NCBI GenBank assembly: GCA_937930235.1
Contig: CALGLJ010000137.1
Location: forward strand, 1-54,101
Source of the DNA: an uncultured Verrucomicrobiales bacterium
GTDB taxonomy: Bacteria > Verrucomicrobiota > Verrucomicrobiia > Verrucomicrobiales > Akkermansiaceae
Length of the DNA stretch: 54,101 nt
Direction of reading: 5' to 3'
The position numbers and the translations under genes are program-made. Shown one piece after another: positions 1-54,101 of this stretch (within the stretch, counting starts at the first letter, position 1; each line of letters begins with the position of its first letter). The notes beneath the pieces were generated by a model. That model saw nothing but the letters and a program-made list of their open reading frames with translations. It did not search any database and was not told the origin of the DNA.

Positions 1-1
1 A

Positions 2-523
2 TTGCAAGGAGTCACTCTCTTTAGCCCTCCTCGCTTCGACGATTCTCGAGGTAGCTTTCGCCCCCTCTTCGCGCGACGTCTCCACGCCGAAGCTGGTTAC
101 ACGCACTCTTGGGCAGAGATGAATCTCTCACATACTGAGGAAGGAGGTATTCGCGGTCTTCATTTTCAAGAGCCTGAACCACAGGCGAAGCTTATCACCG
201 TGATTACGGGAACGATTTTTGATGTCGCAGTTGATTTGAGGCCTGGCCCCGACTTTGGAAAATGGGAAAGCTTCGAGCTTTCAGCTAACCAATCTCATCT
301 TCCTTCACAAATCTACCTTCCGCCGGGCTTTGCTCATGGGCTAGCCACCCCCTCTGGCCCAGCCACCATAGCCTATCTCGTTTCGACCCCTTGGAATCCC
401 GAAACGGAGCAAGTCCTCGCTTGGAATGATCCACAGCTCGCCATTTCGTGGCCACTTGATCGGCCTGAGCTCTCCGAACGTGACCAGAATGGAGTATCAC
501 TCGAGAGCCTTGCGAAGAAATAG
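2..523 (+). CDS. rfbC: dTDP-4-dehydrorhamnose 3,5-epimerase-like protein (5' truncated by window)
   Basis: This is an RmlC/RfbC-type cupin that epimerises a dTDP- or related NDP-4-keto-sugar during deoxysugar synthesis for surface polysaccharide. The readable part is about 173 residues. It shows the family motif RGLHFQ with the catalytic His at about residue 54, the strand QAKLITVITGTIFDVAVDLR, the loop PPGFAHG, the catalytic Tyr at about 125 and the Asp at about 161 in SERDQ. The triad is therefore intact. The paired Tyr usually found five residues after the catalytic Tyr is replaced by Pro-Trp, so sugar specificity may differ. The first in-frame codon in the window is TTG, and family alignment suggests only a few residues lie outside. 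The exact NDP-sugar substrate is inferred. Confidence 0.85.
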   Translation: MQGVTLFSPPRFDDSRGSFRPLFARRLHAEAGYTHSWAEMNLSHTEEGGIRGLHFQEPEPQAKLITVITGTIFDVAVDLRPGPDFGKWESFELSANQSHLPSQIYLPPGFAHGLATPSGPATIAYLVSTPWNPETEQVLAWNDPQLAISWPLDRPELSERDQNGVSLESLAKK

Positions 524-614
524 CGCTAAAATTAGAAATCACTTGAAAGCAATGATTGCTTGTTAAGACAAATTTGTATCCCATCTTCGTTGTTATCATA
601 ACATTTTGGGAATA

Positions 615-1661
615 ATGGCAGGAGAACAGAACAAAGAATTTTGGCTTAAAAAAGCCCGCAAACTCTCTCTCCGCATCAATCTCGCTTGGTGGCTCCAGAG
701 CTTGATCCCCGCCCTGTTCCTCATTTCACTAATTGCGACCTGCTTCATCCTACTCGCACGGAGAAATGGAGAAATCACCGGATTCACTTGGCTTGGCATC
801 GGAGTAGCCTTTGTCTTGACCGTCATATTTTCATGGTGGAAGGCATCTCGGCACTTCACCAATCTCGAGCATTCCCTCGTGCGCCTCGAAGGTGAAATGA
901 AACTTTGCAATGCTCTCTCCACGGCACAGCAAGGCCTCCGCGAATGGCCCGAACCGAAAGCTGAACTCAAAGATGGGCTTCAGTGGAATTGGAAAACCCT
1001 CACTCTTCCCCTCCTCGCGAGTATGGCATTTTTCAGCATGGCATTCTTACTCCCCGTCGGAAAAGCCTCGCTCATCGATGATGAAGTGATGGCGCCGAGA
1101 GCATGGCAGGAGCTGCAAGCTGATATTGAACAACTCAAAGAGGATGAAGTGGTCCAAGAAGATTACCTCGAAGAACTTCAAGAACGCCTTGATCATCTCA
1201 ATGCCCAAGACAAAGACGAATGGTTTAGCCATTCCAGCCTAGAAGCAACAGATTCCCTCAAAGATTCTCATCGTAATGAAGTGGCCCGCTTACAGCGAGA
1301 TCTAGTAAAAACGATGCACTCACTCGAACAAATGGCGACGGCTAAGGAGGAGCAGGCTGACCGAGAAGCCATGATGGGGCAGCTCCAAACTGCGCTTAGT
1401 GCGTTAGAGGACGGAGCGATGAAGCCAAACGCCGAACTTCTCGAAAAACTCAAAAAAATCGGGGAAGAGGGAATCAAACAACTTCCCCCAGAGCAGCTCA
1501 AAGAGCTTCAGAAAAAACTCAAAGAAAATGCGCAAAAGCTTGCACAAGCGCGGCAAAAGGCAGGCGAAAAAGGAGATTGGCTCGACCGGCTCATGGCAGA
1601 GAATGAGAAAGGGAACGGAGATGAAGACGGGAATGACGAAGATCAGAAAGGACCAGGATGA
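615..1661 (+). CDS. Membrane-anchored coiled-coil protein, N-terminal part of a gene interrupted by UGA
   Basis: This is the first gene of the MoxR operon and belongs to no family I recognise. Three hydrophobic segments lie near residues 22-42, 50-70 and 130-150. A long, strongly charged Glu/Lys/Gln helical region follows (about 160-310), typical of a coiled coil, and then a Gly/Asp-rich linker. Translation ends at a TGA at 1659-1661 in the middle of a Gly-rich stretch. The same frame stays open for another 102 codons with matching composition, so the natural gene probably ran to 1970. The ATG at 615 is preferred to the in-frame TTG at 606. Position next to MoxR suggests a scaffold or client of that system, which is inference. 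Confidence 0.7.
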   Translation: MAGEQNKEFWLKKARKLSLRINLAWWLQSLIPALFLISLIATCFILLARRNGEITGFTWLGIGVAFVLTVIFSWWKASRHFTNLEHSLVRLEGEMKLCNALSTAQQGLREWPEPKAELKDGLQWNWKTLTLPLLASMAFFSMAFLLPVGKASLIDDEVMAPRAWQELQADIEQLKEDEVVQEDYLEELQERLDHLNAQDKDEWFSHSSLEATDSLKDSHRNEVARLQRDLVKTMHSLEQMATAKEEQADREAMMGQLQTALSALEDGAMKPNAELLEKLKKIGEEGIKQLPPEQLKELQKKLKENAQKLAQARQKAGEKGDWLDRLMAENEKGNGDEDGNDEDQKGPG

Positions 1662-1970
1662 GAAGGTGCCGGAGAACAACCCGGTCAGGGTGGAGTGCAA
1701 CGTGGTCCCGGAACTGCTCCGAAAGTCCTCGGTAAAGAAAGCCAGGACGTCGAACTTTCTCGCCTCGAACGCCTCGAATCACGCGATCTCAGCGACAGCC
1801 TCCCCGGAGATCTTCTCCAACTTCAAAATAGCGAACATGAAGTCAACAAAACAGCCCGCGGACTTCGCTCTGGAGGTGTCACCAAAAGCTCCGGCACTGG
1901 CGGTGATCGAATCTGGAAAGACGCTCTGATGCCGGACGAGAAGAAAGCGATTCGCAATTTCTTCAAATAA
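1662..1970 (+). pseudogene. C-terminal remainder of the coiled-coil membrane protein after the in-frame UGA
   Basis: This frame is collinear with 615-1661. Directly after the TGA it reads EGAGEQPGQGG, continuing the Gly/Gln-rich linker KGPG before the stop. An acidic/basic helical tail follows, ending in DEKKAIRNFFK, and the TAA lies 10 bases before the moxR start. The composition and uninterrupted frame show one ancestral gene of about 451 codons. A single GGA-to-TGA change would account for the break. A GTG at 1695 could restart translation, but nothing supports that. A sequencing error or real readthrough are the alternatives. Confidence 0.65.
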
Positions 1971-1980
1971 TACTCTCTCT

Positions 1981-2994
1981 ATGGACTACGCTTCCGAATC
2001 TGAAATCAATCAAGCTGGTGAATCTGTCAGCAAACTCACTGAGTCCCTTTGCTCCGTTCTCTTCGGTCAAGAAGAGCTCATTGAGCTTGTCATCACAGGC
2101 ATTCTAGCACGCGGTCACATCCTGTTAGAAGGACTCCCTGGACTGGGAAAGACCGAGCTAGTCAAGGGCTTAGCCAAATCAATGGATCTCGACACAAAAC
2201 GAGTGCAATTCACCCCAGACCTTCTCCCCGGAGATATTACCGGAAATCCGGTGCTCCAAGAGCAGAATGGTCAACGGAAGTTCGTCTTCCAACCTGGCCC
2301 TCTTTTTACCAACCTCGCCTTAGCGGATGAGATTAACCGAGCTTCTCCCAAAACTCAATCCGCGCTGTTAGAGGCCATGCAAGAACGCTGCGTAACTGTT
2401 CTGGGTGAAACACATGCCCTCCCCCACCCTTTCTTCGTCCTCGCAACGCAAAATCCAATCGAACTCGAAGGCACTTACCCTCTCCCAGAGGCCCAGCTCG
2501 ACCGCTTCCTCTTCAAGCTCGAAGTCACCCGAAATAGCGCATCGACTCTCCAACAAATCGTCGAGCATCGAGAACTCGGAACAGAACCTGAAGTATCCAA
2601 GATTCTCGATCAACCGACCTTGATTGCCTTACTCGATTTGGTGCGGCGTATTTACCTCCCCGGAGTGGTTGCGAACTACATTGCTCGCATCGTAGACGGA
2701 ACGCACGCAGGACAATCGACCGCTTCCCAGCAGGTGAAGTTTGGCGCTAGCCCACGCGCCGCTCTTTCTCTCGCATCTGCGGCAAAGGCACATGCCCTCA
2801 TAAAAGGCCGAATCAATGCGAGCTTCGAAGATGTCAAATTCATTGCCCCTGCCGTTCTTCGACACCGCATTGTTCTCGATTACGGAGCCCGTATCGAAGG
2901 CCTGACCCCTGACGATGTCATCGACAGCCTCCTCAAGGAACTTCCTTACCAAGACACCTCAACGCCCAACACCCTCAAAGCGAGCGAAGCATAG
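1981..2994 (+). CDS. moxR: MoxR-family AAA+ ATPase
   Basis: MoxR ATPases are chaperone-like AAA+ proteins that act with VWA-domain partners to mature or activate protein complexes. This 337-residue protein has the usual family length. Walker A is GLPGLGKT (51-58), Walker B is LALADEIN with the acidic pair at 116-117, and the sensor region reads ATQNPIELEGTYPLPEAQLD near residue 152, all diagnostic. The ATG sits 10 bases after the preceding frame. Its stop is 4 bases before the next gene, and the DUF58, BatA-like and VWA proteins it would be expected to work with are downstream in the same operon. Confidence 0.93.
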   Translation: MDYASESEINQAGESVSKLTESLCSVLFGQEELIELVITGILARGHILLEGLPGLGKTELVKGLAKSMDLDTKRVQFTPDLLPGDITGNPVLQEQNGQRKFVFQPGPLFTNLALADEINRASPKTQSALLEAMQERCVTVLGETHALPHPFFVLATQNPIELEGTYPLPEAQLDRFLFKLEVTRNSASTLQQIVEHRELGTEPEVSKILDQPTLIALLDLVRRIYLPGVVANYIARIVDGTHAGQSTASQQVKFGASPRAALSLASAAKAHALIKGRINASFEDVKFIAPAVLRHRIVLDYGARIEGLTPDDVIDSLLKELPYQDTSTPNTLKASEA

Positions 2995-2998
2995 ACTC

Positions 2999-4750
2999 AT
3001 GCGCATTCTTCTGATTTTTATCGTACTTGCTACCAGCGTTCTGGGGCAAGAAATCCTCTTAGACCGAGCCTTTAAAGTCTCAAAAGGCAAGATCCTTAAA
3101 CTGAAAGTCGAAAACCTATTCAGCACACTGCCCGGTAGTGGCTATGCCCCCATTCGCGTGACTACGCAAAACGACTCTGCTGAAGATTTCACCTGGACTT
3201 TAAAATTCAGTTCAAGCCTCGGTTGGTATTACGGAAATTCTGGGAGTATCGACTTCAAATCATCATTCCAGTGCCCTTCCCCAAGCGGAAAGAAAAACGT
3301 CATTGATCTGGTGATCCCGCTGGCTGTTTTTGACCAAGCGAAATCCTATTCAGGAAATAATGTCCGTCTCTCGTTAGAGGCTCACAATGGCCAAGGAATC
3401 TCGGCGCGGGGAAGCATGGAAGCTGAAATTTCCACCTCACTCCCCAGCATTCTTATGAGCGAAAAGCTGCACACCCAAAACAGCTCAAGACTCAATCGAA
3501 AAAAGAATTTAAAATATTCTGATGATGCCCCCTTTGGAGGCTCCTTCGCTCCCGAACGCCTGCCTACGGATTGGCGCTCTTATCATGGATACGAACAGAT
3601 CCTTCTCACCGATGGTGATTGGCGTCAAATCTCTCCTGGAGCGCAAACCGCGATCAAAACTTGGGTACGTATGGGAGGTGATCTTTTGGTCTATCACACG
3701 AGCGACCACGCTTCTTCTCGCGCTCAGATTTTTTCCGAAACAGAAGATTCGGGATTGGGGGTCGTTCGGGTAAAGCCGATTCAAAATGATCTCAAACTTG
3801 TTCCTTCTGAAACCATCGCTGATGTACGTTTTGGTCGAGGGGAAACCAGCCGTCATAAGGCATTAACTGAGAGTTTCACAGGAGGCTGGGACGCGCAAAA
3901 CAGGCTGGGAAAAAAATCGTTTCAAGCATTTTTCATTCTGCTGATTCTCATTCTCTTCGCCATCATCGTGGGGCCGATCAATGTCTTCGTCTTTGCCAAA
4001 GCAGGACAACGGCACAAACTCTTTCTAACCACCCCGATCATCTCTGCCATTACCAGTGTCCTACTTTTCATGATCATCATGATTCAAGACGGGATCGGAG
4101 GAAAGGGGCAGCGTGTCGCCCTGATGGAAATCGGAGCTGGCGATGATAAGAATGCCTACCTCTTCCAAGAACAATTCTCCCGCACCGGCTTCATGTTCTC
4201 CTCAAGCTTTGAGGTTGAAGAGTCGGCCTTTCTCATCCCGGTCCCCATCGCAAAATCTCAATGGAGTCGCTACGACGACTTACATAATGGTCCCAGGATC
4301 AACATTACAGCCACCCCCTCTCAAGAGGGACAATCTTTTTCCGGCGATTGGTTTCAGAGTCGCAGTGAGCAAGGCCATTACCTTGCCACGGTTCGCCCCC
4401 ATCGTGGGCAGCTTACCCTTTCTGGCAGTGCCACAGCCCCCGTTCTGACTTCCTCATTGGCCTTTGATCTGGAATCTCTCGTTTATCATGATGAGCAGTC
4501 AAACTACTGGAAAGCAGGCTCCCTTAAGAGCAGCCAATCCGTGACTTTAGAAAAAATCTCACAAGAGCAATACCTTGAAGTCACAAACACGTTTCAAACA
4601 AAACTCGCTCAGCTCAATCAGCGAAAATTTCTAAAACTCATCGGTCGGAAACGCTCATTCACTGCGATCTCACAGACCGCTCCCCACATCGAGACCCATT
4701 CATCGATCGATTGGGAAAAATCGACAAGCATTCTCACTGGAAAACTTTAA
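2999..4750 (+). CDS. Exported/membrane hypothetical protein with a GATase1-like region, MoxR operon
   Basis: This 583-residue protein starts at ATG 2999, 4 bases after moxR, and opens with a clear signal peptide (MRILLIFIVLATSVLGQ). An extracytoplasmic beta-rich region follows. Around residues 195-225 the segment YEQILLTDGDW...TWVRMGGDLLVY resembles the class I glutamine amidotransferase-like fold seen in other MoxR-locus proteins, but no catalytic Cys is apparent. Two membrane helices lie near residues 310-335 and 342-365, and a second soluble domain follows. It precedes an ABC ATPase and permease, so it may be the extracytoplasmic partner of that exporter, comparable in layout to GldG-type subunits. 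That role is inferred. Confidence 0.75.
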   Translation: MRILLIFIVLATSVLGQEILLDRAFKVSKGKILKLKVENLFSTLPGSGYAPIRVTTQNDSAEDFTWTLKFSSSLGWYYGNSGSIDFKSSFQCPSPSGKKNVIDLVIPLAVFDQAKSYSGNNVRLSLEAHNGQGISARGSMEAEISTSLPSILMSEKLHTQNSSRLNRKKNLKYSDDAPFGGSFAPERLPTDWRSYHGYEQILLTDGDWRQISPGAQTAIKTWVRMGGDLLVYHTSDHASSRAQIFSETEDSGLGVVRVKPIQNDLKLVPSETIADVRFGRGETSRHKALTESFTGGWDAQNRLGKKSFQAFFILLILILFAIIVGPINVFVFAKAGQRHKLFLTTPIISAITSVLLFMIIMIQDGIGGKGQRVALMEIGAGDDKNAYLFQEQFSRTGFMFSSSFEVEESAFLIPVPIAKSQWSRYDDLHNGPRINITATPSQEGQSFSGDWFQSRSEQGHYLATVRPHRGQLTLSGSATAPVLTSSLAFDLESLVYHDEQSNYWKAGSLKSSQSVTLEKISQEQYLEVTNTFQTKLAQLNQRKFLKLIGRKRSFTAISQTAPHIETHSSIDWEKSTSILTGKL

Positions 4751-4755
4751 GCAAC

Positions 4756-5736
4756 ATGTCTTCACCAGCTATCAGAGTTCAAAACCTGCACCGCTATTTC
4801 GATCAACTGCGGGCCGTCAGCGGAGTTTCATTTGAAATCCCCAGTGGGAGCGTCTGTGGATTTGTCGGAGCCAATGGGGCCGGAAAAACCACCACCATGC
4901 GCATCCTCGCAAGCCTCGACTATCCGACCATCGGCACCGCCGAGATCTGCGGTCACGATATCGTAAATTATCCCGCCAAGGTCCGCTCCCTCATCGGATG
5001 GATGCCTGATCATTTTGGAAAATACGATCATATGACGGTGTTTGAATACCTCGACTTCTATTGTCGTGCGCTAGGCTACCGGGGCAAAGAGCGCCTCATG
5101 CGGATTCAAGAAGTCATGGAATTCACGGACCTCATTCCTCTGACCGATCGCTTATCTGATAAATTATCCAAAGGAATGACCCAGCGCCTCGGGCTTGGAC
5201 GAGCCCTTCTCCACGATCCGCAGGTTCTCATTATGGACGAACCAGCTGCAGGTCTGGACCCGAAAGCACGCGTTGAGCTCAAGCATTTGATTCGGGTTCT
5301 CGCAGACGAAGGGAAGACCATTTTCATCTCCTCCCACATCTTGTCAGAACTCGGCGAAATGTGCGACTCCCTCCTATTCATCAATAATGGACAAATCGTA
5401 CATCACGGTGATTCGGAATCGCTCAAACATGGAACCGGTCTCCAAGAAGGCTTCATCTACGATGTGCAAATCCTTGGCGAAGCTCAGGCTCTATCAGACT
5501 GGGCTGTTCTCCATCCAAAGGTGGAATTCATGGAACAGCGCAAGCATGGGGGACGGATTCGCATCACCTCACAAGATCCTTCAAAATCCGCTGAAGTCTT
5601 ACGAATGATGCTCAAAGACGGCCTTCAGGTGATCGAATTCCATCGTGAGGAACGAAACCTCGAAGACGCCTTTATCGATATCCTCGGCCAGCTCGAATCA
5701 AATCAAACTCCCCCACCCCTTCCCGCGACCGTATGA
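4756..5736 (+). CDS. ABC transporter ATP-binding protein
   Basis: This is the nucleotide-binding subunit of an ABC-2-type exporter, 326 residues. Walker A is GANGAGKTTT (about 38-47), the signature is LSKGMTQRL, Walker B is VLIMDEPAAGLDP, and the H-loop is ISSHIL. The C-terminal extension of about 100 residues is typical of NatA/CcmA-like exporters. ATG 4756, just after the upstream stop, gives the normal N-terminus; an upstream in-frame ATG at 4711 would overlap the previous gene. The stop overlaps the permease start (ATGA), indicating translational coupling. The substrate is unknown. Confidence 0.93.
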   Translation: MSSPAIRVQNLHRYFDQLRAVSGVSFEIPSGSVCGFVGANGAGKTTTMRILASLDYPTIGTAEICGHDIVNYPAKVRSLIGWMPDHFGKYDHMTVFEYLDFYCRALGYRGKERLMRIQEVMEFTDLIPLTDRLSDKLSKGMTQRLGLGRALLHDPQVLIMDEPAAGLDPKARVELKHLIRVLADEGKTIFISSHILSELGEMCDSLLFINNGQIVHHGDSESLKHGTGLQEGFIYDVQILGEAQALSDWAVLHPKVEFMEQRKHGGRIRITSQDPSKSAEVLRMMLKDGLQVIEFHREERNLEDAFIDILGQLESNQTPPPLPATV

Positions 5737-7199
5737 ATGCCGAAACAGAAACTCTCCATCCCAGCTTAGCGAACAAAGCAGATTTCTCGGATAAGATTAA
5801 TCCGATGATTGTCAAAGAGCTCCGGCAGGGACTCCGAACGCGCACCTTTATTTCCTTATTCGTCGGCCTTCAGGTTCTTTTGAGTTTGGTCATATTTATT
5901 TCCGCCGGAGCAAGTTTTTACGGAGACGCTGGAGGTAAGATCTCGGGAGTCATTCTTTTTTTCTTCACCCTCGCGGCCTTACTCTTCCAACCTCTTCGAG
6001 GAACCTCAGCGGTGGCGAATGAGATCAAACAAGACACCATTGATCTCATGGCACTCACCAAGTTGAATTCTTGGAAGATCGTTTTTGGGAAATGGCTTTC
6101 CCTCGTGAGCCAAACCGCGCTGCTTTTCGTGACCGTCGTCCCCTACCTTGTTCTTCGCTATTTTTTCGGCGGGATGGAATTGATCGCAGAGTTGATGTAT
6201 CTCGTCACGCTCTTCATTTTCTCGATGGCCTTGACTGCCATCACGGTCGGTCTATCCGCTAATAAGATGCCGCTCATTCGCCTGATTTTACCCATCATCG
6301 GGATCCCCATGTTTCTCATGATGACGGTGCAAATGATCACCTTCAGCTCCATGGGAGGGCGATCAAGCAGTTTCACAGAAGTATTTGACTTTACCGATCC
6401 CGACTTTGTTTGGGGATACCTCGGCGTCATCAGCTTCACCATTTATCTAGGTTATTACTTTCTCGAAATGGGAGCCACGGCCATCGCGCCCATGGCTGAA
6501 AATCGAGCCACTCGTAAGCGAATCATCGGACTCATCGCTCTTGTTATCACCCTGACTGTCTTCACCATCTTTGTGGACGAGGATGTCGCAGCTGTTCTGG
6601 GCAGCATCATCTGCTTTCTCATTAGCTTGGATGTCCTGACGGAGCGAAAAGAGTTTACTCAGAGTGTCACTCAACCTTTCCTTAAGAAAGGAGCTTTAAG
6701 AATCCTCGCAAAAACGAGTAGCCGCCTCTTATACCCAGGCTGGCCCACTGGTCTCCTCTTCTATGGACTTTGCTCTTTTCTAGTAGTCGGTGTTCTCTCA
6801 TTCACTAATGCTGGCAGAGATGATGATATTCTCGGCTTCTGTCTCGTCACTTTATATTCCGCCCTTGTCCCCTGCTTATTAGCGCGTCTATTTGAAAGCA
6901 AAATTAAAAATCTCCTCTCATTTCACATCATCATCTGGATCTGCTCAGTGATTATCCTCTCACTCGTCGGAATGGCTGGGGGAATTCTTGGACAAGACGA
7001 AATCTTTCACCTCCTCATTCCTCTTCCATTTGGAGGCTACCTCACCATTGATTCGCTGGATATCGAGTCCATTTGGGGAATTTACCTCTGTTTATATTTC
7101 ATCATGTGGCTCGCTTGCTTCGTAAAAGCTTTACCCGTCTTCGCTCGCTATCGCCAACTCGAAGCTTCCGCAAAAGCCGCTCTTGAAAATGACGATTGA
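5733..7199 (+). CDS. ABC-2-type transporter permease
   Basis: This 488-residue polytopic membrane protein is the partner of the ATPase at 4756-5736, whose stop it overlaps. I count about twelve hydrophobic segments. The N-terminal cytoplasmic motif NPMIVKELRQGLRTRTF is typical of large ABC-2 permeases of planctomycetes and verrucomicrobia. No fused periplasmic domain is obvious. The stop lies inside the start of the DUF58 gene (11-base overlap), so translation of the two is probably coupled. The cargo cannot be told from the sequence. The context suggests export or assembly at the envelope together with the MoxR proteins. Confidence 0.88.
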   Translation: MNAETETLHPSLANKADFSDKINPMIVKELRQGLRTRTFISLFVGLQVLLSLVIFISAGASFYGDAGGKISGVILFFFTLAALLFQPLRGTSAVANEIKQDTIDLMALTKLNSWKIVFGKWLSLVSQTALLFVTVVPYLVLRYFFGGMELIAELMYLVTLFIFSMALTAITVGLSANKMPLIRLILPIIGIPMFLMMTVQMITFSSMGGRSSSFTEVFDFTDPDFVWGYLGVISFTIYLGYYFLEMGATAIAPMAENRATRKRIIGLIALVITLTVFTIFVDEDVAAVLGSIICFLISLDVLTERKEFTQSVTQPFLKKGALRILAKTSSRLLYPGWPTGLLFYGLCSFLVVGVLSFTNAGRDDDILGFCLVTLYSALVPCLLARLFESKIKNLLSFHIIIWICSVIILSLVGMAGGILGQDEIFHLLIPLPFGGYLTIDSLDIESIWGIYLCLYFIMWLACFVKALPVFARYRQLEASAKAALENDD

Positions 7200-8070
7200 A
7201 GAACTCCAGACCCTCTCGGCAACTGCTTCTCGCTGCGCCACCCAGCTTAGACTTCCGCTGCAAGCAAAAGTCTGGAAAGGGCAAAGTGGAGAATTTGCCG
7301 GTGCAGGCGTAGGCTCTTCTCTCGATTTCCAAGACCACCGTCACTATGCTCCGGGAGATGACCCACGGCACATTAATTGGCAGGCCTATGCTCGGACGGG
7401 GCAATACACCATGAAGCTCTATCGTGAAGAGGTCCGTCCCGTGATTGATCTGATTTTTGATGTCAGCGCGTCCATGTTTTTCGATCCAAGCAAGGCTGCT
7501 CGGACGATCGAAATTTTCTATCTTCTCCACGAAAGTGCTCTGCGGGCAGGAGCCTCTCTGAATTCCATGATGATCGCGGGAGACACCGTACGATCTTTAA
7601 AAAATGAAGCTGTCTCGAGTCACCATTGGTTTGAGGAAGCACAATCAATGTCCAAGAAACGTCCTTCGGCCTTCCCGCAGGTGGATCGACTGCCTCTCCG
7701 GGGAAATGCCATTCGGATCTTACTGTCAGATCTCCTTTTTCCGGGAAATCCAGAACCACTGATTCGGACTCTGACTTCAAGAAAAGGAAGCCTTCTTTTG
7801 TTTTCCCCCTTTTTAGAAAGTGAGGCCAAACCTGACTGGGACGGCAATTACGATTTCATCGAAGTCGAGAGAGGAACTCGGCATTCGCATCGTATCGAGC
7901 CCAAACTGCTGGCACGCTATCAAGCCAGTTACCAAAATCATTTCTCCATCTGGCATGCCGCAGCGGTGCGGCATCAAGTCAAACTCGCACGTATTCCATC
8001 GGCTCCAGATCTTTTTCAATCGCTCTTACTCGATGCTCTGGCCTGCGGAGCGCTAGAAACTGCTTCATGA
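7189..8070 (+). CDS. DUF58 domain-containing protein
   Basis: DUF58 proteins accompany MoxR ATPases and carry a VWA-like fold. This one has 293 residues from ATG 7189; a TTG at 7183 is an unlikely alternative. The hallmark YAPGDDPRHINWQAYARTG lies near residues 57-75. The VWA-like strand VIDLIFDVSASMFF follows, with D-x-S-x-S metal-site spacing. No membrane helix is apparent, so it is probably cytoplasmic. It overlaps both neighbours (permease upstream, BatA-like gene downstream by ATGA). It probably mediates contact between MoxR and the membrane VWA proteins, a role inferred from the family. Confidence 0.9.
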   Translation: MTIEELQTLSATASRCATQLRLPLQAKVWKGQSGEFAGAGVGSSLDFQDHRHYAPGDDPRHINWQAYARTGQYTMKLYREEVRPVIDLIFDVSASMFFDPSKAARTIEIFYLLHESALRAGASLNSMMIAGDTVRSLKNEAVSSHHWFEEAQSMSKKRPSAFPQVDRLPLRGNAIRILLSDLLFPGNPEPLIRTLTSRKGSLLLFSPFLESEAKPDWDGNYDFIEVERGTRHSHRIEPKLLARYQASYQNHFSIWHAAAVRHQVKLARIPSAPDLFQSLLLDALACGALETAS

Positions 8071-9812
8071 ATTGGCTTCTCACCAATCCCACCGGACTCT
8101 GGGCACTCCTGGGAGTTCCAGCCTTGGTGATCATCCATTATCTTCAACGCCAATCGCGGACGCTCCCCATCAGCACCCTTTTTCTCTTAGAACAATCCAA
8201 ACTGGAATCCGCCGCGGGGCGTCGCTTCGACCGCTTCACTCATTCCGTGCCCTTTTGGTTACAGCTCCTCGCGATCCTTCTTCTCACCTGGATTCTGGTC
8301 CAGCCACGCCAAATCAAATCTCAGTCGACCCAACGCATCGCCATCGTTCTCGACTCGTCAGCATCGATGCAAGTGTTTCATAAAACGCTGCCAAAAATCA
8401 TCGAAGAGCATCTTCCGACCCTGGCCGGAAATGCTCAAAATTTAGAATTTCTGATCCTCGAATCCGCTCCAGATCGACCACGAATCTATCAGGGAGATTC
8501 GCAAGCTGATTTAAAAAAAGCCCTACTCATTTGGAAACCGACGAGCGGGACAATCGATCCAAGCTCCGCTCTTCGTCTCGCTCGTGAACTCGTGGAAGCG
8601 GAAGGTCACGTGATCTATCTCACCGATACTCCACTCGAAAATTTACCCTTTGGCGCCAGCCTCCTTGCAGTAGGTCATCCGATTGAAAATTGTGGTTTTA
8701 CCGGAATCACATACGAGGAAAAAGAAGGCGCTCTCATCTGGCGAGCCCTCATTCGAAATTACGGTCAAACTACGCAAACACGAGAATGGTTCCTTGAAAC
8801 AAGTGAAAAAAAACGCACGCAACCAAAAACCATCACCCTCGCTCCCGGAGAAATGCTTCCCTTACAGGGAAAATTTCCAGATCAAGAAACTTGGGGAATT
8901 CTCCATCTCACCGAAGATGAATTTTTACTTGATGACACGCTCGCGATGAGGCGCCCCAAAGAGAAAACCTTACTCTTTGAATACTCTCCCGCAGAAAAAT
9001 CGGCCTCGCTTGCTCAGAAAATGCTCGCAGCCTTCGCCCCGCTCCAACATTCAGAAAAAACGGGAGAAGCTGACCTCACTCTTCTCGCGCTCAAGTCGAA
9101 CTCAAAGACATTCCCCGAGATTCCTGCCATCATCATTTTAGATGAAGAAAAAAAACCTGAGGCCTTTCTCAAAGGTGGAATCGTGACCAAAAAACATTCC
9201 TTAATGGATGGGCTGAACTGGCAGCCTCTCCTCATTCGGAAAAGCCAGCACCTGCCATCGAACCACTCTGATGAAGTCCTACTCTGGCAGGGAGAACAGG
9301 CACTCATATTTTTACGTGGTGAAAATCAACTCGTCTTCAACTTTGACCTCACCCTCTCCAATGCCCTCAAACTCCCTGCAACCGCAGTATTGCTCCACCG
9401 CTTTTGCACTCGCCTTCAGCAAAAGAAAATCGGTCCCGAAAGCATGACCCTCGACACGGGACAGATGATCACCATCAGGGCACACGACGGACTTCCTCTG
9501 GAAGCCATCGCCACCACCCACACGGGAAAAGAAACTCGAAGCTCACTCGAAAACACCTCTTTCAAAACTCCCTCAGAACCTGGATTTTTGGCCATTTCTC
9601 AATCAGAAACCCCTCTGCTAAGTGCCGCCATTTGTTTCGCCGACACCCGAGAGGCTGACTTTCGCTCCTGTGATCGCAAGCAGACTCTTGACTCCTTAAA
9701 AGGCACAGCCATTCAGCGACATAGTCGACAAGATCGTCATTGGAGACTCTGGTTCATCCTCACCCTCATCGTGGTTCTTCTTTCCTGGAAATTTGTCAAT
9801 AAACGAAACTAA
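8067..9812 (+). CDS. BatA/VWA domain membrane protein
   Basis: This 581-residue protein starts with the BatA-type N-terminal membrane region: NPTGLWALLGVPALVIIHYL (about 7-26) and a second helix at about 61-79. A VWA domain follows with an intact MIDAS motif DSSAS at 96-100. The middle is extracytoplasmic and the C-terminus has one more helix (about 560-577). It belongs to the aerotolerance-operon family (BatA/B), whose members work with MoxR and DUF58 proteins at the membrane. The start overlaps the DUF58 stop by ATGA. The next gene begins 5 bases after its stop, so it is firmly part of the operon. Confidence 0.85.
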   Translation: MNWLLTNPTGLWALLGVPALVIIHYLQRQSRTLPISTLFLLEQSKLESAAGRRFDRFTHSVPFWLQLLAILLLTWILVQPRQIKSQSTQRIAIVLDSSASMQVFHKTLPKIIEEHLPTLAGNAQNLEFLILESAPDRPRIYQGDSQADLKKALLIWKPTSGTIDPSSALRLARELVEAEGHVIYLTDTPLENLPFGASLLAVGHPIENCGFTGITYEEKEGALIWRALIRNYGQTTQTREWFLETSEKKRTQPKTITLAPGEMLPLQGKFPDQETWGILHLTEDEFLLDDTLAMRRPKEKTLLFEYSPAEKSASLAQKMLAAFAPLQHSEKTGEADLTLLALKSNSKTFPEIPAIIILDEEKKPEAFLKGGIVTKKHSLMDGLNWQPLLIRKSQHLPSNHSDEVLLWQGEQALIFLRGENQLVFNFDLTLSNALKLPATAVLLHRFCTRLQQKKIGPESMTLDTGQMITIRAHDGLPLEAIATTHTGKETRSSLENTSFKTPSEPGFLAISQSETPLLSAAICFADTREADFRSCDRKQTLDSLKGTAIQRHSRQDRHWRLWFILTLIVVLLSWKFVNKRN

Positions 9813-9817
9813 GGCAC

Positions 9818-12487
9818 ATGCAGTTGAATTCACCAGAATGGTTTTTCCTGATTCCCGCGCTCGCGGTGGTTGGATTTCTGTGGCGCACGCTCCAGCTCTG
9901 GAAACCTCTTCGCATCATCATTCTCTTGGGAATTGTCCTCCTCCTTGCTGATCCCACATTCTCGAAATTAAAAAATAGTTTAGACCTCTGGGTCTTACTC
10001 GATCGCTCCGAATCAACCGAAGACCTCATCGATAAAAGCCTCCCGGAATGGCGACGCCTCCTCGAATCATCAAAGCTCGAAGACGACGACCGCCTCCGCA
10101 TTCTTGACTATGCCTCCGAAGTGAGCGAACAGGGAACAGGAGAAACATCCGTCTTTACCGGAAGCAGAAGACTCACTCGCACCAAACTCGCTCTCGATAC
10201 CGTCCTCGCGCTGGCTCCCAAAGATCGACCGTCGCGAGTTCTTCTCTTTACTGACGGCTACAGCACGGAGCCTTTAGCAGATACGACGGACAAACTGCGT
10301 GAACAAGGAATTCCTGTTGATTATCGACTCATTCGAGATGCCATCGCAGACGACTTTCGAGTGGCTCGCATCGAGATGCCAGCCCGCTCTCAAATTGCCG
10401 AGCCATTCGTCTTGGGCATTACCGTCCAAGGCCATACCGACACCACTATTCCCCTCGAGGTTTATCGTGGGAGTGAACGCATCACAGAAACAGAAATCAC
10501 ACTCACAAAAGGCGTGGGTAAGATCGAATTTACCGATCGTCTCGTTCGTCCTGGATCGCATCAATATCGAGTCCACATTTCTCCTAAAACAGATGCTTAT
10601 CCGGGAAATAATCATGCCGAACGATGGATCGATATCACCGGGGGGCCTCGGATTCTTCTGGTGACAAAATACCCGGACGATCCCTTGGCAAAGTCTCTCC
10701 AGACGCAAGGCTTCACGGTCGATCTCATCACCAAATTAGAAGAACTGCACCAAGGGCAACTCAGTGGAGCGCGGGCCTGCATTCTCAATAACGTGCCTGC
10801 CTTTGAAATCCCCACAGATTTTTTACACTCTCTCGATTTTTTTGTGAGAGAACAAGGAGGCGGCTTCCTCATGGTGGGGGGGCAACAATCATTCGGAGCA
10901 GGAGGATATTTTCAATCGTCCATCGATGAGTTGTTACCAGTCTCCATGGAGTTAAAAAATGAGCATCGCAAACTCTCCGTCGCACTTGCCATTGTCATGG
11001 ATCGCTCGGGTTCGATGGGTGTCAATGTTGGGGCTGGCAAACTCACCAAGATGGATCTCGCAAACCAAGGAGCAGCGAGCGCCATTGAACTCCTTTCCCC
11101 CATGGATTACATCACCGTCTACGCCGTAGACAGTGAGCCTCACCGTATCATCCCCCTCACTCAGATCCGAAATGGACATGAAGTATTGATGAAACGAGTG
11201 AAAAAGATTCGCTCCCAAGGTGGCGGAATCTATGTCTACAACGGCCTCGCTGCGGCATGGGACGAGTTGAGTAAATCTCCGGCTGGAACAAAGCACATCA
11301 TCCTCTTTTCAGATGCGGCAGACTCGGAACAACCGGGAAAATATCGTCAACTCATTCGAGAAATCACCGATGCCAATGGCACCATCTCGGTCATTGGGTT
11401 GGGCTCAAAAAGCGACCCTGATGCCGCCCTGCTCAAAGAAATTTCGGAGCTCGGCATGGGAAGGATCTTTTACACGAATCGCCCCATGGAGATTCCCAAA
11501 ATTTTCGCGCAAGAAACCGTCACCATCGCCCGCTCCGCCTTTATTGAAGAACCAGTTTCCACTCAGGCGACAGGCCAATGGGGTGAAATCTCTCCCACTC
11601 CTCTCCCGTGGCTTTCACAGGTGGATGGTTATAATCTCTCTTATCTACGACCAGATTCCACTGGCTCTTTACTTTCTAAAGACGACTATCTCGCCCCTCT
11701 CGTTGCACATGCTCGGCGCGGAGTGGGACGCACCGCAGCCGTCTCTTTTCCCCTTGGTGGTGACTACTCGACCCTGACTAGAAATTGGCCCAAATATGGC
11801 GACTTCACTCAGACTCTGGCGCGTTGGTTGATGGGATCTGAATTACCTCCCGGCTTGGGTTTGAAACATCGCTTAGAAGGGACTCGGCTCACTTTAGACC
11901 TTCTTTACGATCCTGAAGAATGGGCGGAGCGGATGGCCACTCACCCTCCCCGAATTAAAATCATTGAAGGAGATGCGCAGAGCGTACCTTACGAGCTCTC
12001 ATGGAAGAGGATTTCTCCCGGTCATTTTTCCCTCACCCGCGATCTTGAAGAAGGGACCGTTATTCGAGGAGTCGTGCAGGTGCGTTCCCACGCGCTCCCC
12101 TTTGGCCCTCTCGTAGTCGGCTCTGCTTCGGAGTGGGCGTTTGGCTCAGACCGAGTGGCAGAACTTCGCCATACCTCAGCTGTCAGTGGCGGACGGGCCC
12201 TGACGGACCTATCTCAAGCTTGGCTTCGCCCTCCAGGAACCAGTGATCGTTCAATCCGGGTGCCCTTGACCCTCTTGGTCTTCTTCCTGATTTTACTCGA
12301 TGCTCTCGTGACCCGTATGGGCTGGAAGCTCCCCCAATTCGGAGCAAGAACTTCCCAACAAATGCACACTCCTCCGGTGCCAACTCCCCAAACATCGCCT
12401 CCTCTCGCGGAGCCAATCACGGAAGAACCGCCGGTCTCATCGCAAGCGCGGAAATCTCGCTATTCTCGGGCCAAAGATCGTAAATGA
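9818..12487 (+). CDS. Large VWA / glutamine amidotransferase-like membrane protein
   Basis: This 889-residue protein is the last of the MoxR operon. Two N-terminal helices (about 8-24 and 31-46) precede a first VWA-like segment with DRSES at 62-66. A GATase1-like module contains GGPRILLVTKYPDDPLAKSL and the glycine-rich GGGFLMVGGQQSFGAGGY. A second VWA domain has the MIDAS motif DRSGS at 395-399. A C-terminal helix (about 820-840) and a Pro/Thr-rich tail follow. Proteins of this layout are common beside MoxR and DUF58 in PVC bacteria and Bacteroidetes and probably act in the periplasm. No catalytic Cys-His-Glu triad is evident, so amidotransferase activity is unlikely. The function is unknown. 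Confidence 0.85.
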   Translation: MQLNSPEWFFLIPALAVVGFLWRTLQLWKPLRIIILLGIVLLLADPTFSKLKNSLDLWVLLDRSESTEDLIDKSLPEWRRLLESSKLEDDDRLRILDYASEVSEQGTGETSVFTGSRRLTRTKLALDTVLALAPKDRPSRVLLFTDGYSTEPLADTTDKLREQGIPVDYRLIRDAIADDFRVARIEMPARSQIAEPFVLGITVQGHTDTTIPLEVYRGSERITETEITLTKGVGKIEFTDRLVRPGSHQYRVHISPKTDAYPGNNHAERWIDITGGPRILLVTKYPDDPLAKSLQTQGFTVDLITKLEELHQGQLSGARACILNNVPAFEIPTDFLHSLDFFVREQGGGFLMVGGQQSFGAGGYFQSSIDELLPVSMELKNEHRKLSVALAIVMDRSGSMGVNVGAGKLTKMDLANQGAASAIELLSPMDYITVYAVDSEPHRIIPLTQIRNGHEVLMKRVKKIRSQGGGIYVYNGLAAAWDELSKSPAGTKHIILFSDAADSEQPGKYRQLIREITDANGTISVIGLGSKSDPDAALLKEISELGMGRIFYTNRPMEIPKIFAQETVTIARSAFIEEPVSTQATGQWGEISPTPLPWLSQVDGYNLSYLRPDSTGSLLSKDDYLAPLVAHARRGVGRTAAVSFPLGGDYSTLTRNWPKYGDFTQTLARWLMGSELPPGLGLKHRLEGTRLTLDLLYDPEEWAERMATHPPRIKIIEGDAQSVPYELSWKRISPGHFSLTRDLEEGTVIRGVVQVRSHALPFGPLVVGSASEWAFGSDRVAELRHTSAVSGGRALTDLSQAWLRPPGTSDRSIRVPLTLLVFFLILLDALVTRMGWKLPQFGARTSQQMHTPPVPTPQTSPPLAEPITEEPPVSSQARKSRYSRAKDRK

Positions 12488-12527
12488 GAAGCTTGTCGGA
12501 TGCACTAGCTCATCTAATGTTTGCTCT

Positions 12528-13574
12528 ATGACGAACGACGAATTACGCGCGCTTCTTTCCCAGGTCAAATACCCTGGCTTTTCCCGAGATATTGTTTCCT
12601 TTGGCCTCGTCAAAGGAATGGATGTTTCTGATGGCGTAGCGCAGGTCCAACTCCAGATCCAAACGAAGGATCCCAACGTTCCCAAAACAATTTTTGAAGA
12701 ATGCCACCGCCTCTTAGACCCTCTCCTAGGTGGTCCTGAAAAAGTGAAAATCGAAATCGATATTCAGAGTCCTTCCGAGACTGGCCAAAATACCACAGGC
12801 GGCAATGCCATCCCAGGGGTGAAACGCATCATCGCCGTTGGCTCCGGTAAGGGTGGCGTTGGGAAATCCACCGTCTCCTCCAACCTCGCAGTCGCGCTTT
12901 CAAAACAGGGCCTCAAAGTCGGTCTGTTAGATTGTGATCTTTATGGTCCTTCGGTCCCTTTGATGATGGGAGTGCCGCACCACCAACCGAATGCCGATTC
13001 AAATGACCGCATTCTCCCCATCGAAGCGCATGGCTTAAAATTAATGTCCATGGGCTTCCTCCTCAGTGATGACTCCCCGGTCATTGTTCGAGGCCCCTTA
13101 GCGAATCGTTATACGCAGCAATTTCTCAATCAAGTGGCTTGGGGTGAGCTCGACGTTCTTGTTCTCGACCTTCCTCCAGGCACTGGTGATATTCAACTCA
13201 CGCTCGTTCAGACCGTCACTATTGATGGGGCGATCATTGTCACGACTCCCCAGGAGGTCGCTATGATTGATGCCCGGAAGGCCGTCTCGATGTTTGCTAA
13301 AGTCAACGTTCCTATTCTTGGGCTCGTCGAGAATATGGCCTACTTCGACTGCGCCCACGGAGAACGCTATCACCTCTTCGGAGAAGGAGGAGCCCAACGT
13401 GAGTGTGACCGCTTGCAAGTTCCCCTTCTCGGCCGAATCCCCCTAGAGCCGGTGATTGGAAAGCGTTGCGATGGTGGCGAACCCGTCGCCCTCTTGAGTC
13501 CCTCGGAGTCAAAAGTTTCCGCAGCTTTTCACGATACGGTCTCCGCGCTTCTCAAGCATGTCAGCGGAGAGTGA
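12528..13574 (+). CDS. mrp: Mrp/NBP35-family iron-sulfur cluster carrier ATPase
   Basis: This 348-residue cytosolic P-loop ATPase of the Mrp/ApbC family carries or transfers Fe-S clusters. The N-terminal MIP18 (DUF59) domain spans about 1-90. The deviant Walker A GSGKGGVGKST is at about 105-115, the switch region has DCDLYGPS and VLDLPPGTGD, and the family segment is VENMAYFDC. In most Mrp proteins a CxxC follows ENM at this point. Here the sequence reads FDCAHGERYH with only one Cys, so the usual bridging cluster site appears altered. It starts 40 bases after the MoxR operon and converges on the HAD gene. Confidence 0.92.
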   Translation: MTNDELRALLSQVKYPGFSRDIVSFGLVKGMDVSDGVAQVQLQIQTKDPNVPKTIFEECHRLLDPLLGGPEKVKIEIDIQSPSETGQNTTGGNAIPGVKRIIAVGSGKGGVGKSTVSSNLAVALSKQGLKVGLLDCDLYGPSVPLMMGVPHHQPNADSNDRILPIEAHGLKLMSMGFLLSDDSPVIVRGPLANRYTQQFLNQVAWGELDVLVLDLPPGTGDIQLTLVQTVTIDGAIIVTTPQEVAMIDARKAVSMFAKVNVPILGLVENMAYFDCAHGERYHLFGEGGAQRECDRLQVPLLGRIPLEPVIGKRCDGGEPVALLSPSESKVSAAFHDTVSALLKHVSGE

Positions 13575-13586
13575 ATCACTTTTCAC

Positions 13587-14198
13587 TTAATCTAAATGGA
13601 GGTGCGTTGGCACAAGAACCACTTCCATTCCCGCCTCACGCGCAGCTTCGATCCCCGCACGACCATCTTCAAAAACGACACAGTCTTCAGGTGCGACGCC
13701 CAGACGAGACGCGGCTTCGAGAAAAATATCAGGAGCAGGTTTTCCCTTGCTCACATCATCCGAGGTGACGACTTCATCAAACCAATCGGAAATCCCAAGG
13801 ATTTGCAGCGTCTTTTCCACCACCATGCGTGAACCACCGCTGGCAACTGCCATCGGGACTTGACCACGATGCTCGCGAGCAAATTCAGAAACCTCTTCGA
13901 TGAGTTCCACTTCTTGCTCCAAGATGGCGAGCAAATGCCGCCTCTTACTCATCGCGACTGCGTCTGGATCAAGATGCAAACCCTGCTCGCCGTTCAGAAT
14001 TTTTACGATGTCACGTGTTGGCCGTCCTCCCATGGCATAAAACACATCTTCGGGAAAAACAGAAGGAGCGCCGTGCTCTTCTAACGCCTTACACCATGCT
14101 TTGAAATGCACTGGCATGGAGTCGGCTAATGTTCCATCAAGATCAAAGATGAGTGCGGCAAAGTCGGATTCTGGATAGTCGATGGTCAAATTGCTCAT
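13587..14198 (-). CDS. HAD-superfamily phosphatase, YqaB/beta-phosphoglucomutase-like
   Basis: This 203-residue HAD hydrolase acts on a small phosphorylated substrate. Motif I is DLDGTLADS with nucleophile Asp19 and acid/base Asp21. Motif II is SGGSR, the motif III Lys lies in SKGKPAPDIF, and motif IV is VVFEDGRAGIEAA. The cap region MPVHFKAWCKALEEHG closely resembles the fructose-1-phosphatase YqaB, more than true beta-phosphoglucomutase. ATG 14198 gives a family-like N-terminus; an in-frame start at 14243 would add 15 unsupported residues. Its 3' end faces mrp with 12 bases between. It is co-directional with the upstream sugar pyrophosphorylase, suggesting sugar-phosphate metabolism. Confidence 0.85.
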   Translation of the reverse strand: MSNLTIDYPESDFAALIFDLDGTLADSMPVHFKAWCKALEEHGAPSVFPEDVFYAMGGRPTRDIVKILNGEQGLHLDPDAVAMSKRRHLLAILEQEVELIEEVSEFAREHRGQVPMAVASGGSRMVVEKTLQILGISDWFDEVVTSDDVSKGKPAPDIFLEAASRLGVAPEDCVVFEDGRAGIEAAREAGMEVVLVPTHLHLD

Positions 14199-14258
14199 AA
14201 AGCCATGCGGAAATGAGGCAAAGCAGCTCATCGCGCAAGTCACAAAATTTGCAATGAT

Positions 14259-15656
14259 TCATTCATCCCCAAAAATGATTTTCTCACCATTCACAAAGAC
14301 CCGCTCTTCAATGATCATCGGCTGATCACTCGGATTCAAAAAAGAGACGACTCCTTGAATCACGACCTTTTCAGAAAAGCGGACCGGCCCTTCCACCATG
14401 AGATGATCCGCCTGCAGGAGTGATGGCACTCCCAAGTCCTTGAGAGAATCAACAAACTTATATTCACTCGATAAAGATACGACCGGCGGAATGCCTTCCC
14501 GTTCTGATGCGAGCTCAATCTTCCCGCCCTCTCGTAACTCATACGCATCAGAACGCAGGGCGAGCAGATCTCCCGTTGTCTTCACGGGAGCGAAGCGACT
14601 TCGAGGAACATGAATCGCTCGCGCTCCTTCAAAACACTCAATGGCAGCCCCCATCGCTTGCTCAAGTTGATAGACCGCCGGGGATTCTTTATCTCGCGGG
14701 TCCACTGTTTTGGAGTTCTTTATGACGGGAAGTGGAAGCACCCCATCGTTTGCCTCCATCTCTTCCTTGAGCGCTTCTAAGTTCAACCAAATGTTATTGG
14801 TATTAAAATAACGATGGCGTTCAATATTCTGAAAGGCGGTAAGATCGCTCTCGGGACATTGGGCGATCTCTCGTAAAATGAGCCGTTGATCTTCTTTTCG
14901 AATCGCAAGGTGTCCCCCTTTGCGGTCGGCCTCAGTCCGTCGTGTGACTTCCATTAAAAAAGGCGCGCCACTGTTTGCGAAATAACTGAGTAAGGTAGGA
15001 TCTAAGACCGCTCCAAGATTGTCACTATTCGAGAGAAACGCATAGCGGATGCCCTCATTCAAGAGGCGCTCCAGCCAACCACTTCCCGCAAGGGAAGGGT
15101 ACACATCTCCGTGCCCCGGTGGACACCATTCTAAATCAGGACTCGCTGGCCAAGAAATCGGCTCTCCCGTCTCTTGGCTCAATTTGGGAGCCCAATTCTG
15201 CATGAGCTCGAATTCAGAAGCATCTCCAATCTCAGCGACCGCTCCAGCGAGGTATTTTTTCGTATCTTCACTCGTGGCCTCGCTATTCATCAAAAGAAAG
15301 CGAACCTTTTTGCCTGTGTCTTCTCGCAAAGCCGAGACCTGCCCCACCATCAAATCAAGAAAAGTCACCCCAGGTCGCACCTCTAAAAGACTCTTCACTT
15401 GCTCAAGCCCCATACTTGTCCCAAGGCCCCCATTGAGCTTAATGGTGACGGTTTGCTCCACTAATTCCGAATCGAATATTTTCTGAATAGGAAGTGATTC
15501 ATAATCTGGAATATTGCTTGCCGCCTCCAGAGTGGATTCTGCAATCAAACCACTCGCTCCATCCTGCATCAATGAGTGCGCTCTTTCGAAGGATCGGATC
15601 GCCGTTTCCATGACCCCATGCACTTCCATTTTTTCACGAATCTGTGTCTCTCGCAT
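14259..15656 (-). CDS. UTP--glucose-1-phosphate uridylyltransferase, UDPGP (eukaryote-like) family
   Basis: This enzyme makes a UDP-sugar from UTP and a sugar 1-phosphate, normally UDP-glucose. It has 465 residues, in the range of the UGP2-type family rather than bacterial GalU (about 300). The nucleotide-binding motif KLNGGLGTSMG lies at about 73-83. SEATSEDTKKYL, the Gly-rich PPGHGDVYPSL and NTNNIWLNLEAL are further family landmarks, and the C-terminal part is a left-handed beta-helix-like region. The ATG at 15656 has no Shine-Dalgarno. It is followed after 60 bases by the HAD phosphatase, probably co-transcribed. Substrate choice among glucose, galactose or GlcNAc 1-phosphates cannot be settled here. 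Confidence 0.87.
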   Translation of the reverse strand: MRETQIREKMEVHGVMETAIRSFERAHSLMQDGASGLIAESTLEAASNIPDYESLPIQKIFDSELVEQTVTIKLNGGLGTSMGLEQVKSLLEVRPGVTFLDLMVGQVSALREDTGKKVRFLLMNSEATSEDTKKYLAGAVAEIGDASEFELMQNWAPKLSQETGEPISWPASPDLEWCPPGHGDVYPSLAGSGWLERLLNEGIRYAFLSNSDNLGAVLDPTLLSYFANSGAPFLMEVTRRTEADRKGGHLAIRKEDQRLILREIAQCPESDLTAFQNIERHRYFNTNNIWLNLEALKEEMEANDGVLPLPVIKNSKTVDPRDKESPAVYQLEQAMGAAIECFEGARAIHVPRSRFAPVKTTGDLLALRSDAYELREGGKIELASEREGIPPVVSLSSEYKFVDSLKDLGVPSLLQADHLMVEGPVRFSEKVVIQGVVSFLNPSDQPMIIEERVFVNGEKIIFGDE

Positions 15657-15820
15657 ATTCTACTTATGAAATAAGGTTTCATCAGGGTGAGGCCAAGCTT
15701 TCTTCACTCGATCTCTCCAGTCAGCATCGCACCCAGGGTGACATGAATCTCACTCATGGGTATTGGTATGGAAAATGCTTTTCATTTTTTTGAGAAACGC
15801 GCACATTTCATGCCATTCAC

Positions 15821-17227
15821 ATGGCTGATGTTGCATTATCCCAATCTCTCTCTCAGCAACAGACGCTGGCGCCACAAATGCGCCAAAGCCTAGAGATTCT
15901 CCAGGCTAATACCTTAGAACTCAATCAACTGCTCAATCAAGCGCTGGAAATCAACCCAGTTTTAGAAAACCAAACTGAGAGTGAATCATTCGACGAGATC
16001 ATTGAAGATGAGATCATTGATCCTGATGCGACGGATGACTGGCAGGAGAGTTACGATGACGATTTACGGGAGCTCCGCATCCTAGAGCGCCGGACCAACG
16101 GGACTGACCATGATGCGGCAGAAAAGAGAGAGCACTTCCATAACTCCCTCGTCGCTCCTGAGAGTCTGCAATCTCACTTGACCCAACAGATTGTCGAAAG
16201 CGGCTTCAGCGATGAACTTCGCAATGACGCGCTTCTCGTCATCAGCAACCTGACAGATCATGGCTACCTCGACGGCACGCTGGAAGAATTAGCAATCTCG
16301 CTGCAAATCCCCATAGATCGACTAGATGAAGGGCTGGCCCTAATTCAAACAATGGATCCTCCGGGAGTTGGCGCGATTGATTTACAGGACTGCCTCCTGC
16401 TACAACTCGAACGCATGGGGCTGGGCCAATCTCTGGAAGCCCGCATCGTCTCAGATCATCTCAAAGAATTTTCCCGGAACCATTTCCCGCAAATCGCCCG
16501 CGCCATGCATATTTCCGTGGAAGCGATCGTGGAAGCGGCCGAGCACATCCGCACCTTGGATCCTTCTCCGGGTTCTCGATTTTTAAGTGGAGGGAATCCT
16601 TATGTCATGGCTGATGTAAAAATCACCCCCGGTGATATTGACGAATGGGAGGTGGAACTTACGGGAAGCTATCTTCCACGAATACGCATTAATAGTGACT
16701 ACAAGGAGATGCTGACAAATTCGTCAGACGATAAAAAAACACGTAACTACCTCCGAAACCACATTCGCGATGGCCGTGCTATCATCCGCGCCGTTGATCA
16801 ACGGCAGGAAACAATTCTCGCGATTGCGCGCGAGATCATTTCCCGCCAAAAGCCATTTTTAGAAAAAGGCACCCGTTTTTTAAAACCCATGACGATGAAT
16901 GACATCGCAGAAATCATCGGAGTCCACCCCACCACCGTATCACGCGCTGTCGCAGGAAAGTATATCGACACCCCACACGGGCTCATGGAAATGCGAAAAT
17001 TCTTCGCCACCGGCTATCAAACCTCAGACGGGGAAGATGTCTCCAATGAAGCGGTCCGAGAAGCCTTACAAGATCTGATCTCCGCAGAAGATGCGGAAAA
17101 ACCACTTGCCGACTCGAAACTAGAAAAACTCCTGAAAGAGCAGGGCATCCAAGTAGCTCGCAGGACGGTGGCCAAATATCGAGAGCAGATGGGAATTCTC
17201 CCCTCACATCTTCGAAAGAAATTTTAG
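15821..17227 (+). CDS. rpoN: RNA polymerase sigma-54 factor
   Basis: This is sigma-54, which directs RNA polymerase to -24/-12 promoters and needs enhancer-binding ATPases. The 468 residues carry all three regions: the Gln-rich activator-interacting N-terminus (QSLSQQQTLAPQMRQSLEIL), an acidic linker and core-binding domain (about 55-330), the helix-turn-helix MNDIAEIIGVHPTTVSRAV, and the RpoN box ARRTVAKYRE at 446-455. No enhancer-binding activator is encoded nearby. The 164 bases upstream contain no confident promoter. A strong inverted repeat lies 25 bases downstream. Confidence 0.95.
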   Translation: MADVALSQSLSQQQTLAPQMRQSLEILQANTLELNQLLNQALEINPVLENQTESESFDEIIEDEIIDPDATDDWQESYDDDLRELRILERRTNGTDHDAAEKREHFHNSLVAPESLQSHLTQQIVESGFSDELRNDALLVISNLTDHGYLDGTLEELAISLQIPIDRLDEGLALIQTMDPPGVGAIDLQDCLLLQLERMGLGQSLEARIVSDHLKEFSRNHFPQIARAMHISVEAIVEAAEHIRTLDPSPGSRFLSGGNPYVMADVKITPGDIDEWEVELTGSYLPRIRINSDYKEMLTNSSDDKKTRNYLRNHIRDGRAIIRAVDQRQETILAIAREIISRQKPFLEKGTRFLKPMTMNDIAEIIGVHPTTVSRAVAGKYIDTPHGLMEMRKFFATGYQTSDGEDVSNEAVREALQDLISAEDAEKPLADSKLEKLLKEQGIQVARRTVAKYREQMGILPSHLRKKF

Positions 17228-17252
17228 AGCAACTTCGGATTCGCGCACAAAA

Positions 17253-17283
17253 AAACGATTTCTCATTGAGCGAGAAATCGTTT
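17253..17283. terminator. Bidirectional intrinsic terminator between rpoN and bactofilin
   Basis: A perfect 12-bp inverted repeat (AAACGATTTCTC / GAGAAATCGTTT) encloses a 7-base loop. Seven A residues at 17249-17255 give a T-tract when read on the minus strand, so it best terminates the bactofilin gene. It also lies just after the rpoN stop. The genes are convergent, which fits a shared terminator. Confidence 0.8.
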
Positions 17284-17309
17284 GGACAATTAGAAATTGT
17301 TCAGGAGCC

Positions 17310-17630
17310 TTAGCCGCCAATCTGAGTACTACCGGTCAGGCTCGCCCCCTCTTCCATATTCAAGGTCTTGGTCTTGATGTCGCCGTTGAGCTTGGACTTA
17401 TTTTTAAGCTCACAACGCTCTGACTCGATCGTTCCTTCCACTCGGCCATAGAGCTTCACTTCGCCAGCCTTGACATCGCCTTTGATATTCGCGTTCTCCC
17501 CGATGGTGATTTTCCCTTTATCAGAAGTGATTTCGCCATCGATCTTACCGTCGATGATCATGTCATTGGAAAACTTAATGGATCCGGTAATCTCGATCCC
17601 CTGTGCAAGAACATTAGTCGCATTTGCCAT
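17310..17630 (-). CDS. Bactofilin (polymer-forming cytoskeletal protein)
   Basis: Bactofilins polymerise without nucleotide and form scaffolds that localise envelope enzymes. This short protein (106 residues) is almost entirely the beta-helical bactofilin domain, with repeated strands such as GSIKFSNDMIIDGKIDGEI, GKITIGENANIKGDVKAGEV and KLYGRVEGTI. ATG 17630 gives MANATNVLAQGIEI. A longer in-frame start at 17723 would run into the divergent thiH promoter region and has non-family sequence, so it is rejected. It is one of three bactofilin-domain genes in this window and is monocistronic, ending at the hairpin at 17253-17283. Confidence 0.9.
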   Translation of the reverse strand: MANATNVLAQGIEITGSIKFSNDMIIDGKIDGEITSDKGKITIGENANIKGDVKAGEVKLYGRVEGTIESERCELKNKSKLNGDIKTKTLNMEEGASLTGSTQIGG

Positions 17631-17740
17631 AGCAGGGCCACTTGACCAGCTTTCACCAGATGTGGCAATTGTAATTTTCCTCTCGAATTTGAATCGAAAG
17701 GTTTTTGACAAATGAGCAAACAAGCCCGACCACTCTCTGC

Positions 17741-18877
17741 GTGAGTTTTTCCACTCAATTTCAGCAGCTTCTCGCCGAACCCAATTCAGTGCGGCGACGC
17801 TTTGAAAAACTGCTCCAGCCTTGCTCTGATGGGCAATTAGAAGCCATGGCTCAGGAAAGCCAAAAACTCACTCGCCGACACTTCGGCAAGACCATGCGGC
17901 TATTCGCCCCTCTTTACCTCTCTAACGAGTGTGTGAATAATTGCAAATATTGCGGATTTTCACGAGACCACCCGATCTTGCGAACCACTTTAACCGTGGA
18001 TCAAGTCGTTACCGAGGCGAGACACCTTCATAACTTAGGTTATCGCAACATCCTGCTCGTGGCGGGCGAACATCCGAAATTCGTTTCTGATGGTTATTTA
18101 CAGGACTGTCTCGATGCCTTGAAACACTTCATTCCGACCCTCGCGATTGAAGTCGGCCCTATGGAAGACGCTCAGTATCAAGATCTCGTTTCCCACGGGA
18201 GCGAAGGCCTGATCGTTTATCAGGAGACCTATCATCGTGAGACCTATGAGCAACTCCACACCGCCGGACCGAAAAAAAATTTCCTCTGGCGGCTCGACTG
18301 CCCCGAGCGGGCTTATGCCGGCGGTTTTCGTCGTATCGGTATCGGGGCGCTCTTTGGGCTTGCCGATTGGCGCTACGAAGCCCTCGCCCTCGCCGCTCAC
18401 CTCGACTACCTTCAGCGACACTGTTGGAAGGCGAATTTCACCGTCGCCTTTCCCCGCATGCGACCACATGCCGGGAATTATGAATACACTCCTGATCCCA
18501 CCCTTTCGCTCAATGATCGGCATCTCGTCCAGCTCATTGCTGCATTTCGACTCTGCTTCCCCCAAGTCGGAATTGTCCTCTCAACTCGTGAACCATCCCA
18601 ATTAAGAGACTCTCTCTTCCCGCTCGGAATCACGCACATCTCGGCAGAATCCAAGACCGATCCCGGCGGCTACACCGGAGCTGGAACTGATGATCTCCAC
18701 CTGACAGTCAAAGGCCGGCGCGTAGAAGTCGAAGGCGAAAAGTCGGCCTGCTCCCGCGCGACCGGACAATTTGAAATCGACGACACCCGCACCACGGCCG
18801 AAGTCGCCGCTGTGCTAAAATCACATGGATTTGATCCTGTCTGGAAGGACTGGGATGCCGCTATTCTTACTCCATGA
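17741..18877 (+). CDS. thiH: 2-iminoacetate synthase ThiH (tyrosine lyase, radical SAM)
   Basis: ThiH cleaves tyrosine to dehydroglycine and p-cresol, supplying the glycine-derived part of the thiamine thiazole. The radical SAM cluster motif CVNNCKYCGFS (CxxxCxxC) follows the family segment APLYLSNE. Further landmarks are VAGEHPKFV, VYQETYHRETYEQLHTAGPKK, FPRMRPHAG and ISAESKTDPGGY. The GTG at 17741 gives SFSTQFQQL, which aligns with the start of E. coli ThiH. The frame is open upstream to a TTG at 17705, so a 12-residue extension is possible. The stop overlaps thiS by ATGA. No thiG is adjacent. Confidence 0.92.
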   Translation: MSFSTQFQQLLAEPNSVRRRFEKLLQPCSDGQLEAMAQESQKLTRRHFGKTMRLFAPLYLSNECVNNCKYCGFSRDHPILRTTLTVDQVVTEARHLHNLGYRNILLVAGEHPKFVSDGYLQDCLDALKHFIPTLAIEVGPMEDAQYQDLVSHGSEGLIVYQETYHRETYEQLHTAGPKKNFLWRLDCPERAYAGGFRRIGIGALFGLADWRYEALALAAHLDYLQRHCWKANFTVAFPRMRPHAGNYEYTPDPTLSLNDRHLVQLIAAFRLCFPQVGIVLSTREPSQLRDSLFPLGITHISAESKTDPGGYTGAGTDDLHLTVKGRRVEVEGEKSACSRATGQFEIDDTRTTAEVAAVLKSHGFDPVWKDWDAAILTP

Positions 18878-19074
18878 TTACTATTAACGGTCAGCAAAAA
18901 GAACTCCCGGAAGGAGAAATGCCTCTGCCAGCCCTCCTGTTCGAGCTAGGATTTGGCGAAAAGCCAGTCGTGGTGGAGCTCAATCGAGAAGCACTTTCCC
19001 CTTCTGAATTTTCTTCCCGCCTCGTCCGGGATGGCGACGAATTGGAGATCATCACCATTGCCGCTGGCGGTTAA
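18874..19074 (+). CDS. thiS: Sulfur carrier protein ThiS
   Basis: ThiS is the small ubiquitin-like carrier that delivers sulfur as a C-terminal thiocarboxylate for thiazole formation. At 66 residues it has normal length and ends in the required Gly-Gly (TIAAGG). The internal pattern VVVELNREALSPSEF...DGDELEIITIAAGG matches the family. It overlaps thiH by four bases. The thiazole synthase (thiG) and the adenylyltransferase needed for loading are not in this window, so they must lie elsewhere. Confidence 0.93.
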   Translation: MITINGQQKELPEGEMPLPALLFELGFGEKPVVVELNREALSPSEFSSRLVRDGDELEIITIAAGG

Positions 19075-19102
19075 TCCCTATTCAGGGTAAAATTTGGACG
19101 CC

Positions 19103-21598
19103 ATGCAGCGGTGCCTCTTTATCTTCATTTTACTCCTGAGCCTTCTTCAGGGTAAACCCCTGACCTGGGCAAAAATTAAACGCAATACCGATTACCGCAA
19201 AGCTCGGACCGCTCTCGCCGATCACCTTCCCGAGCTTGCCATCCCCAGAATTGAGACCCTCCTCGCCAAGGATCTGAGCGAAGAATCCCGCGCGCAACTT
19301 CGCACTCTGCTTGGAGAAGCTCTTCTACGTCTTGCCACCTCTGCCAAAGATGCGCCGCTGGAGAAAAAAATGCTCGCCCGCGCGCTCGCAGAACTTTCAC
19401 ATCCGTCTCTCGCAGATTCATCTGAAGCCACATATTGGCGCGCCCATACCCTCAAGGCCCAAGGGCGCCTCAGTGAGGCGGCTGATGCCTTTGCCCTCGT
19501 GGATTCCACTGCGAGAAAATCCTCTGCCAAGCTCTCTTTGGCTCTCCTCCGGACCGCTCTTGGTGAACGCGAATCCGCCATCGCCACCCTCCTGCCACTC
19601 TTACACACTAAGGATCAATCCCTCCAAGATACCGTGCGTCTTCACTTGGCCTCCAATTACCTCGACAGCTCAAAATTAGAGGAAGCCACCGAACAGCTGG
19701 CCCAACTCAACAAGCCTTCAGCGCTTGGTGAATACCTTACGGGACGCATCCAGCTCGCAAAAGGTGAACGGCTCCCAGCCATCGCCACGTTTCAAAACCT
19801 CACCACGATCAATGCGGACGATGAGCCTAAAATCAGCTCCCCTCTCTATCATGCCTCCACCCTTGCTCTCGCAGAAAGCCTCGCCTTGGAGCAGAACGAA
19901 TTGGAAGGCATCACCTCCCTGCTCAATACCCTGAACACTCATCCCGATACCCCAGTTCTGGAAGATCTCTTTGCCCGCCTCAACCTCTGGCAAACGAAAG
20001 AAAATCGTGAATTTCTGAAAACACAACTGCGCGAACAACTCAAAACGAGAGACGCTCAAAAAGCCGAAATCAGCCCATCTGATAGTCATCGCATTCACCT
20101 TCTTGGAAGTATTCTCCTCCAATCATCTCAGAAAGAAGACATCGCCGAAGCTCTCACCCTCCTTCAACTCGTCATCCAGCAGACTCCGCAAACCCTCAAA
20201 CCTCTTCAAACTCGGACACACCGTATTCTCGGACTCCATTATTTAAAAAACGAACAATTTGCCCCCGCCCTGACTCATTTTAAAGAAATGGTAAAGCTTG
20301 CGCCCACGCAAGCGTGGCTCGCGCACGCTCTCGATTTGCAGGCACGCACCTCATTCCTAAATAAACAACCCAAGGCGGCGGCAAAAGCCTTTCGTGAAGC
20401 TGAAAAAATAACCTCTCCCGATCTTCGGCCAAATTCCCTCATCAATGCCGGACTCAGCTACCTCGAAGCAGGCGAATCCAACCACCTCTCGCCTCTTCTT
20501 AAAAATGAACACATTCGCGCCACCCTCCTGTTAGAAAGAGGGTTGGTCTATAATTCTAAGCGAAATCCTGCGGCCCGGGAACCTCTAGAAAAATTTTTAG
20601 CCGAAACTGTAGACCATCCTCGTACGAAGGAAGCCCGCCTCGCCTTGCTCGAAAGCGCAGTCTTCGCTAAGCCACAAAATGCCGAGTTAGCAAAACAACA
20701 ATTTGAACTTCTGAAGTTCAACGAAAAGACCGAAGTCGACTTTGCCGCAAGATTCGCCTTGGCCGCCCTCATCATCGACTTCAATGCCGATCTCGCCATC
20801 TCATTTCTCGCCCGAAATCCTACCCACGAACAAAGCTCGCGTATTCGCTTCGAACTCGCGCGCTATCAGATGCGTCAAAGCCAAGACGGAGAAGCTTGGG
20901 GAAACCTGGAAGCCCTCATTGAATCCGACCCCGAAAACCCACTCGCTGATACCGCACGACTTTTGAGCGCCCGCGCCGCCATCACGACTCAAAATTTCGA
21001 CCGCGCTCTTCAGCGCTACGAAGAACTCATCAAAGGAAAAGGTCCATTCGCGATTGATGCTACCATCGAAAAAGCACAAGCACTGATCGACCTCGAAGAA
21101 GGGGGACAAAAAGCCATCAAGACTCTTTCCCCACTTTTGAAGCAAAAACAAAAGAACATTGCGGATCATGACCTTCGGCGAGTCCTCGCCATTGCAGCCA
21201 CCGCCGCAAATAAAGATCAGGATTACTCCGCCGCACTGACATATTATCGACGGCTTCTCTCACTGAAAAACTTACCGATTTCCTGGCGGAATCAAGCATT
21301 CTACGAATCCGGCCGAGTCTTAGAAAATCTCAACGAGCTTGCAAAAGCTCTCGATGCTTACCTCGAAGTCATCCACTCACAACTGGACCCTGATCAACTC
21401 ACGGAGACAGAATGGGAATGGTTTGATAAATGTGGCCTCAGCGCCATGACTCTCCTCGAAAAAGAAAAACGCTGGCAAGCCGCCATCAGTATCGCTGAAA
21501 AAATCGCCCGCAGTGGCGATCGTGATGAAGCAAAAGCCGCGGCAGCCCGTGCTGAACGTCTGCGTCTCGATCACATGATCATGAAAGAGAAGAGGTAA
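19103..21598 (+). CDS. Large secreted TPR-repeat protein
   Basis: This 831-residue protein has an N-terminal signal peptide (LFIFILLLSLLQG) without a lipobox. The rest is helical, Ala/Leu/Glu-rich tetratricopeptide-like repeats, for example AALTYYRRLLSLKNLP, ALQRYEELIKGKGPF and APALTHFKEMVKLAP. Such proteins act as periplasmic scaffolds or in outer-membrane assembly. ATG 19103 is chosen over the TTG at 19094. It starts 28 bases after thiS but has no obvious thiamine link. It converges on trhO with a gap of 4 bases. I cannot assign a specific function. Confidence 0.8.
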   Translation: MQRCLFIFILLLSLLQGKPLTWAKIKRNTDYRKARTALADHLPELAIPRIETLLAKDLSEESRAQLRTLLGEALLRLATSAKDAPLEKKMLARALAELSHPSLADSSEATYWRAHTLKAQGRLSEAADAFALVDSTARKSSAKLSLALLRTALGERESAIATLLPLLHTKDQSLQDTVRLHLASNYLDSSKLEEATEQLAQLNKPSALGEYLTGRIQLAKGERLPAIATFQNLTTINADDEPKISSPLYHASTLALAESLALEQNELEGITSLLNTLNTHPDTPVLEDLFARLNLWQTKENREFLKTQLREQLKTRDAQKAEISPSDSHRIHLLGSILLQSSQKEDIAEALTLLQLVIQQTPQTLKPLQTRTHRILGLHYLKNEQFAPALTHFKEMVKLAPTQAWLAHALDLQARTSFLNKQPKAAAKAFREAEKITSPDLRPNSLINAGLSYLEAGESNHLSPLLKNEHIRATLLLERGLVYNSKRNPAAREPLEKFLAETVDHPRTKEARLALLESAVFAKPQNAELAKQQFELLKFNEKTEVDFAARFALAALIIDFNADLAISFLARNPTHEQSSRIRFELARYQMRQSQDGEAWGNLEALIESDPENPLADTARLLSARAAITTQNFDRALQRYEELIKGKGPFAIDATIEKAQALIDLEEGGQKAIKTLSPLLKQKQKNIADHDLRRVLAIAATAANKDQDYSAALTYYRRLLSLKNLPISWRNQAFYESGRVLENLNELAKALDAYLEVIHSQLDPDQLTETEWEWFDKCGLSAMTLLEKEKRWQAAISIAEKIARSGDRDEAKAAAARAERLRLDHMIMKEKR

Positions 21599-21602
21599 GC
21601 CT

Positions 21603-22514
21603 TCAACCTCCCACCACCGCCACTGGACTCATAATCGCGGCCTCCCGGCATACTGATTTACAATACCGACCCGCTTCATCCTCGCAACGTTCACAGCAGA
21701 TGAATTGCGCATTACAGGGCATCCACGAGCAATTCCGATAGCGGACCGAGGTCTCACCACACTGCGCACACTGGGAGATGATCTTGGCTCCCTCCGTCCG
21801 ATTCACCGGAACGCTCAGGCGCTCATCGAACACATAGCACTCTCCCTCGAACCCCTCTCCTCGGACTTCCTCATTTTTCCCATATGTCACGATCCCTCCG
21901 TCGAGTTGATAGACATCCGTCAATCCTTCTTTGAGTAGAAAGCCACTGAACTTTTCACAGCGAATTCCCCCGGTGCAATAAGTGAGAATCTTTTTCCCTT
22001 CGAGTTCCTCTCGATGTTCGCGCACCCACTGGGGCATCTCTCGGAAGCTATTCACCTTGGGAAGCATCGCTCCCTTAAAGTGCCCAATCTCCCATTCATA
22101 ATCATTGCGCGCGTCGATCAATACCACATCATCTTCCTTCATGACCTCTCGCCAATCTTCCGGTTTCAGATGAGTCGCAGTCAGCTCTTCCGGGGAAAAG
22201 TCATCCTCTCCCAGCGCGAGGGGCACCACTTCATCTCTCACTTTAATCGAGAGACGCGGAAAGGCGTGCTCTAACACGGGATCGATTTTCCAAGCAATTC
22301 CTGCGGTGATCGGGTCTGCATCGAGAGCTTCACGATACCTACGGCAATCCTCCTCTGTTCCAGAGACCGTTCCATTTAAACCCTCTTTCGCGATCAGGAT
22401 GCGTCCTAAAAGATTCAAGCGGAGACACAGCTCTCGGTGAGACGCGGCATAAGCCTCGGGATTCTCGATCTGCGAGTATTTGTAGTAGAGCAGGACTTCA
22501 AAGGGAGCGCTCAT
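21603..22514 (-). CDS. trhO: tRNA uridine(34) hydroxylase TrhO (rhodanese family)
   Basis: TrhO (YceA family) uses oxygen to form 5-hydroxyuridine at tRNA position 34. The 303 residues comprise an N-terminal acylphosphatase-like domain (KEGLNGTVSGTEEDC), a central rhodanese domain with active-site loop CTGGIRCEK (Cys180), and a C-terminal Cys-rich segment (CAQC, CCERCEDEAGRYC) that probably binds zinc. The ATG at 22514 lies 51 bases after the stop of the diflavin reductase on the same strand, so the two may be co-transcribed. A redox partnership is possible but unproven. Confidence 0.9.
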   Translation of the reverse strand: MSAPFEVLLYYKYSQIENPEAYAASHRELCLRLNLLGRILIAKEGLNGTVSGTEEDCRRYREALDADPITAGIAWKIDPVLEHAFPRLSIKVRDEVVPLALGEDDFSPEELTATHLKPEDWREVMKEDDVVLIDARNDYEWEIGHFKGAMLPKVNSFREMPQWVREHREELEGKKILTYCTGGIRCEKFSGFLLKEGLTDVYQLDGGIVTYGKNEEVRGEGFEGECYVFDERLSVPVNRTEGAKIISQCAQCGETSVRYRNCSWMPCNAQFICCERCEDEAGRYCKSVCREAAIMSPVAVVGG

Positions 22515-22565
22515 TACAATAAAGGTCGTTCGAATAACTGAGAGGCTCCACGGCCAGCGTCAACA

Positions 22566-24293
22566 TTAGTAAACGTCGCGCGAATATCTCTTCTCTTTCT
22601 TGAGATTTTTAAAATACGCCACGGCATCTTCCTCGCTTAATCCACCATGTTCTTGCGCAATGGTGTGGAGGGCCGCATCGACATCTTTCGCCATCCGAGA
22701 GGCGTCACCACAAACGTAGAAGTAGGCCCCATTTTGCAGCCATTTCCAGAGATCGGCTCCATGTTCGATCATACGATCTTGCACGTAGACTTTCTCTTTC
22801 TGATCTCGTGAGAAAGCGAGGCTGAGTTGATTGAGCACTCCCTTTTTCTGCATCTCGGTGAGTTGTTCCTCGTAAATGAAATCAGTCGCGGCATGTGGAT
22901 TCCCAAAGAAGAGCCAGTTTTGCCCTTTCGCTTCCGTCGCTTCCCGCTCTTCAAGAAAGGCCCGGAAAGGAGCAATCCCGGTCCCCGGGCCGACCATGAT
23001 AACATCCTTCGAAAGATCTTCCGGAAGTCGAAACGCCTTATTCTGATGAACAAATACCCCTGGTAAGATGTCGCCCGCACGATCTGAGAGGAAGGTGGAA
23101 CACACTCCCCCGCGCTCACGTCCATGAGAATGATACCGGACAATGGCCACCGTGAGATGCACTTCTCCTGGATGTGCTTTCGGGCTGGAGGCAATCGAGT
23201 AAAGACGTGGTTGCAGCTTCTTCAATACTCCGACGAATTCCTCCCCATCAGAAAAATCTGCCGGGTGGTCTGTGATCAAATCCACCAACTCTCGTCCCCA
23301 GCAAAATTCATCAAAGTCTGCTTTTTCCCCTCCTTCGATCAGAGAGCGTAAGAAAGGAGATCCCGAATATTTTTGCCACTTTGTGAGCAGTGTTTTGTTT
23401 AAGCTTCGAATGTCATAATGAGAAATCAACGCCTCTCGCAGAGAAGCTTCCCCTCCCCCCGGGAGCGGCACTTCATCTTTCACATTGAACGGAAGTAGAC
23501 TCAAAATTTCATCAACTGCTTCAGCCGGATTCTGAGAGAACACACTCAGCGCATCGCCTGTTTCATACTCAAGACCCGATCCTTCGAGTCCGATTTCAAT
23601 ATGGTAGGTTTGTCGTTCAGACTCCTCATGATTGAGATTTTCTGATTTGATCAGGGGAGCCGGAAACGGTTTTGCTTTTCCATAAGGCTCGTCCTCACTG
23701 ACACCGGTAGCATCAGGGGCCAGAGCCGTCGCAGCTCCCCCCATCGCCTCCATGACCCCATTCTTCCATTCTGCAAATTCATCATCAAAATCGACATCAC
23801 AGTCGATCCGCTTGAAGAGCCGTTTCGCGCCAAATTTTTCCAACTGCGTATCGAACTCAATGCCACATTGACAGAAATCTGGATACTCGGTGTCCCCCAG
23901 TGCGAGCACAGAATAATTCACCTCCGACAGATCCGGCACTCCATCTCCCATGAGGAATTCATGTAAATCGGCTGCATTATCAGGCGGCTCCCCATCTCCG
24001 TAAGTGCTCGTGATGATTAAGAGGTTATTCTCCTTCGAGAGACGCTCCCGATCATACTGTCCCATGTCGATACTCTCGGGTTCATAATTTCCCGCCTTAA
24101 GAATCTTAGTGAGTTTTTTAGCGCAAGCTTCCGCATTTCCCGTCTGTGATCCCCATAAGATGGTGACCGGGATCATCGGACCGCTCTTGGCGGACGGCGC
24201 AGCTTCTCCAAAGTTTTTTGCAAAGAAATCATTTAACCAAGCTCGCTGCTCAGGAGTAAACGGGGCGCTTTCGGGGACAAGAATTTGGCTCAT
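22566..24293 (-). CDS. Diflavin reductase, sulfite reductase flavoprotein (CysJ)-like
   Basis: This 575-residue NADPH-dependent diflavin reductase passes electrons from NADPH through FAD to FMN. An FMN flavodoxin domain lies at about 43-185 (WGSQTGNAEACA, TSTYGDGEPPDNA, LALGDTEYPDFCQCG). A FAD domain follows with RLYSIASSP and GVCSTFLSD, then a NADPH-binding part with GPGTGIAPFRAFLEER, ending KRYSRDVY as in CysJ. ATG 24293 is chosen over an in-frame start at 24335. No sulfite reductase hemoprotein (CysI) is adjacent, so the electron acceptor is unknown. Sulfite reductase or another heme/flavin partner encoded elsewhere is possible. Confidence 0.87.
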   Translation of the reverse strand: MSQILVPESAPFTPEQRAWLNDFFAKNFGEAAPSAKSGPMIPVTILWGSQTGNAEACAKKLTKILKAGNYEPESIDMGQYDRERLSKENNLLIITSTYGDGEPPDNAADLHEFLMGDGVPDLSEVNYSVLALGDTEYPDFCQCGIEFDTQLEKFGAKRLFKRIDCDVDFDDEFAEWKNGVMEAMGGAATALAPDATGVSEDEPYGKAKPFPAPLIKSENLNHEESERQTYHIEIGLEGSGLEYETGDALSVFSQNPAEAVDEILSLLPFNVKDEVPLPGGGEASLREALISHYDIRSLNKTLLTKWQKYSGSPFLRSLIEGGEKADFDEFCWGRELVDLITDHPADFSDGEEFVGVLKKLQPRLYSIASSPKAHPGEVHLTVAIVRYHSHGRERGGVCSTFLSDRAGDILPGVFVHQNKAFRLPEDLSKDVIMVGPGTGIAPFRAFLEEREATEAKGQNWLFFGNPHAATDFIYEEQLTEMQKKGVLNQLSLAFSRDQKEKVYVQDRMIEHGADLWKWLQNGAYFYVCGDASRMAKDVDAALHTIAQEHGGLSEEDAVAYFKNLKKEKRYSRDVY

Positions 24294-24454
24294 CGTGATA
24301 GTAACCGTCGGGTTTGTGTAACGGGGCAGAACCATGCAACCTCATGAGGGCGCATTCAAGCATGTTTCGCCTCGGAGATTCAGGTATTTTCTTCATTCTA
24401 ATGAATCCTATTCACAATAACAATGGATAGAATTCAAGAACGGTCCCAAATCAC

Positions 24455-24486
24455 AAAAAACCCTGAATGTTCATTCAGGGTTTTTT
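24455..24486. terminator. Bidirectional intrinsic terminator
   Basis: The palindrome CCCTGAAT-GTTC-ATTCAGGG is flanked by six A on the left and six T on the right, giving a U-tract in either direction. It lies 34 bases after the stop of the minus-strand cytochrome/LRR gene, which it probably terminates, within the 226-base gap before the diflavin reductase. The rest of the gap shows no clear feature. Confidence 0.9.
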
Positions 24487-24519
24487 GTTTAAATTTCTTT
24501 TCAAGAACGAGTCGCAGGA

Positions 24520-26121
24520 TCAATCGATACCAAAGAAGACCTCCAAACCAGGGAGTTTCTCTTGTAACACTTTAGCTCCTGCATCTGTGGCCTTCGATTC
24601 CCAAAGATACAGCTTTTTGAGTTTACCGAGATTTTCGAGGTGCTTGAGGCCAGCATCTGTGACCTCAGTTCCATAAAGATTGAGCCATTCCAAGTTCTCC
24701 AACTTTCCAATCGCTTCGAGTGTCTGATCGGTCACTGCAGTTTGACTCAAGTTGAGCTTTCTCAGCTCGGTGAGCTGCGGGATCACCTCACCGATAGCGG
24801 CATCAGACACGCTGGTAGCACCAAGGTGCAGTTTGACTAAGCCAATGTTCACCGTCGTCAACTTTCGGAGATGTTCGTCACCCATAGACTTTCTCAAACT
24901 TACGGCACTGAATTCGAGATCACTGGAATTCTGAGAGAGAAACTTGATCCCACCTGATAATTGTTCGTCTTTTTGCAGCTCGTTATATGCACCTTCAAGA
25001 GCTTCCATCTTCTTCCGGCGAGCATCTTCTGCTGCTTTTATGGCCAGTTCTTTCGCTTTTCTCTCTTCCTCTATCTGCTGTGGAGTTTTGAGAGAGGTGA
25101 CGGCATCCAAGATAGTCTGAGGCGCGCCAATGGCAGACAAGGTCTGGTCTTCAGGAGCTTCCTCGATTCCTTTTGGCATATTATTAATCCACCAAGTGAG
25201 AATTTCTACCTCAGCGTCCACGAGCTGATTTTCTGGTTTCTTCTTCTTAAAAGGAGGCATGTGATATTCATCTTCGAACGGAAGATGAATTCTGACCATC
25301 ATGGGACTCTCCTTAGCATCACCGGGGATGATCGTGGGGCCTTCTTCGTCACCTCCGTCAATTAAACCGGCAAAACTGTCCATGAGCAGACCGCCTTTTT
25401 TATTTTTACTTCCGTCTTCATCAATTGAGTGACAACGGTAACACTTGGCTGCAAGAATCGGCACCACCACGTCTTCATAAACAAGACGTTCAGGAACAGG
25501 CTTCAACACAACCATATCTACATCAGCATCTGTGTCTGAATCTACTCTCTTAGGAAAGAGCGGACCGTGAACAGCTTCACCTCCGAGGTGGGCTCCGTAT
25601 CCCATCAGTCCAGCGGCTACAAAAATGAAGAGGGCGTAGAAAAAGCCTCGTCCATTGGCATTTTTTCCCCAGATCTTGAAAAAGAATGCGAGTGCTAACA
25701 CGCCAACAAATCCAACCGCAAAGCGCATGTGAAGAATGAGTTCCGGATCCTCTCCTCCAAGCTTAATGAAATCAACATATCCGGTAATACATGCCAGCAC
25801 GGAAGTCACGATCGCGAGAAAAAGAGCCATAGTCGTCACCGGTTTCCATTTCCCGAACGACAACCATCCCATCACCTCTAAAGTGAGAGCGAGAAACACC
25901 AGCCCGATCGGGAGGTGAAGAATCACGGGGTGAAAATTACCGATCACCTTGGAAAGCCAAGGATCTTGGGTAATCAGCCCATTAATGAATTCATTTTCCC
26001 CAATGAAAGGAATTGCAGTCGTCACTCCAACGAGGATCAGCACAATAAATGATACGAATAGACGGCCCATTTTGCCCTCCTTCGGGACATCGGCTTTTGG
26101 GGTAGCTTTTTCTTCAGACAT
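24520..26121 (-). CDS. DUF2231 membrane protein with planctomycete-type cytochrome c domain and leucine-rich repeats
   Basis: This 533-residue protein has three parts. Residues 20-190 form a multi-pass membrane domain (about five helices) with FHPVILHLPIG, the DUF2231 signature. Residues 205-330 are a planctomycete-type cytochrome c module with one heme motif CYRCH (227-231) and a candidate distal Met in EYHMPPF. After a short charged helix come leucine-rich repeats (about 420-533), for example LTELRKLNLSQTAVTDQTLEAIGKLENLEWLNLYGTEVTD in two consecutive units. It probably works at the cytoplasmic membrane in electron transfer or protein recognition. The fusion is characteristic of PVC bacteria. 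The function is unproven. Confidence 0.85.
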   Translation of the reverse strand: MSEEKATPKADVPKEGKMGRLFVSFIVLILVGVTTAIPFIGENEFINGLITQDPWLSKVIGNFHPVILHLPIGLVFLALTLEVMGWLSFGKWKPVTTMALFLAIVTSVLACITGYVDFIKLGGEDPELILHMRFAVGFVGVLALAFFFKIWGKNANGRGFFYALFIFVAAGLMGYGAHLGGEAVHGPLFPKRVDSDTDADVDMVVLKPVPERLVYEDVVVPILAAKCYRCHSIDEDGSKNKKGGLLMDSFAGLIDGGDEEGPTIIPGDAKESPMMVRIHLPFEDEYHMPPFKKKKPENQLVDAEVEILTWWINNMPKGIEEAPEDQTLSAIGAPQTILDAVTSLKTPQQIEEERKAKELAIKAAEDARRKKMEALEGAYNELQKDEQLSGGIKFLSQNSSDLEFSAVSLRKSMGDEHLRKLTTVNIGLVKLHLGATSVSDAAIGEVIPQLTELRKLNLSQTAVTDQTLEAIGKLENLEWLNLYGTEVTDAGLKHLENLGKLKKLYLWESKATDAGAKVLQEKLPGLEVFFGID

Positions 26122-26178
26122 AGGTTAGTTCAGCAGAGATTACGCTTTTCGCGGCGTCAGTCTTTCTATGCAAGGAAT

Positions 26179-26382
26179 TTAATCAATCTCAATTATTTGA
26201 GAGTCTGATTTAGGCCGATTCTTTTGGCCAAAGAACCCAAGCAGGTCGACCCCAGCCCATGACCAAGTTTTCACAATGACAAACATGAGAAAGGCTTCAT
26301 CAAGCAATGGAATGAAATCGGGAGCCTCGATGAGGGCGGTGCAAGCAAGAGTTGCCAAAAGAGCAATGATTTTTCGTTTCAT
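26179..26382 (-). CDS. Small membrane protein, hypothetical
   Basis: This 67-residue protein has an N-terminal hydrophobic segment (IIALLATLACTALIEA) and a second one (PLLDEAFLMFVIVKTWSWAG), then a charged tail. I do not recognise the family. It lies on the minus strand 57 bases upstream of the cytochrome/LRR gene, so co-transcription is possible. It is divergent from the ferritin-like/ATP-grasp gene. The ATG at 26382 has no Shine-Dalgarno, like its neighbours. Confidence 0.6.
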   Translation of the reverse strand: MKRKIIALLATLACTALIEAPDFIPLLDEAFLMFVIVKTWSWAGVDLLGFFGQKNRPKSDSQIIEID

Positions 26383-26488
26383 GACTGAATTCTAGCGAAA
26401 TTTGGGAGACCCGCTACTGCAAATCTTTTCTTTATTTGGAGTCGACCTTGAGTGTCTTGCGAGAGGGACTACACTTGATTTCATCAGC

Positions 26489-28345
26489 ATGGAATCAACC
26501 TCTGTCCGTGAATTTGCCGAGCGCATCCTTCTCACCACCTCCTTGGAGGAGAAGTTGACCCATGCTCCTGCCTCCCTCGTAATCGATCCCCCGAAACGTG
26601 GATCGTATCATGCCCCTGATCTCCCTGGGCGACCAAATGAACTCATTCCCCAAAAGCATCAGGCGAAATCCGCTTTTCCCAGCGCCCCTCAAATCGAGCA
26701 TGAAGAACACCGCGCCACGCTCCTTCATTTCTTTGCCAATCACGAACTCCTCGCAGTGGAGCTGATGGCTCTAGCGCTCTTAAAATTTCCCGACGCTCCT
26801 GATGCCTTCCGGAAAGGAGTCCTTAACACGCTGAAGGAAGAGCAAAACCACACTCGGTGGTACATCCAACGCATGCAGGAGTGCGGAATCCAATTTGGTG
26901 ACCATCCCGTCACGCCGATGATATGGGAGCACATTGCGACGATGGAGAGTCCTCTCGATTACGTATCCCGTCTCTCCCTCACCTTCGAGCAGGCAAACCT
27001 AGATTACGCGAAATACTATGCCGAGATTCTTTCCCAAGCCGGAGATTCTAAGAGTGCCAAGATTCTCACGAAAATCTATCACGATGAAATTGCGCACGTT
27101 GGGCATGGCCTAAAATGGTTACGCCGCTGGAAACAAGAGGCCCAATCTGACTGGGATGCTTGGCACCAACGACTCCATCTCCCACTCTCTCCGATGAGGG
27201 CAAAGGGAATGGCTCCTTTTAATGAAACGGGACGCAGGAAGGCCGGCCTAGATGATCACTTCATCGCCTCTCTAAAGCGTTACCATTCTTCGCGCGGGCG
27301 CTCACCCGATTTGTGGTATTTTAATCCGGATGCCGAATATGCAGCGGAAACACCCTCTTGGACATGCCCGAAACGACTGCATGATTTAGCGGCAGATTTA
27401 GAACCCGCATTTGCCCTCGCCGCTCCGACCCAAGATGACATCGTCTTAATGCGCAGACGGCCAAGTGATTCCCACCGGGACTATCTCGCTCAGTTCGATC
27501 TCTCCTTCCCGGAAATTGCCCCCTTTGAAGAACTCGAAACGATTCAAAAGGAACGCAAAATGCGCTCCGTGCGCCCCTGGGCCAAACTCTCACCCCTATT
27601 ATCAAAAGAAACCACTCTTACCCTAAGAGAACTTCTCCCCGCTAACCTCAATCCACTTCCTGCTAAAATCTCTTCCCCCACCCTCCTTTCCGACGATTAT
27701 GAAAATTGGGTGGCGAAAGATCTCTACAGTGCGGCCGGACGCGGGATTCACCGCTTCACTCAAGAGACCGTGGCCCAGCTTCCTCGGAAATCATTTCTCA
27801 TCGAACCATGGGTTGAAAAGCTCATGGAATTCTCCCTCCTCTTCCACCGTCGTCCCGAGGAAGAAGGAGGGCTCCGCTACCTCGGATCAGCCCGGCAAAC
27901 AACAGATCTTCAGGGACAATGGCGCTCTTCTTCCTCACTGGCAAAACCCACGCACGGCCTCTCCCCTGATCTGGCCCGACTCATCGGACAGCATCTCATG
28001 CCCACCATCCGGCAGTTCATTCAACCAGCTCTGGAAGAACTTCTCTCCTCCCACGCTTATCTCGGCCCCATCTGCCTAGACTCCTTTTATTACCAGACTC
28101 CCGAAGGACCAAAATGGCAGCCTGTGGTAGAAATCAATGCCCGCTGGACCATGGGGCGGCTTGCTCATGAATTCCGCCGAAAAATCAATTCACAGAAATC
28201 CTTCACTCTCACCACCTGTTCTCCGCCAGAAGCGCGAAAATGGATCGATGATCAAAAAGCCATCGTCCTCGCAGACCCCGATACCGCGAGCCGCCGCGTG
28301 CCCATCTTACTCGAAGTCGAATCTTTTGGGCCGCCTCTTCTGTAA
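26489..28345 (+). CDS. DUF455 ferritin-like protein fused to an ATP-grasp-like domain
   Basis: The start at ATG 26489 (MESTSVREFAERILL) matches the N-terminus of DUF455 proteins; the frame extends upstream to a TTG at 26402. The first half (about 1-250 of 618) is a ferritin-like four-helix bundle with likely di-metal ligands: Glu86 and Glu91, ExxH at 118-121, Glu168, and ExxH at 200-203. The second half resembles an ATP-grasp enzyme, with the Gly-rich loop VAKDLYSAAGRGIHRF (near 405), FLIEPWVEKLMEFSLLF, and the metal/ATP-binding segment VVEINARWTMGR (near 550). It might oxidise and ligate a substrate, but no reaction is known to me. Its 3' end overlaps the convergent DUF3820 gene by 39 bases. 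Confidence 0.8.
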   Translation: MESTSVREFAERILLTTSLEEKLTHAPASLVIDPPKRGSYHAPDLPGRPNELIPQKHQAKSAFPSAPQIEHEEHRATLLHFFANHELLAVELMALALLKFPDAPDAFRKGVLNTLKEEQNHTRWYIQRMQECGIQFGDHPVTPMIWEHIATMESPLDYVSRLSLTFEQANLDYAKYYAEILSQAGDSKSAKILTKIYHDEIAHVGHGLKWLRRWKQEAQSDWDAWHQRLHLPLSPMRAKGMAPFNETGRRKAGLDDHFIASLKRYHSSRGRSPDLWYFNPDAEYAAETPSWTCPKRLHDLAADLEPAFALAAPTQDDIVLMRRRPSDSHRDYLAQFDLSFPEIAPFEELETIQKERKMRSVRPWAKLSPLLSKETTLTLRELLPANLNPLPAKISSPTLLSDDYENWVAKDLYSAAGRGIHRFTQETVAQLPRKSFLIEPWVEKLMEFSLLFHRRPEEEGGLRYLGSARQTTDLQGQWRSSSSLAKPTHGLSPDLARLIGQHLMPTIRQFIQPALEELLSSHAYLGPICLDSFYYQTPEGPKWQPVVEINARWTMGRLAHEFRRKINSQKSFTLTTCSPPEARKWIDDQKAIVLADPDTASRRVPILLEVESFGPPLL

Positions 28346-28621
28346 ACGGAAGCGCCCTCCATTCCTGACTCGAATGGGGTCAAACACCCCGTCAGCTCCA
28401 GTCGCTTTGATTTCGGAAATGATCTCCATCAGCTCGCCCAATCTCCCCTTTGGCCACCCCCGTTCGTGGAACCACTGATAATATTCTGGAGGAAGATCAA
28501 TGAGTGGAACTCCCCGAGGAGGATATTCTTTTGGGCCATACTTTCCAAAGGGCATATACGACTCCGCGATTTCCATCAAAAGCTGGCGGAAGTCTTCACG
28601 ATCAATTTCGGTAAAGTTCAT
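28307..28621 (-). CDS. DUF3820 family protein
   Basis: This 104-residue protein carries the DUF3820 pattern MPFGKYGPKEYPPRGVPLIDLPPEYYQWFHERGWPKGRLGEL (residues about 23-64, in contiguous short motifs MPFGKYG, LIDLPPEYYQWF and GWPKGRLGEL). The family is small, cytosolic and of unknown biochemical role, with a historic label linking it to quorum-regulated virulence. The ATG overlaps the histidine kinase stop (ATGA), so it is the last gene of the VWA-regulator-kinase operon. The 3' end overlaps the opposing ferritin-like/ATP-grasp gene. Confidence 0.8.
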   Translation of the reverse strand: MNFTEIDREDFRQLLMEIAESYMPFGKYGPKEYPPRGVPLIDLPPEYYQWFHERGWPKGRLGELMEIISEIKATGADGVFDPIRVRNGGRFRLQKRRPKRFDFE

Positions 28622-30477
28622 GGCAGGATTAAATGAAAAGACGCTCCTTTTTTCGGGCGTGTGAGGGTGAGATTTCCACCCAGTGCTTTTGCCAACCGTC
28701 GCGACAGAGCCAACCCAAGTCCCACTCCAGGTTTCGAATGGGCCGCTTCCCTCGCTGATTTATGGAACGCTCGGAAGAGGCGTTTTTGCTCTCCTAGTTT
28801 CACCCCCTTCCCTTCATCACTGACCTCGAAGATGAGCCCCTTCTTGTTGCGATGGACTTTGAGAAAAATTTTCCCGGTCCCATCATCCTGCAGGCCATAC
28901 TTACAGGCGTTGTCGATCAGGTTAAAAATGATCTGCTCCACCGCCGTGACATCCGTTTCGACCTCTCCCGTGTCACTTTCTATCTCGATACTTAGAGTCG
29001 CATTTTCTTGATCGACTCTTCGTTGCAGGACCGGTCGGAGACGTTCTACTAGATCGGCAACTGCTAGTTTTTCAAATTTAGAACGAGCGGTTCCTCGTTC
29101 CACTTGGGAGTATGCCAAGACATTTTCTACCAGATGATTCAATCGCTCGGACTCCCCTTGCATCGTTCGGAGGTATTCTCTCTTCTTTTCTTCCGTCGGC
29201 ACCATTCCCTCGGCAAGCATTTCAGAATAGAGACGGAAAGTGGTGAGCGGAGTGCGGAGTTCATGAGTCACCGAGGACACAAAGGCGGCTCGACGCTCGC
29301 TCAGCTTCATCACTCCTCTGAGAAGGAAGATCATCGCCATCAGTGCGATGAACGCTCCTACCCAAGCTACCAAAATCGTCTTTCGCATGGGGCTTAAAAG
29401 GGGGATTTGAGCCGCTGGAATTTCTCCTGGGACTAATTTCCAGGGCAAGGATACGAGGGCATACGAATCATCATCTCCTTTATGAAAAGGTGCGATTTGA
29501 GTTCCCTTTAACTCTGGGGGGATTTCCGCACTCAATTCTGCATGAAGCGTCTTTTGGTTAAGCCATAATCCTTGATATTTCGTTGCAAGACTTCCCGTGA
29601 CCTCACGGATTAAAAAGAGTTCATTCTCAATCCAAGCGGTTTCAAAGGGAGTCAGCGCAATGAGTTGATCGTAAACTGCTTCTGATGGCACTACCACGGA
29701 AGGTTTTTCCGATAACTCGGTTTTGAACACTTGCTGTAATGGGTCATCTTTCTTCTTTTCCTTCCCATTCAGCTGTTGCGCGATGCGATTTGCTCTCACA
29801 ACGGCTTTATTCACGCCTTTGGAGCGCCGTTTGATCGATGCGGCATTATAGCTAATATCATTTTCTATCTGCCCAGGAGCAGACCAGACATTATCATTCC
29901 CAATCGGAGCTTGAATGATTTCTCGATCTACGTCGAAAGCCACCTGACATCGTAACGCCACTTGTGCGAGATCACTTTTGACCTGCAAAGACAAGATCTC
30001 CCCCAAGTGTGTGAAATCATTTGCAGCTCTCGTCAGAGCCGAGTCTGCAACTCCAGAACTCAAGGCCAGATCACGATTCGCTCCCGAGGGAACTTGAGGT
30101 GACTGAAAGTAACCATCTTCTCGCCTGAATTCGAAATGTAGATGCACAAAATCATCTTGAAGACTCAATAATGGCGAAGGCTGAAGCACCGTCTGGGGAG
30201 CTAAATTCTGGAAGCCCGCGGTGTAGACATCGTCTGGAGAAAAGAAGGCCTGATAGTGTAGCGGTGGGCGTTGATTCTCCTGCACCACAAGGTTTGCGCC
30301 GATTGTCTCCATCCGGGAGAGACTCAGGCGAAGCCGCTCATTGTAATCCGACTCCACCTGCGCATCGAGCCTCTCTTGTTCCGCATGCAGAGAACGGTGC
30401 GTCATCCATCCCATCATTCCCAGGATGAGAATGAAGCAAGCGGCCAGTGCGGACCAGATGAGCCAAGGACGATTCAT
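28618..30477 (-). CDS. Sensor histidine kinase with large periplasmic sensor region
   Basis: This 619-residue membrane histidine kinase has TM1 at about 6-24 and a periplasmic sensor of about 340 residues with no family I recognise. TM2 lies at about 367-388, the dimerisation/phosphorylation H-box is SSVTHELRTP with phospho-acceptor His405, and the ATPase domain has N-box NLIDNACKYG, DEGKGV and GVGLGLALSRRLA. The GTP/ATP-lid residues look intact, so it should be active. It overlaps its response regulator by 4 bases and is followed by DUF3820. The linked secreted VWA protein suggests an envelope signal. Confidence 0.93.
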   Translation of the reverse strand: MNRPWLIWSALAACFILILGMMGWMTHRSLHAEQERLDAQVESDYNERLRLSLSRMETIGANLVVQENQRPPLHYQAFFSPDDVYTAGFQNLAPQTVLQPSPLLSLQDDFVHLHFEFRREDGYFQSPQVPSGANRDLALSSGVADSALTRAANDFTHLGEILSLQVKSDLAQVALRCQVAFDVDREIIQAPIGNDNVWSAPGQIENDISYNAASIKRRSKGVNKAVVRANRIAQQLNGKEKKKDDPLQQVFKTELSEKPSVVVPSEAVYDQLIALTPFETAWIENELFLIREVTGSLATKYQGLWLNQKTLHAELSAEIPPELKGTQIAPFHKGDDDSYALVSLPWKLVPGEIPAAQIPLLSPMRKTILVAWVGAFIALMAMIFLLRGVMKLSERRAAFVSSVTHELRTPLTTFRLYSEMLAEGMVPTEEKKREYLRTMQGESERLNHLVENVLAYSQVERGTARSKFEKLAVADLVERLRPVLQRRVDQENATLSIEIESDTGEVETDVTAVEQIIFNLIDNACKYGLQDDGTGKIFLKVHRNKKGLIFEVSDEGKGVKLGEQKRLFRAFHKSAREAAHSKPGVGLGLALSRRLAKALGGNLTLTRPKKGASFHLILP

Positions 30478-31160
30478 GGTTTCGTAAGACGGTAACCTTT
30501 CCCCCGAATTGTTTCGAGGATCTCTTGAGATTGATCCACTAATTTTTTTCGTAAACTGACAATGAGCATATCAACGGTGCGGGTTTCGATATTTTTAGGA
30601 TCAATGCCCCAGACGTGACGCAGAAGCTCTTCCCGAGGCACCGCTCGATCTCGATTCCCGATAAGATATCGTAAGACTCCCACTTCACGTTCCGAGAGAT
30701 CTTCCCGCTTCCCTTGATAGCGGATCTCACTGCGGGCAAAATCGACTTCACGCCCGCTGAGTTCATGAGACTCGTTGAGGGCTTGTCGCTCCGAAGTTCT
30801 CCGTAACACAGCATCAACACGTGCCAGAAGTTCACGAGCACTGAAGGGTTTCACCACATAATCATCAGCTCCCATCTTGAGTCCCTTCACCCGATCATTC
30901 TCCTCTCCTTTAGCCGAGAGAATGATGACAGCCTGACCCGCACGCTTCTGTTGAAGTGCTTCGAGAATTTCGAAACCTGAACAATGTGGAAGGATCAGAT
31001 CTAACAAAAGGAGGTCGTAGTGAGCGCTTGTCGCCATCCTCTTCCCCTCTGCTCCATCCTCCGCCACGAGCACTTTGTAACCAGAAAAAGAAAGCGCATC
31101 GACAACGCCCCGGCGAACGGCCGCATCATCTTCAACCACCAGAATAGTAGGAATCTCCAT
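30474..31160 (-). CDS. OmpR/PhoB-family response regulator
   Basis: This 228-residue two-component regulator is the partner of the kinase at 28618-30477. The receiver domain (1-120) shows the acidic pair EDD (10-12), phospho-acceptor Asp54 in LLLLDLILP and the conserved Lys104 in VVKPFSAREL. A winged-helix DNA-binding domain (about 130-225) ends in the typical ETIRGKGYRLTKP. It binds DNA, and its targets may include this operon. It lies 20 bases after the VWA gene on the same strand and overlaps the kinase by ATGA. Confidence 0.95.
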   Translation of the reverse strand: MEIPTILVVEDDAAVRRGVVDALSFSGYKVLVAEDGAEGKRMATSAHYDLLLLDLILPHCSGFEILEALQQKRAGQAVIILSAKGEENDRVKGLKMGADDYVVKPFSARELLARVDAVLRRTSERQALNESHELSGREVDFARSEIRYQGKREDLSEREVGVLRYLIGNRDRAVPREELLRHVWGIDPKNIETRTVDMLIVSLRKKLVDQSQEILETIRGKGYRLTKP

Positions 31161-31180
31161 ATTCTATTGTGTAAAATGAC

Positions 31181-32302
31181 TTACTTTCCCTTGAACTGGT
31201 AGCCCTTTTTTTCAGCCTGTTCACGGACAGTCTTGGTAACGACTTGATCAAGAGTTTGCGATTCCAACTGAGATTTCCCACGAAGCTTTTCCGCGACGTA
31301 ATTTTGACGGGCGACATTCAACTTTTGAATCTCACTCTGAATTGCCTTCCGCTCGGCGATTTGAGTTTCCACATACTTCTGGCGAGCTTCAGCACTCAAT
31401 GATTTCAATTCTGCGGGAAGGTCTTCTTTCTTCAATTTACTCCAGTCAAATCCAGGCTTGAAGCTAGCATCACAAAGATCCCATTTCGCGTTATGATAAA
31501 CCTTTGATCCCTTAGTAATCGCTCGTTGGACCGCAGCACCACTCTTCGCATGAGCGATTGCATTTGCGTCCTGTTGGATTTGATTTTTCTTCCTGGCTGA
31601 TCCGTGTTTTCCATAAGGAATATAAGTGCCATTCAAGCGTTTATTAAGGCGCAAGATCTCTGAATCCTGCGGCGCAGCAACATGAGTGACTGCTGAATCT
31701 TGATTGATGACCATGTAATCTCCCTCGGCCAAGAGCGCTCCTTGATTCCAACCGCCCGAGAGCCCGGCCTGATTCGCTCCGCAGTGAATGGTATTCACCA
31801 CAACGCCGCGCTCAATAGCGTCTTTACAAGCAATGAGCGACGACACCGGGCCTTGCGTGAACGGTTCATTTCCTGCGATAAAAATCGCTTTATAGGTATC
31901 ACCTGCAGGATCCCATTTAAGATCTTTCACCGCTCTCTCGATGACCGCTCCGCAATATTCATCTCCGCCATTTGTTTTTAATGAAAAGAGATCTTCACTC
32001 AACTGATCAAGATCACGCGTGAGAGGCTGCACCTGACGGATGAAATTTTGCGCCGGTTTGAGTCCCTGATTTCCATATTCATAGAGAGCAACTTCCACAA
32101 ATGGAACCTGTCCATTTTTCTTCGACTCGGTAAAAGTATTCACCACTTTCCAAAGCTGGGTCTTAGTCTGCTGAATCAGACCGTCCATCGAATTGCTCGT
32201 ATCTAACAGCAACGCAATTTGCACTTTGGCTGGCTGTTTTTTATGAGCATTGGCAGAGGCGACGAAAAGTGAACTGAGTAAAATGATGAAGGTTTTTTTC
32301 AT
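31181..32302 (-). CDS. Secreted VWA-domain protein
   Basis: This 373-residue protein has a signal peptide (MKKTFIILLSSLFVASANA) and a VWA domain with a complete MIDAS motif DTSNS at 34-38. Asp in the TNGGDEYCGAVIE loop probably completes the metal site. The C-terminal part (about 290-373) is a helical, Lys/Gln-rich region. It is the first gene of the operon with the response regulator and kinase, and being periplasmic it could be the ligand-sensing or client protein of that system. This context is suggestive only. Confidence 0.85.
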   Translation of the reverse strand: MKKTFIILLSSLFVASANAHKKQPAKVQIALLLDTSNSMDGLIQQTKTQLWKVVNTFTESKKNGQVPFVEVALYEYGNQGLKPAQNFIRQVQPLTRDLDQLSEDLFSLKTNGGDEYCGAVIERAVKDLKWDPAGDTYKAIFIAGNEPFTQGPVSSLIACKDAIERGVVVNTIHCGANQAGLSGGWNQGALLAEGDYMVINQDSAVTHVAAPQDSEILRLNKRLNGTYIPYGKHGSARKKNQIQQDANAIAHAKSGAAVQRAITKGSKVYHNAKWDLCDASFKPGFDWSKLKKEDLPAELKSLSAEARQKYVETQIAERKAIQSEIQKLNVARQNYVAEKLRGKSQLESQTLDQVVTKTVREQAEKKGYQFKGK

Positions 32303-32365
32303 AACAAAAAAACCTTAAACCCAGACATTCACCTCGTGTGTAAAGCAGAGGTAAAAAATGAACCC

Positions 32366-33394
32366 TTACTCCTTCAAGCGAATTGCGGTGCCACAATAAA
32401 TGCAGCGGAACCACTTAAAGAGAAGGAGCTGAAGACTTGTCGGCAGAATGTATCCTAAGAGAGGAAAGCGGTGCGCCTTGACGTGGCGAAAGCAACGTTT
32501 CGGCACAAACATGGGTTGGCCGCAGATTCGGCACTTTGGCTTCGTTGCGATGATGAGATAGAGAAACCCGAAAAATAAAGCCAGCGCAGGGACGATTGCA
32601 CAATACATCCACCACTCCTTTTTCCACGCAGCAACCCCCAGCGCAACAAATGTCAGCGGAAGCATGGGAATGGTGAAAAGTGACACCAATGCTGCAAGAT
32701 ACACCTTTGGAGGTTGAGGATGAAGAACCCCTCGAATATAAGAACGAGAGTGTTCTTTCTTACCCGCATTTGTCTCCGGCTTGGGAGCGTTAATTAACTG
32801 CCGTCCCTTTCCGACAAGAGGAGCGATCTCTTTTGTACTTGGTTCGGAGGGAGAGTTCGCCGGAAGAGAGAACGGTTTCTTTTCACTTTTCGGATCAAGC
32901 TTTTTAACGTGGGGGGTGCTTTTATGCTCTCTGATCGTCGGAGCCGATGGAGGCTTAGGAGTGGGACGTGCCGCGTTCGCTTCTTTTTGAAGCTCTTCTT
33001 CGGTCACAAAGATCTCCATCACGGCAACTTCGTTCGCTTGAATGCCAGTTTCAATGAGCTTCTTCGGAGAAATAGCGTGCGCACTTCGGATCTCGAGTTT
33101 CGGTGGTGGCACCGTTGCGGAAACCGGATTCTGAGCAACGCGCGGATGAGGTGCGGTGACGGCTTGTTCTCCAGTCAAGGCTTGCGCAGCTCCAATCCAA
33201 CGCGTCACCTCTAAGGCATCTGGATCACTCTCGCGGATACGCAGCATTTGATTTGCTCGCAGCATTTCCTGACGCAAAAATTCGTGATCACTTTTTGCCA
33301 AAACGGAAATCTTATCGATCCCTACGGTTGCTAAGAGATCAATCGCTGAAGAATCCAGCTCTGGGAGATCCGTTAAATTTTCGGAGAAGATCAT
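32366..33394 (-). CDS. Membrane protein with N-terminal HhH (DUF4332-like) region and C-terminal zinc ribbon
   Basis: This 342-residue protein opens with DLPELDSSAIDLLATVGI, a helix-hairpin-helix pattern like DUF4332. A long Pro/Lys/Ser-rich low-complexity linker follows (about 90-225). Two to three membrane helices lie at about 235-285. The C-terminal cytoplasmic part has two Cys pairs (CRICG and CIYCG) plus His and Cys between, fitting a zinc ribbon. No enzymatic motif is visible. It lies between valS and the VWA gene on the minus strand, with 51- and 63-base gaps. The function is unknown. Confidence 0.72.
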   Translation of the reverse strand: MIFSENLTDLPELDSSAIDLLATVGIDKISVLAKSDHEFLRQEMLRANQMLRIRESDPDALEVTRWIGAAQALTGEQAVTAPHPRVAQNPVSATVPPPKLEIRSAHAISPKKLIETGIQANEVAVMEIFVTEEELQKEANAARPTPKPPSAPTIREHKSTPHVKKLDPKSEKKPFSLPANSPSEPSTKEIAPLVGKGRQLINAPKPETNAGKKEHSRSYIRGVLHPQPPKVYLAALVSLFTIPMLPLTFVALGVAAWKKEWWMYCAIVPALALFFGFLYLIIATKPKCRICGQPMFVPKRCFRHVKAHRFPLLGYILPTSLQLLLFKWFRCIYCGTAIRLKE

Positions 33395-33445
33395 AAAGTG
33401 GAATGCAATTGATAAGATATCATTGAAATCTGAACAGGAGAAAGA

Positions 33446-36145
33446 TTACGAAGTCAGATTCGCTCTCATTTGCTGAAGTTGAGAAAGATTCCCCTCCCAC
33501 TCAGCGAGCCGTTCTCGCTCAACCGCAACGACTTCCGGTTTGGCATTGGCTACGAATTTTTCATTTCCAAGTTTGTTCTGACATTTTCCTACTTCTTTTT
33601 GAATTTTATCAATTTCTTTATCAAGGCGGGCCTTTTCCGCTTCCATATCGATGAGGCCTGCCAGCGGCATAAAGAGTTCCCCAACGGAAGTGACGGCACC
33701 CGGAGTCCCCTGTTCTGGGGCATAAGCTTCATCTCGAGTGATCGCTTCGGCACCCACCAAGAGAGAAAGAGTTTCAGCTTCTGCTTCAAGCCAATCTGGA
33801 CCGCTTTTTGCGATAAAGGTGACGTCTTTACGTGCCGCTAGGCGATACTCTGCTTTGAGATTTCTCAGGCGGCCTGCCGCTTCATACACCGCGTCAGCCT
33901 GCTCTTGTCCAGTGGTAATGATGTCAGAATTCACCCCGACGAGGAGAGCCTGCTCTGGAAGCTCTTGCTGCATCAAAAATTGCCCTTCGGCAAGGTATCC
34001 CATGCGCACACTGAGCTCTTCAGTCAGGTGAGGCATGTAGGGATGCAGGAGCTGGAGATAGCGCGCCATCACCACATCAAACACTCCGAGCGTGATCTCT
34101 CGTTGTGCTTCACTGGCTTCTTCTCGAAGGTCTCCTTTAACCGCTTCGAGGAATTTGTCGCAGAATTCACTCCAGAGAAATTCGTAAAGCTGAGAACCGA
34201 TTTCATTAAAGCGATACTCTTGATAGGCTGCCTCTTGATTGACCGCAAGCGCATCACATTTTGCTAAAATATCATAGTGATACGGACGCAAGCTTGGATG
34301 ATCTGCAGGTTTAAAATCGCTCTTAGAGTCACTCCCTACCATGCGACGGAATCGGCAGGCATTGTAGATCTTATTTGCAAAATTCCGCCCTTCTTCCACA
34401 AGTGCTTCATCAAAGCGAAGGTCAGCCCCCACCGGAGCGGTGCGCATGAGACCAAAACGCAAGCCATCAGCGCCATACTTGTCCATGAGGTCAATTGGGT
34501 CCGGAGAGTTCCCAAGAGATTTACTCATCTTACGTCCCTTGATATCGCGAATAATGGAAGTGAAGAACACGTTCTTAAATGGCAGCTCTCCCTTAAAACG
34601 GAAGCCGGCCATAATCATACGTGCTACCCAGAAAAAGATAATATCTGGCCCGGTGACAAGGTCCGTGGTTGGGTAAAATTTCTTCACCAACTCGGAGTCC
34701 TCTCCGAGATGCTGCATCGTGGCAAATGGCCAGAGCCAGGAGCTAAACCAAGTATCGAGAACATCATTGTCTTGGATCCAATTTTCAGGATCCATGGGAG
34801 GCTCCGCACTCACATGGAGGTCTCCAGCCGAGAGATTATCCAGAGTCAGGGATTCCGCTTCTTGCAGAGCTGAGACTTTTTCCTTCCGATACCAAACAGG
34901 AATTCGGTGCCCCCACCATAATTGACGGGACACACACCAATCCTGAATGCCATCCATCCAGTTGGCATGCGTCTTGGCCCATCTCGCCGGACGATAAGAG
35001 ATCTCCTCTTGCGCAACGGCCTTGGCGGTCTCTTCCGTAGCGGGGTACTTCAGAAACCACTGCATCGAGATCCGAGGCTCAATGGGAACATCCGCTCGCT
35101 CAGAAAAGCCGACGTTATTTTCATGCTCCTCGATCTTTAGCATGAGTCCCATTTCCTCCAGCATCGCAGCCGCTTTCTTACGTGCCACAAACCGATCCTG
35201 ACCATCCAACTCGGGAACATCGGGACAGTTGACCGTAGCATCGGGGTGAAAGACATCGATGATTTCCAGATCATGACGCACTCCAATTTCAAAATCCGCC
35301 TTATCATGTGCTGGGGTAATTTTCAGAGCCCCAGTTCCAAATTCTGGATCCACATGCTCATCAGCCACGATGGGAATTTCCGCAGGAGGAAAAGGACGTT
35401 TCACCTTCTGCCCCACATACTTGCCATAGCGTTCATCTTTTGGGTTCACCGCCACCGCGACATCACCCATGAGAGTCTCAGGGCGAGTGGTGGCGATCTC
35501 TAGAAATTGTCCCGGTTCATCCACTAACTCGTACTTCATGTAGTAGAGTTTCGAGTTTTGTTTCTTGGGGATGACTTCCTCGTCCGAAAGCGCGGTGAGT
35601 GAAACCGGACACCAATTCACCATTCGTTTCCCTCGATAAATGAGTCCTTCTTTAAAAAGATCCGCAAACACTTGCGCCACCCATTTCGAATAGTCTGCAT
35701 CCATCGTGAAGCGTTCACGACTCCAATCACATGAACAGCCCAGACGTTTGAGCTGCTTGATAATGATGCCTCCGTGTTTCTCTTTCCACTGCCAGACTTT
35801 TTCTAAAAAAGCCTCCCGTCCGATATCTCGGCGGGTCTTCCCCTCTTCCTCCCGAAGTTGTTTCTCGACCTTCGTTTGCGTTGCAATACCGGCATGATCA
35901 GTCCCGGGAAGCCACAATACTTCGTGCCCTTTTTGGCGAGCACGTCGCGCCAAGATATCCTGAATCGAATTATTAAGAACATGTCCTAGATGAAGAATAC
36001 CCGTGACATTGGGAGGAGGAATCACCATCGAATACGGCGGTTTCTCAGAAGAAGGATCAGCTTCGAAACACTTCGCATCAAGCCACGCCTGGTACCAGGA
36101 TTTTTCGACTTCATTCGGTTCGTAGGCTTTAGGCAGTTCAGACAT
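33446..36145 (-). CDS. valS: Valine--tRNA ligase
   Basis: Class I aminoacyl-tRNA synthetase charging tRNA-Val, 899 residues from ATG 36145 (MSELPKAYEPNEVEKSWYQ). The HIGH motif appears as HLGH in PPPNVTGILHLGHVLN, and KMSKS is in GRKMSKSLGNSPDPI. The editing domain (TTRPETLMGDVAVAV) is present, and the C-terminal coiled coil (EKARLDKEIDKIQKEV) that contacts tRNA is complete. The frame is open to 36310, but those 55 extra residues are not family sequence. No T-box or other leader is visible in the 112-base gap upstream. Confidence 0.97.
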   Translation of the reverse strand: MSELPKAYEPNEVEKSWYQAWLDAKCFEADPSSEKPPYSMVIPPPNVTGILHLGHVLNNSIQDILARRARQKGHEVLWLPGTDHAGIATQTKVEKQLREEEGKTRRDIGREAFLEKVWQWKEKHGGIIIKQLKRLGCSCDWSRERFTMDADYSKWVAQVFADLFKEGLIYRGKRMVNWCPVSLTALSDEEVIPKKQNSKLYYMKYELVDEPGQFLEIATTRPETLMGDVAVAVNPKDERYGKYVGQKVKRPFPPAEIPIVADEHVDPEFGTGALKITPAHDKADFEIGVRHDLEIIDVFHPDATVNCPDVPELDGQDRFVARKKAAAMLEEMGLMLKIEEHENNVGFSERADVPIEPRISMQWFLKYPATEETAKAVAQEEISYRPARWAKTHANWMDGIQDWCVSRQLWWGHRIPVWYRKEKVSALQEAESLTLDNLSAGDLHVSAEPPMDPENWIQDNDVLDTWFSSWLWPFATMQHLGEDSELVKKFYPTTDLVTGPDIIFFWVARMIMAGFRFKGELPFKNVFFTSIIRDIKGRKMSKSLGNSPDPIDLMDKYGADGLRFGLMRTAPVGADLRFDEALVEEGRNFANKIYNACRFRRMVGSDSKSDFKPADHPSLRPYHYDILAKCDALAVNQEAAYQEYRFNEIGSQLYEFLWSEFCDKFLEAVKGDLREEASEAQREITLGVFDVVMARYLQLLHPYMPHLTEELSVRMGYLAEGQFLMQQELPEQALLVGVNSDIITTGQEQADAVYEAAGRLRNLKAEYRLAARKDVTFIAKSGPDWLEAEAETLSLLVGAEAITRDEAYAPEQGTPGAVTSVGELFMPLAGLIDMEAEKARLDKEIDKIQKEVGKCQNKLGNEKFVANAKPEVVAVERERLAEWEGNLSQLQQMRANLTS

Positions 36146-36257
36146 TGCGCGCGGGAGATGACGTAAAACCAAGCGCATTTCAAGCTCGCACCTTCGCTTT
36201 GAGCTGAAATACAACGAAATTTGGCGAGAAAAGGACGATGCCGAAATCGGGATGTGT

Positions 36258-38264
36258 TTATGAGCGATAATATTCGCGATAGAGCTTTCTGGAAAATTCT
36301 CCCGCAGCATCCACGCTCCGCATGCGAATCCAACGATAGCGCACCATTAAGCTGATGACCTGCTTGAAGCGGGGGACGAAATTTCCACGCCATTTTTGAG
36401 ACGACACCTTCCACTCCTGCCCTAGGTAACAGATTCTCCCCTGACTCAATAGGCGCCAGCTCACTTCGACATCTTCCATCAGGGGTTGATCTGGAAATCC
36501 CCCAATTCGTGATAAAGCCTCTCTGCGCACAATCAAGGTCTGGTCACCAAACACGGAGCCTCCGAAGAGAACGCGAGCCTCGTTTAGGAACTCCACCAGC
36601 AAAAGCCGTAAATTACCGGGGGCGAAGCGCTGGCCCAGCGCAAAGGCGGGACAATCGTCATGCGTATGCACCACTCGAAAAAGACGAGAAATCCAGCCCT
36701 CTTCTGGCTGCGTATCAGCATGGATGATGGCGATGAGATCCGCCTGGCTCGCTCTGATTCCCGCCGCAATTTGTTCGCCACGTCCACGCTCAGACTTGAT
36801 GACATGACAGCCTTGATCTTGCGCCACGAACACCGAGCGATCACTCGACCCACCATCGACTACAATGATTTGCTCTGCTTCAGGACTCTTTTCTCGCAGG
36901 TCTTTCAAGAATCCTTCCAGTTCATCTCCCCCATTCAACACGGGCACTACTAGATCAAGAGTTTGTGGAGCCGGATCGCTTTTCGCTTGAAAACGTGTTC
37001 TCAAAAAACGGCTTTCCCAAATGAGAATGACAAAGAAGGGCGCCCAAGATGCGACAACCCAAGCGCGATGATAGCCCCACCCAAACTCTGTTGTCAGTCC
37101 CTCCCAAGCCATGAAGTAGATCGACATCGTCCCGCAGAGAACTATCCAACTCAAAGAAGGACGAAGCGCCACAAAGGGAATGATCCACGTGAGATACCAA
37201 AAATGCACCACGGGAGAACAAATCACCAAAGTCGACATCACCACCATCGCGACTCGATGCAAATGAAGCTCCTTTCCCTTCAACGTCCGCCATCCAAAAA
37301 ATAAACCGACTGATACAAAGACAAGTAAACCAAAGTGCCGAGCCGTGAAGTCTGAGAATCCCACCAAACGTAAGCTCTCATAAAGTCCACCATTGAAAGC
37401 TCCATCTTTACCAAATCCAAAAAGCCCCACCAAGGCTTGCGCAAAATGTTCTCCAAAGAAAAGACTCGGCAAGATTAAGACCGCGATGAATGGGAGCGAC
37501 TTCTTCCAATCTGCACGCACCAGAAAATAGGGAAGCAAAACAATGACAATGATTTTCATTTGCACCGCCACCCCGAGCCAAAACCAAGCCCAAGCATTCT
37601 GCTTGCGATGAGCCATCAATAAGGCCGTCAACATCGCCCCCACCATCAAGCTATCAAAGTGGGCCTCGGCGGCAAAAGACGCCAACACCAGAGGATTGAA
37701 AGCGTACAATCCAAGCCATCGAATATCCTGTCCGAATTCTCGGAAAAGAAAGATCAAGATTCCCAAGACCCAAAAATCACCCACGAGAGCGACAATTTTA
37801 AAAACCCAAAGATCATACCAAAGCCAACTTGCAGCCGCCATGATGAGCTCCACTCCCGGAGGATAGGCCGTCAGCCGATCACGATGGTTCACATCCTTCC
37901 AATACTCATCGCGGTGATCGATCCACCTCTCATCGTCAACGACCGTAGCGTATGGGTTTTCTCCTTTCCAAATCAGACTTCCTTCCCAGAGATATCGATT
38001 CACATCATCAGACACCGGAGCCTGCCAAAATGCCAACCTCACGACAAAGCTTCCGAGAAGAATCAAAAAAATTCCCTGTTTGCGTGTCAACTTTGGGAAC
38101 GCAAATACCATGATTCCCATCGCCACCCAGATGGCCAGGTGATAAGCGATCCGGAAAAAGCCTCCCTCCTGAATACGGTCTAACTGACCCCAGCAAATCG
38201 CAAGAATCGAGATCAGGACAAGACTAAAGCCCCAAAGAATGCCGCGCCATCGATTGCTTGTCAC
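36258..38264 (-). CDS. GT87-like membrane glycosyltransferase fused to a TIGR04283-type GT2 domain
   Basis: This 668-residue fusion has two domains. Residues 1-430 form a polytopic GT-C/GT87-like mannosyltransferase-type domain with about ten helices and the early luminal acidic motif PVSDDVNRYLWEG. Residues 434-668 are a GT2-type transferase with VVPVLNGGDELEGFL, the DxD-like IIHADTQPEEGW and FGDQTLIVRR...GGFPDQPLMEDVEVSWRL, the signature of the TIGR04283 family, whose members accompany arsenosugar genes. The start is GTG, overlapping the upstream GT2 stop. It is divergent from the arsM-arsS operon. It probably adds a sugar to a membrane-bound or lipid acceptor; the substrate is inferred. 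Confidence 0.83.
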   Translation of the reverse strand: MTSNRWRGILWGFSLVLISILAICWGQLDRIQEGGFFRIAYHLAIWVAMGIMVFAFPKLTRKQGIFLILLGSFVVRLAFWQAPVSDDVNRYLWEGSLIWKGENPYATVVDDERWIDHRDEYWKDVNHRDRLTAYPPGVELIMAAASWLWYDLWVFKIVALVGDFWVLGILIFLFREFGQDIRWLGLYAFNPLVLASFAAEAHFDSLMVGAMLTALLMAHRKQNAWAWFWLGVAVQMKIIVIVLLPYFLVRADWKKSLPFIAVLILPSLFFGEHFAQALVGLFGFGKDGAFNGGLYESLRLVGFSDFTARHFGLLVFVSVGLFFGWRTLKGKELHLHRVAMVVMSTLVICSPVVHFWYLTWIIPFVALRPSLSWIVLCGTMSIYFMAWEGLTTEFGWGYHRAWVVASWAPFFVILIWESRFLRTRFQAKSDPAPQTLDLVVPVLNGGDELEGFLKDLREKSPEAEQIIVVDGGSSDRSVFVAQDQGCHVIKSERGRGEQIAAGIRASQADLIAIIHADTQPEEGWISRLFRVVHTHDDCPAFALGQRFAPGNLRLLLVEFLNEARVLFGGSVFGDQTLIVRREALSRIGGFPDQPLMEDVEVSWRLLSQGRICYLGQEWKVSSQKWRGNFVPRFKQVISLMVRYRWIRMRSVDAAGEFSRKLYREYYRS

Positions 38265-39751
38265 GCTGCTGCTCGCTGTTCCGTGTAACTTCTGACCCCT
38301 GTGATCAAAAAGCCGTATCCATAAAAGAGAAAGAACACGATCCCTCCGGGAACTCCCTGGATCAAAAAGCTAATCATGGTAATCAGGCAGTAAAACGCCG
38401 CTCCAATCTCGACGAGAGGGATCCAGTCAATCTTCGTTCGATAAGATTTTTTCGCAACCTCTCCCCTTTTCGGAGTCCTGACAAATCCACTTTTCACTCC
38501 GAGGAGCGCCTCCAGAACGGCCCGGGTATTCGAGATACAAATCCCAAATCCAATCGTAACCATACTTGGCAACCAGAGAATGCGTCGAGTCCAGCCCTCG
38601 GGATGAAGATGCCGCTGACTCGTGAGATAAAGAATACTAGGCCCCAGAGTGGCAATGATGAGAGGCAGAATCAGAAAGGCCGTTCCCCCAATTCCTGAAA
38701 ACCTCGGAATCAAGAGCGTGAGCGGCAGAGATAACAGCGCCAAAGTGAACATCAAAAGATGAGCCACATAATGAAGAAGGTGAAAAGCCGCCTGACTCTT
38801 AGCCAAAAGACTGATTGGCGAGCGCATCACAGTTCCGATCAACTTTTTCGCAGTCTGAACCGAGCCTTTCGCCCACCTAAATTGCTGACTTTTAAAAGCC
38901 GAATATGTTTCCGGAAGCTCCGCCGGCACGACCACATCAATGGCATACTCCAGCTTCCACCCTTTCAGTTGGCAGCGGTATGAAAGATCCAAATCTTCGG
39001 TCAAAGTATCCGCATGCCATCCGCCTCCATCTTCGATCGCTTCTTTCCGCCAAATCCCGGCAGTTCCATTAAAATTCAAAAAGAGCCCATTCGCAGAACG
39101 CGCCACTTGCTCGATAACAAAATGACCGTCAATCCCGACCGATTGCGCTTTGGTCAGGGAAGAATGTTCCGCATTCAAATGCCCCCAACGAGCCTGCACG
39201 AGACCTGTTTTTTCATCCTGAAATAAGGGTAACGTTTTCTTTAAAAAATCAGGATCAGGAACGAAATCACTGTCGAAAATCGCAAAATAATCACCGGTAG
39301 CCGTCTTCATCGCCTCTTTCAAGGCGCCTGCTTTGTAACCGACCCGATCTTCTCGTCGGCAGACCTCGATGGATACGCCCTCCGCCTGCAAATCGCTCAC
39401 GACTCGGTCGACGAGATCACGAGTTTCATCAGTAGAATCATCCACCACTTGGATTTGATGTTTCCCCTGCGGGTAGTCCATCTTGGCCACCGTTCGAATG
39501 ATGCGTTCCGCCACATTCAACTCATTGTAGAGTGGAATCTGCGTTGTCACCATGGGCCAAGCGTCATCTCCCTGCCCTGATATTTTTGCTAAAAATGTTT
39601 GCTCCTGCTTCTGCTGCCTCTCACGAGTTTCCTTAATCCGTCGTCCAAAGAGGAAGAGCAAAACGTAAGTATTCAGGCCGTAAATCATTAGCCCTACCGC
39701 GGCCAGACAATAGCAGCCAAAAAGAATCCATAAAATCCAGTCAATGATCAC
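38261..39751 (-). CDS. Processive family 2 glycosyltransferase (cellulose synthase-like)
   Basis: This 496-residue membrane GT2 has one N-terminal helix, a catalytic domain with VTTQIPLYNELNVAERII, the DxD segment FDSDFVPDPDF, the acid/base TEDLD and the processive signature QQFRW, and then about four C-terminal helices. This is the layout of cellulose-synthase-like and glucomannan-type transferases that polymerise or transfer sugars from NDP-donors on the cytoplasmic face. The start is GTG at 39751, 212 bases from the divergent arsenosugar operon. It overlaps the downstream fusion gene by four bases. Whether it works with the arsenosugar pathway or with separate polysaccharide synthesis is open. 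Confidence 0.88.
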   Translation of the reverse strand: MIIDWILWILFGCYCLAAVGLMIYGLNTYVLLFLFGRRIKETRERQQKQEQTFLAKISGQGDDAWPMVTTQIPLYNELNVAERIIRTVAKMDYPQGKHQIQVVDDSTDETRDLVDRVVSDLQAEGVSIEVCRREDRVGYKAGALKEAMKTATGDYFAIFDSDFVPDPDFLKKTLPLFQDEKTGLVQARWGHLNAEHSSLTKAQSVGIDGHFVIEQVARSANGLFLNFNGTAGIWRKEAIEDGGGWHADTLTEDLDLSYRCQLKGWKLEYAIDVVVPAELPETYSAFKSQQFRWAKGSVQTAKKLIGTVMRSPISLLAKSQAAFHLLHYVAHLLMFTLALLSLPLTLLIPRFSGIGGTAFLILPLIIATLGPSILYLTSQRHLHPEGWTRRILWLPSMVTIGFGICISNTRAVLEALLGVKSGFVRTPKRGEVAKKSYRTKIDWIPLVEIGAAFYCLITMISFLIQGVPGGIVFFLFYGYGFLITGVRSYTEQRAAA

Positions 39752-39897
39752 AAAATGAGAAACGGTATATTTTTTTGCACATGATCCACAAGCGCGATCA
39801 ACTGCGTATTGAGGGCTGAAGTGAAAACGGATTTCTGACGAAGAGCCAGCCTAAGATTTACTTTTATGTTTTAAAATTTCTCTTCTCATGAAGAAAG

Positions 39898-39911
39898 AAC
39901 ACGTCTTATAA
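39898..39911 (+). promoter_or_regulatory. 14-bp repeated motif AACACGTCTTATAA upstream of arsenosugar operon
   Basis: The same 14 bases recur at 43593-43606, upstream of the DUF547 gene in the same locus. The 3' part TTATAA could serve as a -10-like element. The motif overlaps a seven-codon ORF (ATG 39888, TAA 39909-39911). It may be a promoter or regulator site for arsenic genes. This rests only on the repeat and its context. Confidence 0.4.
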
Positions 39912-39914
39912 GCC

Positions 39915-39956
39915 TGAGAGACTTTCAGGGAATAGTTATTCCGCGAAAGTCTCTCA
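39915..39956. other. Long imperfect hairpin in the leader of the arsenosugar operon
   Basis: A 12-bp perfect inverted repeat (TGAGAGACTTTC / GAAAGTCTCTCA) encloses a second inner inverted repeat (GGAATA / TATTCC) with two-base side bulges. It begins four bases after the repeated 14-bp motif and ends 8-20 bases before the first candidate start codons of the operon. No T-tract follows on the plus strand, so it looks less like a terminator than an operator, leader structure or translation control element. Confidence 0.6.
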
Positions 39957-39975
39957 CGAAAAATTGCACTCATTT

Positions 39976-40599
39976 GTGACCCCCACACCCACTATCCTTC
40001 TCTTTTTCAAAGCTCCACGTCCCGGCTTTGTGAAGACCCGCTTGGCAAAAAATCTTGGTCAGGAAACTGCTTGCCATATTTACAAACACCTTGCGACCGC
40101 CACCCTCTCGATCATTCCTCAAGGATGGTCGAAAACGGTTTATTACACCCCAAATGATGCGCGATCAGAAATGAAACATTGGCTCGGAGAAGACATCACC
40201 CTGCAAGCGCAAAGTGAGGGAGATCTTGGGGACCGTCTCAGCTCTGCGTGCAAAGATGCTTTTGAAGCAGGCGCATCGAGCGTGATCCTCCTGGGTGGAG
40301 ATTGCCCCGACATTCAGACCGAACAACTGCACCTCACATCACAATACCTCGCCAAGAATCAACCCGTCATCGGACCCGCCATGGATGGTGGATACTGGCT
40401 CCTTGGCCTCCCCTCCCATACTCCGGAAATTTTCCAAAAAATCACATGGAGCGGCGACTCCGTCTTTCAAGACACCTTGCAGCGCTTCTCTGACCTCAAA
40501 CAAAAACCGCATGAACTCGACACTCTCGAAGACGTGGACGATCTCCCCTCTTGGTCTCGAGCCTTGCAGAATGACCCATCTTTACTAAAACTCGTTTAA
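39976..40599 (+). CDS. TIGR04282-family arsenosugar biosynthesis glycosyltransferase (DUF2064)
   Basis: This 207-residue GT-A-like transferase is the first gene of the arsenosugar operon. Family motifs are FFKAPRPGFVKTRLA at the N-terminus, EGDLGDRL, LLGGDCPDI and PAMDGGYWLLGL. The family is named for co-occurrence with radical SAM/arsenosugar genes and may transfer a sugar or nucleotidyl group; its reaction is not established. GTG 39976 gives MTPTPTILLFFKAP, the typical N-terminus, while a TTG at 39964 would add four residues. It ends 8 bases before arsM. Upstream lie the hairpin at 39915-39956 and the repeated motif. Confidence 0.88.
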   Translation: MTPTPTILLFFKAPRPGFVKTRLAKNLGQETACHIYKHLATATLSIIPQGWSKTVYYTPNDARSEMKHWLGEDITLQAQSEGDLGDRLSSACKDAFEAGASSVILLGGDCPDIQTEQLHLTSQYLAKNQPVIGPAMDGGYWLLGLPSHTPEIFQKITWSGDSVFQDTLQRFSDLKQKPHELDTLEDVDDLPSWSRALQNDPSLLKLV

Positions 40600-40607
40600 C
40601 ATCCACT

Positions 40608-41747
40608 ATGATAGCTACTACCGAATCTTCCGTCAAAGAACGCTACGCCGCCGCTTCTCAGGCTGTAGAAGCAGATCTCTGCTGCCCCGTTGATTATGAT
40701 CCAAAGTATTTAAAAGTCATCCCGGACGAAGTCATCGAGCGCGATTACGGCTGTGGCGACCCCTCTCAATACGTTCTCCCCGGAGAGACCGTCCTTGATC
40801 TGGGGTCCGGCACCGGGAAAATTTGCTTCATCGCTTCCCAAGTCGTAGGGGCAGAAGGAAAAGTCATCGGTGTTGATATGACCGATGACATGCTGGAGGT
40901 GGCACGTCGATACGCTCCCGAAGTCGCAAAAAACATTGGCTATGGAAACGTAGAATTCCGCAAAGGACGCATTCAAGATCTGGGCCTAGATCTCGAACTA
41001 CTCGACTCCGAACTTGCTCAGGCTCCCATTAAAAATGTTGAGGATTATCTCGCCGCCGAATCTCTTTCTAACAAGCTGCGCAAGGAGCAACCGCTCATCG
41101 AAACCGAGTCTGTCGATGTCGTGGTATCAAACTGCGTGCTCAATCTGGTCGAAGCGGACCAAAAGAAGCAACTGTTTGAGGAAATCTTTCGCGTATTAAA
41201 AGTAGGCGGCCGAGCCGTGATCTCTGACATCGTGAGCGATGAACCCATTCCACAACATCTGGCAGATGACGCAGATCTCTGGAGCGGCTGCATCTCCGGA
41301 TCCTACTCCGAAATCGATTTCCTGAAGGCATTCGAAGACGTCGGATTCTATGGCGTGGAGTTATTGAAGTTTGAAAGCGAACCCTGGCAGACACACGAAG
41401 GAATTGAATTTCGTTCCGTTACCGTCCAAGCATTCAAAGGAAAAGAAGGAGCCTGTCTTGATCGCAACCAAGCCGTTGTTTATAAAGGCCCTTTCAAATC
41501 CGTCCTCGATGATGACGGCCATCGCCTGGACCGTGGAGTCCGCACTGCGGTCTGTGAAAAGACCTACGAGATTTACAAAAAAGCTCCCTATGCCGAGTTC
41601 TTCGAGCACATTGATCCACTTACGGAAGTCCCCGTAGCAGAGGCCCCAGCATTTGATTGCAACCGCAACGTCGCGCGGCAACCATCTGAAACCAAAGGGG
41701 CAGAATATCGTGAAACGATCACCGATTGTGGCCCTAATTGCTGCTAG
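40608..41747 (+). CDS. arsM: Arsenite S-adenosylmethionine methyltransferase ArsM
   Basis: ArsM methylates As(III) stepwise with SAM to mono- and dimethylarsenicals. In this 379-residue protein the SAM motif I is VLDLGSGTG (62-70) and motif GVDMTDDMLE follows. The As(III)-binding cysteines are recognisable as Cys49 in DYGCGDP, Cys176 in VSNCVLNL and Cys228 in WSGCISG, near the positions of the three Cys in the algal enzyme. An N-terminal CC (25-26) and a C-terminal CGPNCC extend the thiol set, as in other long ArsM proteins. It follows the TIGR04282 gene by 8 bases and precedes the phosphorylase by 5, inside the arsenosugar operon. Confidence 0.93.
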   Translation: MIATTESSVKERYAAASQAVEADLCCPVDYDPKYLKVIPDEVIERDYGCGDPSQYVLPGETVLDLGSGTGKICFIASQVVGAEGKVIGVDMTDDMLEVARRYAPEVAKNIGYGNVEFRKGRIQDLGLDLELLDSELAQAPIKNVEDYLAAESLSNKLRKEQPLIETESVDVVVSNCVLNLVEADQKKQLFEEIFRVLKVGGRAVISDIVSDEPIPQHLADDADLWSGCISGSYSEIDFLKAFEDVGFYGVELLKFESEPWQTHEGIEFRSVTVQAFKGKEGACLDRNQAVVYKGPFKSVLDDDGHRLDRGVRTAVCEKTYEIYKKAPYAEFFEHIDPLTEVPVAEAPAFDCNRNVARQPSETKGAEYRETITDCGPNCC

Positions 41748-41752
41748 ACATA

Positions 41753-42619
41753 ATGCACACTCCCCCACTCATAGGAGTCATCGGTGGTAGCGGGCTCTAC
41801 GAACTAGAGCATCTCACTGATCTCGAAGAAATTGAGGTGAAGACTCCCTATGGAGACCCTTCCGACACCCTCATGAAAGGTTCCCTCAATGGGCGCGCGG
41901 TCGTCTTCCTCCCCCGCCACGGAAGAGGTCACCGCCTCTTGCCCACTGAGATAAACCATCGCGCAAACATCTGGGCTCTGCGCTCACTCAATGTCCGCTT
42001 CGTCATTTGTGTCACTGCGGTTGGGAGCCTGCGCGAAGATTACGCACCCGGCCACGTCGTCATTCCTGATCAATATGCCGATCGCACCTGTCAACGCCCT
42101 CAATCAACGTTTTTTGGCCACGGGATTGTGGCCCACGTCTCCCCGGCCGATCCATATAGCCCTCACTTGCGAACCCTTCTGGAGAAACACAGCAAGGAAG
42201 CCGGCCTTGTGACCCACTCTCAAGGAACTTATGTCAACATGGATGGTCCGGCATTTTCTTCTCGTGCCGAGTCACAGATTAACCGACAGCTCGGCCTCGA
42301 CATCGTTGGGATGACCAATGTGCCAGAGGTGAAACTCGCCCTCGAAGCAGAGATGGCACTCGCCACCCTCGCGATGGTCACCGATTACGATTGCTGGAAG
42401 GCGGAAGAAGACGCGGTCACCACAAAATCCGTTTTACAACACCTTCTTGATAATGCGGAAAATGCCAAAAAAATCCTCACTCAGGTCATCCCTAACATTC
42501 CTTTGACCGCCGATTGGCCCGAACATTCCACTCTCGCAAAATCCCTCGCCACCCCGCGTGAATTTTGGCCCGAGGAAACGATTGAAAAATTACGCCCCAT
42601 TCTGAATGAACTCATTTGA
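41753..42619 (+). CDS. 5'-methylthioadenosine phosphorylase homologue in arsenosugar operon
   Basis: This 288-residue nucleoside phosphorylase is of the MTAP/PNP trimeric type. It has GVIGGSGLYEL, FLPRHGRGHRLLPTEINHRANIWAL, the MTAP-type Asp pair in VTDYDCW and MTNVPEVKLALEAEMALATLAMV. The phosphate/purine loop usually read as EGPRFSTRAES is here DGPAFSSRAES, a change in the active-site region. Normal MTAP cleaves methylthioadenosine. Between arsM and arsS it more plausibly cleaves the adenine from 5'-deoxy-5'-dimethylarsinoyl-adenosine to give the arsenosugar ribose 1-phosphate. That substrate is inferred from context. ATG 41753 is 5 bases after arsM, and its end overlaps arsS by 14 bases. 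Confidence 0.88.
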   Translation: MHTPPLIGVIGGSGLYELEHLTDLEEIEVKTPYGDPSDTLMKGSLNGRAVVFLPRHGRGHRLLPTEINHRANIWALRSLNVRFVICVTAVGSLREDYAPGHVVIPDQYADRTCQRPQSTFFGHGIVAHVSPADPYSPHLRTLLEKHSKEAGLVTHSQGTYVNMDGPAFSSRAESQINRQLGLDIVGMTNVPEVKLALEAEMALATLAMVTDYDCWKAEEDAVTTKSVLQHLLDNAENAKKILTQVIPNIPLTADWPEHSTLAKSLATPREFWPEETIEKLRPILNELI

Positions 42620-43571
42620 TCAGGCACTCACTGACGCCAAAAAATCACTCACTCGCACGGACGCTCGCGTGTTGCAACTCAACATGGGCAAACTCTGCAA
42701 CCTCACCTGCGTCCACTGTCACGTGAATGCGGGCCCGCATCGCAAAGAGCTCATCACTCACGAAGATCTCGAACAAACGATCGATTGGTTTGAAAAAACA
42801 GACATCCCGGTGATCGACCTCACCGGCGGTACCCCTGAAATGCATCCCGATTTCCGCGCCCTCGTAGAAAGGATTCGCTCATTTAAAAAGCCACGCGAAA
42901 TCATCACTCGCCTCAATGCCACCATTCTCAACGAACCTGGTTATGAATGGGTCTCTGAATTTCACGCCCAGCACAAACTCACCATCATCGCCTCCATGCC
43001 ATGCTACTCCCCGGAGAACGTGAATGCCCAGCGGGGCGAAGGAGTTTTTGACTCCTCCATTTCAGCCTTTCAAAAGCTGAACTCCCTAGGCTATGGATCT
43101 GATCCCGATCTCAAAATGCACTTCGTCTTTAATCCCCACGGAGCAAAATTACCCCCTTCTCAAGAGGCGCTCGAAGCAGATTACAAACAAGAGCTGAAAC
43201 AACACTTCGGTATCGTTTTCAATAACCTCTATTGCATCACCAACATGCCCATCGCTCGCTATGCTTCGTACCTCAAAAGGCAGAAGAAACTCGCGGCATA
43301 CCAAGAGCTCTTAATGACCTCCTTTAACCCTTCATCCATCGATGGACTCATGTGCCGTGATACCATCAGCGTGGACTGGAATGGTCAGGTCTATGATTGT
43401 GACTTTAACCAACAACTCGACCTTAAAATCGAAGGTCAGTCCCATCTCAAAGTGTGGGATCTTCAGTTAGACCAATTTTCTCAATTTCCCATTCGCACTG
43501 CAAGCCACTGCTTTGGTTGCACCGCAGGCTCGGGATCCTCATGCGGAGGAACTCTTGTCGCCGTAAATTAG
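42606..43571 (+). CDS. arsS: Arsenosugar biosynthesis radical SAM protein ArsS (cysteine form)
   Basis: ArsS is a radical SAM enzyme thought to transfer the 5'-deoxyadenosyl group of SAM to dimethylarsenite, giving 5'-deoxy-5'-dimethylarsinoyl-adenosine. The 321 residues carry the cluster motif CNLTCVHCHVNAGP (Cys31, 35, 38), the family LTGGTPEMHPDFRALVE, CYSPENVNAQRG and a C-terminal Cys-rich segment CFGCTAGSGSSCGG (Cys302, 305, 313). In part of the family a selenocysteine occurs in this C-terminal region. Here every such codon is TGC or TGT, so it is the Cys version. It overlaps the phosphorylase by 14 bases. Confidence 0.93.
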   Translation: MNSFDQALTDAKKSLTRTDARVLQLNMGKLCNLTCVHCHVNAGPHRKELITHEDLEQTIDWFEKTDIPVIDLTGGTPEMHPDFRALVERIRSFKKPREIITRLNATILNEPGYEWVSEFHAQHKLTIIASMPCYSPENVNAQRGEGVFDSSISAFQKLNSLGYGSDPDLKMHFVFNPHGAKLPPSQEALEADYKQELKQHFGIVFNNLYCITNMPIARYASYLKRQKKLAAYQELLMTSFNPSSIDGLMCRDTISVDWNGQVYDCDFNQQLDLKIEGQSHLKVWDLQLDQFSQFPIRTASHCFGCTAGSGSSCGGTLVAVN

Positions 43572-43592
43572 ACCGGAATAAAACATCCCATA

Positions 43593-43606
43593 AACACGTC
43601 TTATAA
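43593..43606 (+). promoter_or_regulatory. Second copy of the 14-bp motif AACACGTCTTATAA, upstream of the DUF547 gene
   Basis: This is identical over 14 bases to 39898-39911. It lies in the 42-base gap between arsS and the DUF547 gene, ending 7 bases before the ATG. If it is a promoter -10 region, the DUF547-arsC mRNA would be nearly leaderless. It may instead bind a regulator common to both transcripts. Confidence 0.4.
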
Positions 43607-43613
43607 CAAAATC

Positions 43614-44351
43614 ATGAAAGCATTACTCACTACCCTCACCATGATTGGCCTCAGCATGAGCAACTTGCTCTCCTTTGACCAGACACATGCAAATTTCACA
43701 AAACTCATCACCGATACTGCGGTGCCGACAGGGATCAAATACCCTGAGCTGAAGAAAAAACATTCTGACCTCACGGCTTACCTCACTGACCTCGAAAACG
43801 TACCTTACGCAGACTTTAGGGGATGGAATAAAAACGACCAACTGGCGTTCTTGATTAATCTCTACAATGCGGCAACTTTGGAGCTCGTTTTAAAGCACTA
43901 TCCTATCCGCTCACTGAAAGATGACGTTGGAGGTGAAAAAGGCCCGTGGAAAATCCCGGCGGTGAAAATGTTTGGTAAGCACACCACTCTCGATGGACTG
44001 GAACACGAATTCATTCGCAAGTATTACAATGAACCACGAATCCACTTCGCTCTCAACTGCGCTTCAGAAGGTTGCCCCCCACTTTTAAACGAAGCTTACA
44101 CCGGAGAAAAGTTAGAGAAACAGCTCGATACTCAAACACGCCAGTTCCTCGCTGATAAAAAAGCCAATTCCGTTTCGGGAAAAACGCTTAAAATTTCTCC
44201 TCTTTTCGATTGGTTCAAAGATGACTTCATTAAAAAGCACGGCTCAGTGGAAGCCTTCCTTGATCCGTACTTTACCAAATCAAAAATCCAGAAAGGAAAG
44301 ATGAACATTTCCTACACCGACTACGGCTGGAAACTCAACTTGGCAAAATAG
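43614..44351 (+). CDS. DUF547 domain-containing exported protein
   Basis: This 245-residue protein has an N-terminal signal-like hydrophobic stretch (LLTTLTMIGLSMSNLLSF) and a DUF547 domain: NDQLAFLINLYNAATLELVLKHYP, TLDGLEHEFIR, and HFALNCASEGCPPL, with an invariant Cys pair and a likely papain-like or transglutaminase-like fold. Its biochemical role is not known. It sits in the arsenosugar operon after arsS and before arsC, and the repeated 14-bp motif is directly upstream. An envelope role in handling the glycosylated product is possible but speculative. Confidence 0.9.
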   Translation: MKALLTTLTMIGLSMSNLLSFDQTHANFTKLITDTAVPTGIKYPELKKKHSDLTAYLTDLENVPYADFRGWNKNDQLAFLINLYNAATLELVLKHYPIRSLKDDVGGEKGPWKIPAVKMFGKHTTLDGLEHEFIRKYYNEPRIHFALNCASEGCPPLLNEAYTGEKLEKQLDTQTRQFLADKKANSVSGKTLKISPLFDWFKDDFIKKHGSVEAFLDPYFTKSKIQKGKMNISYTDYGWKLNLAK

Positions 44352-44357
44352 CACTTC

Positions 44358-44840
44358 ATGCCCAAAAAACATATTCTCATTCTCTGCACCGGGAATTCTT
44401 GCCGCAGCCAAATGGCTGAAGCTCTCCTCCGCGAGGTCTGCGGGGGAGACTTTTTTGAGGTGATCAGCGCTGGAGGCGACCCTGCAGGCTACGTCCACCC
44501 TCATGCAATCGAAGTCATGCAGGAGATCGGGCTCGATCTTGGAAAAGCACGCTCTAAGAATCTCTCAGAATACCTTACGCAAAACATTCACACCGTCATC
44601 ACGGTTTGCGGGAAAGTCGATCAAGTCTGCCCCGTCTTCCCGGGCCAACTGAACCGCTACCACTGGCCCTTTGACGATCCGGCCTACGCTGAAGGCACCG
44701 AAGAAGAAATCAAAAATGAATTTCGCCGGGTGCGTGATGAGATCAAACTCGTTTGTGAAGCATACATTTGCGGAATCCGAGAAGGTCTCAGCACCAACTT
44801 GCTAGCTCGACCCTCATCACGAAATATTGCCGACCTCTAG
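44358..44840 (+). CDS. arsC: Thioredoxin-coupled arsenate reductase ArsC (LMW phosphatase-like)
   Basis: This enzyme reduces arsenate to arsenite, the substrate of ArsM. It has 160 residues with the low-molecular-weight phosphatase P-loop CTGNSCRS (Cys10 to Arg16) and the redox pair Cys84 and Cys91 in VCGKVDQVCPVFPG, at the 7-residue spacing of the S. aureus pI258 type. The catalytic acid is in WPFDDPA (Asp106/107). A 25-residue C-terminal extension is longer than usual. It starts 6 bases after the DUF547 stop and ends 24 bases before the opposing rnr gene. No terminator is visible in that gap. Confidence 0.93.
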   Translation: MPKKHILILCTGNSCRSQMAEALLREVCGGDFFEVISAGGDPAGYVHPHAIEVMQEIGLDLGKARSKNLSEYLTQNIHTVITVCGKVDQVCPVFPGQLNRYHWPFDDPAYAEGTEEEIKNEFRRVRDEIKLVCEAYICGIREGLSTNLLARPSSRNIADL

Positions 44841-44864
44841 CACTTCAAGCATTCCGCCTCCATG

Positions 44865-47219
44865 CTAACGTCTACGACGAGTCGATTTCTTCTTCGCTCT
44901 CTTCGCGCTTGGTTTACCTGACCTGCGCCCATTCTGCGGCTTACTTCCCACCTTTTTCGATTTCACCGTGTTGGCACGATCCAAGACCGTGACGATCTCA
45001 AAGTTGACCCGCTGATTGACCCGATCCACCTCCATCACCCTCACGGTAATCCGCTGCCCCGCTCCAAGCGTTTCTCCTCGCCGGCTTGCGAAACGATCTA
45101 ATGAATTTTCGTAAAACCAATGCCCCTCAGGCATTCCATCCCGGCGCACTAATCCTTTCTGAAGAACATCCGTGCACTCCATGAAGAGACCCATTGAACG
45201 GACTTCCGTAATCAATGCTTCAAAAACAGGAGGTTCCTCGTACTTCATTGACAGCTCCAGCCATTCCAGCATTTTCAACTTGCGACTTTCACTCTCCGCA
45301 CTCGAACTCGTGCGCTCTGTTTCTGAAATATGCTCGGAGATTTCCGCACAGGACGTTTGATTCGGAGTGCGATCAATCTCAGCAGGCTTGTTCTCTAACA
45401 ACGATTGAAGGGCGCGGTGCATGATCAAATCGGCATAGCGTCGAATCGGGCTGGTAAAGTGGCAGTAATCCGTCTTCGCAAGACCATAATGCCCTTCTGG
45501 GGTGGCCATGTAGCAGGCTCGTTTCAGACTCTTTAATAGTCCGAGTTTGATCGCGTGCTCTTCAATGCTCCCCTTCGCCTCATTCAGGAGAGTCTGGATG
45601 TGTTTTCGGTTCGTCAAATCCCCAGGGTCATAACCATGTGAACGTGCTAACTCCGCATACTCATTGAGCCGATCTGCATCTGGGCTTTCATGCACTCGAT
45701 AAATACTCGGTTTCCGAGCATTCTTGATTTTCCGAGCGACCGCTTCATTTGCCACCAGCATAAACTCCTCAATGAGCTGGTGGCTTGTTGTGTATTCTTC
45801 CTTTTGATACCCAGTCGGCACTCCGTCATCATCTAAAATGATGCTCACCTCCGGCATTTCGAGATCAAGCCCTCCATTCGCAAAACGTCGTTTGCGCAAT
45901 ACCGCAGCACAATTCCATGCTTCCCGGATATGTGCGCCAAGCCTGCCCCCCTCTACCTTATGGTCGAGAATATCCTGTGCTTCTTCATAAGAATATTTAC
46001 GCGGAGTTTTAATCACCGCATCGACAAACCGCATCTTCTTAATCGCACCCGCCGGACCAATATCGAGCACCGCACATTTGGTCAGACGATCCACTCCCGG
46101 ATTTAAAGAACACAATCCATTACTCAACTCCTCGGGAAGCATCGGGATGACTCGATCTACAAGATAAGTCGAATTCCCCCGTTCTCGTGCTTCGATATCT
46201 AGGGCGCTATCAGGCTTTACGTAGTGCGAAACATCCGCGATGTGAACCGCAAGACGCCAGCCACTCTCAATCTTCTCCACGTGGATCGCATCATCGTAAT
46301 CTTTCGCGGTGGCTGGATCAATTGTGATCACATCACGTTGACGCCAATCTTCCCGTCGTTTGACTTCTTTAGGATCCGCATGCTCGCCAAAGGCTTTTGC
46401 TTCTGCGAGCACGGCGAGAGGAAAATCTTGCGCCACTCCATGTTGGTGAATGATCTGCATGACATCAACGCCAGCTTCACCAGGGAACCCTAAAATTTCG
46501 CACACTCGTCCGCGCGGCTTATCATTTGCTCGCGTCCATTCTAAAATTTCGACCACCACGATTTGACCATTCTTTGCTCCCCCCCGATCTTCGATCCGTA
46601 TGCCCTCCGGCACTCTCTCATCATTTGCCTCCAACCATACAAATTTCCCTTTTGTTCGAAAGACTCCAGTCACCTTACCCGAACGACGTTCGAGCACTTT
46701 TTCCACCCGTGCTCGGAGATCATCTTTCCCCTCGCTATTTTTTGGGCGTCTTCCTGGGACTTTCACCAGCTTAGCGATGACGGTGTCACCATCCAACGCC
46801 GTCCCCAATCCCTTGTGAGAGACATAAAATCGTGGTGATCGGGTCAGATCGACTCCTTTGTTTTGGTTTTCCTCCGCTGTTGAAGACGGAAAAAACCAAC
46901 CGTGACCAGCGGGATTCAGTTTGATCGTGCCGACAAATCCTTGCGATTTCCTTGCAGGAGCGGAGCGAGGTGCTTGTTTGGAATTTGATTTCTCGCTCAC
47001 ATTCACGTTCCCCAGCGAATAACGTCCTTTTTTTCCATACTCAATTTCTCCAAATTTTTCCATCTCCCGCAGAGTGTCTCGTAACTTCGGACGCTGCTTT
47101 CCGGTCAAGGCCATCGCTCGTGCGAGTTCGCTCTTATTCATCGGACGCCCCCCTTCTCCTCCAATCAACTGAAGAATACTTTTTCGCATCGGAGATGATT
47201 TCGATCGTTTATCAGCCAT
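44865..47219 (-). CDS. rnr: Ribonuclease R
   Basis: This processive 3'-5' exoribonuclease degrades structured RNA and acts in rRNA and tmRNA-dependent quality control. The 784 residues comprise an N-terminal winged-helix-like region (NKSELARAMALTGKQRPKLRDTL), cold-shock domains (GFVGTIKLNPAGHGWFF), the RNB catalytic domain with metal-binding DPATAKDYDDAIH and LEMPEVSIIL, HFTSPIRRYADLIMHRAL, and an S1 domain. The tail is extremely basic (KRAKKKSTRRRR). The start has no clear Shine-Dalgarno. It is monocistronic, with convergent arsC on one side and the divergent pseudopilin on the other. Confidence 0.95.
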   Translation of the reverse strand: MADKRSKSSPMRKSILQLIGGEGGRPMNKSELARAMALTGKQRPKLRDTLREMEKFGEIEYGKKGRYSLGNVNVSEKSNSKQAPRSAPARKSQGFVGTIKLNPAGHGWFFPSSTAEENQNKGVDLTRSPRFYVSHKGLGTALDGDTVIAKLVKVPGRRPKNSEGKDDLRARVEKVLERRSGKVTGVFRTKGKFVWLEANDERVPEGIRIEDRGGAKNGQIVVVEILEWTRANDKPRGRVCEILGFPGEAGVDVMQIIHQHGVAQDFPLAVLAEAKAFGEHADPKEVKRREDWRQRDVITIDPATAKDYDDAIHVEKIESGWRLAVHIADVSHYVKPDSALDIEARERGNSTYLVDRVIPMLPEELSNGLCSLNPGVDRLTKCAVLDIGPAGAIKKMRFVDAVIKTPRKYSYEEAQDILDHKVEGGRLGAHIREAWNCAAVLRKRRFANGGLDLEMPEVSIILDDDGVPTGYQKEEYTTSHQLIEEFMLVANEAVARKIKNARKPSIYRVHESPDADRLNEYAELARSHGYDPGDLTNRKHIQTLLNEAKGSIEEHAIKLGLLKSLKRACYMATPEGHYGLAKTDYCHFTSPIRRYADLIMHRALQSLLENKPAEIDRTPNQTSCAEISEHISETERTSSSAESESRKLKMLEWLELSMKYEEPPVFEALITEVRSMGLFMECTDVLQKGLVRRDGMPEGHWFYENSLDRFASRRGETLGAGQRITVRVMEVDRVNQRVNFEIVTVLDRANTVKSKKVGSKPQNGRRSGKPSAKRAKKKSTRRRR

Positions 47220-47397
47220 AGCAATATACTACCTTTTACACGAAATCTCACAACTCTTGATGAAATGAGTTTGCGTTCACTCAAAAAGTGGAATAATTTT
47301 GTATCTACAAAGTGGTGCCAAGAAAGCGAGGGGTTGCCAAGGTCACCAAAAGCATCCTAGTCTCCTCGCCACTGAAAAACATCATCGCTATCCAATT

Positions 47398-48006
47398 ATG
47401 AATTATCTTACTCACTCCCCTTCTCGCAAGGGCTTTACTCTGATTGAGCTCCTCATCGTTGTGGCCATTATTGCCATTCTTGCCGGTCTTGGCTTTGGAG
47501 CATTCAAACTCGCTCGTAATGCAGCGAAAAGAGCTCAAGCCACAAAAACAATTTCTGACCTCATCATCGCCTCAGACGCTTTTTACGATAACTACAATTA
47601 CCTCCCCCTCAGTAGCGGGGAGAATACCGACACCATCCGCAAGACTGACAATGAACTAATGGCTGTCCTCATTGGCTTAGACACAGGGAGTGCCAGTAAC
47701 CCTGATTTAGAACAATTTTTTGAAGGTCAAAGAGCGAAAGGAAAAGGGACCAAATCCTTTGGCGGTCTCTACCAAACGAATAGCGAAGCTCTTCTCTATG
47801 GACCTTGGCAACAAAAACAGGAAGATGATAAACTCTATCGGATTGTTTACGATTATGATTTCAGTAACGACATCGAAGAGCCAGAAGGCATCGGGAACGA
47901 GACCATTCGTGGTTACCGCCAAATCGCATACCTCTTCGGAAAAGATGGCAAAGCGGGCCCTGGCGGAGCGAATGCAGATAATGTCTATAGCTACAAATCC
48001 AACTAA
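47398..48006 (+). CDS. Type II secretion/type IV pilin-like pseudopilin (prepilin N-terminal motif)
   Basis: This 202-residue prepilin-like protein begins MNYLTHSPSRKG and is processed before FTLIELLIVVAIIAILAGLGFG, the classical type III signal with Glu at +5. The following helix and a mixed globular domain with YGPWQQKQED and NVYSYKSN resemble GspG-type major pseudopilins of verrucomicrobia, but a calcium-site consensus is not obvious. No other secretion genes are nearby, so it is an orphan, as often seen in this phylum. The frame is open upstream to 47299; ATG 47398 is chosen by the motif. A terminator follows. Confidence 0.87.
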   Translation: MNYLTHSPSRKGFTLIELLIVVAIIAILAGLGFGAFKLARNAAKRAQATKTISDLIIASDAFYDNYNYLPLSSGENTDTIRKTDNELMAVLIGLDTGSASNPDLEQFFEGQRAKGKGTKSFGGLYQTNSEALLYGPWQQKQEDDKLYRIVYDYDFSNDIEEPEGIGNETIRGYRQIAYLFGKDGKAGPGGANADNVYSYKSN

Positions 48007-48032
48007 GAAACTTTTCGTAGTTCAACCTCCAG

Positions 48033-48068
48033 AAAGACCGCCGCTTCACTGCGTCGGTCTTTTTTTTA
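48033..48068 (+). terminator. Intrinsic terminator of the pseudopilin gene
   Basis: The stem AAAGACCG / CGGTCTTT with an inner partial stem is followed by an eight- to nine-base T-tract. It starts 26 bases after the pseudopilin stop. It also separates that gene from the convergent zinc-ribbon bactofilin. Confidence 0.9.
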
Positions 48069-48110
48069 TGGACCTCTTTTTATGCTTCCAAGAAGCGGAG
48101 GAGACTGACC

Positions 48111-49169
48111 TTAGCCCATCGAAATCTGACCGACGTGCTTCGCCCCTTCATCGACGCTCAGGGTACCCACTTTAATGTTTCCATGGAGGGTCGCTTTTTT
48201 GTGGAGCGCGAGATGGCCTTTGCATTGAATATCGCCTTCGACAAGCCCATCAATTTCACAACTTTTCACCTCGGCACCCTTTAAGAATTCCACTTTCGCA
48301 CGTTTCTCAATCCGGAGTTTGCCGCACTGCACCTTACCCGTAATCCGGCTGTGCCTTCGAATTGTCAGTTCGCCAGAACACTCGGCCGCTCCCGTAAACT
48401 CCCCTTCCACAGTAAGATTATGGCACTGAATGATGGAGCTGGAGACGATTCCTTTCTTATGAATGAAGACCGTTCCGCGAGTCTTAATACGACTATTAAA
48501 GTCTTCTTTAATCTCGAAATCTTTCAGGGAAATATATGCTCCACATTTTGGACAGAGCGCGGAGGTAGAATTTTTTGAAGTGGGATGCGCTACCTCACAA
48601 TCAAAACAAAGCACCATGCGATCATCTGGACCCGCTTCGCGCACCACAAACGGGATATCATCTTCCTTTTCCTTTGGTTTTTCTTCGGGTTCCGGAGCGA
48701 TCTGAGGTGGTTTAGGACGCACTTTCACCGGACCAATGACGGGATGTGCCCCTGATCCTGGCTTTGTTTTTTTACGATGATTCAGACTTTCCGGATTCGG
48801 CTTTGTCTGTTGCTCCTGGAGGAGTGGCGGCTTGGGGCGAGGAGGAAGCTTACGCTTTGAGCGCGGCTTCAGAGCCGCTTGAGGGGACTGCTCAGGGGCC
48901 TTCTTCTCTTTTGGAGAGGGCGGCTTTGAGGACGAGGGAGCTTCTTTCTGCGGGGAATTGTCAGGAGAAGACTTTACGGTTGAGGGAGAACTCTCAGATG
49001 CAGCACGATTCTCAGTCGCAACGGCAATGCCGTTTTCGATTTTGAGATAGGACTGACAGGATTTACAAATCGTCGAAACCGCCAAAGGAGATTCCTTTTG
49101 ACGGTTCGAGCAATTTGGACAAATGACCTCGAAAGGCCCTTTTTGTTTTTTAAAGAGTCCGAAAGACAC
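48111..49169 (-). CDS. Zinc-ribbon protein with bactofilin-like polymerising domain
   Basis: This 352-residue protein has an N-terminal zinc ribbon (ICPNC 16-20 and ICKSC 34-38) and a Lys/Pro/Ser-rich linker (about 50-175). A second zinc ribbon (CFDCEVAHPTSKN and LCPKCGAYI) follows, and then a bactofilin-like beta-helix (about 225-352) with TRGTVFIHKKGIV, NLTVEGEFTGAAECSGELTI, KVEFLKGAEVK and GNIKVGTLSVDEGA. It is the last gene of an operon with a second bactofilin and a TPR membrane protein. The fusion suggests a cytoskeletal filament whose N-terminus recruits nucleic acid or protein through the zinc ribbons. The function is inferred. Confidence 0.82.
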   Translation of the reverse strand: MSFGLFKKQKGPFEVICPNCSNRQKESPLAVSTICKSCQSYLKIENGIAVATENRAASESSPSTVKSSPDNSPQKEAPSSSKPPSPKEKKAPEQSPQAALKPRSKRKLPPRPKPPLLQEQQTKPNPESLNHRKKTKPGSGAHPVIGPVKVRPKPPQIAPEPEEKPKEKEDDIPFVVREAGPDDRMVLCFDCEVAHPTSKNSTSALCPKCGAYISLKDFEIKEDFNSRIKTRGTVFIHKKGIVSSSIIQCHNLTVEGEFTGAAECSGELTIRRHSRITGKVQCGKLRIEKRAKVEFLKGAEVKSCEIDGLVEGDIQCKGHLALHKKATLHGNIKVGTLSVDEGAKHVGQISMG

Positions 49170-49195
49170 AGGAAATATCTTCGGGGAGGGGTCGT

Positions 49196-49774
49196 TTATT
49201 TTTTAGGCGACATTGCGTTGGCGGCACGGCTACCTGCTTGCGGGTTGCCTGCGCCTCCCTTTGGAGCGGATGAGCCCTTCTGAGGACTCGCAGAAGGTGC
49301 TCCGACTTCAGATTTACCGACGAAGATGGCTCCAGGCTCAATGGAAAGGACCGCGCCTTTGATGTCACCAACCACTTCCGCGCTACTTTTAATCTCAACC
49401 CGATCGGCGGCAATAATGTTTCCATGAACCTTACCATAAACGATCACTGATTTTGTCTTCACCTCAGCTTTGATGTGTGCGTTTTCAGCAACGGTGAGAG
49501 ATCCATCTGAAGCAATTTCCCCTTCGATACGACCATCAACGAGAAGGTCGTTCGCAAAACGGACTGTTCCTTTAATATGAACATCATTACTTAAAATGTT
49601 GCGCTGAGTTCCTCCGGCAGCTGGAGCAGAACTCGTATGTTGCGGCTGAGGAGCAGCGGCAGCTTGTGCAGGAGCAGCTTGTGGCGGCGTCGCAGCAGGC
49701 GCTGGAGCAGCGGCGGGTTGTGCTGGTGATTTAGCGGGCTCGGGAGCGGACTTGCTAGTGATTTTCTGGAACAT
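49196..49774 (-). CDS. Bactofilin with Ala/Pro-rich N-terminal linker
   Basis: This 192-residue protein starts at ATG 49774 with MFQKITSKSAPEP. An Ala/Pro/Gln-rich flexible linker spans about 12-60. The bactofilin domain follows (about 63-160): DVHIKGTVRFANDLLVDGRIEGEI, SLTVAENAHIKAEVKTKSV, IVYGKVHGNIIAADRVEI and AVLSIEPGAIFVGK. The tail is Gly/Ser/Lys-rich. The frame is open to 50005, but the extra residues are non-family sequence antisense-like to the TPR gene, so they are rejected. The gap to the zinc-ribbon bactofilin is 26 bases and to the TPR gene 85, a probable operon. Confidence 0.9.
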   Translation of the reverse strand: MFQKITSKSAPEPAKSPAQPAAAPAPAATPPQAAPAQAAAAPQPQHTSSAPAAGGTQRNILSNDVHIKGTVRFANDLLVDGRIEGEIASDGSLTVAENAHIKAEVKTKSVIVYGKVHGNIIAADRVEIKSSAEVVGDIKGAVLSIEPGAIFVGKSEVGAPSASPQKGSSAPKGGAGNPQAGSRAANAMSPKK

Positions 49775-49859
49775 GGTATTAAACGCTTCGTTTAGTGCTG
49801 ATTTGTTTGTGCCGGATGAGATCTCTTTTGAAAAGACGAAATGCGGAAATCTGAAAAAT

Positions 49860-50669
49860 CTATTTTGCCGGAGGAACCGTGATTGGTGCTCCAGGAGCTG
49901 GATCAGCCGGGATGGTAGGAGTAATAACACCCCCTGCGGCCCCTGGCGTGTCAGGTGTCGCCGGCTTGGCAGGCTCAGGAATCTCCACCTTTGGAGTCGG
50001 AGCACTGACTCCGACGATCTCCAGGCGATCTGTTGCCATTTTTTTAATGCCGGGGACCGGGCGATTCGCCAGATCTACCCCGATTTTTTCATAAAACCCT
50101 TTGGCCGCTTCGGGATCATTTTCACGGAGTGCAATGTCTCCGAGATTGAGCAAGGCCACCCCGTAAAGTTCATGAGCAAGAGACGCTTTTTCTACCACTT
50201 CTTGATAAACCGCTTTGGCATCGCTCACTTTTCCAAGCTGGAGGTAGTAAGAGCCGAGTGCCGCTTTGGCATTATAGAAAAGGCGGTGAGATGGATGATC
50301 TGCAATGAATTTCTCCAAAGTGGCCACTGCTTCATCCTTCTGTTGATCGTCCCATTGTTGTTGCGCGATTTTAACGAGGGCCGCTCCGGCTGCATTCGTG
50401 CCGCGATGCTCATCAGCCGCTGCACGAAGTTCGGAGATATCTTTCGCGCTACTGACTGCGGCGGAGGCTTCTTGCTCAGACACTTTTTTGAGTCCGCCCC
50501 ATACAACGTATCCGATGAGACCAATGATCAGGGCGAGTCCGGCAATGATGAGCTTGGACTGATTCTGATCAAGAAATTGCTCTAAAGCGGAAGGACCGTG
50601 CGTAATTTCCCCAATCGCGCCCTCGGGCGTGGCGGTGTTTTCAGGAGTGTTCTCTGGCTGATCTGACAT
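49860..50669 (-). CDS. YfgM-like single-pass membrane TPR protein
   Basis: This 269-residue protein has an acidic cytoplasmic N-terminus (about 1-36), one membrane helix (LIIAGLALIIGLIGYVVWG), then periplasmic TPR-like helices (AKAALGSYYLQLGKVSDAKAVYQEVVEKA, ALLNLGDIALRENDPEAAKGFYEKI) and a Pro/Ala-rich tail. YfgM-type proteins assist envelope protein biogenesis with the Sec machinery. It is first in the operon with two bactofilin genes and could anchor the filament to the membrane. It is divergent from lpxB; the shared region 50670-50782 shows no strong motif. Confidence 0.8.
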   Translation of the reverse strand: MSDQPENTPENTATPEGAIGEITHGPSALEQFLDQNQSKLIIAGLALIIGLIGYVVWGGLKKVSEQEASAAVSSAKDISELRAAADEHRGTNAAGAALVKIAQQQWDDQQKDEAVATLEKFIADHPSHRLFYNAKAALGSYYLQLGKVSDAKAVYQEVVEKASLAHELYGVALLNLGDIALRENDPEAAKGFYEKIGVDLANRPVPGIKKMATDRLEIVGVSAPTPKVEIPEPAKPATPDTPGAAGGVITPTIPADPAPGAPITVPPAK

Positions 50670-50782
50670 AGAAAGTAGTTAAGAGGAAGACGGTCCTAGC
50701 GTCTATGTCAGATGGAATCAAGGCTTTGTCTGGGGATTTGCATTTGGAATGTGCGAATCTTGGAACTAGAGTCCCCCCGCCG

Positions 50783-51898
50783 ATGAGTAAGACAGTCTAT
50801 GTAGTCGCTGGTGAAGTAAGTGGTGACACCCATGGAGCTGAGCTCATGGCCGCTCTGGGCCCTCAGGAATTTCGTGGCCTGGGCGGACCTGCAATGCGAA
50901 AAATCGGGGGAGAACATCTCCAAAATTGGGTCGATGAAGCGGCAGTCGTCGGAGTCTGGGAAGTTCTCCGCCGATATTCATGGTTCAAAAAACGATTTGC
51001 GGACACTCTCGCGGAAATTATCGCTTGGAAACCCGACCTTCTCCTGCTCATCGATTATCCGGGATTTAATCTCAGACTGGCCAAGCAGGTGAAAGCGAAA
51101 TTGCCTGAGACCAAAATCGTCCATTATGTTGCGCCACAAGTGTGGGCATGGAATCAGAAAAGAATCCCCCAAATTGCGGCTTCACATGACCTCATGCTAT
51201 GCCTCTTCCCCTTCGAGGTAGAGATTTTTGAAAATGCCGGACTCCGGGCAGTCTGCCCCGGGCACCCGCTCGTCGATGAGCTGGAAGCACAACGGAGCCA
51301 TCTCGCACGCGCTCAAAAATTGGTCGGCCTCTTTCCCGGAAGCCGGATGAAAGAAGTGAGCCGACTCTTCCCTCTCATGTTGGAAGTCGTCAAGCTCGTC
51401 CGTTCCCATCACCCCGATCTCGCCTTTATCACCGCTGCCTCTTCCAAGAAAATTCAGCGTCTGATGGAAGATGCAGTCCAAGCAGAGCAGATGGAAGATG
51501 TGGTTAAAATTCAACTGGGAGAGAGTCAAAAGCTCATGCAAGAAGCCACCATCGGCATGGTGGCGAGTGGCACTGCTACGCTCGAAGCAGCTTACTATGG
51601 CATGCCATACTGCCTCGTCTATCAAGTGGCTTGGCCAACTTATCTTATGGCTCGGCAATTGGTCGATCTCGAACACATTGGACTCATCAACATCTTAGCA
51701 AAGGAAGAACTCGTTCCTGAATTCATCCAAGGAGAAGCCAATGTCTATGAAGTCAGCACCTGGTTACGTGAGATGATTCAAAAACCCGAAAAAAGACAGC
51801 ACCTCACCCAGCGTCTGCTCAAAACGGCTTCCTCATTAGGAGGACCAGGGGTGCATGAAAGAGCAGCGCAAGAAATTCTCACCCTCTTATCAGAATGA
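50783..51898 (+). CDS. lpxB: Lipid-A-disaccharide synthase
   Basis: LpxB (GT19) condenses lipid X with UDP-diacylglucosamine to make the lipid A disaccharide at the inner membrane, indicating a lipopolysaccharide-bearing Gram-negative cell. The 371 residues from ATG 50783 show VAGEVSGDTHGAELM, GLGGPAMRKIG, YVAPQVWAWNQKRI, GHPLVDEL and the nucleotide-sugar segment LFPGSRMKEVSRLFPLML. An upstream in-frame ATG at 50705 is possible but adds 26 non-family residues. The stop overlaps the next gene by ATGA. Confidence 0.95.
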   Translation: MSKTVYVVAGEVSGDTHGAELMAALGPQEFRGLGGPAMRKIGGEHLQNWVDEAAVVGVWEVLRRYSWFKKRFADTLAEIIAWKPDLLLLIDYPGFNLRLAKQVKAKLPETKIVHYVAPQVWAWNQKRIPQIAASHDLMLCLFPFEVEIFENAGLRAVCPGHPLVDELEAQRSHLARAQKLVGLFPGSRMKEVSRLFPLMLEVVKLVRSHHPDLAFITAASSKKIQRLMEDAVQAEQMEDVVKIQLGESQKLMQEATIGMVASGTATLEAAYYGMPYCLVYQVAWPTYLMARQLVDLEHIGLINILAKEELVPEFIQGEANVYEVSTWLREMIQKPEKRQHLTQRLLKTASSLGGPGVHERAAQEILTLLSE

Positions 51899-52740
51899 CC
51901 GACGGCATCATAGAAGGCAAAAAAATCAATGTGGGCGCAATTCTCAGTGGAATGGCTTTTCTATTAGTCGTTTCGATCTGCATCGCGCTCTACCTGGGAG
52001 CCAATGAGGAAATCGAAGAACGACCTCCCGCAGCCGGAGAGGTCACCATCTCAGAGATGGATGATTACCTCCATAAACTCACACATCTTGTGGGGCCACG
52101 CGATCTCACCACCTCATCGGGACAGGACGCCTTGCGATCTGTCGCGGCCATGATCGATGGCACTCTCGGCTCCTCGAATACTGGATTTAAAATTTTTAAG
52201 AAAGTAGATCCGGCCGTCGACCTCCTCTGGCAGACCCTCTGGATCGAAGCTGGAAATCAAGATGCCAAAAAAGTTGTCATGGTCAGTATCCCCTACGGAA
52301 ATGAGGGTCACGAAGTGGCTTTTGCGCTCGGCTTTGGCGAATACCTCACGAAACATCGGCCAAACTATAAGCTCAAGCTGGTCTTTTACCCTCCTCTGCC
52401 GGAAGTCAATCGAGCCTGGTTAGTCGAACGCACGATCTCAAAACGAGAAACTCTCGCTGGGAGCATCTCGATCAAGTTCTCTAAAGCTGCCCCCCGCTGG
52501 GCCACCCTGTCATTACTTGGACAGGAAGATCGCGCTCTAAGAAATGACACCATTTTTAGAGACCTGAGCCATCGTCAATGGCTCGAAAATCTTACCCCCC
52601 TCACCTCACCCACCCAAGAACATGATGCCGAGTTCACCCTACATCTTGATCCCACCTCGCCTCGCGATGGCACTCCTGCGCGATTCCTCCGCATGCTCCC
52701 CGTGGTCAAGCTCGTCGCAGATGTTTTCCCTAATTTTTAG
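51895..52740 (+). CDS. Membrane-anchored hypothetical protein, possibly degenerate peptidase-like
   Basis: This 281-residue protein has an N-terminal helix (ILSGMAFLLVVSICIALYLG) and an extracytoplasmic domain. Segments such as DAKKVVMVSIPYGNEGHEVAFALGFGEYL and KLKLVFYPP resemble the beta-alpha-beta core of M28-type aminopeptidases. Typical metal ligands (His/Asp/Glu sets) are not obvious, so it may be an inactive relative; I am not certain of the family. It overlaps lpxB by ATGA and is probably translationally coupled to it, suggesting an envelope role. Confidence 0.6.
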   Translation: MTDGIIEGKKINVGAILSGMAFLLVVSICIALYLGANEEIEERPPAAGEVTISEMDDYLHKLTHLVGPRDLTTSSGQDALRSVAAMIDGTLGSSNTGFKIFKKVDPAVDLLWQTLWIEAGNQDAKKVVMVSIPYGNEGHEVAFALGFGEYLTKHRPNYKLKLVFYPPLPEVNRAWLVERTISKRETLAGSISIKFSKAAPRWATLSLLGQEDRALRNDTIFRDLSHRQWLENLTPLTSPTQEHDAEFTLHLDPTSPRDGTPARFLRMLPVVKLVADVFPNF

Positions 52741-52790
52741 ATTTTTGACCGCGCACAGGAGAGCAGGCAAAAAAAGGTCGTGGCTTTTCG

Positions 52791-52820
52791 TTGCACGAAT
52801 TGAATAGATGAGTTTATACT
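52791..52820 (+). promoter_or_regulatory. Possible sigma-70-type promoter upstream of the helicase-like gene
   Basis: TTGCAC at 52791-52796 and TATACT at 52815-52820 are separated by 18 bases, a plausible -35/-10 pair in the 156-base gap before the next gene. The -10 match is good, the -35 weak. This is a visual prediction only. Confidence 0.3.
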
Positions 52821-52896
52821 AAATTCCTCGTCGTCGCTGGGCGATCTTAGCGACCTTGAGACAGAACCTGCGCATCGTAATATTGAGATCAAGACA

Positions 52897-54101
52897 ATGG
52901 CTATCAACATGTCAGCACTAAACCCGGATCGGGCGACTTTAAATTTTCTAAACAGCTTTCCTGAAGCTTCACGTCAAAGGGGAGAGAGCCTACAAGAGGA
53001 AGGTGCCGTAACCCAGATTTTCGGGAACCATTTGTTCATTCAAGGTCGAGTAGAGGATCAATCTGGAACACACCGAACCACTCTGCGCCTTCAGGGAAAC
53101 CGTTGGTTTGGCAGTTGCTCTGCGCCGGATGATGAAACCTCGGGAGCGGTCATGTTTGCCGCGATGTTAGAGCGTCTGCATCGTGGAGAAGACTTACCGG
53201 AATCGCCAAATGAGTTTGATGACACTCCCGTGATCGACCTCATCGAGGAAAAACTCGACCGGGACTTAGACGACAAGGAAGCAGAATTTGTTACCAAAGT
53301 TGAGAAACGCTACCGCCGCTACGTCATCGAAGGAGAAATCCATGATCATGACATGGTGCGCCTCAATCCACGTTGGGAAATTGCAAGCTACGAGCCCCTT
53401 GAGCTGTGGCCCGTCCCTCCTGGAGACATTATCGAATTTTGGAATTACCTCGCCTACGCATTCTATAAAAAGAAACTCCCATACCCGGACTTCATGGAAT
53501 CCATTACGGACCTTGAGGGAGTGCAACAGCGCATGCGGGACTGGGAGCAAGAGCGCGAAGTCGCCGCGTGGTATGAGCGCATCGAGGATGTCAATGAACG
53601 CCCGCCACAGGAAATCGCAGTTGAAATAGAATTTCGCCTCATTTCCACCATTAACGAGGCACGTGTCGAATCTCGCGAAAAAGGGTCGGAATGGATTTCC
53701 CTCCGAGAAAAGGGAGAAGTGGAGCGCATTGTGAAAATGTTCGACGCCTCGGCCTTGCGCATGGACGCTGCTAGCCAGATTCTCTGGGAACACTTCCTAC
53801 GCTATACCGAAAAGACCGGAGAACTCTACCTAGACTTGGAAAATGAAGACGCCTGTCGCTTCATGAACCTTCTTTTCCATCAACAGGAACTCACCGGTTA
53901 CATGGTGAATCTCGACGAACGTCCCTTCAAAGTCGTCGACAAACCTCTCTGCTGGGAATGCGAAGATGATCCCATCGATCCCAATTCCTTCGCCCTGCAA
54001 CTTGTGACGCAATCTGGTGAAAACGTCTCTCACTCCGTCCGCCTTCTCCCAGGCCGGACTGAACTTTATCAATCCGACGAAACGGTATTCCCTGGACCTT
54101 C
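52897..54101 (+). CDS. N-terminal part of a probable SNF2-type helicase (3' truncated by window)
   Basis: The frame stays open from ATG 52897 to the window edge, about 401 codons (MAINMSALNPDRATLNFL). An early segment, NRWFGSCSAPDDETSGAVMFAAML (short elements GSCS and SGAVMFAAML), resembles a SWIM domain with most zinc ligands lost, and the following acidic/helical region is typical of the long N-terminal extension of bacterial SNF2/HepA helicases. No helicase motif is inside the window. The call is an inference from the N-terminal pattern; another large protein remains possible. A second in-frame ATG lies at 52909. No Shine-Dalgarno is visible. Confidence 0.5.
   Translation, partial: MAINMSALNPDRATLNFLNSFPEASRQRGESLQEEGAVTQIFGNHLFIQGRVEDQSGTHRTTLRLQGNRWFGSCSAPDDETSGAVMFAAMLERLHRGEDLPESPNEFDDTPVIDLIEEKLDRDLDDKEAEFVTKVEKRYRRYVIEGEIHDHDMVRLNPRWEIASYEPLELWPVPPGDIIEFWNYLAYAFYKKKLPYPDFMESITDLEGVQQRMRDWEQEREVAAWYERIEDVNERPPQEIAVEIEFRLISTINEARVESREKGSEWISLREKGEVERIVKMFDASALRMDAASQILWEHFLRYTEKTGELYLDLENEDACRFMNLLFHQQELTGYMVNLDERPFKVVDKPLCWECEDDPIDPNSFALQLVTQSGENVSHSVRLLPGRTELYQSDETVFPGP

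Follow-up and report, generated by a model that had tools for sequence, protein, structure and literature searches.

An MTAP-type phosphorylase in a verrucomicrobial arsenosugar operon, a candidate for adenine removal from the ArsS product

The window (the whole stretch of 54,101 nucleotides analyzed here, contig CALGLJ010000137.1 of the uncultured Verrucomicrobiales bacterium assembly GCA_937930235.1, genome G000) carries an MTAP-type nucleoside phosphorylase gene between arsM and arsS. We consider it likely that its product, a predicted phosphate-dependent MTAP, was recruited into an arsenosugar operon and there phosphorolyses the ArsS product, feeding the arsenosugar glycosyltransferases. 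Two lines of evidence support this reading: MTAP accompanies arsenosugar genes in unrelated bacteria as well, and the linked copies repeatedly have an enlarged 5' pocket. The initial annotation had already placed an MTAP homologue at this site, overlapping arsS by 14 bases, and this was borne out by an intact ORF that scores 306.7 bits against TIGR01694 (NCBIfam; curated cut-off 274.85). The genes of the operon and those beside it are:

36258-38264, minus strand: membrane protein with a C-terminal TIGR04283-like domain at residues 438-647 (159 bits, cut-off 182)
38261-39751, minus strand: GT2 glycosyltransferase on the divergent arm; the related genome G142 has it in synteny at 80% identity
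39964-40599, plus strand: DUF2064 / TIGR04282 CofC-like "arsenosugar biosynthesis glycosyltransferase" (187.6 bits, cut-off 134)
40608-41747, plus strand: arsM, arsenite methyltransferase (best matches are ArsM families)
41753-42619, plus strand: MTAP-type nucleoside phosphorylase, 288 aa, intact ORF (TIGR01694, Pfam PNP_UDP_1, AlphaFold model)
42606-43571, plus strand: arsS, radical SAM enzyme adenosylating the arsenical (TIGR04167, 421.9 bits, cut-off 300)
43614-44351, plus strand: DUF547 protein, frequent in arsenosugar clusters (Pfam DUF547)
44358-44840, plus strand: arsC-like low-molecular-weight phosphatase/arsenate reductase (TIGR02691, 130 bits, under the cut-off of 174)

The order DUF2064-arsM-MTAP-arsS-DUF547-arsC runs along one strand with small gaps, only 5 bp separating the end of arsM (41747) from the MTAP start. 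The marks of an ArsS cluster were found at the locus, i.e., an ArsS over the TIGR04167 cut-off, an adjacent ArsM and a TIGR04282 protein over its cut-off. All the usual partners in bacterial arsenosugar clusters (ArsM, ArsS, TIGR04282, TIGR04283 and DUF547) are in or beside the operon, and DUF547 adjoins arsS also in other Verrucomicrobiales and on plasmids. What sets this operon apart from those clusters is the MTAP gene, carried by a minority of arsS loci; we know of no published arsenosugar cluster in which an MTAP is named as a member. The gene at 36258-38264 joins the N-terminal half of a membrane protein to the TIGR04283-like domain; it is syntenic in G142, where the fusion is kept (L228, 4642-6660).

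The protein shares with the MTAP/MtnP enzymes (EC 2.4.2.28; human 1cb0, RsfP 4glf) the family, the fold, the phosphate and adenine residues, the DYDCW motif and the lid histidine. Its AlphaFold model (pLDDT 94) gave a VIA Z of 40.2 to 4glf and of about 36 to human MTAP, compared with about 25 to the best PNPs. Human R60, H61, T93/S, A94, T197, S178, D220, D222, M196 and F177 are all present, and no phosphate, base or ribose residue is altered. DYDCW is kept, as had been noted from the start, and so is the lid histidine (His128, human H137 of the neighbouring subunit). The differences from MTAP/MtnP are the arsenosugar operon itself, two replacements in the 5' pocket (human V233 to Thr, and L279 of the neighbouring subunit to Ala) and a long branch shared with one sister. 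The positions of interest within the gene are:

42143-42145, plus strand: P131, three residues after the lid His128, F/M140 to Pro (Phe, Leu, Met or Val in 158 controls)
42242-42274, plus strand: active-site loop DGPAFSSRAES, residues 164-174, ordinary by comparison with relatives and human MTAP
42422-42424, plus strand: T224, aligned with human V233, a methylthioribose contact (PMC5738077)
42548-42550, plus strand: A266, equivalent by structural alignment to human L279 / Schistosoma mansoni Q289 of the neighbouring subunit

The loop had been taken in the initial annotation as altered from a usual EGPRFSTRAES and as a sign of a new substrate. In a survey of 124 MTAPs, taken from genomes of the order together with the 80 closest genome loci, EGPRFSTRAES did not occur once, and the commonest loop was DGPAFSTRAES (48 of the 124, none of the 48 beside arsS). 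The human loop (PDB 1cb0) is EGPRFSSRAES, with the same Ser as the window loop, and the T-to-S change is also found in an acidobacterial MTAP that is not linked to arsS (L131). Since the commonest sequence among relatives differs from that of the window only by a residue in the human state, the loop is ordinary and we rejected it as a specificity marker, DGPAFS[T/S]RAES being usual for the order. Phosphorolysis of the ArsS product thus lost its main initial argument, the loop, and the idea itself now draws its support from the recurrent linkage and the 5' pocket. A truly altered loop, DGPRLGTRAES, was found in the MTAP of plasmid p1 of Cupriavidus sp. KK10 (L233:10433-11371), in which F177 is replaced by Leu and S178 by Gly, both invariant in the 158 controls. 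Directly adjoining this MTAP is a radical SAM gene with weak similarity to TrsS.

Within the order, we judged the pairing of the two genes by coordinates in 142 genomes (33 with ArsS, 111 with MTAP) and found no MTAP-arsS adjacency beyond the window genome. A nucleoside phosphorylase near arsS was likewise found in none of 20 extended Verrucomicrobiales loci. In the wider set of 115 extended arsS loci, about 110 have no MTAP nearby. Several arsenosugar clusters of other bacteria do contain one. In B. glumae bglu_2p, MTAP-TIGR04283-TIGR04282 lie on one strand at ca. 6 kb from arsS. In a plasmid of Acinetobacter portensis the order is arsS-TVP38/FAD-DUF547-TIGR04283-TIGR04282-methyltransferase (arsM)-phosphate transporter, with a convergent MTAP last, and in the Cupriavidus KK10 plasmid it is phosphate transporter-arsM-arsS-FAD-TVP38 followed by MTAP. 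Two genomes of the phylum of G488 complete the set: G632, where TVP38-FAD-TIGR04283 and, after 15 bp, MTAP lie downstream of arsS, and G859, where TIGR04282 is followed after 24 bp by an MTAP, divergent from arsS. MTAP thus abuts TIGR04282 or TIGR04283 genes in three clusters (B. glumae, G632 and G859). An MTAP was present on three of the six types of arsS-bearing plasmids, compared with 73 of 72,556 plasmids overall, and the genomic arsS flanks outside the window (about 1.1 Mb) contained two MTAP matches where, by our own estimate of one MTAP per 4 Mb, ca. 0.25 would be expected. On the MTAP tree the linked copies call for at least five changes, three of them forced by well-supported branches, which requires at least three to five separate associations of MTAP with arsenosugar genes.

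Some further observations were made in these clusters. That of A. portensis is complete and lies on a plasmid named pJNE5-X3_NDM-1 (L361, NZ_CP096121.1 136000-148500). In two clusters that are not related to each other, a small AhpD/carboxymuconolactone-decarboxylase-like gene immediately precedes arsS (L335:5585-5917 and L233:5343-5939). In the Akkermansiaceae genome UBA4581 a fast-evolving MTAP with an ordinary pocket lies ca. 1.7 kb from an arsC-DUF547 pair (L109:3122-6825), arsS being on another contig, and is possibly a second ars-associated MTAP.

The 5'-substituent pocket gave the other line of evidence. In the human enzyme V233 and V236 contact the methylthioribose and V231 is about 4 Å away (PMC5738077), while the neighbouring subunit contributes L279 to the 5' pocket, a residue that corresponds to Q289 in S. 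mansoni (PMC5147791). Of this hydrophobic 5'-alkylthio pocket the window MTAP keeps V236 and L237 and has Thr for V233 and Ala for L279; T224, A266 and P131 are all shared with its one sister, the MTAP of G142. The assignment of A266 is by the endpoints of the structural alignment (268=281 in human; 267/268/269=290/291/292 in S. mansoni). The L279 column contains Met, Ile, Leu, Phe or Val in the 158 unlinked controls, plus one Ala and one Gln. In the S. mansoni enzyme the same residue has changed in nature and was tested by mutation; there Gln admits the 5'-OH of adenosine, whereas the Ala of the window protein opens space. When all 55 columns with at least 98% large hydrophobic residues in the 158 unlinked MTAPs were scanned against the seven linked ones, only V231, V236 and L279 had gone from large to small in at least two linked copies, and all three belong to the 5' pocket. 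The changes are V231 to Ala in Cupriavidus and G632, V236 to Ala in B. glumae and Acinetobacter, and L279 to Ala in the window and G142. Such a change is present in six of seven linked and one of 158 unlinked MTAPs, a comparison of three positions framed after inspection of the data and made among related, hence non-independent, sequences. The sole exception among the linked copies is G859, with an ordinary pocket. RsfP (PDB 4glf), from an Antarctic soil metagenome, is 72% identical to the linked MTAP of Acinetobacter and also has V236A. The paper describing RsfP gives no genomic context for it. The protein may come from an arsenosugar cluster, and V236A may not be confined to linked MTAPs.

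As to copy number, a PF01048 search of the window genome (86.6% complete) retrieved this MTAP and one DeoD-type PNP only, with neither a second MTAP nor an MTA nucleosidase. The congener G135 (ValS 87% identical) is without ArsS and has its MTAP between serA and DUF368. At the homologous site the operon-bearing genomes have no MTAP: G142 (ValS 84%) has the serA and DUF368 flanks on a single contig, with 4.1 kb between them and no MTAP, and the serA flank of the window genome, on contig C30, likewise has none. G142 carries the same operon, split between a contig with DUF2064-arsM-MTAP and one with arsS-DUF547-arsC (61, 80, 77, 77, 58 and 61% identity to the window, in this order), with a 4-bp ATGA overlap and syntenic flanking genes, and it has no other PF01048 protein besides the operon MTAP. 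At L083:6852-7054 the contig end inside arsS is a low-complexity repeat, probably an assembly artefact, and contig C108 of that genome (L227) carries the remainder of the gene.

Phylogenetically, the window and G142 MTAPs form a clade (support 100) with a long stem, placed within the radiation of Verrucomicrobiales housekeeping MTAPs. The phylogeny speaks both ways for the enzyme being "repurposed", as was initially thought probable: it nests among housekeeping enzymes, yet there it branches on a long stem with the G142 operon copy as its only companion. The term may overstate the case for an MTAP that is the only one found in its genome. One could suppose that an ordinary housekeeping MTAP, unrelated to arsenic chemistry, entered this genus's ars operon by chance and replaced the serA-DUF368 copy. 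Such a gene would be the sole MTAP, as found in both genomes, and would nest among housekeeping MTAPs; a clade uniting the operon copies with the congener MTAP is indeed compatible with the data (p-AU 0.555). However, the operon MTAPs are only 55-58% identical to that of G135, their divergence from it being 4-4.7 times that of ValS, while the ratio for other pairs averages 1.03 and does not exceed 2.85. The recurrence in unrelated bacteria and the changed pocket residues also go against a chance arrival, which we regard as improbable. The operon MTAP would have originated by either lateral replacement or fast divergence.

The lack of any other MTAP in either genome means that the window MTAP cannot be purely dedicated to the arsenical. 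With no other MTAP or MTA nucleosidase found, it probably retains a housekeeping role in this lineage, on MTA and 5'-deoxyadenosine. This leads to another explanation, in which MTAP would remove the 5'-deoxyadenosine from abortive ArsS turnover, along with MTA, relieving the inhibition of the radical SAM enzyme and leaving the arsenical nucleoside untouched. A cyanobacterial MtnP does cleave 5'-deoxyadenosine in a phosphate-dependent manner (PMC8102628), and the absence of another enzyme for MTA in the genome agrees with such a role. A clean-up role would leave the 5' pocket at its usual size, however, and an enlarged pocket was seen in all linked copies but one; moreover, the MTAPs of three clusters abut glycosyltransferases rather than arsS, and radical SAM genes without a linked MTAP are abundant. 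We consider clean-up alone unlikely, if somewhat less so than chance arrival. Being the sole copy, the window MTAP may act on both arsenical and clean-up substrates.

In the pathway preferred here, ArsM would methylate arsenite in the first step. ArsS, described as the enzyme adenosylating the arsenical (Cheng et al., 2021, as cited in PMC12159101), would then join dimethylarsenic to C5' of the adenosyl group of SAM. We infer that the resulting arsenical nucleoside is the substrate of MTAP, which would convert 5'-deoxy-5'-dimethylarsinoyl-adenosine and phosphate into adenine and 5-deoxy-5-dimethylarsinoyl-ribose-1-phosphate. In both name and profile TIGR04282 is close to the CofC nucleotidyltransferases, and the TIGR04283 proteins form a family of glycosyltransferases. 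Because MTAP adjoins these genes in three clusters, the arsenical sugar phosphate is their likely input, from which the CofC-like protein and the glycosyltransferase would build arsenosugars. An alternative fate is salvage, i.e., MTAP would recover adenine from adenosine or MTA and so help to regenerate the SAM used by ArsM and ArsS. The nucleocidin cluster has an APRT-PNP pair with this role (PMC8694150), but the operon contains no recognisable adenine phosphoribosyltransferase or methionine-salvage gene, and none of the family genomes checked has mtnA; we regard salvage as very improbable. That general absence also renders the missing mtnA uninformative as a sign of repurposing.

The nearest parallel to the proposed phosphorolysis is FlB / NobB, the 5'-fluoro-5'-deoxyadenosine phosphorylase of fluorometabolite clusters, also encoded beside the maker of a 5'-substituted adenosine and yielding a substituted ribose-1-phosphate. 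The linkage is the same in the window, where MTAP overlaps arsS, and recurs elsewhere. FlB differs in its element (fluorine, against a dimethylarsinoyl group), in the partner (fluorinase, against a radical SAM enzyme) and in being proven biochemically, whereas the function of the window MTAP is predicted. A separate housekeeping MTAP, as would be expected beside a dedicated phosphorylase of the FlB type, is lacking in the window genome and G142 and is apparently present in G632, where the best MTAP match of the genome (E 1.5e-94) outscores the linked copy (292.4 bits) and thus points to a second MTAP.

Extended to other bacteria, this reading would be that an MTAP-type step removes adenine in arsenosugar biosynthesis, having been recruited several times independently by opening of the 5' pocket, with its product activated by TIGR04282 and transferred by TIGR04283; on the sequences compared, we see the case for this broader claim as evenly balanced. 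The literature searched for arsenosugars, ArsS and phosphorylase assigned no enzyme to adenine removal from the ArsS product, and a phosphorylase repeatedly encoded near arsenosugar genes, its 5' pocket changed, is now a named candidate for that step. If true, this would account for the two "glycosyltransferases" of arsenosugar clusters, one of them resembling a sugar-phosphate nucleotidyltransferase, and arsenic would be, next to fluorine, another element with a 5'-adenosine adduct that goes to a recruited nucleoside phosphorylase.
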